Shown: one piece after another, positions 1 through 38,048 of the stretch
How positions within the stretch are numbered: the first letter of the stretch is position 1
How the letters are laid out: each line of letters starts with the position of its first letter
Origin: a bacterium
Lineage (GTDB): Bacteria; CLD3; SB21
Length of the DNA: 38,048 nucleotides
NCBI GenBank assembly: GCA_016787925.1
Contig: JAEUSK010000053.1
Coordinates: 1-38,048 of the forward strand
Direction: 5' to 3'
Notes under the pieces: model-generated
Seen by the model: only the letters and a program-made list of their open reading frames with translations
Told to the model about the DNA's origin: nothing
Database searches by the model: none
Made by a program: the position numbers and the translations under genes

Positions 1-27
1 AGCGGACGTGTAAGCCGCTTGTTATCT
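1..27. repeat. Right half of a truncated attC-like site (site 0)
   Basis: The first bases match the right arm of the complete sites further on: AAGCCGC (12-18) followed two bases later by the core GTTATCT (21-27). The left half lies outside the window, so the array very probably continues upstream. If cassettes are oriented leftward, as their genes suggest, this would be the recombination site belonging to cassette 1. Confidence 0.7.
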
Positions 28-39
28 GACGGCGTGCCC

Positions 40-645
40 CTATTTTTCGAAATCCAAATTCATTGGCGAAGATGGCAACTGATTGGCCTGATTTTTCAAA
101 TCTGTAGTAGGAACACTCAGATCAACGACTTCAAATTTAATGTCATCAAACCAAATCTTTCCTGTGCCGTCTAACAGAAAACCAAAAGCAATGTTGCTTG
201 CGTTCGCGGAAACGTCTAATACAATTTCACATTTTGTCCAATCCGTTGTTCCTTTAATAGAACGATTACCCATGTTATCAAACGCTAAGGATTGGGTCGG
301 ATTAGCCTTGTCATCCACTCTCATCCACATGGAAGACCAAGTTTTGACGTCTTCCGTTTTGATGAATCCGGTCATACGAACACGCTTACCAAAATACATA
401 TCCGCCTTAAACGTCTGCATCATTGTTCCAAAGCCCTGGATGGTAGGCTGATTAGAGCGGACAAATGCACAGCTTGATCCTGAATGAGCAACTTTTAGAT
501 CCTTACCCATATCGTAATCATTTGGTTTACTTCCCGCTGCATGCCAACCCTCTGGCATTGTAGATTGATCAGCGAGGAAGGCATAGCCCGCCACGGTGAG
601 AACTAAAGTTGTAATGCCTGCGATTAGCAAAGATTTCGTCTTCAT
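40..645 (-). CDS. Cassette 1: exported beta-sandwich (carbohydrate-binding-like) protein
   Basis: A 201-residue protein with an N-terminal hydrophobic signal or anchor segment (about residues 5-25). The body has the look of a CBM4/9-like jelly-roll: alternating strands, a GTTDW motif near the middle, and 'GTGKIWFDDIKFEVV' near the end, a phrase I recall from jelly-roll sensor domains attached to AraC-type regulators. A strong AAGGAGG precedes the ATG. The gene fills its cassette almost completely: 49 bases separate its start from the core ending at 694, and its stop is about 13 bases from the core at 21-27. It reads leftward, away from the recombinase at 2693-3547, as genes in integron cassettes usually read away from the integrase. 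The ligand is unknown; the fold is inferred from sequence pattern only. Confidence 0.75.
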   Translation of the reverse strand: MKTKSLLIAGITTLVLTVAGYAFLADQSTMPEGWHAAGSKPNDYDMGKDLKVAHSGSSCAFVRSNQPTIQGFGTMMQTFKADMYFGKRVRMTGFIKTEDVKTWSSMWMRVDDKANPTQSLAFDNMGNRSIKGTTDWTKCEIVLDVSANASNIAFGFLLDGTGKIWFDDIKFEVVDLSVPTTDLKNQANQLPSSPMNLDFEK

Positions 646-684
646 AATTCCTCCTTATTTTAGATGGTGCGCTTTTGGCACGCT

Positions 685-855
685 GTCAGATAACGCGGCG
701 CGGCTACCCGCGGTAGCTCGCACGCGAGGAAAATTAGTTAAGTTAGTACATTCTAAATCGTGAGCGAGCTATCGGCGAGCGAGTGCCACAAAAGCGTAGC
801 ATGTGGGGACTCCAAAAAGCACTCGCGAAGCGAACGGGTAAGCCGCATGTTAGCC
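685..855. repeat. attC-like recombination site A
   Basis: The outer cores are GATAAC (689-694) and GTTAGCC (849-855). The next arms, GCGGCTACCCG (700-710) and CGGGTAAGCCGC (835-846), pair fully except for one extra base on the right, the kind of extrahelical base known in attC sites. An apical stem pairs TAGCTCGC (714-721) with GCGAGCTA (764-771). A side hairpin pairs GCGAGTGC (779-786) with GCACTCGC (819-826). The apical loop is only about 40 bases, so this is the compact form of the site. No IntI-family gene is present, so attC-like is a structural description, not proof of function. Confidence 0.75.
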
Positions 856-1208
856 GATGTGGCCTCCCTGCTCGAATCACTGAAATATCAAATAATCACT
901 AAATCAAAGAACGCTGACTTTACCTGGCCTCGCTCCCAGAACCACAGCTCGACCGCCAATATAGTAACGAAGAACTCAGCGATGAGTGCGAGCGCGTCAA
1001 CTTGAAAAGTCTCGTGTATTCATAAGCGCGAGCACTGATCGCAAGAGGAAAACAAAATCAGACTCAGAAAGTATCAAACAAAGCAAAGCGAGTAGCGAAG
1101 CGCTCGCTGCTCATGCGGTCGAGCTAAATGAAAGTCGTAAAGTCAAAGAACAAAACTGTCAAACTAAGATAAGGCCAGCCGTGTATTTTTCTGGCCATGT
1201 CGGCTAAC
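850..1208. mobile_element. Cassette 2, no convincing gene
   Basis: The segment between site A and site B starts TTAGCCGATGTGGCC (850-864) and ends GGCCATGTCGGCTAAC (1193-1208). These termini are inverted copies of each other and differ from those of neighbouring cassettes 1 and 4. Both strands contain short frames, for example a GTG-started plus-strand frame ending at the TAA of the right core, but their compositions are low-complexity and no ribosome site is evident. Both ends resemble those of cassette 3 (TCAAAGAACAAAACT appears near the right end of both). It may specify an RNA or be an empty cassette. Confidence 0.55.
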
Positions 1209-1560
1209 GCTCGGCGGCTACACGCGGTAGCTCGCGCACAATTAATTAGTGTAAATCAAAAACGTAAACTGTCAAGAAATCTTCTAAGCTCTGACAGCCA
1301 AAACGAAAGTTTAATAAGAACTGATCTCGGCGCGAGGCAAAGAAGTATTCAAAACTAATTGATTCAAATCACGAAACTTGTCAAATCGAACTATCGCCTC
1401 GCGTCGAGTTACGAAATCAAAATCAAATCTTAACGGCTGTCAGAGCGACGCCTAATCAAATGGTGCGCGAGCTATCGGCGAATGACGCGCATACAAAAGT
1501 GTAGCCTGTGGGGTCTCCAAAAAGCGCGTCATGAGCGTACGTGGAAGCCGCATGTTATCT
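1202..1560. repeat. attC-like recombination site B, very long form
   Basis: Cores are GGCTAAC (1202-1208) and GTTATCT (1554-1560). Paired arms: GCGGCTACACG (1214-1224) with the imperfect partner 1540-1551; TAGCTCGCGCAC (1228-1239) with its exact complement (1463-1474). A side hairpin is formed by ATGACGCGC (1482-1490) and GCGCGTCAT (1524-1532). Inside the apical loop lie two further nested stems: GCTCTGACAGCC (1288-1299) with 1435-1446, exact, and CTCGGCGCGAGGC (1326-1338) with 1396-1408, one mismatch. The whole ~360 bp can fold as one long branched hairpin, well beyond the length I know for ordinary attC sites. Confidence 0.7.
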
Positions 1561-1739
1561 GACGTGGCCATTTTCTCGAAACACTGAAACATAAGAAACC
1601 ACTGAATCAATGAACCAAAATATCTCTGGCCGGTCGTGATTCGTCGGGCAACATGAATAAAACGTCATCATAATCAAAGAACAAAACTTTCAAACAGCGA
1701 CAAGGCCAAACGTGCGATGTTTCGGCCATGTCAGATAAC
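1555..1739. mobile_element. Cassette 3, short non-coding cassette
   Basis: This 185-base segment has inverted termini TTATCTGACGTGGCC (1555-1569) and GGCCATGTCAGATAAC (1724-1739). No reading frame of useful length or with a ribosome-binding site is visible. Its left ~60 and right ~65 bases align by eye with the corresponding parts of cassette 2, so the two look like long and short members of one non-coding family. Confidence 0.55.
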
Positions 1740-2103
1740 GCTCGGCGGCTACACGCGGTAGCTCGCGCACACAAATAAATCGTTAATTAAAAACGTAAAC
1801 TATCAAATTCTCTTCTAAGCTCTGACAGCCGAAACGAAAGCCTGAAAGAAATCATCTCGGCGCGAGGCAAAGAAGTATTCAAATCTAAAGAAATCAAAGA
1901 ACAAAACTGTATTCAAATTCCGAAACTCTTCAAATCGAACCATCGCCTCGCGTCGGGTCACGAAATTACATTTAGAACTGAACGGCTGTCAGAGCGAAGC
2001 TTAATCAAACGGTGCGCGAGCTATCGGCGAAGCGACGCCCACAAACTCTCTATCGTCAGATCAAATGGCGTCGCGTAGCGAACGGGGAAGCCGCATGTTA
2101 TCC
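1733..2103. repeat. attC-like recombination site C, very long form
   Basis: Cores are AGATAAC (1733-1739) and GTTATCC (2097-2103). Arms: GCGGCTACACG (1745-1755) with the partner around 2083-2094; TAGCTCGCGCAC (1759-1770) with 2012-2023, exact. Side hairpin: GCGACGCC (2032-2039) with GGCGTCGC (2067-2074). Nested apical stems are GCTCTGACAGCC (1819-1830) with 1984-1995, and CTCGGCGCGAGGC (1856-1868) with 1945-1957. It has the same architecture as site B, but the side-hairpin stem sequence is different and the loop between 2040 and 2066 has been replaced. Confidence 0.7.
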
Positions 2104-2364
2104 GACGGTCGGCAACTTTACAATCTTAAATGCAATTAATGGAGATTCGGGGCGGTTTGCACAAATTTCACACGCGGAATCTCCACATTGTGTTTCAAGC
2201 CAAATATCGCAATAGACACAAAAGTGCGCGTCGTAATGATCTGAATAAATGGAAGAATTATTACATTTCGGACATAGCTCGGCAATGAAGCCGCCGATTT
2301 TGATCCCATTGACTACGACATGCGGGCTATCTACCAACTCTTTTATGTCAAATTCATTTTCCAT
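2098..2364 (-). CDS. Cassette 4: small cysteine-rich (zinc-ribbon-like) protein
   Basis: An 88-residue protein with cysteine pairs CPKC (about residues 31-34), CVYC (about 49-52) and a third cluster 'CGDSACEIC' (about 60-68). The spacing fits one or two zinc-binding knuckles. No signal peptide or membrane segment is seen, so it is probably cytosolic. The stop codon TAA is made by the cassette core itself (GTCGGATAAC on the coding strand), so the boundary sequence is part of the gene. The start lies 37 bases inside the right cassette end and no strong Shine-Dalgarno is visible. The gene reads leftward, away from the recombinase. I do not recognise the family. Confidence 0.65.
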   Translation of the reverse strand: MENEFDIKELVDSPHVVVNGIKIGGFIAELCPKCNNSSIYSDHYDAHFCVYCDIWLETQCGDSACEICANRPESPLIAFKIVKLPTVG

Positions 2365-2401
2365 GACTTGTGTTTACTCTATTTGCCGACTGTCGGATAA
2401 C
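2098..2401. mobile_element. Cassette 4, recombinase-proximal
   Basis: The boundaries are GTTATCCGACGGTCGGCAA (2097-2115) and TTGCCGACTGTCGGATAAC (2383-2401), which pair at 18 of 19 positions; the exception is a G:T pair. It carries the zinc-ribbon-like gene and is the cassette closest to the recombinase, the place where the newest insertion would be expected in an integron. Confidence 0.65.
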
Positions 2402-2470
2402 GACCGTCTATACGTAATTGCGTGTGTATAACGAAAAACGGTCGGTATGCGCAATTGTGTGTGTGTTAAT
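2402..2470. repeat. Site D: candidate attI-like primary site
   Basis: This site lies between the last cassette core (ending 2401) and the recombinase gene, and its sequence is unrelated to sites A-C. It holds two imperfect direct repeats, 2405-2432 (with TATACG-TAATTGCGTGTGTATAA) and 2441-2470 (with TATGCGCAATTGTGTGTGTGTTAA), and a small hairpin GACCGT (2402-2407)/ACGGTC (2438-2443). attI sites of integrons are likewise unlike attC and carry direct repeats bound by the integrase. Identification as the primary insertion site is inference from position and layout. Confidence 0.45.
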
Positions 2471-2486
2471 TATGTATTGTGCTTTC

Positions 2487-2668
2487 GCCGGCCTTGAAAA
2501 AAATGCTGTTAAAACCCGTGTTTGCGATACAAAATCAGCGAAAAACATGTTTGAGTCCCGACTTGTCGGGACGAGTTTGTTTTTCGCAACCGGTAAAGCG
2601 AACGCGGGTTTAAGCATTTTTTTCATAGCCGGTGTTTTCTTTGCTACTTTCTTTTCAAAAAGAAAGCA
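2487..2668. repeat. Dispersed palindromic repeat, copy 1
   Basis: The left arm begins CCGGCCTTGAAAAAAATGC; the right arm (about 2604-2633) contains GCATTTTTTTCATAGCCGG, its inverted copy. The middle holds an exact hairpin GTCCCGACTTGTCGGGAC (about 2546-2563). The tail is a small hairpin CTTTCTTTTCAAAAAGAAAG. It lies just downstream of the recombinase stop. Two further copies follow at 3791 and 5101 in the same orientation. It codes for nothing convincing. Confidence 0.7.
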
Positions 2669-2692
2669 GGGATAGAATCCTGTTCGATCATG

Positions 2693-3547
2693 TCAGGCTC
2701 CATAAGCTGCCAAAGGCTCGCTGACCTTAAAGAGTTTCTCAATCGGGCTTTCAATCTTGGATAAATTACGGTTACTTACATGCGTATAGATTTCTGTTGT
2801 TCTGGAACTTGCATGGCCGAGCAATTCCTGAATGTAACGGAGATCCACGCCGCTCTCCAATAGATGCGTCGCAAAACTGTGCCTCAGCGTATGCACCGTC
2901 GCATGCTTTCTGATCTTTGACAAATTCAACGCCTTCGCAAAAATGTTTTGCACGCTGCGAATGGAGTACCGGTCACCCTTAATCCCTTCAAACAGAAATT
3001 CCGCAGGACTATACTGTTTATAATATTCGCGCAGCATCACTAATACGGCCGGAGACAAAATGGTGTAACGATCCTTCTTGCCCTTCGCCCCGCGAATGTG
3101 CAGAAGCATTCGCTTGGAATCAACATCGCCGATTCTGAGATTGATCACTTCGCCGATTCGAAGCCCTGCTGAATAGATAAGATAAATAAGGCATTTATGT
3201 TTCAGATTGTCGATCATGGAAAAAATTTTCTTCACTTCATCCAAATTCAAAACCGTCGGTAACCGTTCTTCCCTCTGCGGGCGTTCCAGGCGATAGGTTT
3301 GGCGCGGCCTGCCCAGAACCGTTTCAAAATAAAATTTCGCGGCATTAACGGCCTGATTCTGGTATGACGGCGATATTTTCTTTGTCACGATCAAATAATT
3401 GAGGTAAGAATGAACATCCGCATCGGAAAGGCTTTCCGGCTTTCTCGACGGAAAATGTTCGAAAAAAAGCTTTAGGTGGCTTTTGTACGCTTTGATAGTG
3501 TGTCCGCTGTAGCGGCGCAATCTCAGAAGTTTGATAATTTCATCCAT
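2693..3547 (-). CDS. Tyrosine recombinase / integrase (non-IntI, integron-like context)
   Basis: A 284-residue site-specific recombinase. The N-terminal SAM-like core-binding domain spans about residues 1-85 and the catalytic domain about 96-262. The full catalytic set is visible: R130 (SAGLRIGEV), K155 region (GAKGKKDR), H219 and R222 (HTLRHSFATHLL), H245 (LLGHASS) and the nucleophile Y254 (EIYTHVS). Integron integrases carry an extra stretch of roughly 35 residues before the HxxR box; here the protein passes straight from 'FLFEGIKGDRYSIRSVQ' to that box, so it is XerC/D-sized. The tail 'SPIEKLF' recalls the SPL-D-L tail of IntI and of short integrases in Bacteroidota. Its 3' end faces the array, so it is transcribed in the same direction as the cassette genes, the reverse of class 1 integrons. 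It is the only candidate in the window to move the cassettes. Confidence 0.9.
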   Translation of the reverse strand: MDEIIKLLRLRRYSGHTIKAYKSHLKLFFEHFPSRKPESLSDADVHSYLNYLIVTKKISPSYQNQAVNAAKFYFETVLGRPRQTYRLERPQREERLPTVLNLDEVKKIFSMIDNLKHKCLIYLIYSAGLRIGEVINLRIGDVDSKRMLLHIRGAKGKKDRYTILSPAVLVMLREYYKQYSPAEFLFEGIKGDRYSIRSVQNIFAKALNLSKIRKHATVHTLRHSFATHLLESGVDLRYIQELLGHASSRTTEIYTHVSNRNLSKIESPIEKLFKVSEPLAAYGA

Positions 3548-3605
3548 GACAGGATGATCCGTATTTTTAATTATGTTGGAAGGCTGTTAGCCCCGATAGC
3601 CCCGA

Positions 3606-3637
3606 CAAAACTTAGATAAAGTTTTCATTATTGTCAA
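3606..3637 (-). promoter_or_regulatory. Possible promoter of the recombinase gene
   Basis: Reading the minus strand, TTGACA (3637-3632) is followed, after 17 bases, by TAAGTT and then TTTG. This fits a -35 box with a weak -10, and roughly the TAnnTTTG form used in Bacteroidota. It lies 60-90 bases before the recombinase ATG. The rest of 3548-3790 shows no gene; it includes a short GCCCCGA repeat at about 3588-3604. Confidence 0.35.
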
Positions 3638-3790
3638 TAAAGAAAATGAATGGTTCCATCGGCGTGCGTGACTAAGTGAATCGACGTGGTATTATTCTCA
3701 GAGGATTGAGAGTTTATTCCACCTTAGAAGAGGTTGCTGCAATATGACATAATGCATTCAAGTTGGTGATAGTAATTTCTCTATGGTATT

Positions 3791-3990
3791 CCCGGCCTTG
3801 ATAAAAATGACGAAGAAACCCGAGTTCGCAGCGTAACTTCTGCAAAGAACGGCTTTCATTGACGTTCAACTTCGACGAATCGTGAAGACTGAGAATCGTT
3901 TTTCGCAACCTTGGTCTGCGAACAAGGGTTTAGGCGTTTTTATCACAGCCGGAATTTTCTTTGCAACTTTCTTTTTTAAAAAGAAAGTTG
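3791..3990. repeat. Dispersed palindromic repeat, copy 2
   Basis: The order of blocks is as in copy 1: CCCGGCCTTGATAAAAATG at the left, GGGTTTAGGCGTTTTTATCA then AGCCGG at the right, and the closing small hairpin CTTTCTTTTTTAAAAAGAAAG at about 3968-3988. The centre differs from copy 1. Copies 1 and 2 bracket the recombinase gene as direct repeats. A 64-codon minus-strand frame lies across it, but nothing supports translation. The remaining bases to 4106 hold no gene; an inverted pair AACTCCCGCA/TGCGGGAGTT at 4040-4070 may be the terminator of the next gene. Confidence 0.6.
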
Positions 3991-4106
3991 AGATAGATAG
4001 GTTTTAGGAAAACAGCATCGAAAGGAAATTGTAAAAAAAACTCCCGCAAAATATGATCTGCGGGAGTTGTCAAAATTAGTAAATGTCGGCCTATGCCTGC
4101 TGCGCC

Positions 4107-4676
4107 TTATTCGGTTTCAACTCCCGCTCCCGCATCCGATTTACGTTTATCAACTCTTTCAATGTGCCTGATAATCGAGGCTTCGAATTTTGCGATCTTC
4201 TCCTCGGCCATTTTGAGTCTATCTTCTTTTTGTTTTAAAGCATCGCCTTTCAACTGGCCGGATTTTTTACGCTTTTCAAAATTCTCTTTTGCTGCTGCCA
4301 GTTTACTCTGCAGTGCAGCCAAACGATTTTCCTGAACAGTAATTCTTTCTTCAGCCGCCATGACATTCTGATGGAGACGTTTTCTCGCTTCCATCGAACG
4401 CTTCATTCCAAATCCTTTCCCGGGCTTTCCGTCTTTATCTCGGCCGTAGCCTTTGCCTTTGGCGTCATCCGGCATGTTGCCTTTTTGTTCTGCCGCGCTC
4501 TCGTCTTTTGCTTCAACTTTTCCGGCGCCGCTCTGCACGGCTTTTTCTTCCTCAAGCGCTTTTTTTCGTTCCTCTTTTTTATCATTGCCCTTGCCGGCGT
4601 TTGGGTTTTGCGTAAACCCGCTGTGGCCAACTGCGAAGAACAACGACAACATCATGATCCAAATAAGATTTTTCAT
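4107..4676 (-). CDS. Exported coiled-coil protein, unrecognised
   Basis: A 189-residue protein with a clear signal peptide (MKNLIWIMMLSLFFAVGHS...) followed by a very charged region. Residues about 25-95 are rich in Lys, Glu, Gly and Asp with repeated GKG/DKDGKPGKG stretches and look disordered. Residues about 97-175 show a heptad pattern (EERITVQENRLAALQSKLAA onward), predicted as a long coiled coil. It probably acts in the periplasm, maybe binding ions or a partner, but no family is recognised. The start at 4676 sits 25 bases after the small lipoprotein gene on the same strand, so the two are probably co-transcribed. An inverted repeat at about 4040-4070, just past the stop, would serve as terminator. 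Confidence 0.75.
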   Translation of the reverse strand: MKNLIWIMMLSLFFAVGHSGFTQNPNAGKGNDKKEERKKALEEEKAVQSGAGKVEAKDESAAEQKGNMPDDAKGKGYGRDKDGKPGKGFGMKRSMEARKRLHQNVMAAEERITVQENRLAALQSKLAAAKENFEKRKKSGQLKGDALKQKEDRLKMAEEKIAKFEASIIRHIERVDKRKSDAGAGVETE

Positions 4677-4701
4677 AAACTTTTCCTGGTTGGGTTAAAA
4701 T

Positions 4702-4908
4702 TTAGTCTTTTAAAAGATCATCGACTTCTTTTTCTACCTTGTCGCCTTCAGACGTCAACTCGTCATTGGCTTTGCCAAGTTCCGTATTAAGGGAATCCAC
4801 CTTCACGGCCTCTTTCTTATCCATTTCTTCGGCCTGCTTAGCTTTGGTATCGCAAGCGGCAAAAGAAACGAACAAGATCATGATGAAAGGAAAAAATAGT
4901 TTTTTCAT
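4702..4908 (-). CDS. Small lipoprotein with coiled-coil
   Basis: A 68-residue protein with a type II signal peptide: hydrophobic stretch then lipobox SFAAC with the acceptor Cys at about residue 19. The mature part is almost entirely charged and helical (DKKEAVKVDSLNTELGKAND...). It resembles small Lpp-like or spacer lipoproteins but I cannot assign a family. It precedes the exported coiled-coil gene by about 25 bases, and both are helical envelope proteins, so a joint role is plausible. Confidence 0.7.
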   Translation of the reverse strand: MKKLFFPFIMILFVSFAACDTKAKQAEEMDKKEAVKVDSLNTELGKANDELTSEGDKVEKEVDDLLKD

Positions 4909-5100
4909 ACGATCTTTCCATTTTTAGTTTTGATATATAGGTTAATTAATGAAAAGTTAAAGAAAGCATTCATAATATGAAATAAAAAAAATTTCGTTGA
5001 AAAGGAGGTTAGGGGGATTTCTTCCTCTTTTTCAAAGGAGAGTTTGAGTCATTTTCTCATGGGTTGAATGGAATAAAAAACATATGACTATAAATGTTTT

Positions 5101-5296
5101 CAGGCCTTTGAAAAAACGGCGTATGAAAATCGAAGCGAAAGCCCGTTAAAAACAAAACATGTCCGAGTTCGCCGGAGGCTTGCCGCAGGCGAACGAGTTT
5201 GTTTTGTTTAGGGCTGGAGCGGAGATTTTAGGCGTTTTTTCAACAGCCCTGGCACTTTTCTTTTCTTCTTTCTTTTGTGCCAGCAAAAGAAAGAAG
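5101..5296. repeat. Dispersed palindromic repeat, copy 3
   Basis: The left block CAGGCCTTTGAAAAAACGGC and the right block TTAGGCGTTTTTTCAACAGCC are inverted copies. The centre has its own hairpin, GAGTTCGCCGGAGGC/GCAGGCGAAC (about 5165-5205). The tail CTTTCTTTTGTGCCAGCAAAAGAAAG closes with a small hairpin. The stem sequences differ from copies 1 and 2, while the layout is kept. The flanking stretches 4909-5100 and 5297-5467 contain no gene that I can support. Confidence 0.6.
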
Positions 5297-5467
5297 AATG
5301 GTTTTTTTGGGCATTGTTCATCTTACATATAGTTTATTGTAAACTCTGATTACTTTGAATTTGCTTTCCTTTTAAAAAAAAGTGAATCCAGATTTTATGC
5401 GGAAAAAATTTATCTTCATGGCCCTGTACCGACCAGCGTAGAGCGAAGATTAGGATGTTGTCCCAAC

Positions 5468-7018
5468 TCAAATACTTCTTTGATAATCCTTGATGGGAAT
5501 AGTCCAGACGCGTTCCCCGCAAAATCGCGCGCCCTCAGGACAATACGGGCGAATGTCCGCCAAAAGGCGAATGCCGCACGGAGGCAATAAATATTTTCCG
5601 ATCTGCGGATTGATCTCAAGAATCTGTTCCGTCTCATCCACCGACGCGCGCCAGATCTCTTCCTGCGCAAGATAACATAATCGCATGGACATTTTGTGGT
5701 GCAGATTCAGCAGGTCGGACGATTCGGTAAAACGAACCGATACCGCGTTCGGAAGAAGATACATGATAAATTCTTCCGGCGCATCCAGCGTGCGGAGACG
5801 GCGCATGGCCTCCCACGTTTTGTTCATCACCTCATCGTAATATTTTTTTACTTGAGTGTCCTGTTCCACCAGAATCGGCGTGATATAATCCGGTTCGTCC
5901 GTCGCGTGCGCGATCAGCAGAGGCCTGGAACCGGGCGTCATGCGATGCCGCTGGTCCTGCGAATCCGCCGCGTGGCTCAGTTTTTTACGAAAGGTGTAAT
6001 GGGGATGAAATAGCGTGCGGGATAATTTAGATAACGTCGTCAGGTTCAGCGATTCGCCAAATAGATTATTCTTCGCAGGATCGAGAACGAGCCGGATCGC
6101 TTCGCCGTCCGATATCATGTCCTTGGTTGCGCCCAGAACTTCCCGTACGCTTTGCGCGAGCGTCGCCTCGTTGCTGTTTTTATAATCGGCTAATTTGGAA
6201 ATGCGCCCGTCCAGGCTCTGATCGAATTCATCCAGAAACGCTTGCTGTTTTTTCGCTTTGTAGTAATTCTGATGCTCCGTAAAAAAATGATATTCCGGTG
6301 TGTCCTCGAGCGGAAGTTCTTCCTGCAAAATGACGTTGTACATCGGATCCACTTTGATCAGTTCACGCACCATTTTTTCAATGACGATCTTCTGCTCAAG
6401 CGGCGTGTCAAATTGATTGGACAGCCTGTAATACCGAAGCAGGGTTATACCGCTGATGGTATGGTACATGTACGCGAACGCTGCAACGGGAATGACGTAC
6501 CGCGCGATCTCCTGGCATTTTTTTTTGATTTCGCCGGCATATTTTTCCTTTACTTTCACGCGCGATGGAAACCGTTTGAAATACGCGTCTTCCGTGACCG
6601 GGCGCAGAAGTTCATTCATCCTGCGATACGCCGCCATTTGATCATCGATCGTTTCGCGGTAAATCTTCAGCGCTTCGCCTTTGAGCGGCGGAATCAAAAA
6701 ACTGCCTTCTTTGATCTCGACGTAACGCTGGCTCACCTGTTCGGAATTATAATACGGATGGCTGTGAAGGAAACTCCAGATGAACTGGCGGGAAATATTG
6801 GCGAGCTCAAACTGAAAGTACGCGTGCGAAAAAACCGTGTGATGGCCGGCCTGGTACACGCTCTGCGCGAGCGGAAAATGTTTGTCCGTGATCTGCTCGT
6901 CCCGCACAATACCTTTGGAAGAGTAACAGGTGCGCGCCGTGGCGATCGCATTCTGAAAAGGGGTGCTGAACGATTTAGACAAAACGACGTGCGGCGCTTC
7001 GGAGAGAAAGGTGTTCAA
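5468..7018 (-). CDS. Long FAD-dependent thymidylate synthase-like (ThyX-type) protein
   Basis: A 516-residue protein, about twice the usual ThyX length, apparently with two ThyX-like halves. In the first half, 'ISRQFIWSFLHSHPYYNSEQ' followed by VSQRYVE (about residues 74-100) occupies the place of the ThyX signature RHRxxSxNExSxRY; the end (S..RY) is kept but the RHR is not. In the second half, 'HAADSQDQRHRMTPGSRP' (about 350-367) is a second, rearranged signature-like block. Canonical ThyX makes dTMP from dUMP with methylenetetrahydrofolate, FAD and NADPH. Long proteins of this kind are usually annotated as ThyX in FCB bacteria, but whether they are the working thymidylate synthase cannot be told here. 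The product is cytosolic. It is the last gene of a minus-strand series, separated from 7099-7482 by a short tandem repeat. Confidence 0.75.
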   Translation of the reverse strand: MNTFLSEAPHVVLSKSFSTPFQNAIATARTCYSSKGIVRDEQITDKHFPLAQSVYQAGHHTVFSHAYFQFELANISRQFIWSFLHSHPYYNSEQVSQRYVEIKEGSFLIPPLKGEALKIYRETIDDQMAAYRRMNELLRPVTEDAYFKRFPSRVKVKEKYAGEIKKKCQEIARYVIPVAAFAYMYHTISGITLLRYYRLSNQFDTPLEQKIVIEKMVRELIKVDPMYNVILQEELPLEDTPEYHFFTEHQNYYKAKKQQAFLDEFDQSLDGRISKLADYKNSNEATLAQSVREVLGATKDMISDGEAIRLVLDPAKNNLFGESLNLTTLSKLSRTLFHPHYTFRKKLSHAADSQDQRHRMTPGSRPLLIAHATDEPDYITPILVEQDTQVKKYYDEVMNKTWEAMRRLRTLDAPEEFIMYLLPNAVSVRFTESSDLLNLHHKMSMRLCYLAQEEIWRASVDETEQILEINPQIGKYLLPPCGIRLLADIRPYCPEGARFCGERVWTIPIKDYQRSI

Positions 7019-7065
7019 ATTATGGCAGCCTATCTATTTTGATCTGATTCAATTGAAGAAACACA

Positions 7066-7096
7066 AACAAGAAACAAGAAACAAGAAACAAGAAAG
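7066..7096. repeat. Short tandem repeat, unit GAAACAA
   Basis: Four consecutive near-identical 7-base units lie in the gap between the ThyX-like gene start and the stop of the four-helix-bundle gene. Such short arrays are slippage-prone. The array sits about 50-80 bases before the ThyX-like start codon, so its length could influence expression, but this is only positional. Confidence 0.6.
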
Positions 7097-7098
7097 GT

Positions 7099-7482
7099 CT
7101 AATTACGTTTTGATAATTTGTTTTTTCGAGCCGTCTCTATGCTTTTTATAAAAATTGAAATCAATTCCTTACATTCACCAATGACTTTATCGATTTTCGA
7201 AATATCCTGAATGAGAGGTTTTCTCTTGATGATCTGCAGCGCTACCTGGGTCTCTTTCAACTCCTTAAGACAAATTTTCATTTTATGAATAAAATCATCG
7301 CGCGATTCCGCAACCTGCGCTTCTCCATAGTTGAACGCCGGAGATGTTCCCGAGCGAATCAATTGTCCGGCAATATGATTTCCGGTTCGCGTATTGGGTA
7401 ATTTTTCTCCAAGGCCGATAATCAACAGTGAGAACTCGATCAACCGCTCTTCCAAATCATATTTTGTCTTGACTTCACTCAT
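7099..7482 (-). CDS. Four-helix-bundle protein (S23/IVP family)
   Basis: A 127-residue protein. The pattern LxERLIEFSLLIIGLGEKLP...GNHIAGQLIRSGTSPAFNYGEA...FIHKMKICLKELKETQVALQ is that of the four-helix-bundle proteins first found encoded in intervening sequences of 23S rRNA genes (TIGR02436-type). These occur in many copies in Bacteroidota and relatives, often next to repeats. The function is unknown; RNA or ribosome association has been suggested from their origin. It lies downstream of the enoyl-CoA hydratase gene by 90 bases and may be independently acquired. Full length for the family. Confidence 0.85.
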   Translation of the reverse strand: MSEVKTKYDLEERLIEFSLLIIGLGEKLPNTRTGNHIAGQLIRSGTSPAFNYGEAQVAESRDDFIHKMKICLKELKETQVALQIIKRKPLIQDISKIDKVIGECKELISIFIKSIETARKNKLSKRN

Positions 7483-7572
7483 TTATAATTATTCATTTCT
7501 TGTTATGTGTTTTTCATTTCTTTTAAAGCCCTCGCAATGTGAAAACGATTGCATCACATTTATTACTCGTTT

Positions 7573-8352
7573 TCAGGTATTCGTCCACTTCGGTTTTCTT
7601 TTTTCATTAAAGGCTTTCAGCGCTTCGACGCGGTCACGCGTGGGGATAACGTCGTTGTAACATTCGTTCTCGATCTCCAATCCGTCTTTTAAGGATACGT
7701 CAAGGCCGAGGCGAACGGCTTTTTTGGCCAGGCGTATGGCGATCGGCGCGTTAGCATTAATTTCCTCAGCCAGTTTGATCGCTTCTTTGTGCAGGGTGTC
7801 CGCACCGGCCACCGCATTGCAAACGCCGTATTGCAAAGATTCCTGCGCAGTAAATATGCGCGCCGTCAGTATCCACAACAAAGCGTTGGAATAGCCGATG
7901 AGTCGGGGGAGTCTTTGTGTTCCGCCCGCGCCGGGAATGATGCCGAGCGCCGTTTCGCGTAAACTGATCTTCACGTCATCAGAAAAAATTCTAAAATCAC
8001 ATGCCAGCGCAAGTTCACACCCGCCCCCGTACGCGATGCCGTTAACCGCGGCGATCGTGGGAATTGTCAAATTGCCGATCTTGTGAATCGTTCCGCCAAT
8101 CACCTGCTTGACAAATGTTTTCACGTCGGATTCGCTCATGTTCTGCCGCTCTTTAAGATCCGCGCCGGCGCAGAAATGTTCCAGTTCGGACCGGAATATC
8201 ACCACGCGCGCAGAATGGTCGCCTTTAATATGATCGCACGCAGATGAAAGTTCGCCCAGCAAATCCCGATTGAGTGCATTAACTTTCGGGCGATTCAATC
8301 CGATCGTGATGATCCCGTTGTCGTTGGCGTAGGTGATGTGCTTAAATTCCAA
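7573..8352 (-). CDS. Enoyl-CoA hydratase/isomerase, methylglutaconyl-CoA hydratase-like
   Basis: A 259-residue crotonase-fold enzyme, full length. The oxyanion-hole segments are 'HFCAGADLKER' (about 60-70) and 'NGIAYGGGCELALACD' (about 105-120). Both catalytic glutamates of true hydratases are present: the Glu in GGGCEL and the Glu in SLRETALGIIPGAGGTQR. The stretch GADLKERxxM and the C-terminal IPTRDRVEALKAFNEKRKP closely follow human AUH, so 3-methylglutaconyl-CoA hydratase (leucine breakdown) is the best specific guess; general short-chain enoyl-CoA hydratase is the alternative. Cytosolic, possibly co-transcribed with the upstream ACT-domain gene although a palindromic repeat lies between them. 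Confidence 0.85.
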   Translation of the reverse strand: MEFKHITYANDNGIITIGLNRPKVNALNRDLLGELSSACDHIKGDHSARVVIFRSELEHFCAGADLKERQNMSESDVKTFVKQVIGGTIHKIGNLTIPTIAAVNGIAYGGGCELALACDFRIFSDDVKISLRETALGIIPGAGGTQRLPRLIGYSNALLWILTARIFTAQESLQYGVCNAVAGADTLHKEAIKLAEEINANAPIAIRLAKKAVRLGLDVSLKDGLEIENECYNDVIPTRDRVEALKAFNEKRKPKWTNT

Positions 8353-8365
8353 AATAACTCCTTTG

Positions 8366-8484
8366 AATCAGTGAATAGTGAGTAGTGAGTAATGGAGAAA
8401 TGATTTCTCGTGACGGATGGAACTTTATTTTCAAGATTTCAAATTCTATCCCCACTATTCATTATACACTACTCACTATACACG
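8366..8484. repeat. Palindromic repeat overlapping the end of the ACT-domain gene
   Basis: GTGAATAGTGAGTAGTGAGT (from about 8371) and CTATTCATTATACACTACTC (from about 8455), extending into CACTATACAC, form long inverted arms of an approximately 115-base hairpin. It lies between two minus-strand genes. Its outer arm contains the last two codons and the TAG stop of the ACT-domain gene. Confidence 0.6.
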
Positions 8485-8928
8485 GTGCATCGCCTTGAAT
8501 ACGTCTTCGTGCTGAGCGAGAATGCGGATGCCTATTTTTTCGCTGATCTTCGCCATGTTTTCCTTGATCACGCCGAAAGGGCAGATCGCGTTTTTGATAT
8601 CAACCAGCATAATGAGCGTAAAAAATTCCTGCATGATCTTCTGGCTCACGTCGAGTATATCGCAATTGCAATTGGTCAGTTCCTGCGAAATGCCGGAAAT
8701 AACGCCCGGTTGATTCTTGCCGAATGCCGTGACGATGATGCGGCCTTCTGTTTTGTTGAGATATTTGAAAGTGCTGGGATGTTCGCTGACGTATTTGCCC
8801 TCGTCCGATCCGAAACGCCGAATCGTTTCGAGTACGACGGTTTTTATGACATCATCGCTTGCCTGCGGGCCCAGCTGTTTTTTGGTTTCCTCTACGATAG
8901 TTCGAATTTGTTCTTCGGTGATGGCCAT
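8476..8928 (-). CDS. ACT-domain protein (UPF0237-like)
   Basis: About 150 residues from the preferred start at 8928, which has GAGGAG seven bases upstream; the longer frame to 8982 lacks such a site. Residues about 1-65 are a helical extension; the ACT domain follows (RIIVTAFGKNQPGVISGISQ, then 'LTNCNCDILDVSQKIMQEFF', then 'MLVDIKNAICPFGVIKENMA'). This matches the single-ACT UPF0237 family, thought to sense small ligands such as amino acids. Cytosolic. The natural C-terminus may have been altered: the last residues RV and the stop lie in a dispersed palindrome. Confidence 0.8.
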   Translation of the reverse strand: MAITEEQIRTIVEETKKQLGPQASDDVIKTVVLETIRRFGSDEGKYVSEHPSTFKYLNKTEGRIIVTAFGKNQPGVISGISQELTNCNCDILDVSQKIMQEFFTLIMLVDIKNAICPFGVIKENMAKISEKIGIRILAQHEDVFKAMHRV

Positions 8929-9025
8929 GTATCGCTCCTCAACTATTTTGTATGATAATAAAAATCTAAAGCCAGAATTCAAAGAGTAAAAACAAACGCC
9001 GACGTAAAATGTTGAAAGGTACCGA

Positions 9026-10246
9026 TCAACCTTTCTTAAGCTGGATGCGAATGGTCGTTCCCTGATTTATATTACTGTCCTTTACAAAAATCTTTCCGTT
9101 ATGATAATCTTCGATGATCCGCTTTGCCAGGCTCAGCCCAAGTCCCCAGCCGCGTTTTTTGGTGCTGAATCCCGGGCGAAAAATATTGTAAAAGTTTTTC
9201 AGTTCGATCCCGCGGCCGTTATCGGAGATATCAAGACAGACGCTGCCGTTTTGCAGCGAGAGATGAATTGTGATTTTTCCCTCCTGTGTGTCTATGGCAT
9301 CCACAGCGTTCTTGATGATATTTTCAATGACCCACGCAATAAGCTGCGCATTGATGAAAGGCGTGGCATTCGTCTCATACACCTCTTCTATGGTGATCGT
9401 TTTGCCCAGTTGCGGCATGCGTGTGCGGAAGTACTGCGCCAATTCCGATAACAGCGGAATCATATCGTGCTGTTTCAAATCGGATGCGGATCCGATCTGT
9501 GAAAAACGCGTGACGATGCGGTCGATCCGTTTAATGTCCACTTCCATCTCGCTGATGATGCGCAAAGTGGATTCACGGCCTTCCGCTTCTCCGCGAAGCA
9601 GTTCCGCCCATCCCATGAGCGAGGAAAGCGGTGTGCCGAGCTGATGCGCGGTTTCTTTGGCCATGCCAACCCAGATGCTGCGCTGTTCGCTCCGTTTGAT
9701 ATTGCTAAATCCGATATACCCGATCAGAATAAATGCGCCGACCACGCCGATGCCGATCACCGGCAGCCAGGCCAACTGACGGATCAGCTTGCTGTCCGTA
9801 TCATAATGTATATAACCCAGCGTCGTGTTTTCATATAGGATCGGAACAGGCGCATTATCCCGATCCATTGCTTTGATCGCCTTTTTGAGTTTTTCTTCAT
9901 TCTCTGCCGTAAGCGTATCGCCGGAGATACCCGGAATATTACGCCAGGAAAGAATGGTCGTGTCCGGCGCGGTATTGATTATCGGAAATTCAATACGCTT
10001 AATGATCTCATCAAAAATAAAACTGTATTCGCCCTCCGGATCGTCCTGCCCGATCCGCGCAATGATCTGCGTATAGATCTTTACGATGTGGCGGGAATCG
10101 TCGCGAAGGCGTTCTACGAGAAACTGAGTGTACGCCAGCGCGCCGAATATGATGACGAGCGCAAGGACGAAAAGCCCGCTTTTGAAATTAACGGTCAGAT
10201 GATACGGATTGCGTACCGTTCTGATTTGCCGTGTCGGTTCTGCCAT
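9026..10246 (-). CDS. Membrane sensor histidine kinase
   Basis: 406 residues. Transmembrane segments at about 24-42 and 160-182 enclose a ~115-residue periplasmic sensor region. The dimerisation/phosphoacceptor box is 'WVGMAKETAHQLGTPLSSL' with the phosphorylated His at 201. The HATPase domain has the N box (ENIIKNAVDAID), G1 (DISDNGRGI), F box (IFRPGFSTKK) and G2 (GWGLGLSLAKRII). The AKETAHQLGTPLSSLMGW form of the H box is typical of a kinase family in Bacteroidota and relatives. No response regulator gene is adjacent, so this is an orphan kinase here. The signal is unknown. Confidence 0.9.
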   Translation of the reverse strand: MAEPTRQIRTVRNPYHLTVNFKSGLFVLALVIIFGALAYTQFLVERLRDDSRHIVKIYTQIIARIGQDDPEGEYSFIFDEIIKRIEFPIINTAPDTTILSWRNIPGISGDTLTAENEEKLKKAIKAMDRDNAPVPILYENTTLGYIHYDTDSKLIRQLAWLPVIGIGVVGAFILIGYIGFSNIKRSEQRSIWVGMAKETAHQLGTPLSSLMGWAELLRGEAEGRESTLRIISEMEVDIKRIDRIVTRFSQIGSASDLKQHDMIPLLSELAQYFRTRMPQLGKTITIEEVYETNATPFINAQLIAWVIENIIKNAVDAIDTQEGKITIHLSLQNGSVCLDISDNGRGIELKNFYNIFRPGFSTKKRGWGLGLSLAKRIIEDYHNGKIFVKDSNINQGTTIRIQLKKG

Positions 10247-10323
10247 ACATGTTTCAGTTGATATACAAAGCTGATCAGCGGATATCCATTAGTCAGAATA
10301 TGTCACATCAGTGCGCCGGACCA

Positions 10324-11454
10324 TTAGGGGCGCTGCTTTTGGCGAATCAATAACGCATTAGAGATCGGCCTTTCCTTTCCGTCCGAAGGCCTGTTGACCA
10401 GTTGGCCGCGAACGATCATCGTAGTGGAACCGCCGCCGTCAAGATTTAGAGCCCGGTCGCAGCCCAATCCGATCATCCAGTCCGCCAATTCGTTCAGCGT
10501 CATACCGGAACTGTAGTTTGTTTGATTGCCGTCGACGCAAACGATGAATAGTTTTTGAACCGAATCGGCGATACCCACGGCCGTGCGCGCCGAGCGTTTA
10601 ATATAAAAATCAGACGTGGCCTCAGGATTATCAGTGATGAGATTTTTTCTGTTATTAACCAGAAAGGGAAATCCGCCTATAGCCGTGCGAATTTTGTCCT
10701 CGCGCAGATCGGCGCGAATTACAATTTCCAGAATCTGTCCCACGAACATCCGCCGCACCAGCCTGATCTTGTCTTCCCCGTGAACGGAAAGCACCACCGT
10801 CGAATCGGTCAGCGGATTATTTCCCGATACGCTGTCCACTGCCAGAACAATACCGCGAACCGTGTCGCCGACGCTTTTGCCTGAAAATTTGGCTTTAATG
10901 GTCACTTCCGCGCCGTACACGTTGGTGTTGGTTTGCGAGCCAAAAAAATTATTGTATAAAACGGATTCATTTGCCTGGCGCGGTTTATTAAACCCGTCAA
11001 TGGCCAGATTCGTAAAGGAATTGATGATCAGTGTTCCTCTAAAAGACATCGGTTCTATAAAATATTGTTTTTTGCCGGTGACACCCAGCGTGTACCAAGC
11101 ATCGGCTGCATTTTTGAGAATTTGTCCGTCGTGAACCTGCGCGCCGGACGGATAACCTTCCTTGGAGAAAAAATCGCCGTTAACTGCGCCAATCACATTT
11201 TCCTGCCCCGGCTCTTCGACGATCTGGGAAAGCAGGCTGGTAGTGCGTATGTTGTGGCCCGCCTTGAAGGCGTCGATTTCCAACAGCGGATTTTTCAGGT
11301 CGATTTCAAATATATGAATGACGTTGGGGACGGCACTCTTCTGTATCATCGTATACCGAAAACCCTCGGTCACAAAATTTGATTTTCGAACGTCTTCCGA
11401 TGTACAGGAATTGACCAGCACCATCGCGGCCAGAAAAAAACGAATCACAGGCAA
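10324..11454 (-). CDS. Lipoprotein with NAGPA-like phosphodiester glycosidase domain
   Basis: 376 residues with a short signal and lipobox (VLVNSC, Cys at about 17). The body matches the phosphodiester glycosidase (NAGPA/DUF2233) family: 'GAVNGDFFSKEGYPSGAQVH' (about 100-120), 'RTAVGIADSVQKLFIVCVDG', and the signature NLDGGGSTTMIV near the C-terminus followed by RPISNALLI. Bacterial members are thought to cleave sugar phosphodiesters in envelope glycans; the substrate is unknown here. Translation probably starts at TTG (11454), with GAGGA seven bases upstream. Likely outer-membrane or periplasmic. It runs opposite to the 11641 gene, the two sharing an intergenic control region. Confidence 0.85.
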   Translation of the reverse strand: MPVIRFFLAAMVLVNSCTSEDVRKSNFVTEGFRYTMIQKSAVPNVIHIFEIDLKNPLLEIDAFKAGHNIRTTSLLSQIVEEPGQENVIGAVNGDFFSKEGYPSGAQVHDGQILKNAADAWYTLGVTGKKQYFIEPMSFRGTLIINSFTNLAIDGFNKPRQANESVLYNNFFGSQTNTNVYGAEVTIKAKFSGKSVGDTVRGIVLAVDSVSGNNPLTDSTVVLSVHGEDKIRLVRRMFVGQILEIVIRADLREDKIRTAIGGFPFLVNNRKNLITDNPEATSDFYIKRSARTAVGIADSVQKLFIVCVDGNQTNYSSGMTLNELADWMIGLGCDRALNLDGGGSTTMIVRGQLVNRPSDGKERPISNALLIRQKQRP

Positions 11455-11562
11455 TTTGATTCCTCATTTTGTGAAGGAAATATTCGCCATAAATTGCCTT
11501 ATTTTCAAGGTCTTTTTCAGAAGCTCTTTGCGGTGTTTTCATGAATATCATTTGCAAAAAAA

Positions 11563-11594
11563 ACCAATATTGGTTATGTTAAACCGCCAATATT
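11563..11594. promoter_or_regulatory. Possible operator, repeated palindrome
   Basis: A perfect 12-base palindrome ACCAATATTGGT (11563-11574) is followed by a second partial copy CCAATATT (11587-11594). The spacing start-to-start is about 23 bases, near two helical turns. It sits in the divergent region 50-80 bases before the outer-membrane protein gene at 11641, which has a strong AAGGAGAG ribosome site. A dimeric repressor or activator is plausible; none is identified. Confidence 0.35.
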
Positions 11595-11640
11595 AAAACG
11601 ACTATATAACATTGAGTATCATTTAACTAAAGGAGAGACC

Positions 11641-12231
11641 ATGAAACAATTTTTCTGCGCGCTTTTTGCCGTTGCGGTGTTACAGGCCAATGTACTCGCG
11701 GGTGACGGCGGTCAGGCAAGTTCCGGCGGTTACTTTGGCCCGGCGGCGGTGATGAAACAAGGCGCGTTTCTCATTGGCGCGGAGGGGCAGTATTATATGA
11801 AAGACGACAAAGCATTTGGCGTGCTCGGCCATGTACGTTACGGACTGGCGCCGCGATTTGAACTCAACGGCGATCTCGGATTTAACCGTGGCGAACCGTA
11901 TTTCGGCGGCAGCGTGGAATATCAGGTGTTCTATGACGGCCCGGGCGCGGTAGGCCTTACGGTTCGCGGCGGCGGGTTCTCAAATTCGGATGCCGGCAGT
12001 GGATTGGATTTTTCCGGCATGATCGGGAACCGTTTCAGCACGTTCTCTCTGTACGGCGGCCTGAATATGAAAGTATTGCTTGATCCGTCCAACGCAGATA
12101 ATGTCTATACGCTGGTCGGCGGAATTCATATACCTTTCAAAGCGAAAGTGGCCTTCGTCGGCGAAGTTGGCGCTAATATCAACGATCAGAATGCGTCCTA
12201 TTTCAGCGGCGGCGTGTTGTTTTATTTTTAG
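11641..12231 (+). CDS. Small outer-membrane beta-barrel protein, unrecognised
   Basis: 196 residues with a signal peptide (about 1-21, cleaved after VLAG or nearby). The mature protein is glycine- and aromatic-rich with alternating strands (for example 'GVLGHVRYGLAPRFELNGDL', GGSVEYQVFYDG) and ends in ...GGVLFYF, the terminal aromatic typical of outer-membrane barrels. Length suits an eight-strand barrel. It is a single-gene unit: an upstream palindromic control region and a downstream terminator hairpin. No enzymatic residues were recognised; a structural or adhesion role is possible. Confidence 0.75.
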   Translation: MKQFFCALFAVAVLQANVLAGDGGQASSGGYFGPAAVMKQGAFLIGAEGQYYMKDDKAFGVLGHVRYGLAPRFELNGDLGFNRGEPYFGGSVEYQVFYDGPGAVGLTVRGGGFSNSDAGSGLDFSGMIGNRFSTFSLYGGLNMKVLLDPSNADNVYTLVGGIHIPFKAKVAFVGEVGANINDQNASYFSGGVLFYF

Positions 12232-12256
12232 TATGCATTGAAATTATTGTCATGAT

Positions 12257-12295
12257 GCCCCGTTCTGTATATCCGGAGCGGGGCGTTTATTTTGA
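12257..12295 (+). terminator. Rho-independent terminator after the 11641 gene
   Basis: GCCCCG (12257-12262) pairs with CGGGGC (12279-12284), and a T-rich stretch (GTTTATTTTGATT) follows. It lies 26 bases after the stop codon. Confidence 0.75.
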
Positions 12296-12330
12296 TTCCG
12301 TGATAATTGTTGTAGCAAAGGATGGGAATG

Positions 12331-12401
12331 ACCGCAAAGAACGTAAACGGTATTGAGGTTTTTTACCCCGTATTCTTTGCGCACTTTGCGGTTAATGGTT
12401 T
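12331..12401. repeat. Palindromic CCGCAAAG-type dispersed repeat
   Basis: CCGCAAAGAACGTAAACGG on the left and CCGTATTCTTTGCGCACTTTGCGG split over the right arm form an imperfect hairpin. Related CCGCAAAGAACGCAAAG pieces occur at about 13487-13705 and 16831-16850, so this is a small repeat family in the genome. Confidence 0.55.
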
Positions 12402-12426
12402 TTGATTTTAAGTAAAGGAAGGCTGC

Positions 12427-13473
12427 TTGTTCAAAATTCTAAATAATCTCGTACATCAGCGCCCGTTCAATTCCAGCACGGAAGTGCGTATTACCTACGT
12501 CTGCACGCAGCGCTGCCTTCAATGCGTCATTCCTTTTAAAAATACGCATACGATGTCGCTGGAGGAATTCAAAAGCGTGATGGCCAATCTGCGCAGCTAT
12601 GGGGCGTATGTCGGGTTTATTTCCGGCGGTGAAACGACCGTCGTGGAGGAGCTGCCGGAAATGATGATGGAGGCCAAACGCACATTTCAATACGCCGCAA
12701 CGCTTGTCACAGGGCTTTATAATAAGCCCGAAATGATCGAACCGGCCGCGCGCGTTTGCCTGGATAACGGTATGCACATTCAAACGTCGTTTGACGGATT
12801 CGGCGCGATCGGCGACGAATTACGCGGATGTAAAGATTACGACACGACCGTGACGGACCGGATGAAAATGATTTCCGATATGCGAAGGTCGATACAAAAA
12901 AAATCAAAGAAGAAATCGTTATTGTACGCCAATACGGTGATCAGCGATAAAAATATAGAACAGATCCCGGATATTATCGCCCACGTGAAAAAATTAGGCT
13001 GGAAATCCACGATCGGGTTATACCATACTTTAACATTTTCTACGCGGTATGACGACAGCATGGTCGTGCGCCCGGGCGAACGATTGAATAAACTCCTGCA
13101 GTTTTTGAAAGGCAATCCTGATATTATGAATCTCGAATCGTTTGTCGAAGGCATCGCGCCGTATGTCGATAATCCGAATCTCAACTGGTGTCCGTTCGTG
13201 GAATCGAAATATCTTTCCACGCGCACGACCATCATGGAAAACGGCGACGTGCATTTATGCAAAGGCAACCCGATCGGCAATGTGTTCCATCAAAGCCTGA
13301 AGGATATTTTTTCCGGTTACGAATACCAAAAACGCCTCGATGAATACAGCCGTTGCGAAGGGTGCTGGACAACGTGTTATACTCAGCGTTATCTCCTCGT
13401 CAGGCCGAAGTCGGTTTCCCAGGCCGTCGGCAATATTCAGAAATTGCGGAATACGCGGCGGATCGAATTGTAA
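12427..13473 (+). CDS. Radical SAM / SPASM-type protein
   Basis: 348 residues from a TTG start preceded by AAGGAAGG. The radical SAM cluster motif is CTQRCLQC (C26, C30, C33), the CX3CX2C form that holds the 4Fe-4S used to cleave S-adenosylmethionine. A GGE-type SAM-binding motif follows (ISGGETTVVEEL, about residue 65). The C-terminal third has further cysteines (WCPFVES, HLCKGNP, SRCEGCWTTC), which fits a SPASM/twitch region with an auxiliary cluster. Such proteins modify peptides, make cofactors or mature enzymes. No precursor peptide or partner enzyme gene is adjacent, so the substrate is unknown. Cytosolic. It lies alone between two palindromic repeats. Confidence 0.85.
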   Translation: MFKILNNLVHQRPFNSSTEVRITYVCTQRCLQCVIPFKNTHTMSLEEFKSVMANLRSYGAYVGFISGGETTVVEELPEMMMEAKRTFQYAATLVTGLYNKPEMIEPAARVCLDNGMHIQTSFDGFGAIGDELRGCKDYDTTVTDRMKMISDMRRSIQKKSKKKSLLYANTVISDKNIEQIPDIIAHVKKLGWKSTIGLYHTLTFSTRYDDSMVVRPGERLNKLLQFLKGNPDIMNLESFVEGIAPYVDNPNLNWCPFVESKYLSTRTTIMENGDVHLCKGNPIGNVFHQSLKDIFSGYEYQKRLDEYSRCEGCWTTCYTQRYLLVRPKSVSQAVGNIQKLRNTRRIEL

Positions 13474-13486
13474 TTGCATAAAATAT

Positions 13487-13705
13487 TTTTAACCGCGAAG
13501 CCCGCAAGGAGCGCTAAGGTGGAATTCAGCTAGATGTTTATTTTACGTGCATATCGGGTTTACTTACATACGTCATGGTGAGCGGAGTCGAACCATGACA
13601 AAGTTTAGTAGAATCAGCCTTCGACTCAGCTCAGGCTGAAGGTTTTTTTTCATTTGTGAGTAAACCCGATATGCAAGTTACTTTGCGTTCTCTGCGGTTA
13701 ACGTG
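13487..13705. mobile_element. MITE-like nested palindromic element
   Basis: Exact 17-base inverted repeats, TGCATATCGGGTTTACT (13548-13564) and its complement (13659-13675), enclose a core with two further inverted pairs: GTCATGGT...ACCATGAC (about 13572-13599) and CCTTCGACTCAGC...GCTGAAGG (about 13618-13642). Outside lie weaker inverted arms beginning TTAACCGC (about 13485 and 13700). It has no coding capacity. The core phrase GGTGAGCGGAGTCGAACCATG is a repeat I recall from many bacterial genomes. The 294-base gap between the radical SAM and UbiX genes is almost wholly this element. Confidence 0.6.
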
Positions 13706-13767
13706 CTTGCCGCAGAGACTGCATTGATTAAGAAAATAATTTCAAGTATATTTTATCAGGATACTAT

Positions 13768-14388
13768 TTGAAAAAGATTGATATGAATAAACGCTTAACG
13801 GTTGCCGTGACAGGAGCGAGCGGAGCGCTGTATGCGGTAAGGCTCTTGCGGTACCTGATGATGAATTCATTCGAGGTGGACTTTATCGTTTCGGATGCCG
13901 GCAAGATCACATTTAAAGTTGAAATGGACGTAGATCTGGATCAACAAACGATAACTGATTTTTTGAAATCGCGATTCGGCGCATCGGTTATGAAAGGCCG
14001 AATCAAAGAATATTCCAATAATTCCATCGCTGCGCCGATGGCGAGCGGTTCCGTCCGAAGGCTCGGAATGGTAATCGTTCCGTGTTCTATGAAAACACTT
14101 TCTGCCGTGGCGCACGGAGCGGCGGCCAATTTGATCGAACGTTCCGCCGACGTTGCGCTCAAAGAACGGTTTCCGCTGATCGTCGTACCGCGCGAGACAC
14201 CGATGAACAGCATTCAAATCGAAAATATGCTCAAGCTCTCGCACGCAGGAGCTATGATCGTTCCGGCCATGCCGGCGTTTTATCAGAAACCGCAATCGCT
14301 GGACGACCTGGCGGATTTTGTTGCGGGTCGAGTGCTAAACTTGCTCGGTATCGAAGATCACCGGCTGTTTAATGATTGGGGTCATTAA
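13768..14388 (+). CDS. ubiX: Flavin prenyltransferase UbiX
   Basis: 206 residues from a TTG start with AGGA six bases upstream; an internal ATG at 13783 is the alternative. It joins dimethylallyl phosphate to FMN, making the prenylated FMN cofactor of UbiD-type decarboxylases. Seen: the Rossmann-like phosphate loop VTGASGALYAVRLL at the N-terminus, 'IVPCSMKTLSAVAHGAAANL' in the middle, then RETPMNSIQIENMLKL and the conserved MPAFYQKP. Full length for the family. No ubiD gene is in the window. Cytosolic. It is followed by PBP1A in the same direction after a 90-base gap, probably not functionally linked. Confidence 0.93.
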   Translation: MKKIDMNKRLTVAVTGASGALYAVRLLRYLMMNSFEVDFIVSDAGKITFKVEMDVDLDQQTITDFLKSRFGASVMKGRIKEYSNNSIAAPMASGSVRRLGMVIVPCSMKTLSAVAHGAAANLIERSADVALKERFPLIVVPRETPMNSIQIENMLKLSHAGAMIVPAMPAFYQKPQSLDDLADFVAGRVLNLLGIEDHRLFNDWGH

Positions 14389-14479
14389 TACATTGATAAT
14401 AGATAACGGCGCAGTGAGTTTGTCCGCCATTGTGAAAATTATTTAGTTTAAGAAATTTATATTCTGAACTGTCATTTCT

Positions 14480-16813
14480 ATGTTAAGAAAAAAACGCGAA
14501 TCGGCGACGGACAATTTTCAGAATAACGAATCTTTTGAGCCGCATGAATCACCCGGTCAAAATGAAAAAATAACCGAAGAGCCGTTGCCCGAAAATTCTG
14601 TGAACTCAACATCCAAATATCCTGTGAAGCCGCAACGGCCGAATTCCGCCAAGAAACTCGGCAAGCCCGCCAGTCCGTGGCGGCGTGCTGTGCGGCTTTT
14701 TGCAATAGCGCTGGTTATCGGCATTTTTATTATCGGTTTTTTTGCAATATACTTCAGCCGCGATCTGCCCTCTATTGCGCAGTTGGAAGTGTACAAGCCG
14801 AAACTATCGACTAAAGTATACTCTGCTGACGGAAAGGTCATCAAGGAATTTTTCAAAGAACGCCGCACGCGTGTGCCGTTTAATAAAATCCCTAAGAACG
14901 TAGTGAATGCGCTTCTGGCAACTGAGGATCATCGATTTTATAATCACTGGGGCGTAGACATGATCCGCTTCGTCAAAGCGGCCATGGTGAATACCGCCAG
15001 CCTGAGTTCGAAAGAAGGATTTAGTTCTCTGACGCAGCAGCTGGCGCGGAATCTGTACTTCGATTTTGAAAAGACTTTATCGCGCAAGATCAAAGAAATT
15101 CTGACCGCCATTCAGATCGAAAAGACTTATTCGAAAAACGAGATCATTGAAATGTATCTGACGCACATGTACTTCGGCAATGATGCGTACGGCATTCAGG
15201 CGGCGGCAAAGAACTTTTTCGGCAAGGACGCGGCGGATCTCACGCTGGAAGAAAGCGCCTACCTGATCGGCCATCTGCAGGCGCCGTCGTATTATGTAAA
15301 AAACCCCGACGCCGCTGACCGGCGAAAAATCATCGTGCTGAAACGCATGCTCGACTGCGGTTTTATATCCAGAGCGGAGTACGACGAGACCAAAACCAAA
15401 CCGGTTGTATTAACGACCACACGCGAAGAGGAAATCGTCGGCGTTGCCCCGTATTTTTCGGAACATGTGCGCCAGGAACTGGAAGCTATGCAGGACAGCC
15501 TGAAATTCAATATTTATGAGGGCGGGCTCAGCGTGTTTACGACGCTCGACACGCGCGCACAAAGCGCTGCGGAGAATGCATACCAGGAAAGCGTGAAGGA
15601 AAAATTTATCGGTTTGGACAAATTCGGGGCCGGCGTTGTCAAGGCGAATGCAAAACCGTACCTGACACGTTATCTTCAAAGAGAAGGCGTGGATTCGGAG
15701 ACCATTCACAAGCTACTGCAGAATCCGCGCAGCGTGGATTCGTTATGTAAATTTTACGGTACAGTGCAGGCCAGCCTCGTCGCGCTCGACCCGACCAACG
15801 GACGCATTCTCGCGATGATCGGCGGCCGCGATTTTAACAAATATAAACTGAATCATGTGACGCAGATCGCGCGCCAGCCCGGATCTACGTTCAAACCGTT
15901 TTTGTACACCGTCGCGATCGACAACGGGTATTCTCCGGCGTTTAAATTACTCAACCAGGATGTGGTGCTGATCATGGAGGACGGGAAACGCTGGACGCCG
16001 CAGAACTATGACGGCAAACGGGGCGGCCCGACGACTTTGCGGGATGCCATCGCCCGATCCCTTAATCTCGTTGCGATACGGCTGATGCAGGAGATCGTAC
16101 CGGCGCAACAAGTAGTTGCCTATGCACAGAAAATGGGCATTGAAACGCCGCTGATGCCGGTAGATGCGCTGGCGCTGGGCGTTTCAGATGTCATTCCGCT
16201 TCAGATTGTTTCCGCGTACGGCGTGTTTGCTAATAAAGGCATTCGAGTCGAACCCGTTTCCATTCTGCGAATCGAAGACCGGGACGGAAATGTTATTTTT
16301 CAGCACGTGCCGAAATACAAAGAAGTGCTGAGCGCGGAGACGGCTTTCATCATGGCGGATATGATGAAGTCGAGTATTGAATGGGGAACGGGTAAATATG
16401 CGCGCGCGTACGGATTTGACAGGCCTGCCGGCGTGAAAACGGGAACGACCCAGAAGTGGTCCGACGGATGGTATATCGGATTCACGCCGCAGATGGTGAC
16501 GGGCGTATGGGTCGGGTTCGATACGTATGAATTTAATCTCGGAAGTAAAAACCCCGGCGAAGTAACGGCGGCGCCGATCTGGGGCCGATTTATGGCTCAT
16601 GCGCTGAAAGATATGGATTTGCCGGTGGAGGATTTTGAAATGCCGCCGGGCGTCGTGCGGCTGGAGATATGTAAGGAATCGGGACAACTGGCCAATACCT
16701 CCTGCCCGGAAAAGATCAAAGAAGTTTTTAATGCTAAATTTCAGCCGACGGATCATTGCCCGATTCACACCGGCGCCAAATCCGGAAAAAAGAAAAAAGG
16801 CGTGGGATTCTGA
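14480..16813 (+). CDS. Penicillin-binding protein 1A (bifunctional transglycosylase/transpeptidase)
   Basis: 777 residues. A charged cytoplasmic tail (1-68), one membrane anchor (about 71-92), the GT51 glycosyltransferase domain with catalytic EDHRFYNHWGVD (E149), and the transpeptidase domain with SxxK in 'RQPGSTFKPFLY' (about residue 469), SLN in ARSLNLVAIRL, and KTG in 'GVKTGTTQKWSDGWYIGF' (about 653). It polymerises lipid II and crosslinks peptidoglycan on the outer face of the inner membrane. A C-terminal tail with two cysteines (LEICKESGQLANTSC) is common in FCB-group PBP1A proteins. The length is normal and all catalytic motifs are intact. Confidence 0.95.
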   Translation: MLRKKRESATDNFQNNESFEPHESPGQNEKITEEPLPENSVNSTSKYPVKPQRPNSAKKLGKPASPWRRAVRLFAIALVIGIFIIGFFAIYFSRDLPSIAQLEVYKPKLSTKVYSADGKVIKEFFKERRTRVPFNKIPKNVVNALLATEDHRFYNHWGVDMIRFVKAAMVNTASLSSKEGFSSLTQQLARNLYFDFEKTLSRKIKEILTAIQIEKTYSKNEIIEMYLTHMYFGNDAYGIQAAAKNFFGKDAADLTLEESAYLIGHLQAPSYYVKNPDAADRRKIIVLKRMLDCGFISRAEYDETKTKPVVLTTTREEEIVGVAPYFSEHVRQELEAMQDSLKFNIYEGGLSVFTTLDTRAQSAAENAYQESVKEKFIGLDKFGAGVVKANAKPYLTRYLQREGVDSETIHKLLQNPRSVDSLCKFYGTVQASLVALDPTNGRILAMIGGRDFNKYKLNHVTQIARQPGSTFKPFLYTVAIDNGYSPAFKLLNQDVVLIMEDGKRWTPQNYDGKRGGPTTLRDAIARSLNLVAIRLMQEIVPAQQVVAYAQKMGIETPLMPVDALALGVSDVIPLQIVSAYGVFANKGIRVEPVSILRIEDRDGNVIFQHVPKYKEVLSAETAFIMADMMKSSIEWGTGKYARAYGFDRPAGVKTGTTQKWSDGWYIGFTPQMVTGVWVGFDTYEFNLGSKNPGEVTAAPIWGRFMAHALKDMDLPVEDFEMPPGVVRLEICKESGQLANTSCPEKIKEVFNAKFQPTDHCPIHTGAKSGKKKKGVGF

Positions 16814-16952
16814 AAGCATGAAAACATGTCTCCCGCAAAGAACGCAAAGTTTAAAACAAAATTGATCGAAAACTTCTCTGAGTTACGCTGCATTGGACTT
16901 TGCGGATAGAGAACAAGGAATAAAGTACAAAGACCATTTATTTCAGGAGAGA

Positions 16953-17450
16953 ATGTTGCTTAACGTAAATTCACACCACTTTGCCACAAAGTCAGAATGC
17001 TACAAACATCTTAATACGCAATTGATGTATCTGATCGAGGAAGAACGTGATCTCATCGCCAATGCTTCCAATGCCGCGGCGTTGCTCTTTCACACGCTGC
17101 CGGACGTCAATTGGGCGGGATTTTATTTTAACCGGCACGACGAACTTGTGTTAGGTCCGTTTCAGGGTAAACCGGCCTGCGTGCGCATCGCCATGGGCAA
17201 GGGCGTTTGCGGAACCTGCGCGCAAAAAAAAGAAACCGTGATTGTTAAGAATGTTCATGAATTTCCCGGCCACATCGCCTGCGACAGCGCATCACATTCC
17301 GAGATTGTTATTCCCATCGTCAAGTTTAACAAGCTGATCGGCCTGCTCGATGTGGACAGCCCGCTGGAAAACCGATTTGATCATGAAGATAAAGCCGGGC
17401 TCGAAACGTTTATCGGAATTTTCTGCCAGCGAACGAATCTTTTGTTGTAA
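16953..17450 (+). CDS. Free methionine-(R)-sulfoxide reductase (GAF domain)
   Basis: About 165 residues from ATG 16953, which has AGGAGA just upstream; the longer frame from 16893 has no such site. A single GAF domain of the fRMsr family reduces free L-methionine-(R)-sulfoxide. The three cysteines used in catalysis and disulfide relay are visible in 'ACVRIAMGKGVCG' and GHIACDSASHSEI, with the conserved WAGFYF before them. Cytosolic antioxidant enzyme. Translation ends directly before a bidirectional terminator. Length is normal for the family. Confidence 0.92.
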   Translation: MLLNVNSHHFATKSECYKHLNTQLMYLIEEERDLIANASNAAALLFHTLPDVNWAGFYFNRHDELVLGPFQGKPACVRIAMGKGVCGTCAQKKETVIVKNVHEFPGHIACDSASHSEIVIPIVKFNKLIGLLDVDSPLENRFDHEDKAGLETFIGIFCQRTNLLL

Positions 17451-17485
17451 AAAAAAAAAGCCCCGACAAGTATCGGGGCTTTCTC
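17450..17485. terminator. Bidirectional rho-independent terminator
   Basis: AGCCCCGA (17459-17466) pairs with TCGGGGCT (17473-17480). It is flanked by an A-run on the left and TTTCT on the right, so it can end transcription both of the fRMsr gene (plus) and of the rhodanese operon (minus), which converge here. Confidence 0.85.
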
Positions 17486-17502
17486 ATGGGGTAGGTAGTT
17501 AC

Positions 17503-18501
17503 TCAATTACCCGTCACGTAGGGATATTTCTTAATCTCAGTGGAGACCCATTTCGTTCCCGGCATCGTATCGTAGTTCATCCCGTTGACGCCCCATAATA
17601 AAGATTTTCCATCATAACCCAACGCTCTCAAATACGCGGTTATAAATCCGCTCGTTTGACCGCTGTAGCAATATACGACAACCGGTTTATCCAAAGGCAG
17701 TGTTCGTAAATACGTACTGTCTTTCAGATCAACTTTCGGTTCATATTGCATGGAGCCGTCGATGTGTCCCATATTGTAATGGGCGATCGGCCAATAATTT
17801 ACGATGTAATAACCTGCCAGATTGGTATAAACGGTAGCGTTTGTTATAGATGCCGGCGTCCATCCTTCGGTCAGTAAGGTCTGAACACGCGCTTCTAGAA
17901 TATCTTCCGCATTGGAATAACCGGTAGTAAGAACCGGCAGATCATTCACCGTGCCTTTGGCCGTAGCGGTTGTTACAAAAGACGTTGCGCGTGAATTGCT
18001 CGTATTGGCCAGCCACTTGCCTGCGGCGAATACGGAGTCCCATGAACACATGCCCCATTTCAGCGAATACACATTATCGTATTTCAGCAACCGCATAAGA
18101 CCGGCCGCGTAGGCTGCCGACTGGCCGGAATAACAAGCAATGACGATTCTGGCATAAGTGGAAGGCGCCGGACTCATGTTTTTGAAATGGGTAAGCAAAT
18201 CCGGCATGAGGACATTATGTGCGCCTTCGATGTGACCGAGATTTCTAAATGTCGCCGTATCGCGAACGTCGATGATATACTGCGTCGCCGGTGCGGCCAG
18301 TTGGGTTGTACGAACGTCCGATGCCGAAACAATTGCCGGACAATACGCGCTGTTGATGAAATTGCCGCCGTCTGCTTCAAGATATTTTAACAAAACTTCG
18401 GATTCGTTAACCGATGCTTTGTCTTTATCATCGCTGCAACCGTTAAAGGCTATAAGCCACGGCAGCGCGAAGAGCAAACAAACAAGTTTCATTCTTTTCA
18501 T
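17503..18501 (-). CDS. Lipoprotein with two rhodanese domains
   Basis: 332 residues. Signal peptide with lipobox ending FNGC (Cys 22). Two rhodanese-like domains follow, each with an active-site loop: CYSGQSA (catalytic Cys about 123) and CYSGQTS (about 278). Each domain carries the expected IDVRD / GHIEGAHN and NMGHIDGS elements. Rhodaneses transfer sulfane sulfur or carry persulfide; both active-site cysteines are kept here, whereas in classical tandem rhodaneses usually only one is active. Its start follows the cytochrome stop by one base, and its ribosome site lies in the last codons of that gene, so the two are translationally coupled. Probable periplasmic or outer-membrane partner of the multiheme cytochrome. 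Confidence 0.88.
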   Translation of the reverse strand: MKRMKLVCLLFALPWLIAFNGCSDDKDKASVNESEVLLKYLEADGGNFINSAYCPAIVSASDVRTTQLAAPATQYIIDVRDTATFRNLGHIEGAHNVLMPDLLTHFKNMSPAPSTYARIVIACYSGQSAAYAAGLMRLLKYDNVYSLKWGMCSWDSVFAAGKWLANTSNSRATSFVTTATAKGTVNDLPVLTTGYSNAEDILEARVQTLLTEGWTPASITNATVYTNLAGYYIVNYWPIAHYNMGHIDGSMQYEPKVDLKDSTYLRTLPLDKPVVVYCYSGQTSGFITAYLRALGYDGKSLLWGVNGMNYDTMPGTKWVSTEIKKYPYVTGN

Positions 18502-18502
18502 T

Positions 18503-19876
18503 TTACTTCTCCTTTAGATTAGTGGGTACGTTCCTGGATAAACCCCAGCCCGAAGGCAGATGCCCATCCACTATGATGTTTTGGTTAGCGGAAATTTCCC
18601 ATGATTCGATGAGGTCTGAATTGAACAGATATAATTCTTTATTGCGGAACACGCCATTGTCGTTGATGATATGGCAATTATCATAACACGATTTACCGTC
18701 GGCAACCTGTGTGCGAGTGGTCCAACGTTTTAGGTTATGCGGCGTGGTGTATTTGAACGTCGTGCGCACATTGAAATCGGATAACGTAGCCGTTCCGTAC
18801 AACGACCAGCTGTCAGGAGCCATCAGCGAGCGGCGAACGGTGGCAAGCGGGTAGGGTTTTGTTCCCGGAATCGGATTACGGGCGATCTTGAATCCCTGAT
18901 ACGCCGCGATGCGGGCGCCTTCGCCGCCGATATGGCAGCTCCCGCAATTATTATAATCCTGCGAATGGCAGGTTTGACAATTAAACGAGTTTATATGCAT
19001 CGCGTGGTAAGTATTGGACGACTGAATATTGGTATGGCAATCGACGCACTCCGGCTTCAAAGCCATTTTGTAGCGCTGGTCATAAACCACGCCGTCGCCG
19101 TGAATCTCGTTTTTTGAATGGCAACTCATGCAGGTAAAACCTTCTGCCGTCAGATGCACGTCAGGAATGGTTCCGCTGGCGATGCCGTAATATGCATGCC
19201 CGATCCTGCTGGTGTGGCAGGCCGTGCAATTATCCTGCATGCTCGGTTTATTTGCAAATTGATGCCCTTTGTAGAGTCCGCCGCCGCCGGCTTTCGGGCG
19301 ATTGACATGGCAGTCGCCGCAGGTCGCGTGGCATTTCGCGCAGTTTTTTTCGTATCCCGCTTTCATCTGTGCGGAGATTTGATCATATACGGTCACGCCG
19401 GAACGGAGCGTCACCATGCTTTTTTGTCCCCATCCGTTGGCATGTAAACTGTTGGACGTGCGGCTGACAATATCGGCATGACAGGTTCCGCATTTTTCTC
19501 TCGCAGCCATCGACGGATGACGAATAAAATCGCCGGAGTGAGCCAGGGTTTTGTCGCCGGTCTCATCGATGCCGTTGTGGCAGAAGGTGCAACCAAGGCC
19601 TCCGTGCGTCGAGTTTTTAAATGCCGTAAACCCGGTACCGCCCATATACACACGGTCGTAGGGTTCGATATGCGGCGCATCGCCACCACAGCCGCCACCG
19701 TCAATGGCCGTGTCGGGAGATGCAATTTCCTTTAGCTTATCATAATTGGTATGACACCCGACGCAGGAATTAGCCGATCCGGCTATATGGGAATCCTTTT
19801 CATGATCTGAACAGCCGGTACATAGTGTGAAAATATTCACAAAAAGGATTATAAAAAATAGATTGATCAGTTTCAT
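18503..19876 (-). CDS. Multiheme c-type cytochrome lipoprotein (about 11 hemes)
   Basis: 457 residues. The signal region ends in CTGC (Cys 22), a probable lipobox. Ten CXXCH heme motifs are visible (CVGCH, CTFCH, CGTCH, CAKCH, CGDCH, CTACH, CMSCH, CVDCH, CQTCH, CGSCH) and one CXXXCH (CYDNCH) near the C-terminus. CAKCHATCGDCH places two hemes side by side. The last ~120 residues have few cysteines and look like a separate beta-rich part. The protein is periplasmic and should carry electrons or reduce a substrate. I do not match it to a named reductase (octaheme tetrathionate reductase, NrfA or DmsE/MtrA types). It forms an operon with the rhodanese lipoprotein and, 38 bases upstream, a MarR gene. 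Confidence 0.9.
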   Translation of the reverse strand: MKLINLFFIILFVNIFTLCTGCSDHEKDSHIAGSANSCVGCHTNYDKLKEIASPDTAIDGGGCGGDAPHIEPYDRVYMGGTGFTAFKNSTHGGLGCTFCHNGIDETGDKTLAHSGDFIRHPSMAAREKCGTCHADIVSRTSNSLHANGWGQKSMVTLRSGVTVYDQISAQMKAGYEKNCAKCHATCGDCHVNRPKAGGGGLYKGHQFANKPSMQDNCTACHTSRIGHAYYGIASGTIPDVHLTAEGFTCMSCHSKNEIHGDGVVYDQRYKMALKPECVDCHTNIQSSNTYHAMHINSFNCQTCHSQDYNNCGSCHIGGEGARIAAYQGFKIARNPIPGTKPYPLATVRRSLMAPDSWSLYGTATLSDFNVRTTFKYTTPHNLKRWTTRTQVADGKSCYDNCHIINDNGVFRNKELYLFNSDLIESWEISANQNIIVDGHLPSGWGLSRNVPTNLKEK

Positions 19877-19913
19877 GTAGCTTCTCCCGAATGTTTGAGT
19901 TTCTTTATCGTTT

Positions 19914-20375
19914 TCAATGGCTTTCGTCCATCCATTTGTTAAGCGCGGTCAATAGCGATGACATTCCGCGAATTAAATTTTTATGTTGAGCTTGTTCGAT
20001 ATTGTTCAAAATTTCCTGATGAATGCGTGTGTAGTCGATATTCAGGTTTTCTACAATCTGGACGCCTTTTCTGGATAACGAAACCATCATGTTCCTGCGA
20101 TCCTCCTCGTCAATTTTACGCGTCATGTATCCTTTACTGACAAGGCCGTCCAGAACGCGGGATAACCGGCTTGGGCTGAGATTCATGCGTTCAGCAATTT
20201 TCTTATTGCTGGACTTTTCGGTAAGTCCGAATAAACGTAAACAACGGAACTCTGCCGGAGAAAGTCCGTGTTTTTTCGCCAGACGCGCTTCCTTTTCGTG
20301 GCATCCCTCAAGTAAGTTAAAAGTGAGTTCGGCTAACTGAACCGCGTCGTCATGAAGTTCTTGTTTTTTCATCAT
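19914..20375 (-). CDS. MarR-family transcriptional regulator
   Basis: About 153 residues from ATG 20375 (a TTG at 20384 is also in frame, but GAGG lies between them and fits the ATGs). Winged helix-turn-helix: 'LSPAEFRCLRLFGLTEKSSN' then 'KKIAERMNLSPSRLSRVLDG', 'LVSKGYMTRKIDEEDRRNMM' with the wing residues DxxDRRxxxVSLS, then the C-terminal dimerisation helix. MarR proteins usually repress their own operon and respond to small ligands or oxidants. It is the first gene of the cytochrome-rhodanese operon, with palindromic operator candidates just upstream, so it probably controls that operon. A cysteine (C28) sits in the N-terminal helix; redox sensing is possible. Confidence 0.92.
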   Translation of the reverse strand: MMKKQELHDDAVQLAELTFNLLEGCHEKEARLAKKHGLSPAEFRCLRLFGLTEKSSNKKIAERMNLSPSRLSRVLDGLVSKGYMTRKIDEEDRRNMMVSLSRKGVQIVENLNIDYTRIHQEILNNIEQAQHKNLIRGMSSLLTALNKWMDESH

Positions 20376-20403
20376 AAACCTCAAATGGTTGCCTGTATGA
20401 ACA

Positions 20404-20449
20404 GTTGTTAATACAAATAGTTGCTACCATAATTAGTTGCTAATAGCAA
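20404..20449 (-). promoter_or_regulatory. Probable MarR operator region
   Basis: TTGCTAATAGCAA (20437-20449) is a near-perfect palindrome of the size bound by MarR dimers. Related half-sites precede it: TAGTTGCTA (20418-20426) and GTTGTTAATACAA (20404-20416). All lie 30-75 bases upstream of the MarR start. Autoregulation is the natural reading. Confidence 0.6.
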
Positions 20450-20526
20450 ATATAAAGTACCGGAGCGCATTTGTCAATAGGGGAGATGCAAAAAACGCAA
20501 AAACATGATAAAAATCATGTTTGGAG

Positions 20527-20610
20527 ATGTTTCAAGGCTTCGCGTTTTGCCGGTGACTATAGTTGACGTTAGTGTGTATGTATAAAATTTACAACCCACT
20601 TCGGATCAAG
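20527..20610 (-). pseudogene. Remnant of the 3' end of an AlkD-like gene
   Basis: Translating the minus strand gives DPKWVVNFIHTH, stop, RQL, stop, SPAKREALKH. This lines up without gaps with the C-terminus of the intact AlkD-like gene at 21581-22267 (DPKWVIQFVRKH ... LAKREALKH). Two in-frame stops and several substitutions show that it is dead. The 5' part is missing: homology stops where the terminator of the 20661 gene begins. The rest of 20450-20526 has nothing I recognise. Confidence 0.75.
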
Positions 20611-20617
20611 CAAAAAA

Positions 20618-20640
20618 AAGGCGCCTTTAAGGGGCGCCTT
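20618..20640 (-). terminator. Terminator of the 20661 lipoprotein gene
   Basis: AAGGCGCC and GGCGCCTT form a strong hairpin. Read on the minus strand it is followed by a run of seven or eight T. It begins 20 bases after the stop codon. Confidence 0.85.
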
Positions 20641-20660
20641 GCATATGGACTTGATTCAAA

Positions 20661-21479
20661 TTATTGTATCGCAGGAAGTCTGTTTAGGTTTTTATGAATT
20701 CTCGCTTCACCCCCGCCGCCAAGAGGAACGTCCGGGACGACGTTATCCGATGGACGATTGCTGGTTTCACCCCAGGCGGCAAACAACAGTGCATTCTCCC
20801 AAAGCCTGAAAAACTCAATGCGCGGAATATAACCATAATCAAATTCTGTCGGGAAAGCGTTAATAGCTAAGATTCGCCCATTAGGTTTATTGTAAGCGGC
20901 AAACCAGTTACCGTTATTATAACTGGCGATAAGCGTGGCTCCGGGGCGGACGGAATACCCTGTCGGATGATATTTTGTGATCAGAGTGTCCACACCATTC
21001 CGGAGTGGATGATCTGCGTCAAAGAACAACGTATCATAACTGGAACTATTTGAAATCAGATTACCTATCACCGGATCAATTGATTCCATACGTCCCCAAT
21101 AGCCGTTGCCTCTGTAATAGTAGTAAAATGTTGCAAGAACTACATTTCCTCCGTTCATGACGTAATCGTGGAGCGCATTGGCTGCGTTGCTGTCGTTGTC
21201 TGATGAACCATTGGCGAACAATAAAACCACGTCAAAATCATTCAATTGACCCTGGGTTGGAGTTGAGTCTGCGACATCCCATGGCGTAAATTCCATCCCC
21301 TGCATATTGAGCGGAAAAACTTCAACAGCGCGTTCGAATTCATAATCAGGGCTCATGACAAGTACTTTGGTTACATCCGGAACGCTGCTATTGCCGGGAC
21401 TGCATCCGTTTACTGAATAAACAACCGCGATGATGATCACCATGACTGTTGTACTAAACACACTTTTCCTCATACTCAC
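20661..21479 (-). CDS. Lipoprotein with glutamine-amidotransferase/ThuA-like fold
   Basis: 272 residues from a GTG (21479) with AGGAG nearby; an in-frame ATG at 21473 is equally possible. The lipobox is SVNGC (Cys about 26). The mature part has the strand-loop pattern of class I glutamine amidotransferase-like domains used in ThuA and related sugar-linked proteins: 'KVLVMSPDYEFERAVEVFPL', 'DFDVVLLFANGSSDNDSNAA', 'LHDYVMNGGNVVLATFYYYY', 'GRILAINAFPTEFDYG'. No catalytic Cys-His-Glu triad is seen, so it may only bind something. It is a single-gene unit with its own terminator. Confidence in the fold is moderate. Confidence 0.7.
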   Translation of the reverse strand: MSMRKSVFSTTVMVIIIAVVYSVNGCSPGNSSVPDVTKVLVMSPDYEFERAVEVFPLNMQGMEFTPWDVADSTPTQGQLNDFDVVLLFANGSSDNDSNAANALHDYVMNGGNVVLATFYYYYRGNGYWGRMESIDPVIGNLISNSSSYDTLFFDADHPLRNGVDTLITKYHPTGYSVRPGATLIASYNNGNWFAAYNKPNGRILAINAFPTEFDYGYIPRIEFFRLWENALLFAAWGETSNRPSDNVVPDVPLGGGGEARIHKNLNRLPAIQ

Positions 21480-21580
21480 TTCTCTCCTTTGTAAGATGTC
21501 AAAAACAATGAATTAGTTGGATGCACTCACATTAGTCCTTATCTGTGAATAAGTCAACAGGTGATTTGCAAAGCAGTAGA

Positions 21581-22267
21581 TTATGATGTCTTACGTTTGT
21601 TCTGATGTTTCAGGGCTTCACGTTTTGCCAGGTTGGATAGACGGCCGGAATGTTTTCTTACAAATTGTATGACCCACTTCGGATCCGTATAGGCATATTG
21701 CCTCAGAATCCATCCGATAGCTTTTTGAATAAAAAACTCCCGTTCATCCGTCATGGACAGAATAGTTTCTTCGAGCAGACGCCTGTTCGTCTTGTTCTTA
21801 TGACGCAGGTGCGCCAGCAAGGCCGTACGGCGAAGCCATTTATTTTTTGAACGAGTCCATTTTTTCAGATTGGATTCATGTTTTCGATTTTGCAATACAA
21901 GATCCCCAACCAAATGCGACGCAACCGGATCTACCGTATCCCAATTGTCGGCAGATGTGAGCATCCATTCATACAGCCGCATGGCCGGATCGCTTCGAAA
22001 AGCTTTGTAATAGATGGCTATGTCCACCGCGAGATAAAGTTCCTCTCGGAATTTTCCGCGCCATAGTTCTTGGATAACTGTTTCATATTCATCATACGAT
22101 GTAAGTGTAAATTTTTTTCGCGCGGATTGGAAAATCTTTTTGCGCGCCGGCATTTGAATGCCGTAAAAAGGCTGGACATTTTTCATATAGGCCTGCATCG
22201 GCCCGGATTTTTTGGGATCTGCGGCCCTGCGTAATTCGCGCCGCAGATACACGGCCATCGGATGCAT
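21581..22267 (-). CDS. DNA alkylation repair protein, AlkD-like
   Basis: About 228 residues from ATG 22267, which directly follows the stop of the SRPBCC gene; an in-frame TTG at 22300 would overlap it. AlkD-type glycosylases remove bulky or positively charged alkylpurines using a HEAT-like superhelix without base flipping. Seen: successive helical repeats, the key NWDTVD motif (W and D match the catalytic Trp/Asp of Bacillus cereus AlkD), and 'KNKWLRRTALLAHLRHKNKT' and EREFFIQKAIGWILRQYAYTDP, the latter containing the second conserved Trp. Full length. A dead copy of its 3' end lies at 20527-20610. Probably co-transcribed with the SRPBCC gene. Confidence 0.9.
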   Translation of the reverse strand: MHPMAVYLRRELRRAADPKKSGPMQAYMKNVQPFYGIQMPARKKIFQSARKKFTLTSYDEYETVIQELWRGKFREELYLAVDIAIYYKAFRSDPAMRLYEWMLTSADNWDTVDPVASHLVGDLVLQNRKHESNLKKWTRSKNKWLRRTALLAHLRHKNKTNRRLLEETILSMTDEREFFIQKAIGWILRQYAYTDPKWVIQFVRKHSGRLSNLAKREALKHQNKRKTS

Positions 22268-22268
22268 A

Positions 22269-22757
22269 TTATTTTTTACTTTTTCTGGGTGTTTCCACAA
22301 ACGATTTCATTTTATCACCAAAAAGGAATTTCCACCCCTCCTGCGTTGCGCTTTGGGTCTGATCGGTGACAGATCCAATGATGGAGTCTGAGATTTTCAG
22401 AGTGGTGAGGTTTTTACCTGCACTTTCCAGGCTTAATCGAAACAAAGTGAGAGCCGGGCCTGCAAATGGAGGCGCCAGATAACCCGCAATATTGATGAAA
22501 TGCAGAGGTTCAATAGCGATCACCGTTCCCCAGATCACGCCGCCCTTGGTTCCGGCAGATTCAAACATGCGTCCGCCCAGTTTTGCTTCGAGCACGAATT
22601 TTTTTGATTGCGGCATGGCAAAAAATTCTTTCGGCCACCAGCGGTGAATATCCTTAGTCAGCGCATCCCAAACCTTTTTCTGCGGCGCGTTAAAGATCAC
22701 TTTAAGTTCGCTCTGAACAACCCCCGCGTCTTTCTTGTCGTTGACTGAATTTGCCAT
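22269..22757 (-). CDS. SRPBCC (AHSA1/START-like) domain protein
   Basis: About 162 residues from ATG 22757; upstream in-frame codons to 22859 run through a palindromic repeat and are not likely coding. The SRPBCC fold is indicated by 'VIFNAPQKKVWDALTKDIHR', LEAKLGGRMFES, 'GTVIAIEPLHFINIAGYLAP' and a C-terminal helix TQEGWKFLFGDKMKSFVE. These small domains bind hydrophobic ligands; AHSA1-like members are common beside DinB and stress genes. The stop is immediately before the AlkD-like ATG, so the two are coupled. Confidence 0.8.
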   Translation of the reverse strand: MANSVNDKKDAGVVQSELKVIFNAPQKKVWDALTKDIHRWWPKEFFAMPQSKKFVLEAKLGGRMFESAGTKGGVIWGTVIAIEPLHFINIAGYLAPPFAGPALTLFRLSLESAGKNLTTLKISDSIIGSVTDQTQSATQEGWKFLFGDKMKSFVETPRKSKK

Positions 22758-22784
22758 GATGGTGTTTCTCCGACTGTTAAATAT

Positions 22785-22836
22785 ATAACCAGCGAATTTC
22801 GCAGATTGACGCAGAATAGTCAGCGTAATCTGCGGG
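22785..22836. repeat. Palindromic CGCAGATT-type dispersed repeat
   Basis: GCGAATTTCGCAGATT and the right arm GCGTAATCTGCGGGA form imperfect inverted halves. Related elements occur at 25031-25135 and 29800-29842, so this is a third small palindrome family in the window. Confidence 0.55.
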
Positions 22837-22857
22837 ATGGGTTCGGAATTCCGAAAC

Positions 22858-22895
22858 AAAAAAACAAAGCTCCGAAAACGAATGTTCCCGGAGCT
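22858..22895 (-). terminator. Terminator of the 22919 membrane protein gene
   Basis: AGCTCCG (22868-22874) pairs with CGGAGCT (22889-22895). On the minus strand it is followed by TTTGTTTTTTTG. It begins 24 bases after the stop. Confidence 0.8.
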
Positions 22896-22918
22896 CTCAA
22901 AACTTTTCTAACGAATAA

Positions 22919-23314
22919 CTATTCTTTTATGATCAATCCGGTTAATAGCCCCGCAACGCCCATTTCTACTATGGTTCCGAGAAACCAACTTAATGCGATA
23001 TTATAAGGAAGCGGCTGCACGGCATACGTGCCGTATCCCATACCGATGCCGTAACTGACCCCGAGAATAATTCCGTACTGAAGTCCGATCATCATACTTT
23101 TTGGTGATACGAACTTGGCATAGACCCAAACAAAAATAAATGCCGATACCGCGCCGACAAAATACATCAACCCCATTTTCATTTCTTCCATCGGCCGCCA
23201 CATCGAGGCCGACGCCTCATAGGCCTTCGCCAATAACATTCCATGAATAACAAAATCAAGAATTTGCCATGCGACAAACACCGCTACAAAGCCGAGTAAT
23301 AGTTTCTTGGTCAT
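22919..23314 (-). CDS. Small integral membrane protein, unrecognised
   Basis: 131 residues with four predicted transmembrane segments (about 4-24, 48-68, 72-92 and 105-128). There is a charged loop SMWRPMEEMKMG between the first two and conserved-looking glycines in ILGVSYGIGMGYG. No catalytic residues are evident. It starts with ATG after a clear AGGAGG, and has its own terminator. It lies between the SRPBCC/AlkD pair and the bacilliredoxin gene on the same strand. Family not assigned. Confidence 0.75.
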   Translation of the reverse strand: MTKKLLLGFVAVFVAWQILDFVIHGMLLAKAYEASASMWRPMEEMKMGLMYFVGAVSAFIFVWVYAKFVSPKSMMIGLQYGIILGVSYGIGMGYGTYAVQPLPYNIALSWFLGTIVEMGVAGLLTGLIIKE

Positions 23315-23365
23315 GGTACACCTCCTGTAAATGGGTTAAAGGTTCAGTGAATTATACGGGAAACA

Positions 23366-23683
23366 TTACATTGATTTTTCTATCGCGCTTTGAGTAATTC
23401 TCAAATGAGAATAATTTTGCACGGCCAAACCGTTTTTTATCACGATGATCTGCGGCGAGGCGTGTGGAACTTGAAAGAACTCCGCAAAACGATTGGAAAT
23501 GCCCCGATGCTCGATCACTCTTACGATATAAACCGGAATATGCGGATAAGATGCTGCAAATAACCGAACTTCACGGTACGCATCTGCGGATAGAGAACAT
23601 GACGTACTGTGTTTAAAAAGGATAGCGCTTTGGGACTTTATGACAGTTTGAAACTGTTCTTCGCCGGAAATATCCGTTATCAT
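23366..23683 (-). CDS. ytxJ: Monothiol bacilliredoxin YtxJ
   Basis: 105 residues, full length. Thioredoxin-like fold with the family pattern 'AILFKHSTSCSLSADAYREV' carrying the single redox Cys (about residue 29), then VIEHRGISNRFAEFFQVPHASPQIIVI with the cis-Pro. YtxJ removes bacillithiol from S-bacillithiolated proteins, so its presence suggests that the organism makes bacillithiol; the biosynthesis genes (bshA/B/C) are not in the window. Cytosolic. Confidence 0.9.
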   Translation of the reverse strand: MITDISGEEQFQTVIKSQSAILFKHSTSCSLSADAYREVRLFAASYPHIPVYIVRVIEHRGISNRFAEFFQVPHASPQIIVIKNGLAVQNYSHLRITQSAIEKSM

Positions 23684-23878
23684 AATATGAAGTGCCGAAC
23701 GTTAGATATAAAATTTGTTCCAGGTATAAGAAATGTATGATACGGAACTGTGGTAAAGATAAGTAGTGAAGGGCTAATAGTCAATTTCAAATTAAACGAA
23801 TAAAAACGGCGCCTGAAAAAATAGCCGCTGCAGTAATTAAACGGAACCCGGTGTTTCCCAATAGCGAGTAACCGGAGT

Positions 23879-24982
23879 TTACCTTCGCGGGCGATTCACT
23901 TGAAAATATTTTGCTGCAAGCACGCTTCCGTTAACGATAATCGATAATGTGTGTCTGCCTTCAAAATGTTTTCTAACCGTAAGATGGCGAAAAGAATGGG
24001 ATTTGACGATCGGGTATATTTTGTTCTTTTCGTATGTGTTTTCCGCGATCTTAAATATTTTTTTCGAATAATTTCCGCGCGACGTGACAAAATCTATGGA
24101 GTATTCCATGCGCAGTTTTTGAGTAGCGGGAGTGCGGATTGAAAAAGAAAAGCTCAGTTTACCGCCGATCTTCACCGCAGATGGCGATAACCTTAGTTTT
24201 GACACCTGAACGCCTTTAGTCTTTTTAAATCCGAAATGTTCCAGAGCCTCAGTATGGCCGCGCTTGAGCAGCGTTCTGCAGCCGTGTTTGATCACCCAAT
24301 CGGTCTCTTTGCTTTGCCCTGTCCATTGCTGAGCAATACTCAGCACGATTTTCGGATGATCTTTGGCAATATCGTTCAGATTATTGGCCACGCTGCGGCG
24401 AACAAATTCCGACGGATCGCTTTTTAGCGCTTCCAGTATCGGAAGAATCGGCAACGGGTTTTTCTTAAACTCAGGCAAGCCCATGGCCCACGGCAGACGG
24501 GGACGGCACCCTTCACTCGCGAGGCGGCGTACATGCTCGTGCGGATGATGCGCCCAGATCAGCATTTGTTTCATCATCAAATCGGGATACTTTATGATGA
24601 AGGGGCGAACGGCAAATTCCGAACTGCAGCCGATCGTAAAAAATTCCAAAGCAGGAATGGACAATGCGTAGTGATCCACTCCGTAAAGTTCAACAAAATC
24701 CGCAAAACACATATTTGCAAAACCGATATACTTGAGCCCCGTCATCCGGGGATACGTTTTCATCAGAATGGCCAAGGCGGAGGAATAATCTTCCGGAAGG
24801 GTTCTTTGCAGGCATTCGCTAATGTGCCGCATGCGCTGTTTGAGTTCGCGTCCCGCCCAGTCTTTATCGAAAACGATTTGATGAAACTGTTTAATTGGGA
24901 AAGCAGAATACGATTTGGAAATTTCTGCCGATAAGAGACGGATATATTCCTTGCTGTATAAATGTTTTAAAGCTTCAGCCAT
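23879..24982 (-). CDS. DNA alkylation repair protein, AlkC-like, with C-terminal Ig-like domain
   Basis: 367 residues. The N-terminal ~250 are HEAT-like repeats with the AlkC phrases 'CFADFVELYGVDHYALSIPA', 'LASEGCRPRLPWAMGLPEFK' and EFVRRSVANNLNDIAKDHP. AlkC removes 3-methyladenine and 3-methylcytosine from DNA. Residues about 265-365 form a beta-rich domain, consistent with the Ig-like extension known in some AlkC proteins. Together with the AlkD-like gene 1.6 kb downstream this gives two related glycosylases in one neighbourhood. Full length. Confidence 0.9.
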   Translation of the reverse strand: MAEALKHLYSKEYIRLLSAEISKSYSAFPIKQFHQIVFDKDWAGRELKQRMRHISECLQRTLPEDYSSALAILMKTYPRMTGLKYIGFANMCFADFVELYGVDHYALSIPALEFFTIGCSSEFAVRPFIIKYPDLMMKQMLIWAHHPHEHVRRLASEGCRPRLPWAMGLPEFKKNPLPILPILEALKSDPSEFVRRSVANNLNDIAKDHPKIVLSIAQQWTGQSKETDWVIKHGCRTLLKRGHTEALEHFGFKKTKGVQVSKLRLSPSAVKIGGKLSFSFSIRTPATQKLRMEYSIDFVTSRGNYSKKIFKIAENTYEKNKIYPIVKSHSFRHLTVRKHFEGRHTLSIIVNGSVLAAKYFQVNRPRR

Positions 24983-25030
24983 GATAGGATGCCTTTGGTT
25001 ATTCGTAACTACTCGGCTTAATAATTTCTT

Positions 25031-25135
25031 TCCCGCAGATTGCGCTAATTTACGCAGATAAAGATTTCTGCATGAATCTGCGAAATTCGCGGGAATTGAA
25101 TTCGCAGTTTTGTTTACCTATCTGCGCAGTTACGT
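25031..25135. repeat. Palindromic CGCAGATT-type dispersed repeat
   Basis: TCCCGCAGATTGCGC at the left and TCTGCGAAATTCGCGGGA (25077-25094) at the right form a hairpin; a further partial copy (TCGCAG...TATCTGCGCAG) follows to 25130. Same family as 22785-22836. Confidence 0.55.
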
Positions 25136-25222
25136 TTATTCTTCGATATTGAAATACGGATTTTGGATGATCACGGTTCTCAGGCCAAGAAACAATGGTT
25201 TTGCAGAAGTATCTTTTGTCAT
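25136..25222 (-). pseudogene. Internally deleted VOC (glyoxalase-like) gene remnant
   Basis: A 28-codon frame with a strong AAAAGGAA ribosome site encodes MTKDTSAKPLFLGLRTVIIQ then NPYFNIEE. The KPLFLGLRTVI start is how many VOC-superfamily proteins begin, and the final PYFNIEE resembles a later segment (xPYFDEPFYVGF), so the middle and the rest appear deleted. The repeat at 25031-25135 abuts its stop, a possible cause of the loss. It starts 12 bases after the DinB gene stop. The assignment rests on a short match. Confidence 0.5.
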
Positions 25223-25234
25223 ATAAGATTCCTT

Positions 25235-25765
25235 TTATTTAATATCAAGAAATTGATCCAGCCGTTTTTTCTGACGCAAATGATGGCGAAAATGCATCTC
25301 GATCATGGCAAACCACTCATGCGCATTCAAATAACCGAATGCAGGATGTTCCGTTTTCATAGAGTCAGAGGCGGCGGCGATTTTGGCGGACGTCTCGCGC
25401 ATTTTTTCCATTAGCTGAGTTAATCCTGATCGCATTTCCGCAATTCCTGCGGGTTGCTTTGGTGTGTAGGCCTCTGAGGGCGGAACTTTTATTTTTGCGG
25501 CCGGAAAACTTCCGGTTAAAAAAACGAATTTTCCCGGAAATTTCTTTCCGCCTTTCATCTCTTTTCCTTTTCCATCCAGGCATAATCCTATATGCTGCAG
25601 ATGAAATCTGTTTGTTCCGGCGATGAGATGATTATATGCTTGCCCGATAGACCAGGAATCAGCGTCAGGTTTTTTTGTAAATTGTTCTTCCGAATACGTA
25701 TCCAGCGATAATAGCCATTCGTTAGCAACGGATTCAAATCGTGTTAAAATTTTTTGTAGGTTCAT
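25235..25765 (-). CDS. DinB-family protein
   Basis: 176 residues, cytosolic, full length. Four-helix DinB/YfiT-like fold with three metal-binding histidines placed as in the family: 'SWSIGQAYNHLIAGTNRFHL' (first His in the helix), and HEWFAMIEMHFRHHLRQKKRL near the C-terminus (the paired histidines). Many family members are thiol-dependent S-transferases, some using bacillithiol, which would fit the YtxJ gene nearby. Start ATG follows AAAAGGAGAAC. Confidence 0.85.
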   Translation of the reverse strand: MNLQKILTRFESVANEWLLSLDTYSEEQFTKKPDADSWSIGQAYNHLIAGTNRFHLQHIGLCLDGKGKEMKGGKKFPGKFVFLTGSFPAAKIKVPPSEAYTPKQPAGIAEMRSGLTQLMEKMRETSAKIAAASDSMKTEHPAFGYLNAHEWFAMIEMHFRHHLRQKKRLDQFLDIK

Positions 25766-25823
25766 GTTCTCCTTTTCTTGATATGAAATTAAAATACTGC
25801 AGCGATCCCGTCTTGGCCGTTAC

Positions 25824-26087
25824 TCAAAAGAAACTAACTTCCTCTTTCAGCCGCGCTTTGACGTCTTTGGGTAATTTCGTCCAGTGTACATCCATTAGAA
25901 TGGCTTCCATGGCATACAGAAAATTCAAAGTGACATTTGGAAATACCCGCTTAAGCTGAATGTAGGTGTTCACCGAACCCACGCGCTCAAGATCGGATCG
26001 CGTAAATATACCTATCGCGTTGAGTTTTTCGGTACTCTTTGGGCCGATCCCGATCACCCCGGTGTTTTGATGCTTCTTTATTTTCAA
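25824..26087 (-). CDS. TfoX C-terminal-domain protein (helix-hairpin-helix type)
   Basis: 87 residues from a TTG. The stretch GVIGIGPKSTEKLNAIGIFTRSDLERVGSV is the helix-hairpin-helix-like TfoX C-terminal domain, followed by LKRVFPNVTLNFLYAMEAILMDVHW, its usual continuation. Stand-alone forms of this domain are common; the TfoX N-terminal domain is absent. TfoX regulates competence in gamma-proteobacteria, but the role of the short form is unknown. No clear ribosome site is seen before the TTG, so the exact start is uncertain. Confidence 0.75.
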   Translation of the reverse strand: MKIKKHQNTGVIGIGPKSTEKLNAIGIFTRSDLERVGSVNTYIQLKRVFPNVTLNFLYAMEAILMDVHWTKLPKDVKARLKEEVSFF

Positions 26088-26298
26088 TTATAGCGCTTCG
26101 CCTTGACTGTGTTATGTCAGTCCTCTTGCTTAAATCTGTAAATCGTAATATGTCAAAATAGCTAAAAAAATAAATTCATTTCAACTACTATTTAAGGCCG
26201 TTCAACTTGACAGCGAGCCATTCAGCGTCAATCGGTTTGAATCAGGCAGCTTACAGATTAATTTGGAGTAACACTTAGAAATTAACAAAGGAGATTCT

Positions 26299-26838
26299 AT
26301 GAACAGCTTCCGGATCATTTTTATGGTATGTCTGTGCACGCAACTTGGCTTTACTCAAAGGCCTGACAATACTGTTCAGATTGCGGAAATGAAAAAACTT
26401 GCAGGATTTATTGGGGATTGGAATGGCAATGGCTGGATCGAATACCGGCCGGGGCAGAGGAGTGAATTCAAAGGAAAAGAAACGATCCTTCCGAAGCTGA
26501 GTGCAACAGTGATTCACATCGAAGGCGTTCACACTTCAAATATCAAAGGACAGGACGTGGTGGTTCATGATGCATTGGGAATTATTTCCTTCGATCCTGT
26601 TGCGCAACAATATCGGTTCCGTTCTTATCTCGCGACCGGCATCTCGCAGGATATTGAACTAAAGATCGTAAGTGAAAATAAATTTGAATGGGGATTTGGC
26701 GATGACAAGCGCGGACACTTTCTATTTACCATAGACCTGTCCGATTCGGATATATGGATAGAAACCGGAATGAAGTCCGCAGACGGAGTGACTTGGCAGA
26801 AGTTTTTTGAAATGAGGCTTGAGCGGCAAAAGTTATAG
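26299..26838 (+). CDS. Secreted DUF1579-like protein
   Basis: 179 residues with a signal peptide (about 1-20, ...QLGFTQ). The mature part resembles the DUF1579/heme-binding-like lipocalin group: 'MKKLAGFIGDWNGNGWIEYR' near the start, then a row of strands including DALGIISFDPVAQQYRFRSY and WIETGMKSADGVTWQKFFEMRLER. Such proteins are small beta-barrels often found in Bacteroidota; the ligand is unknown. Strong AAAGGAG before the ATG. A terminator follows about 140 bases after the stop. Confidence 0.75.
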   Translation: MNSFRIIFMVCLCTQLGFTQRPDNTVQIAEMKKLAGFIGDWNGNGWIEYRPGQRSEFKGKETILPKLSATVIHIEGVHTSNIKGQDVVVHDALGIISFDPVAQQYRFRSYLATGISQDIELKIVSENKFEWGFGDDKRGHFLFTIDLSDSDIWIETGMKSADGVTWQKFFEMRLERQKL

Positions 26839-26975
26839 ATTTGATTTCACTGACTTATTTACGTTAACATGGGCGAACCACTCTTGGTATAGACACTTCT
26901 TTGATTCTATGCAGAAAGTTTTGGATCCAGAGGATGAAAACGTTTTTGCCGCCAACACCTCAAAGATAATCGACA

Positions 26976-27019
26976 CAAAGGGCACAAAGAAAGACATCTG
27001 ACTGCCCTTTGTTTTTTTT
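26976..27019 (+). terminator. Rho-independent terminator
   Basis: AAAGGGC (26977-26983) and GCCCTTT (27004-27010) form a hairpin, followed by a run of eight T. It would end the transcript of the 26299 gene. Confidence 0.75.
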
Positions 27020-27165
27020 ATGCCCTTTTTTCGTCCTTTGTCTAATTATGAATGGTTCATTGATTCCTTTATCCCGCCGGTCATACCTGCTTTTCAACAG
27101 TTCATGACATATTTATTGAAATCCAAAAAGTAATCTGTTTTATTACGATAGATCAACTTAATAAA
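26976..27165 (+). repeat. Duplicated intergenic module, copy 1
   Basis: The terminator plus about 140 bases beyond it match the region 30913-31075 by eye. Shared phrases are AAAGGGC...ACATCTGA...GCCCTTTGTT, GTTCATTGAT.CCT.TATC.CGCCG and CTGTTTTATT/TTGTTTTATT. From 27166 to 27441, before the TonB receptor gene, I see only AT-rich sequence with no gene; it should hold that gene's promoter. Confidence 0.6.
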
Positions 27166-27441
27166 CGTCTTTCGAAATGGTTAGTGTCTCCAAAAAGATT
27201 TCAACCTTTTATTGCAGACCTTTGTTATTGGGTTACGCGGAACGGTTTGTTCGAAACAATCGGATTTGGATTACGTAGCACGGATTGCCAGTTTTTATTG
27301 TGAAATTTGGAACAAATAAATTTTTTGAATAAAAATAGCAGAGCTAAATGAGAGATTGTAAACAGTAATAAAAAACGAGTATGTTTGCTTTTTAAATCGA
27401 ATCAATATGGCATTTAACTACAAATTACGAGGATCAAACGA

Positions 27442-29778
27442 ATGACTGCACGAATCTTAATGGTTCTTTGGACGCTGACTTTCTTCACAGTGTATGCCCA
27501 AAGTCCACCATCAGACGCTTCTCTCAGCGGGTTTGTTTACGACACAAATAACGGCGAAACGCTTATCGGCGCTAATGTCTTCCTGAGAGATACCAAAATC
27601 GGCGCGGTAACCAATCTGCGCGGATACTATGTAATTCCAAAAATCCGACCCGGTGTTTACACACTCGTGTGTCAGTACATCGGGTACCGCGTAATGACCA
27701 AAACGGTGACGCTATCAGCCGGAGAGGAAAAGGTTCTTCGCATCGACATGCAGCCGGAAGACATCATGGGCGAAGAGGTCGTGGTGTACGCAGACTCTAT
27801 TCCCACGATGCAGAAACTATTTGAGAAACCGATATCAAAGGTTGAGCTTTCCGGTCAGCAGATCAACATGATACCGCAAGTAGTCGAGGCAGATTTGCTG
27901 CGATCGCTCCAGACGCTGCCTGGCATTGTGCCGGTATCGGATTTTTCATCCGCGCTGTACATCCGGGGCGGTACGCCAGACCAGAACCTTTATCTGATAG
28001 ACGGCAGCGATGTGTATAATCCGGAACATGCCTTTGGGCTTTTTTCTACGTTTAACACTGACGCCATCAAGAAAGTGGATCTCTCCAAAGGCGGATTTGG
28101 TGCAGAATATGGCGGGCGCTTGTCGTCAGTTCTTAATGTGACCCATATGGACGGCAATCGCAATGAGTTTGCAGGTACCGCGGGAATCAGTATTCTATCA
28201 GCTAAGACAACACTCCAGGCGCCGATTGGCAGTATCGGTTCTCTTTCGGGCTCCTTTCGACGAACCTATTTCGACAAAACGCTGGGACAGGCCATTGATG
28301 AGATCCCGGATTATTATTTTTATGACGGCAACGTGAAAGCGTTTTTTGATATAGACGGACGTAATAAGTTGACGATAAGCGGATACGGAGGGCAGGATGT
28401 GCTTAATTATATTTTCAATGAGAATGCAGACAACAAAGCAGGATTCGACTATACATGGGGAAACAAAACCGGCAGCGTAAGATGGACGCATGTTTTCAGT
28501 CCACAGATGTTCGGGGATTTTTGGATGACCGGAAGTACGTTCAAATCCGATTTTGCATTCGATGAGGTTACCAATTACTCCGAAGAAAATTTTATTTCTG
28601 ATCTGACTTTCAAAGGTAGTCTTGAATATCATCACTCGAAACAGTTCATTACCCGTTTCGGCTTTGAACAGAAAAACCTCCATGGAGTTTTTCTGGAGAA
28701 TTTTGACGGTGGCAAAGTGGACGTCAATGCCCGCCGAACGCACTATGTAGCTTATATTCAGGAAAACTGGCGCCCGTCGGATGAATGGGATATCGAAAGC
28801 GGCCTCAGATTTGACTACTTCGATTCCGACCGCAATTTCAAGAATCTCGATCCAAGGCTGGCTTTGAAATATCGATTGAATGAATCGACCAATCTTAAGG
28901 CATCGGCCGGAGTCTATCACCAATACCTCCATCAGATCCCGCGCGCCTTTTTCTCGGGAATCTGGACGACGTCGGATCGGTACCAGAAAGGTTCTACTGC
29001 ATACCACTTCATTGGTGGCGTGGAGAGGGAAGTGCTGGATTTTCTGACTATAGAATTGGAAGGGTATTACAAAAAATATAAAAATATTTATTCGCTCAAC
29101 CATTTTCTCATTACCGAAGTACGCCCCGGACATTATGAAAACGGATTGCCGGTGTATGATAACACGGACGGGCTTTTCAACCGCGGAGACGGGCATTCGG
29201 ATGGGCTCGAAATACTGGTTAAAAAAGAAGCCGGGGCCGTCACGGGTTGGCTAGGGTATTCTCTTGCGAATACGCGATATACCATTGATGGGATTAACGG
29301 GGATCATTCTTTTGAACCGCGGCACGATCGAACTCATTCCGTAAACGCTGTCGCCAATATTGATATTCGAAACAGCATCAGAGCCCTCAAAGGGAAACCC
29401 GCGAAATACACAAACAGCAAATGGCTTGCTGGTTTGAATTTTGTATATGCGTCCGGCCAGCCAATTACGGCGCCTGGCTCTACTTACATGATTCGTACAA
29501 CGCCAGACGACGAAGCCGGTTTTGCGGTATACCCCGGCGGAATCAACGAATGGAGGCTGCCGGCTTATGCCCGTTTGGATGTAAGCGTCACGTATGAAAA
29601 GCAATTCAAACACTGGAGCATTGCGCCGTATGTCCAGATCTTCAATATCGGAAACCGAAAAAACGTATGGTTTGTACAGTATGATTCGAAGGAACAAGGC
29701 GGGACCATAGACCAGAAAGTGAAAACGGTTAACATGTTTCCCCTACTACCGAGCTTCGGTGTGAACTTCAAATTTTAG
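27442..29778 (+). CDS. TonB-dependent outer-membrane receptor with carboxypeptidase-regulatory-like N-terminal domain
   Basis: 778 residues. Signal peptide (1-19), a CarboxypepD_reg-like beta-sandwich (about 27-105: 'ASLSGFVYDTNNGETLIGAN', GYYVIPKIRPGVYTLVCQYIGY), the plug domain (about 125-235, with 'VPVSDFSSALYIRGGTPDQN' and LIDGSDVYNPEHAFG), and a 22-strand-type barrel ending in FGVNFKF. It imports a large or scarce ligand across the outer membrane using TonB energy; the ligand is not evident. Start ATG has ACGAGGA upstream. The following gene encodes a DUF4249-type lipoprotein, the usual partner of a class of such receptors in Bacteroidota. Confidence 0.93.
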   Translation: MTARILMVLWTLTFFTVYAQSPPSDASLSGFVYDTNNGETLIGANVFLRDTKIGAVTNLRGYYVIPKIRPGVYTLVCQYIGYRVMTKTVTLSAGEEKVLRIDMQPEDIMGEEVVVYADSIPTMQKLFEKPISKVELSGQQINMIPQVVEADLLRSLQTLPGIVPVSDFSSALYIRGGTPDQNLYLIDGSDVYNPEHAFGLFSTFNTDAIKKVDLSKGGFGAEYGGRLSSVLNVTHMDGNRNEFAGTAGISILSAKTTLQAPIGSIGSLSGSFRRTYFDKTLGQAIDEIPDYYFYDGNVKAFFDIDGRNKLTISGYGGQDVLNYIFNENADNKAGFDYTWGNKTGSVRWTHVFSPQMFGDFWMTGSTFKSDFAFDEVTNYSEENFISDLTFKGSLEYHHSKQFITRFGFEQKNLHGVFLENFDGGKVDVNARRTHYVAYIQENWRPSDEWDIESGLRFDYFDSDRNFKNLDPRLALKYRLNESTNLKASAGVYHQYLHQIPRAFFSGIWTTSDRYQKGSTAYHFIGGVEREVLDFLTIELEGYYKKYKNIYSLNHFLITEVRPGHYENGLPVYDNTDGLFNRGDGHSDGLEILVKKEAGAVTGWLGYSLANTRYTIDGINGDHSFEPRHDRTHSVNAVANIDIRNSIRALKGKPAKYTNSKWLAGLNFVYASGQPITAPGSTYMIRTTPDDEAGFAVYPGGINEWRLPAYARLDVSVTYEKQFKHWSIAPYVQIFNIGNRKNVWFVQYDSKEQGGTIDQKVKTVNMFPLLPSFGVNFKF

Positions 29779-29799
29779 AAATGATGAAATTGATTTCCA

Positions 29800-29842
29800 C
29801 CGATTTCGCAGATTCACGTAAAACAATTTATCTGCGCAAAAT
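29800..29842. repeat. Palindromic CGCAGATT-type repeat between receptor and lipoprotein genes
   Basis: TTCGCAGATTCACGT and ATCTGCGCAAAA form an imperfect hairpin in the 119-base gap. It is the third member of the 22785 and 25031 family, and may attenuate transcription or stabilise the upstream mRNA. Confidence 0.45.
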
Positions 29843-29897
29843 TAACGGTATCAGCGGGAAGAAAATAAATATAAAAAAAACACAGAAAGAAAAATAT

Positions 29898-30818
29898 ATG
29901 AAGCGTATCGTATTTACAGGGTTGCTTTTACTGACCGCGTGCGGTGAAGGCAAAGTGAGTATCTCGGAATTGTCGTATGAACCAAAAATCGTATTCAATG
30001 CATTTATCACTCCCGGCAAGGCGGCCGACGATATTCGTATCCAAAGAAATTTTCCAGTCGGGCAGGATTTCAACACCGACGCACAATATCTGATTAATGC
30101 TCTGGTAACACTGACCAAAGTTGAAACGAATGAAACGATTACGCTCGTAAATAATCTCAATTTTCCGGATAATTATTTTTATGACACCACAGGTACGATC
30201 ATTGAATACGGCAAAGCCTACCGCCTGGATGTTAGGGCGGAGATCGACGGAGATACTTTGCACGCATCTTCTACGACCGTCACGCCCAATCCCGGTTTCC
30301 AGGTTGTGCCTGAACAATCCAGGCTTTCTCCCATGCATTATGTTGAAAAAGACTCTCTGACAGGTGAGGTGAAATATTTTAATGTTGCGTTCCAACGTTC
30401 ACCTGGAACCCAGTTTTATGTAGCTTCGATGAAATCTCTGGCCGCCGCGAAATCTGCGTTCATATATCCGCCGGATAATCCGTTTATTCCCGATAAATTC
30501 GATTCTTCTGATGTTGTTAAGAACTTAAAGGAACTTACCACCTCCTCAATATGGATACAAGACACGCCATTAGACAACGGAATCAGTGAGACGGTTTTGG
30601 ACTGGTTCTTATTTAGTTTCTACGGTGATTACCGGCTGACTGTATATGCTGGAGATCAAAATTTCCGTGATTTTGTCGAGACCTATGACCAAGTGCAGGA
30701 CATTGACGGAAATTTTTACGAACCGGTTTTTCATATTGAAGGAGACGGAATAGGCGTTTTTGCTTCGTATGTTGCCGACACAACCAGCTTTAGTATTCTG
30801 AGGCCCGGCGAAAATTGA
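29898..30818 (+). CDS. DUF4249-family lipoprotein
   Basis: About 306 residues from ATG 29898, chosen because a proper lipoprotein signal begins there (MKRIVFTGLLLLTACGEG, lipobox LTAC, Cys at 15); the open frame further upstream runs through a palindromic repeat. The mature protein begins 'ISELSYEPKIVFNAFITPGK' and continues with 'NALVTLTKVETNETITLVNN', IIEYGKAYRLDVRAEIDGDTL, a pattern of DUF4249 proteins, which pair with TonB-dependent receptors and sit on the outer membrane surface, probably handling ligand. It is in an operon with the receptor gene. Confidence 0.8.
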   Translation: MKRIVFTGLLLLTACGEGKVSISELSYEPKIVFNAFITPGKAADDIRIQRNFPVGQDFNTDAQYLINALVTLTKVETNETITLVNNLNFPDNYFYDTTGTIIEYGKAYRLDVRAEIDGDTLHASSTTVTPNPGFQVVPEQSRLSPMHYVEKDSLTGEVKYFNVAFQRSPGTQFYVASMKSLAAAKSAFIYPPDNPFIPDKFDSSDVVKNLKELTTSSIWIQDTPLDNGISETVLDWFLFSFYGDYRLTVYAGDQNFRDFVETYDQVQDIDGNFYEPVFHIEGDGIGVFASYVADTTSFSILRPGEN

Positions 30819-30912
30819 AGTAATGCGGATAACATTCGAAGGCGATTAAGTCGTATTTGGCTAAATAAAAGCGGATTTACATTTTATCTCAAAGATATCA
30901 AAGAAAATTGAT

Positions 30913-31075
30913 AAAAAGGGCGCAGAGAAAAACATCTGATCGCCCTTTGTTCTTTGTTATTAAGCGTTGTTCATTGATCCCTGTATCTCGCCGTTCATGC
31001 CCTGAATTCAGCTGTTGGTGACATATTGTTTGAACTGTGACGAACAATTTGTTTTATTGCGGTAAAACAAAATCT
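30913..31075 (+). repeat. Duplicated intergenic module, copy 2, with terminator
   Basis: AAAAGGGCG (about 30914-30922) and CGCCCTTTG (about 30940-30949) make the terminator hairpin for the DUF4249 gene. The following ~120 bases are related to 27020-27160. The module ends just before the ribosome site of the acyltransferase gene at 31093, so its right part may act as promoter. Confidence 0.6.
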
Positions 31076-31092
31076 AAACCAAGGAGCCTTCT

Positions 31093-32283
31093 ATGAAGAC
31101 AACAGACCCTCCCCGCCGTTATGATCTCGATTGGTTGCGCGTGATCGCTTTTGCCATTCTGATCCTTTTTCATTGCGGTATGATGTTCAACACTTGGGAT
31201 TGGCACATCAAAAACAATTATACGACAAACGCGATTGAGTCGTTCATGAATTTTTTGCATCAATGGCGCATGCCCCTCTTGTTCTTCATTTCCGGTGCAG
31301 CAGTTTGGTTTGCAATGGAGAAGTATTCTCTCAAGCAATACTTTGCAGAGCGGCATAAAAGACTGCTCATTCCACTCTTATTCGGAATGTTAGTGGTCAT
31401 TCCGCCGCAGGTATATCATGAACGGTTATTCCAGGGACACACACTTTCATTCACTGAATTTTACACAACAGTTCTGCAATTCAAGCCCTATCCTGAAGGC
31501 AACTTCAGTTGGCACCACATGTGGTATATTCCGTACATATTTACGTTTTCTCTGATTACGATCCCCTTATTTCGTTATTGGAAAAGTGAGAACGGCAGGA
31601 ATCAACTAGCGCGTTTTGTATCGAAGTTCGAAAATGGCAGTTTAATATTGTTGTGGTTCATTCCTATGGCGATTAGTGAGAACATACTTCGTCCATTCTG
31701 GCAGGAAAACAGGAATAATCTGATTTCCGATTGGGCACAATTCTCAGCTACGCTGATCCTTTTTTGTCTTGGCTATATATTGGCGTCGCAGAGAAACATT
31801 TGGCAGACCATCGAACGCCTTCGTTTTAAATCTCTTTCTTTCGGCTGCATTAGCTTTATAATTCTATTTGTGATTTGGGAATCGAATTATGAACCTAATA
31901 AAATTGAATATGCAGTTTACCGAGTCCTGCGCAGTTTAAACATATGGTGTTGGATTCTTATTCTGCTCGGTTTTGGAAGAAGACATCTTAATTTTAACAA
32001 CTCGGTTTTGAAATATACTAACGAAGCGGTATACCCGTTTTATATCGTACATCAAACGGTTACGGTGGTGGCTGGATATTACCTGATTTCGTGGGACATT
32101 CCGATTCTTCCAAAGTTTCTCGTTGTCACCGGATTGACGATCGGGTTCAGTTGGATCATATATGAGATTGTAAAAAGGAACAATCTCACGCGGCTGGTCT
32201 TTGGATTAAAAATGAGGACGTCAAATCAGGCGGAGAGAACGATTGCCACCGAAAAAACTGTTGTTTCGTACGGCGCTAAATGA
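31093..32283 (+). CDS. Acyltransferase family 3 membrane protein (OpgC-like)
   Basis: 396 residues with about ten transmembrane segments. The N-terminal 'RRYDLDWLRVIAFAILILFH' carries the family's conserved R..D..R...I..V..H; then 'HQWRMPLLFFISGAAVWFAM' and KRLLIPLLFGMLVVIPPQVY are standard acyltransferase-3 phrases. OpgC-type members succinylate periplasmic glucans; others O-acylate surface sugars. The substrate here is unknown. Good AAGGAG before the ATG. It is in the inner membrane. No glycan synthesis genes are adjacent. Confidence 0.9.
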   Translation: MKTTDPPRRYDLDWLRVIAFAILILFHCGMMFNTWDWHIKNNYTTNAIESFMNFLHQWRMPLLFFISGAAVWFAMEKYSLKQYFAERHKRLLIPLLFGMLVVIPPQVYHERLFQGHTLSFTEFYTTVLQFKPYPEGNFSWHHMWYIPYIFTFSLITIPLFRYWKSENGRNQLARFVSKFENGSLILLWFIPMAISENILRPFWQENRNNLISDWAQFSATLILFCLGYILASQRNIWQTIERLRFKSLSFGCISFIILFVIWESNYEPNKIEYAVYRVLRSLNIWCWILILLGFGRRHLNFNNSVLKYTNEAVYPFYIVHQTVTVVAGYYLISWDIPILPKFLVVTGLTIGFSWIIYEIVKRNNLTRLVFGLKMRTSNQAERTIATEKTVVSYGAK

Positions 32284-32418
32284 AACGTGAATTATAAGTG
32301 AAAGTGCGAAATAATTTGAAAAGAAAGCTATCAGAAGACCGTGGAATCAAATGTTCAGCTTGAACAAATGATTTCAAACCATCAATAAATTTATTGACTA
32401 ATTAACTATGGGATAGAT

Positions 32419-33198
32419 ATGTTGGACAGTGAATGTGAAACAAACACCAACAGGCGAATTGGAAATGTTAAAGTAATTGCTGACATAGATCTGCTCTGCT
32501 CAAGACTTCAACGAAAAAATGAATACCTTCGATTTATTGCACATGACCTTCGAAATCCTTTGACGGCCATTTTTGGGAATGCCGAGCTCATTTTAGAAGA
32601 TATTTTCCACAACCGTTACAATAGCGAACTATTTGCCCATCATGTAAATAACATCATCCACGCGTCAAAACATATATCTTCTTTGTTAACGGAGCTTGAC
32701 AAATACACGATCTTTGAAGGAGGAGATGTCGAACTGAACTTAATGTCATATAACATAGACGAACTCTTGAAAGAAAGCTTTGATATGTATCTGCCCGTTG
32801 CTACCAATAAATCTATCACATTTAAGTCAAATTACGGTGTTCTACCGGCCATCAGTATTGACCCGGTTCGCATTCTGGAAGTCATGGATAATCTCATTAC
32901 AAATGCTTTGAAATATACAAAACCTCCGGGAGAAGTTTATGTTTCCGCCGATTATGACGATCTTTGGGTCTATGTTAGTGTTACAGATTCCGGTGAAGGG
33001 CTTTCCGACGAAGATTTGAAGGATATTTTCAAGCCATTTGCAAGATTGAGTTCAAAACCTGTAAATGGCGAAAAGTCCACAGGCCTGGGTCTATATATAT
33101 CAAAGCGAATAGTTGATCTGCACGGAGGTAGTATTCATGTTGAAAGTACAAAAGGACTTGGATCACGATTCGGTTTTCAATTGCCGAGAAAACAGTAG
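32419..33198 (+). CDS. Soluble histidine kinase
   Basis: 259 residues, no transmembrane or sensor domain. HisKA box 'LRFIAHDLRNPLTAIFGNAE' with the phosphorylated His at 42, then the HATPase domain: N box VMDNLITNALKYTKPPGE, G1 VTDSGEGL, F box DIFKPFARLS, G2 STGLGLYISKRIV. The short N-terminus may form a coiled coil with a partner. It has no adjacent response regulator, so it could work with the orphan components of the region. Cytosolic. Confidence 0.88.
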   Translation: MLDSECETNTNRRIGNVKVIADIDLLCSRLQRKNEYLRFIAHDLRNPLTAIFGNAELILEDIFHNRYNSELFAHHVNNIIHASKHISSLLTELDKYTIFEGGDVELNLMSYNIDELLKESFDMYLPVATNKSITFKSNYGVLPAISIDPVRILEVMDNLITNALKYTKPPGEVYVSADYDDLWVYVSVTDSGEGLSDEDLKDIFKPFARLSSKPVNGEKSTGLGLYISKRIVDLHGGSIHVESTKGLGSRFGFQLPRKQ

Positions 33199-33285
33199 AA
33201 TCGTCTCCGTTGAAGAGCGTGACGATAGCATATAAAATATATAAATATTGAATTTATTTGTGTTATGCTTTCACTGGGTAATTAC

Positions 33286-34269
33286 ATGAGAATAATATTT
33301 AGTTCAGTTATTGTATCCTCAATGTTGTTTTGGGGCTGCGATATGATGGATCCTGAAGACCCCGGCGCCTTGGTTCCTCCAACTGTTGATCAGGATGCTT
33401 ACTTGCCACAAATGACAATTACCGTTTCAAATCACACTCGTGCGATTCATGTCCAAACATTTGGAAATGACGGCAATCCTGCTTTGTTTGTTTTACACGG
33501 TTCTGCATCGGACTTCAGACCCTACCTTCCGTTGCAAAACCTGTCCGATAGATATTATGTAATCATGTGGGATCAAAGAGGAAGCGGCCTATCTGAAAGA
33601 GTTACCGAAGGAGAGATCACATGGGATGCCGTTGTCGAAGAAATTGATCAAATGAAAAATCACTTTTCTCCCGATGCTCCGGTAACGCTGATTGGACATT
33701 CCTGGGGAGGCGCGTATGCTGCATTATATATGTCAAGACGGCCTGAAAATGTTCGTCAGGCAGTTTTAGCCGAGCCTGGCCCAGCGCTTAACGGAGATAT
33801 TTTTCGTGACACAAAAAACGAATTATTCACATTAGATCTTTCCGAAAAAATTTATAACGATTTAGCATGGAGCGGAGAATTTTTATCAGCAAAAGATCAT
33901 GAGCAAATGGATTATAAATATATGATGCAATTAAGAGGTACCATGGTGAACTACTTTTGCGATAAAAACCATGTGCCTGCATGGCCGATCTGGCGGATTG
34001 GAGCCTATGTGGAATATGTCAGGCAAAACCGTATCTTGAAGGAAAAAGATTTTAGTTTTGCAGTCGGACTGGAATCGTTTCCAAACAAAGTACTAATTAT
34101 TGGATCAGAGTGCAGTGCATTGGGCTATGATTTTCAAGTAAAACAACATCAGAAACTGTTCAAATCGGCTGAAGTTGTTCGAATTGAGAATTCTGGTCAT
34201 CGGCTTTTTACCGAACAGTTTGAATTGGTTCTTCAGGCTCTCCACAATTATTTATTGGAATACAATTAA
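33286..34269 (+). CDS. Alpha/beta-hydrolase lipoprotein
   Basis: About 327 residues from ATG 33286 (an in-frame ATG at 33265 is possible). Lipobox LFWGC. The alpha/beta-hydrolase fold is clear: 'ALFVLHGSASDFRPYLPL' (oxyanion HG), 'YVIMWDQRGSGLSER', the nucleophile elbow GHSWGGAY, and the catalytic His in ENSGHRLF. It resembles proline iminopeptidase-like hydrolases. An exported membrane-anchored esterase or peptidase is likely; the substrate is unknown. The following outer-membrane protein gene starts 15 bases after its stop, so they are probably co-transcribed. Confidence 0.85.
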   Translation: MRIIFSSVIVSSMLFWGCDMMDPEDPGALVPPTVDQDAYLPQMTITVSNHTRAIHVQTFGNDGNPALFVLHGSASDFRPYLPLQNLSDRYYVIMWDQRGSGLSERVTEGEITWDAVVEEIDQMKNHFSPDAPVTLIGHSWGGAYAALYMSRRPENVRQAVLAEPGPALNGDIFRDTKNELFTLDLSEKIYNDLAWSGEFLSAKDHEQMDYKYMMQLRGTMVNYFCDKNHVPAWPIWRIGAYVEYVRQNRILKEKDFSFAVGLESFPNKVLIIGSECSALGYDFQVKQHQKLFKSAEVVRIENSGHRLFTEQFELVLQALHNYLLEYN

Positions 34270-34284
34270 GAAAATGAGATTGTC

Positions 34285-35022
34285 ATGAGACGACGGGTTT
34301 CTTTCTATGGTATAATAATTATCTGTTTAACTTTTGTTGAGCATTCAGTAGCTCAGACGGCTGTTTATCCGCGCGTGAGTTCCCGTCATAATTTTAGTTT
34401 TGAATTGTCAATGAATCCTGCTTTTTTTCTTGAATGCGGATACCATCGCCGCATCGCAGATATCGCGGGAAAACCCGTACTCATTCATGCTACCGTGGGC
34501 TCTCCAATGTTTTTACTGCAAGAGTTCGATTCTTTTCGATTTGGATTAGGCAGCTCCGTCAAGTGGATTGAACATGGCCGATTTGACCTGGTCGGCGGGC
34601 TATTCACATCTGTTGCCACCAATGAAAACGTAAACGGAAAATTTGTAGCGTGGAATTTGATGTTGACCGTATTACCCGGTTATTACCATAAAAAATGGTT
34701 TACTGCTTTGCAATTCATGTGGAAACCAACTATCGCCACCCGCATTGCACATTCCGATTATGCAAAATCGGCTTTTGATAACCGGTACCCGAACGATACT
34801 CCGCCGGATAAAATGATCAAAGGCCCCAAAGATGGTTGGTATTTGACGCCGGCCAACCGCGTAATGGCTGGCTTAATGGGTGGTTATACCATAGGTCAAT
34901 CACATACGATTTATCTGAAGGGAGGGATCAATTATACGCCAAATTATTTTAATATTTTCATGTTTGGTGATATCGGTGTCATTCCATATTATGCGAATTT
35001 GGGAGTTATCCGTCATTGGTAA
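34285..35022 (+). CDS. Outer-membrane-type protein, unrecognised
   Basis: 245 residues. Signal peptide (about 1-24, ...FVEHSVAQ), then strands rich in aromatic residues and glycine ('NFSFELSMNPAFFLECGYHR', 'VGGLFTSVATNENVNGKFVA', 'IYLKGGINYTPNYFNIFMFG') and a C-terminal aromatic (RHW). It is likely a beta-barrel of 10-12 strands in the outer membrane. It follows the hydrolase gene closely, suggesting a common role at the cell surface. Family not assigned. Confidence 0.7.
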   Translation: MRRRVSFYGIIIICLTFVEHSVAQTAVYPRVSSRHNFSFELSMNPAFFLECGYHRRIADIAGKPVLIHATVGSPMFLLQEFDSFRFGLGSSVKWIEHGRFDLVGGLFTSVATNENVNGKFVAWNLMLTVLPGYYHKKWFTALQFMWKPTIATRIAHSDYAKSAFDNRYPNDTPPDKMIKGPKDGWYLTPANRVMAGLMGGYTIGQSHTIYLKGGINYTPNYFNIFMFGDIGVIPYYANLGVIRHW

Positions 35023-35126
35023 GTACTGTCCAATCGAATCGAACATTTCATTTTAGCGGCCTGATTAATGTCTTGGTAAGTTAGATTTTTCTTCATTAAA
35101 TTATTTTGATTTCAATCGGAATGAAT

Positions 35127-36239
35127 ATGTCCTACCAAATCAAAAAATGGCTGATCCTCTTTGGCATTTGTACCTTTGTTGGCCTCTTCAGTTTCAGCGC
35201 GTATCAGGCCAGTTTTCTTATGGAGCAGGAATCGGTGCCTGCTGTAGTAATCTTAATTAATGAATTCACCGGCAGCTATTCCTATTTTCTTTTACTGCCA
35301 TTTATTTTGTTTTTTATCGAACGGATGCGATTTAGCAGAACTAACTGGTATTGGATGGTTCCATCGCACATTGTGTTTACTATGATGTCGAGCGTGACGC
35401 ATACTATGCTCATGACCGTCTCGCGCGTGTGGCTTTATAACAAATTTGATTTTGGAACTTATGATCTGGGAGAACCTTATTATCGTTTTGTGATGGAATA
35501 CCATAAACAGTTTCTGATTTACTGCAGTGTTGTTGTCGCAGTTTATGTCGTGGACTATTACAGGAAAAACCGCGAGCGCGAAAAAAAGGCCGCTGAACTG
35601 CAACTGACAGCGGCACAACTCCAATCGCAACTTGTCCAGGCCCAGCTTCAATCTCTGAAAGGGCAGCTTCAACCGCATTTTTTGTTTAATACATTAAACA
35701 TGATTTCTTCCTTCATGTATGAGGATGTGAAAAAGGCAGATAAGATGATGGCTCAGTTAAGTACCATGCTGCGTATGTTGCTGGAGCATTCGGATTGGCA
35801 AGAAGTTACGCTGAAACATGAATTGGTTTTCCTGAATTTGTACCTTGATATCATGCGCGCGCGATTTGAGGATAAGTTGAAAACAGATATTCAACTTGGT
35901 GCCGGTTTGGAATTGGCCATAGTTCCCAATCTTATTTTGCAGCCTCTCGTGGAGAACGCGATAAAACATAATGATTTTGAAAGATCCGATATAACGGCTG
36001 TACGTATCCGGATTTACAAAGAAAATTCATTTTTGTTTTTGTTCGTGAGTGACAATGGCCCGGGGTTCAACGGCAACGTGGCAAGTCTGCTAGAAAAAGG
36101 AATTGGTCTGTCCAATATGAAAGAACGGTTATTTCGTTTATATGGCGAGGAACATCAACTCGAATTTTCCAAATCTCAGGATGGAGGATTACAAATCATG
36201 ATCAAAATTCCGTATAAGACAGCCGCTCAAAAACAATAA
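35127..36239 (+). CDS. LytS-type sensor histidine kinase
   Basis: About 370 residues from ATG 35127, the best placed after TCGGA; TTG 35106 and ATG 35121 are alternatives. Four transmembrane segments (about 8-25, 50-66, 80-100, 130-146 in this numbering) are followed by a Gln-rich coiled coil (AELQLTAAQLQSQLVQAQLQ). The His_kinase (PF06580-type) box is 'LKGQLQPHFLFNTLNMISSF' with the phosphorylated His, then the HATPase: N box LQPLVENAIKHN, G1 VSDNGPGF, G2 GIGLSNMKERL. It pairs with the LytTR regulator 24 bases downstream. The signal is unknown. Confidence 0.9.
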   Translation: MSYQIKKWLILFGICTFVGLFSFSAYQASFLMEQESVPAVVILINEFTGSYSYFLLLPFILFFIERMRFSRTNWYWMVPSHIVFTMMSSVTHTMLMTVSRVWLYNKFDFGTYDLGEPYYRFVMEYHKQFLIYCSVVVAVYVVDYYRKNREREKKAAELQLTAAQLQSQLVQAQLQSLKGQLQPHFLFNTLNMISSFMYEDVKKADKMMAQLSTMLRMLLEHSDWQEVTLKHELVFLNLYLDIMRARFEDKLKTDIQLGAGLELAIVPNLILQPLVENAIKHNDFERSDITAVRIRIYKENSFLFLFVSDNGPGFNGNVASLLEKGIGLSNMKERLFRLYGEEHQLEFSKSQDGGLQIMIKIPYKTAAQKQ

Positions 36240-36263
36240 AATGAAACGTGCGGACAATGCAAT

Positions 36264-37013
36264 ATGAAAATTCGTGCACTTATTATTGATGACGAGCCGC
36301 CGGCACGGAAGAAGATCCGGCATTTGCTGAAGAACGAATCACGCGTGGAAATTATCGGCGAAGCAGGCGACGGGCTTACGGCAGTAGAGGCTATTGACCG
36401 GCTCAAGCCGAATCTGATTTTCCTCGATATTCAAATGCCGAAGATGAGCGGGTTTGAAGTGTTGCAAGCGGTCGAGAAAAAGCCGCTGGTTATTTTTACG
36501 ACAGCTTATGACCAATATGCACTCAAAGCGTTTGACGTGCGTGCACTGGACTACCTGCTCAAACCTTTTGATGAAACACGATTTCAGGAAGCGCTTGACC
36601 GGGTCATCGATACACGAAAGGATCAAAATGAAGTTCACCAAAAAATTACCGATCTGCTCGAGGAATTTCAATCCCAACAAACCCACATTCATCGCCTTTT
36701 ATTAAAATCATCCGGGAAGATCTTTTTTGTCAAAACCGACGATATTCAATGGATTGAAGCGGAAGAAAAATACGTACATTTGCATACAACGAAAGAATGC
36801 TATCTTCACCGCGAGACCATGAACAGCCTGGCAAGTAAACTCGATCCAAAACAATTCATTCGTGTTCACCGCTCCTATATCGTCAACCTGGATTCTGTGA
36901 AAGAACTTCAGCCGTGGTCGCACGGAGATTATGTGATTATTTTGAAGGATGGTGCGAAATTAAACCTGGGGAGAAGCTACCGGGAGCGGTTCATGGAGGT
37001 TTTCGGGAAATAA
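36264..37013 (+). CDS. LytTR-family response regulator
   Basis: 249 residues. Receiver domain (1-120) with acidic pocket DDEPP (9-10), phosphoacceptor D55 in LIFLDIQMPKMSGFEVL, Thr in IFTTAYDQY and Lys in YLLKPFD. A linker helix (120-140) and the LytTR DNA-binding domain (about 145-247: 'FVKTDDIQWIEAEEKYVHLH', FIRVHRSYIVNLDSVKEL, 'GAKLNLGRSYRERFMEVFGK'). It forms an operon with the LytS-like kinase and is followed by a terminator. The targets are not known. Confidence 0.93.
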   Translation: MKIRALIIDDEPPARKKIRHLLKNESRVEIIGEAGDGLTAVEAIDRLKPNLIFLDIQMPKMSGFEVLQAVEKKPLVIFTTAYDQYALKAFDVRALDYLLKPFDETRFQEALDRVIDTRKDQNEVHQKITDLLEEFQSQQTHIHRLLLKSSGKIFFVKTDDIQWIEAEEKYVHLHTTKECYLHRETMNSLASKLDPKQFIRVHRSYIVNLDSVKELQPWSHGDYVIILKDGAKLNLGRSYRERFMEVFGK

Positions 37014-37025
37014 GCTGATAATAAA

Positions 37026-37060
37026 AAAAGGCTGCCCGGTCTAACCGAACAGCCTTTTCA
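37026..37060. terminator. Rho-independent terminator after the LytTR gene
   Basis: AAGGCTG and CAGCCTT form the stem, with an A-run before and TTTTC after, so it can also stop the opposing 37089-37772 transcript. Confidence 0.8.
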
Positions 37061-37088
37061 ACGATGGCATTAGTTCTATTGCTGTTTT

Positions 37089-37772
37089 TTAATTTTGCAG
37101 ATTAACAGGTCTCTTATAAGTTACTGTTAAATTTGAAAAAGTTACATCTGTGTACATATTGCTATCGTTCTCTCGGCTACTCTTCTTCCCAATTCCGAAT
37201 TGAGTTTTGTGCAAATTTGTTGCGGTCTGAAAATCTTGTACAACTGCCGAATTACCAGCCCAAGCCACTGTTGTTGGACCACCTCCAGGAGCATGTGGGA
37301 TAAAGATGCTTCCATAATTATTCCCAAGCAATATATCATACCAAATTACTCCGTTGTCAATATCCTCAAACCTAAAAGGTGCTGTGGTAATGTCACGAAA
37401 TTCTGTTGCGAATCCACTACCGGAATACATCGTATTTGAAAATGTAATACTCGCACTGATACTTAGTATTCTTGCATTTGTAATGGTTGTAATATCATAG
37501 TAGACATAACTTCTGTAACGTTCACCGTAGAAATTACCGGTTTTGTTATTCGGATAGTACTTGAAGAAACTTTCATTAAAAGTTCCAATGCTCGCTTGAT
37601 AAATGGGAGAAAGGTTAATAGTAACAATTTCTGAATCAGGCGGTGGTGGTGGTGGCCCCGGAGGCTTAGAAAGATTAAACGAATCAGCTGATGAATCTAC
37701 AAAAGTTGGTTTTTCACAACCATGAAGCGCGATCGATAAGACGAACGCAATAAGAATGACCTTGGTTTTCAC
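37089..37772 (-). CDS. Lipoprotein with proline-rich linker, unrecognised
   Basis: 227 residues from a GTG start with AAGGAG upstream. Lipobox SIALHGC (Cys 19), then a linker KPPGPPPPPPDSE (about 36-48) that spaces the body from the membrane. The body (about 50-222) is beta-rich: 'RSYVYYDITTITNARILSIS', ASITFSNTMYS, 'PTTVAWAGNSAVVQDFQTAT', and ends VTFSNLTVTYKRPV. It could be a surface-exposed binding domain; no family or catalytic residues recognised. It stands opposite the LytS-LytTR operon, the two being separated by the terminator. Confidence 0.7.
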   Translation of the reverse strand: MKTKVILIAFVLSIALHGCEKPTFVDSSADSFNLSKPPGPPPPPPDSEIVTINLSPIYQASIGTFNESFFKYYPNNKTGNFYGERYRSYVYYDITTITNARILSISASITFSNTMYSGSGFATEFRDITTAPFRFEDIDNGVIWYDILLGNNYGSIFIPHAPGGGPTTVAWAGNSAVVQDFQTATNLHKTQFGIGKKSSRENDSNMYTDVTFSNLTVTYKRPVNLQN

Positions 37773-37958
37773 AGGGGTCTCCTTAAGGTTTGGCTCAATT
37801 AGAATTTGGAAAAGGCTTAAATAGAACTAATATCAAATACATTTTATCAAAAAAATCCGTGATTTCCTAGAAAAAAAATTCTTTTTGCATCACCTGGTTC
37901 AAATTGCAAGGTAATTATAAAAGATCTTGCACTAAATTTAAAATGATTAAATTAGTGT

Positions 37959-38048
37959 ATGGATCTGCAAACGTTTGAATTTATTGGAAAAAGTGAGAAT
38001 CGAGCCCGACTTTTTCTTCGAAAATTGTGTTACAAAAAAGGACGCGTT
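37959..38048 (+). CDS. Start of a gene cut off by the window end
   Basis: An ATG at 37959 opens 30 codons without a stop to the window end: MDLQTFEFIGKSENRARLFL, then RKLCYKKGRV. The last part resembles the beginning of IS1595-type transposases, where a hydrophobic helix and 'xGxVCPxC' zinc knuckle follow, but the knuckle would lie outside the window. 37773-37958 has no other feature than AT-rich promoter-like sequence. Tentative. Confidence 0.4.
   Translation, partial: MDLQTFEFIGKSENRARLFLRKLCYKKGRV

Follow-up and report, generated by a model that had tools for sequence, protein, structure and literature searches.

Sedentary chromosomal integrons, such as the Vibrio superintegron, comprise an integrase gene, an adjacent attI site and a long cassette array in which most cassettes have one gene and share one direction, and in which gene-less cassettes and cassette copies occur. 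Their attC sites are hairpins with R and L boxes, and the crossover falls between the G and TT of the core (G/TT). The I2 domain of the integron integrase IntI is treated as necessary for cassette capture (PMC7790495) and is used as the detection criterion for integron integrases (PMC9668308), and the sequence of the IntI ancestor is reported missing (PMC7790495). Among "integron-like" simple tyrosine recombinases this insertion is not fully conserved; in the part of that study available to us, the insertion is described as essential for integron function, and members without it are tied to no arrays (Smyshlyaev et al. 2021, PMC8138268). Clusters of attC sites without an integron integrase are termed CALIN, and in Bacteroidetes proper IntegronFinder 2.0 identified just one integron that was complete (PMC9024848).

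The locus described here shares the gene, site, array and hairpin anatomy of sedentary integrons. It differs from them as follows: its integrase lacks I2 and scores under the IntI cut-off, the integrase gene is read in the same direction as the array, the attC spacers measure 2–3 versus 5–6 nt, the R stem of the circular cassette is extended and always interrupted at base 11 by an unpaired A, and most cores read GTTAT or GTTG in place of GTTRRRY. Very probably, a large chromosomal integron begins here with its attI end, and it belongs to a separate class in which an I2-less, IntI-like recombinase moves the cassettes. A search of the open-access literature found no description of an I2-less integron class.

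Organization of the locus

The window, that is, the whole stretch of 38,048 nucleotides analysed, is the start of one contig (C186) of a genome comprising 312 contigs at 95% completeness. On the minus strand, the recombinase gene (3547–2693) is followed by a non-coding stretch, an attI-like site and four cassettes that run to the contig edge:

2693–3547, minus strand: I2-less, integron-integrase-like tyrosine recombinase, 284 aa
2402–2461 (approximate), minus strand: attI-like site with two imperfect ACACRCAATTRCGYATA repeats, ending just before G/TT
1739–2400, minus strand: cassette 1 (TT...G), gene 2098–2364 (88 aa); ends GTTATCCGAC-A-GTCGGCA at 2384–2401 and its complement at 2097–2114; attC about 1739–2114
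1208–1738, minus strand: cassette 2, no clear gene, of a recurrent gene-less family of about 186 bp; ends 1722–1739 and 1554–1571; attC about 1208–1571
694–1207, minus strand: cassette 3, no clear gene, of a recurrent family of about 360 bp; ends 1191–1208 and 849–866; attC about 694–866
1–693, minus strand: cassette 4, gene 40–645 (201 aa); ends 677–694 and 21–38; attC continuing past the contig edge

The four segments with matched inverted ends that an earlier note on this DNA had reported (21–694, 849–1208, 1554–1739 and 2097–2401, with outer bases GTTA...TAAC) are all in place and constitute the cassette bodies. They are separated, as that note also held, by attC-like sites of about 170–375 nt, the inner arms of which are paired (GCGGC/GCCGC) and the spacers of which are unequal, with 2 nt after AAC versus 5 nt before GTT. 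The two clear cassette genes lie on the minus strand and point away from the recombinase, in agreement with the earlier reading, and the recombinase-proximal site, which had been set apart as resembling attI, is conserved up to G/TT in sister species. The extent of the array called for revision: the cassettes and sites of the window are real, and the array continues past the contig edge onto eight further contigs. A search for the site core AAGCCGCATGTTATCYGACG with up to three mismatches gave 43 matches in the genome versus none for the reversed control, and about 35 more cassettes are found on these eight contigs, which are 3–10 kb long and mostly carry sites and cassettes right to their ends. 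Contig breaks at its repeated sites are what one large array would be expected to produce, and the distribution of sites indicates that the window cassettes are the recombinase/attI end of one such array, now fragmented.

Copies of both gene-less families, which measure about 186 and 360 bp before the attC and are 65–94% identical, are present without a conserved gene in the arrays of three genomes (G000, G001 and G002); the attC of the shorter family is mostly unusually long (about 360–470 nt). A palindromic repeat dispersed between genes, GGCCTTGAWAAAAATG ... CATAGCCGG and then CTTTCTTTT..AAAAGAAAG, is observed at 2488–2676, 3792–3997 and about 5100–5300 of the window and adjoins attI in this genus. 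Farther along, positions 5468–7018 hold a 516-aa open reading frame, about twice the usual length, whose N-terminal part resembles a ThyX-type thymidylate synthase by eye.

The short recombinase and its distribution

The earlier description of a single, short, non-IntI tyrosine recombinase with a full catalytic set and without the additional domain of IntI agrees with the profile searches and the alignment. Residues R130, K155, H219, R222, H245 and Y254 are kept. The best NCBIfam match is TIGR02249 (integron integrase), at 228 bits versus a cut-off of 265 and with profile positions 180–240 unmatched. Scores against the XerC profile (181.7 bits, cut-off 335) and the XerD profile (173.5 bits, cut-off 329.6) are far lower than their cut-offs, and NF040815, the XerA-type "site-specific tyrosine recombinase/integron integrase", gives 215.9 bits, just under its cut-off of 220. 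The catalytic Lys is separated from the HxxRH motif by 64 residues, compared with 64–69 in relatives, 66–72 in most Xer proteins and 105–107 in IntI, a spacing from which I2 is judged to be absent. An AlphaFold model (pLDDT 85.6) has IntI4 (2a3v) as its best structural match (E 1e-16). Similar to XerA, XerC and XerD in size and in the absence of I2, the protein nevertheless falls on the other side of a branch with 100/100 support that splits short recombinases and IntI from Xer. Within the tree, IntI forms a clade (100/99), and the AU test of the short recombinases as a clade versus IntI nested among them gives p 0.33. Comparison with orthologues from two sister species yields dN/dS of about 0.06 (0.036/0.61 and 0.037/0.66), indicating that the recombinase is under purifying selection. 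Two related genomes encode the recombinase a second time (L097, G002:C33; L098, G004:C10), and both of these loci show signs of an additional array.

More than a dozen of the tested genomes, the majority from Bacteroidota, show the pairing of recombinase and array, which in some cases is plasmid-borne. In relatives found by sequence, the first cassette lies just 3′ of the recombinase on the same strand, and orthologues directly upstream of a first cassette occur in the phylum of the window, represented by nine genomes in the set, as well as in Bacteroidota, a Firmicutes and a Spirochaetota. Loci with recombinase and cassettes include those of Winogradskyella ursingii, Seonamhaeicola aphaedonensis, Rufibacter, Zunongwangia mangrovi and Algibacter onchidii, the last with 10 chained cassettes, and further loci are found in MAGs of Spirochaetota and Firmicutes. 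Adjacency was scored as a paired cassette end starting no more than 260 nt downstream of an anchor gene. At a score of at least 12, such an end follows 22 of 33 short-recombinase loci versus 1 of 27 Xer loci and 4.9% of random anchors; at a score of at least 13, the corresponding values are 17/33, 0/27 and 0.5%. About one-third of the short recombinases have no adjacent array under the strict test, for some of which a contig end accounts. No array accompanies one related short recombinase (L094 in G014), whose neighbour is a transposase read by eye as IS91-type.

Of 301 Flavobacteriaceae genomes in a fresh sample, 187 matched the short recombinase strongly. From these an independent set of 18 regions of 20 kb beside the recombinase was taken on contigs numbered C1, most of which comprise a whole or near-whole genome; 16 regions have chains of 3–28 cassettes, one has two and one has none, and in several the longest chain begins kilobases from the gene, not at attI. 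On two annotated plasmids (L238 and L239), from Chryseobacterium sp. SNU WT5 and Rufibacter tibetensis, the recombinase gene likewise precedes co-directional cassettes, and the Rufibacter attC sites are short, about 50–60 nt.

Arrays of this kind would presumably be called CALIN, or missed, by IntI-specific searches. Given how often CALINs occur and how fragmented MAGs are (PMC9668308), the window could hold an ordinary CALIN whose canonical IntI acts in trans or has since been lost, with the neighbouring recombinase a bystander. A profile search found no IntI that exceeds the cut-off of TIGR02249 in the window's genome, in 16 further genomes carrying the short recombinase or in 16 Flavobacteriaceae genomes of the 301-genome sample, most of them with arrays; many of these assemblies are single-contig or near-complete, and the same search recovered IntI in six of six known IntI genomes. 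Unlike CALINs, the arrays have their own recombinase and attI, in the same layout across phyla, and the recombinase is selectively maintained. In addition, the sites differ from those of IntI arrays in their spacers and in base 11 (see below). A bystander role for the recombinase is on these grounds very improbable.

Cassette ends and the crossover point

Each cassette of the genus set (87 cassettes of three species) begins with about 10–18 bases that are complementary to its own 3′ arm and not to that of its neighbour, so that the R stem is whole only in the circular form of the cassette. Own-end pairing averages 6.8/7 for bases 4–10 and 5.9/7 for bases 12–18, compared with 4.9/7 and 2.2/7 for the arm of the next cassette and 4.7/7 and 2.4/7 for shuffled ends; none of 1000 shuffles came near the observed pairing. 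In a 28-cassette Flavobacteriaceae array, pairing is 6.9/7 with the own end versus 3.0/7 with the neighbour. Base 11 is A in 87 of 87 genus cassettes and paired in none, A in 44 of 44 cassettes from other loci with one paired, and A in 142 of 143 chained cassettes of the independent Flavobacteriaceae set, again paired in none. The arm sequences themselves are diverse, with 31 distinct kinds among the 87 genus cassettes, and the conserved property is therefore pairing and not sequence. This covariation indicates that pairing in the circular-form stem is selected, whichever strand or enzyme uses it.

The spacers measure 2–3 nt after AAC versus 5–6 nt before GTT in most chains. A GTTAT core is present in 76 of 81 distinct genus cassettes, which depart from the GTTRRRY/RYYYAAC consensus. 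The attC sites fold with z-scores of about −4 to −9, and the bottom strand is more stably folded than the top in all 16 sites tested; an Rfam search of the sites gave no useful match. True IntI loci were searched for extended paired ends and none was seen, in a small control in which one IntI array was detected (L138); it has pairing of about 8–10 nt, equal spacers and a base 11 other than A. A permissive chain detector, which returned long chance chains in AT-rich DNA, was dropped in favour of a strict detector with reversed-sequence controls.

The crossover point is placed by comparison of arrays. Three species of the genus have attI in common and three different first cassettes. The attI-like site of the window is 92% identical to those of two sister species upstream of G/TT and 47–55% identical downstream, and two of the three species are 100% identical over the 60 nt before G/TT and 38% after it; the first cassettes in this comparison were chosen partly by eye, the objective tests being those of the 33 loci and the 18 regions. 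Cassettes that share up to 100% identity also recur inside one genome, flanked by different neighbours, as in a locus (L284) with four copies of one 609-bp cassette, and a 90.8%-identical cassette is shared between species, also with different neighbours. The identity of duplicate cassettes spans TT through the attC to G and then drops to 28–60%. These breakpoints place the crossover inside the GTT core, between its G and its TT.

Inverted repeats do bound each gene segment, as they would in tandem terminal-inverted-repeat transposons or MITEs. However, the repeats differ between segments and match only inside one segment, and the segments alternate with hairpin sites and carry no transposase. 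Most also share one direction (75/86 in the genus; 27 of 28 genes in the 28-cassette array), and the breaks fall at G/TT with no target duplication. A transposon or MITE origin is hardly tenable.

In the reading that we prefer, the short recombinase would insert circular cassettes at the adjacent attI and would excise or copy them at attC sites with crossover at G/TT. Anatomy and breakpoints support capture and copying of the integron type by this enzyme, and an attI next to the integrase gene with the first cassette inserted, the arrangement by which an integron is recognized, is what is found. From the own-end covariation and the better folding of the bottom strand, we infer that the substrate is probably the folded bottom strand of attC, used as a single strand whose stem is whole only in the circle. 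Since I2 is held necessary for capture (PMC7790495), an I2-less enzyme acting on folded attC would need another mode of recognition; our guess is that the unpaired A at base 11 and the unequal spacers may specify strand and site, standing in for I2 and the extrahelical bases of known integrons.

Alternatively, the recombinase might move cassettes by double-stranded, Xer-like recombination, as its lack of I2, its Xer-like Lys-to-His spacing and an attI that looks like a double-stranded core site could suggest. Recognition of a duplex would keep sequence and not pairing, whereas in these arrays the cores vary, within-cassette complementarity and a fixed mismatch are kept, and folding is biased toward the bottom strand. 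Double-stranded recombination thus appears unlikely, and use of the folded strand remains our preferred reading.

The earlier note had proposed a cassette-capturing system parallel to, or diverged from, known integrons. The observations it had named as contrary, namely a recombinase apart from such sites, identical arrays in all relatives and an IntI elsewhere in the genome, were each sought, and none was made. Its further proposal that this recombinase moves these cassettes remains an inference, drawn now from co-occurrence and breakpoints.

Relation to tet(X3) and to known integrons

On Acinetobacter plasmids, a gene annotated "xerD" or tnpF lies upstream of tet(X3) (L236:5001–7116, A. indicus plasmid p80-1-2-tetX3; likewise L237 and L240). 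Its product is an N-truncated member of the short recombinase family, 52.6% identical. The tet(X3) segment starts at an attI junction of the type seen in this class, with ..GGCGTATAGCCACTT before and GTTATGTGCC-A-TTTTT after the crossover point; 25 nt past the tet(X3) stop lies the end of a 3′ arm that matches in part (9 of 12 scored bases; chance expectation about 0.018 within 1.4 kb). From this junction and arm, tet(X3) may once have been the first cassette of an I2-less integron, and the class may account for the unexplained "xerD" beside it.

It seems that a widespread class of gene-capture systems has been overlooked. A broader reading, which we put forward tentatively and at slightly less than even confidence, is that these loci form a second major integron branch that is prevalent among Bacteroidota and whose I2-less integrase reads a conserved A bulge on folded, single-stranded attC; this branch might retain the state from which IntI arose by gaining I2, and might be a source of tet(X) for clinical bacteria. 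The I2 helix is taken both as the innovation that enabled integrons and as the marker used to detect them, and a full integron anatomy without it would question both. I2-less systems would provide living relatives for the study of IntI evolution, and many unseen cassettes would surface, given a strong match in nearly two-thirds of the Flavobacteriaceae genomes sampled versus the one complete integron that IntegronFinder 2.0 had identified in Bacteroidetes proper (PMC9024848).

Follow-up and report, generated by a model that had tools for sequence, protein, structure and literature searches.

The covarying hairpins at the left end of the window (the whole stretch of 38,048 nucleotides analyzed here, contig JAEUSK010000053.1 of assembly GCA_016787925.1) are part of attC-type sites in a sedentary integron of the chromosome, and these sites are quite probably the bottom-strand attC-type sites of an integron that is served by an integrase without the I2 region. 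The I2 helix is described as the innovation that made folded single-stranded sites usable for integron integrases, and attC recombination reportedly requires it. The I2-less integrase, which is absent from the initial annotation, is a more surprising feature than the hairpin: integrons, the folding of attC and branched attC tops are already known, and the new part is the enzyme, an I2-less integrase adjoining branched sites. The DNA itself provides the sites, their covarying fold, the strand on which it forms, the cassette chain, the boundary at attI, the neighboring gene without I2 and the lack of a canonical IntI in the assemblies.

At its left end, over 2.4 kb, the window holds the part of a cassette array that is nearest to the integrase; the array reads along the minus strand. 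The gene of the integron-type tyrosine recombinase P0001 (2693-3547, minus strand; 284 aa) points its 3' end towards the array and is followed by an attI-like region (2395-2466, minus strand) with direct repeats at 2409-2427 and 2446-2464 and the insertion point GTTAT (2395-2401). Beyond it lie the ORF of the first cassette (2098-2364, minus strand; 88 aa), the sites C (1733-2103), B (1202-1560) and A (689-855), the ORF of another cassette (40-645, minus strand; 201 aa), neither ORF having a family match, and the basal end of a further site of repeat family D4 (1-31, plus strand; motif GTAAGCCGCTTGTT), which is cut by the left edge of the window. Sites A (short type I), B and C (both long type III) are attC-like in the plus orientation of the window, which corresponds to the bottom strand. 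The start and end of each cassette are joined by inverted pairs (21-38/677-694, 842-864/1193-1215, 1547-1569/1724-1746 and 2097-2115/2383-2401), as is expected when a cassette circle carries one attC. The genome of the window contains 36 complete site copies on fragmented contigs, and throughout the three genomes of the genus the ORFs of at least 60 aa between sites have the orientation opposite to that of the sites in 56 of 59 cassettes. The initial annotation had taken A, B and C for recombination sites, and their attC-like form, the chained cassettes and the adjoining attI-like region support this. Two other features of the layout recur. ORF-less cassettes of 173-182 nt repeatedly come after type III sites of 351-432 nt (window 1561-1732; L048, L116, L120, L123 and L125), the two together forming a unit of about 530 nt with many recurrences. 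In addition, a dispersed intergenic inverted repeat flanks the integrase gene (2488-2676, 3792-3997 and 5227-5276); it has the form CCGGCCTTGA...AAAAATG / CAT...AGCCGG, then CTTTCTTTT, and similar DNA occurs in L035 and L126.

P0001 is a full-length protein whose catalytic Arg, Lys, His-x-x-Arg, His and Tyr motifs are invariant among its relatives. Comparison with TIGR02249 matches positions 2-179 and 241-315 and leaves 180-240 unmatched, with a score of 228 bits (cut-off 265). Likewise, the alignment of P0001 with the IntI of Vibrio cholerae (2A3V) breaks at the place of I2, and XerA (5HXY) can be aligned without interruption. When the proteins are aligned together, the I2 region measures 37 residues in P0001, 37-42 in its relatives (47 in one) and 45-46 in the genome's own Xer-like proteins, compared with 78-80 in 30 canonical IntIs; a region of about 40 residues including the I2 helix is thus missing in P0001 and 33 relatives and present in 30/30 of the canonical IntIs compared. 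The AlphaFold model of P0001 (mean pLDDT 79) has no extra helix at this place and matches 5HXY (Z 22.7, the best structural match) and 2A3V (Z 21.8) about equally well. In its domain layout without I2 P0001 resembles XerA/Xer, and NF040815 (XerA/Xer) scores 215.9 bits on it, narrowly below the cut-off of 220. Unlike Xer, however, P0001 adjoins cassette arrays and attI-like repeats, and the genome carries separate Xer-like genes elsewhere (L002 and L003). In a tree, all I2-bearing IntIs form one clade (100/100) among I2-less relatives, with a weak root and deep order; this topology allows, but does not show, that attC use preceded I2, and both gain and loss of I2 would be compatible with it.

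The best-surviving alternative is that the array is an attC cluster on which a canonical IntI, lost or absent from the assemblies, acts in trans, P0001 being a Xer-like bystander. Draft, incomplete genomes could indeed lack such a gene, arrays without an integrase (CALINs) are common and have been reported where no such integrase was found (PMC9024848), and one genome (G094) has canonical IntIs beside I2-less ones. Against this, three genomes have both P0001 and the attI-like repeats conserved beside the array; the repeats are kept up to an identical boundary, GTTAT, and the first cassette beyond it differs from genome to genome, a signature of insertion there. No canonical IntI over the curated cut-off was found in these genomes (G000, G001 and G002, incomplete draft assemblies), nor in G069, G210 and G268, which consist of 1-2 contigs each and are 100% complete; of these, G069 and G210 carry chained cassettes. 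Service in trans is therefore considered unlikely, and the neighboring I2-less integrase is the better candidate for serving the array.

The side hairpin was followed in 95 complete sites from the genome of the window and two genomes of the same genus. All six arms that the initial annotation had reported for A, B and C lie exactly where it placed them: GCGAGTGC (779-786) and GCACTCGC (819-826) in site A, ATGACGCGC (1482-1490) and GCGCGTCAT (1524-1532) in site B, and GCGACGCC (2032-2039) and GGCGTCGC (2067-2074) in site C, all on the plus strand. In site A the hairpin stands beside an apical arm (711-721, pairing with 764-774) and a basal L stem (700-710, pairing with 835-846, with one unpaired A therein). 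A side-hairpin layout is found in 66 of the 95 sites, the other 29 being of type II. Far from being absent in most sites, a perfect or wobble-paired side stem occupies the same place in 63 of these 66; in 62 it was detected as a stem, perfect or with G-T wobbles, that follows the apical arm by 3-4 nt and precedes the basal arm by 9-11 nt, and the 63rd, L125, was hidden from detection by a differing anchor and was read by eye. One mismatch occurs in the side stem of 2/66 sites, the stem is lost in L054, an isolated chromosomal copy, and the remnant sites in G005 and G006 are decayed. In type II sites two hairpins of 8-9 bp replace the single side hairpin, which results in a four-way fold. Their loops, GCCA and TGGC, are complementary and the two local hairpins have probabilities of 0.86 and 0.84, against 0.11 for the long alternative; the perfect complementarity of these tetraloops (e.g., L046:146-352) may permit a kissing pair or a switch to one long side stem.

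Among the 66 sites the side stem has a fixed place but five different sequences (GCGACGCC, GCGAGCGC, GCGAGTGC, GTGAGCGC and ATGACGCGC). Between GCGAGCGC and GCGAGTGC, and also between GCGAGCGC and GTGAGCGC, one pair differs with both sides changed, and different side stems carry near-identical loops. Among 22 distinct composites, from which type II was left out because its ensemble prefers two local hairpins, both-side changes affect 7 of the 8 side pairs and 97.7% of cells pair. The whole-structure covariation score of these composites is 0.309, compared with 0.107 ± 0.012 in shuffles (0/500) and at most 0.076 when slid; the side helix alone, with type II included and counted as one long side stem, scores 0.979 vs 0.218 ± 0.037. 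Counts were made on anchored composites because MAFFT misplaced one gap in the 3' side arm. These figures come from only five stem families and from related sites that are not independent, and the composites were cut by sequence anchors. For A, B and C folded as single-stranded DNA, comparison with dinucleotide shuffles gives z-scores of -3.1, -7.7 and -5.6, and the minimum-energy fold of each contains the side stem, whose mean pair probability is at least 0.94 in each of 61 sites tested. With the controls all far lower, the proposal of the initial annotation that stem covariation indicates selection on structure is borne out, as is the three-way junction that it drew for A, B and C, with the four-way variant in the 29 type II sites of the 95.

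Complementarity of the stems could also arise from mutation bias, i.e., template switching in quasi-palindromes, or from replacement of whole modules, rather than from selection. Template switching can alter both arms at once, and the small number of stem families and their mostly perfect stems would suit such an origin, but the place and length of the stem are constant over the 95 sites, the same loop occurs under different stems, and wobbles are almost confined to one strand, which is not expected from such repair. This makes an origin by mutation bias or module replacement quite improbable and selection on the fold the preferred reading.

The distribution of these wobbles bears on which molecule is selected, which the initial annotation had left between single-stranded DNA and RNA. 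The bottom-strand composites contain 19 G-T wobbles vs 2 A-C mismatches; since the composites are related and only four pair positions are involved, the 19 wobbles do not represent 19 events. The fold is more stable as bottom strand in 92 of the 95 sites, with a mean gain of 3.2 kcal/mol. Together, the wobble bias and the strand preference point to selection on single-stranded bottom-strand DNA, the strand opposite the cassette ORFs, rather than on the cassette mRNA, so that the DNA half of the earlier proposal holds and an RNA role is disfavored. The bias also fits the known use of the attC bottom strand. That the hairpins work in cassette mRNA, e.g., as 3'-end stabilizers or terminators, is hardly credible, because, although they come after the cassette ORFs and would fold in RNA too, and some cassettes have no ORF, the 19 wobbles would turn into C-A mismatches in a transcript, folding is worse for the mRNA-sense strand, and an Rfam search gave no match.

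By analogy with integrons, P0001 would act on these sites and recombination would be single-stranded. The predicted fold of the bottom strand, which is opposite the cassette ORFs and corresponds to the plus strand of the window, consists of an R box, an unpaired spacer that is lopsided (5 nt vs 2) and a basal L stem with one unpaired A, topped by a three-way junction of apical arm and side hairpin or, in type II, by a four-way junction. The integrase would then attach to the R/L stem of the fold, cleave the R box at AAC and join it to the attI-like site at GTT, leaving a junction for replication to resolve. The branch might stand in for I2 by providing asymmetry, by keeping the L stem closed and possibly by hindering a second strand exchange. 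The idea that the branch speeds or stabilizes bottom-strand folding and, together with the lopsided spacer, gives the polarity and the limitation to a single exchange that canonical integrons owe to I2 and the extrahelical bases is doubtful; against it stands the finding, from an E. coli assay, that exchanging the large branched top of the attC sites of the V. cholerae superintegron (VCR) has minor effects (PMC2727003).

The system shares with canonical integrons an integrase that adjoins an attI-like site, a chain of cassettes whose ORFs all point the same way and which each end in an attC-like site, and, as covariation and folding predict, a bottom-strand fold with R box, unpaired spacer and L stem. 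In contrast to canonical integrons, the integrase lacks I2, a single unpaired A replaces the extrahelical G (R''-L'' arm) and T, the R boxes (GTTAKCY/GTTAYRC, e.g., GTTATCT, GTTATGC and GTTAGCC) do not fit GTTRRRY, and the sites are 155-432 nt long vs 55-141 for published attC. Since I2, an extrahelical G, R boxes of the consensus form and lengths within the published range were all looked for and not found, the system, which appears to work like an integron, would best be called a variant rather than a canonical member. The sites also resemble VCR, which likewise forms a large array on the chromosome, made up of nearly identical sites whose top is large and branched. VCR attC sites have been described as forming "a complex branched secondary structure", for which the authors allow a possible role in folding during replication (PMC2727003). 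Branching is consequently not unique, and the claim of the initial annotation that the fold is unlike the single imperfect hairpin of standard attC does not hold in that form. What differs from VCR is that the side hairpin covaries at a fixed place and has three- and four-way subtypes, and that VCR is served by an I2-bearing IntI and has three extrahelical bases. As in spirochaete integrons with intI directed towards the array (reverse-oriented Spirochaetota IntIs are mentioned in PMC9668308), attI and the cassettes lie on the 3' side of the integrase gene, but the spirochaete enzymes count as IntIs, defined by the additional domain that P0001 lacks.

Relatives of P0001 at 38-63% identity likewise lack the I2 region. 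Cassette-like chains adjoin L142, L135, L143, L157, L159, L037, L039, L041, L137 and L139, of which the first five are strong, single chain calls being subject to a noise level that shuffles reveal. L142 has three cassettes with both hairpins (zero in shuffles), chain-bearing I2-less loci include cultured Cognataquiflexum strains, and an I2-less integrase with a cassette chain is also found on a plasmid of Chryseobacterium (L196). In the genome of L142 and in two Cognataquiflexum genomes no IntI exceeded the cut-off. Branched sites are predicted in L142 (two strong hairpins), L157 (three hairpins, with stems that differ between its two sites), L137 and L196 (7950-8107), this recurrence outside the genus consisting of folding predictions for few sites. 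In L196 the stretch 7924-8107 would form a strong three-way junction with two long hairpins, and its start motif occurs again near 10019 and 12437. I2-less relatives in Bacteroidota and other lineages also adjoin chained cassettes, with some sites predicted to be strongly branched. In the same scan the L stem usually has paired bulges in canonical-IntI loci (e.g., L174, L175, L176, L180, L183 and L187) and lacks them in most I2-less sites; bulge-free L stems are what one would expect if I2 and its ligand were absent together, but the sample is small. Two generalizations were rejected, namely that all I2-less systems are branched, as several Bacteroidota sites are predicted to be long single hairpins that are not clearly branched, and that there is no extrahelical base at all, as the genus of the window keeps its unpaired A; both observations would count against the preferred explanation. 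Second, more distant I2-less integrase genes occur in G002:C33 (L134) and G004:C10 (L135), with an in-frame TAA flagged in the match or frame; L135 lies near its own short cassette chain. G094 (L137, L139 and L175), with canonical IntIs and two I2-less integrases with cassette-like sites, is a place to study cross-use.

A chicken-and-egg problem has been posed for the origin of integrons: how could selection have favored I2 when there were no attC sites, or attC sites when there was no I2 (PMC4792948)? Cassette arrays that adjoin I2-less integrases are obvious candidates for this missing state and open the question to direct testing. They could, possibly but with the balance somewhat against it, represent a widespread integron class in which folded bottom-strand attC sites are recombined by integrases that never had I2, junction branches and the lopsided spacer replacing I2 and the extrahelical bases, so that attC recombination would predate I2. 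No integron with an I2-less integrase was found in the one open-access library searched. Surveys pick IntIs by the additional domain (PMC2426708, PMC9668308), and because detection by IntegronFinder requires an IntI-specific profile (PMC9668308), I2-less systems would be counted as CALINs or missed.

The I2-less family also borders resistance genes. In the complete genome G069, the first cassette after the I2-less integrase (L143, 5438-6348) carries an ORF (5471-6334) for an AadS-family aminoglycoside 6-adenylyltransferase (NF033387, 518.6 bits, cut-off 450). On an Acinetobacter baylyi plasmid (L194, 2967-4988) and on plasmid pHH1107 (L195, 6070-8200), an I2-less integrase gene, annotated as TnpF or tyrosine-type recombinase and with an apparently short N-terminus, lies directly upstream of tet(X3). 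Between the two genes lie attI-like repeats, and tet(X3) is followed by DNA like the first half of a Bacteroidota attC; from this arrangement, tet(X3) may once have been a cassette of an I2-less integron. A similar integrase gene is present on about 50 Acinetobacter plasmids.
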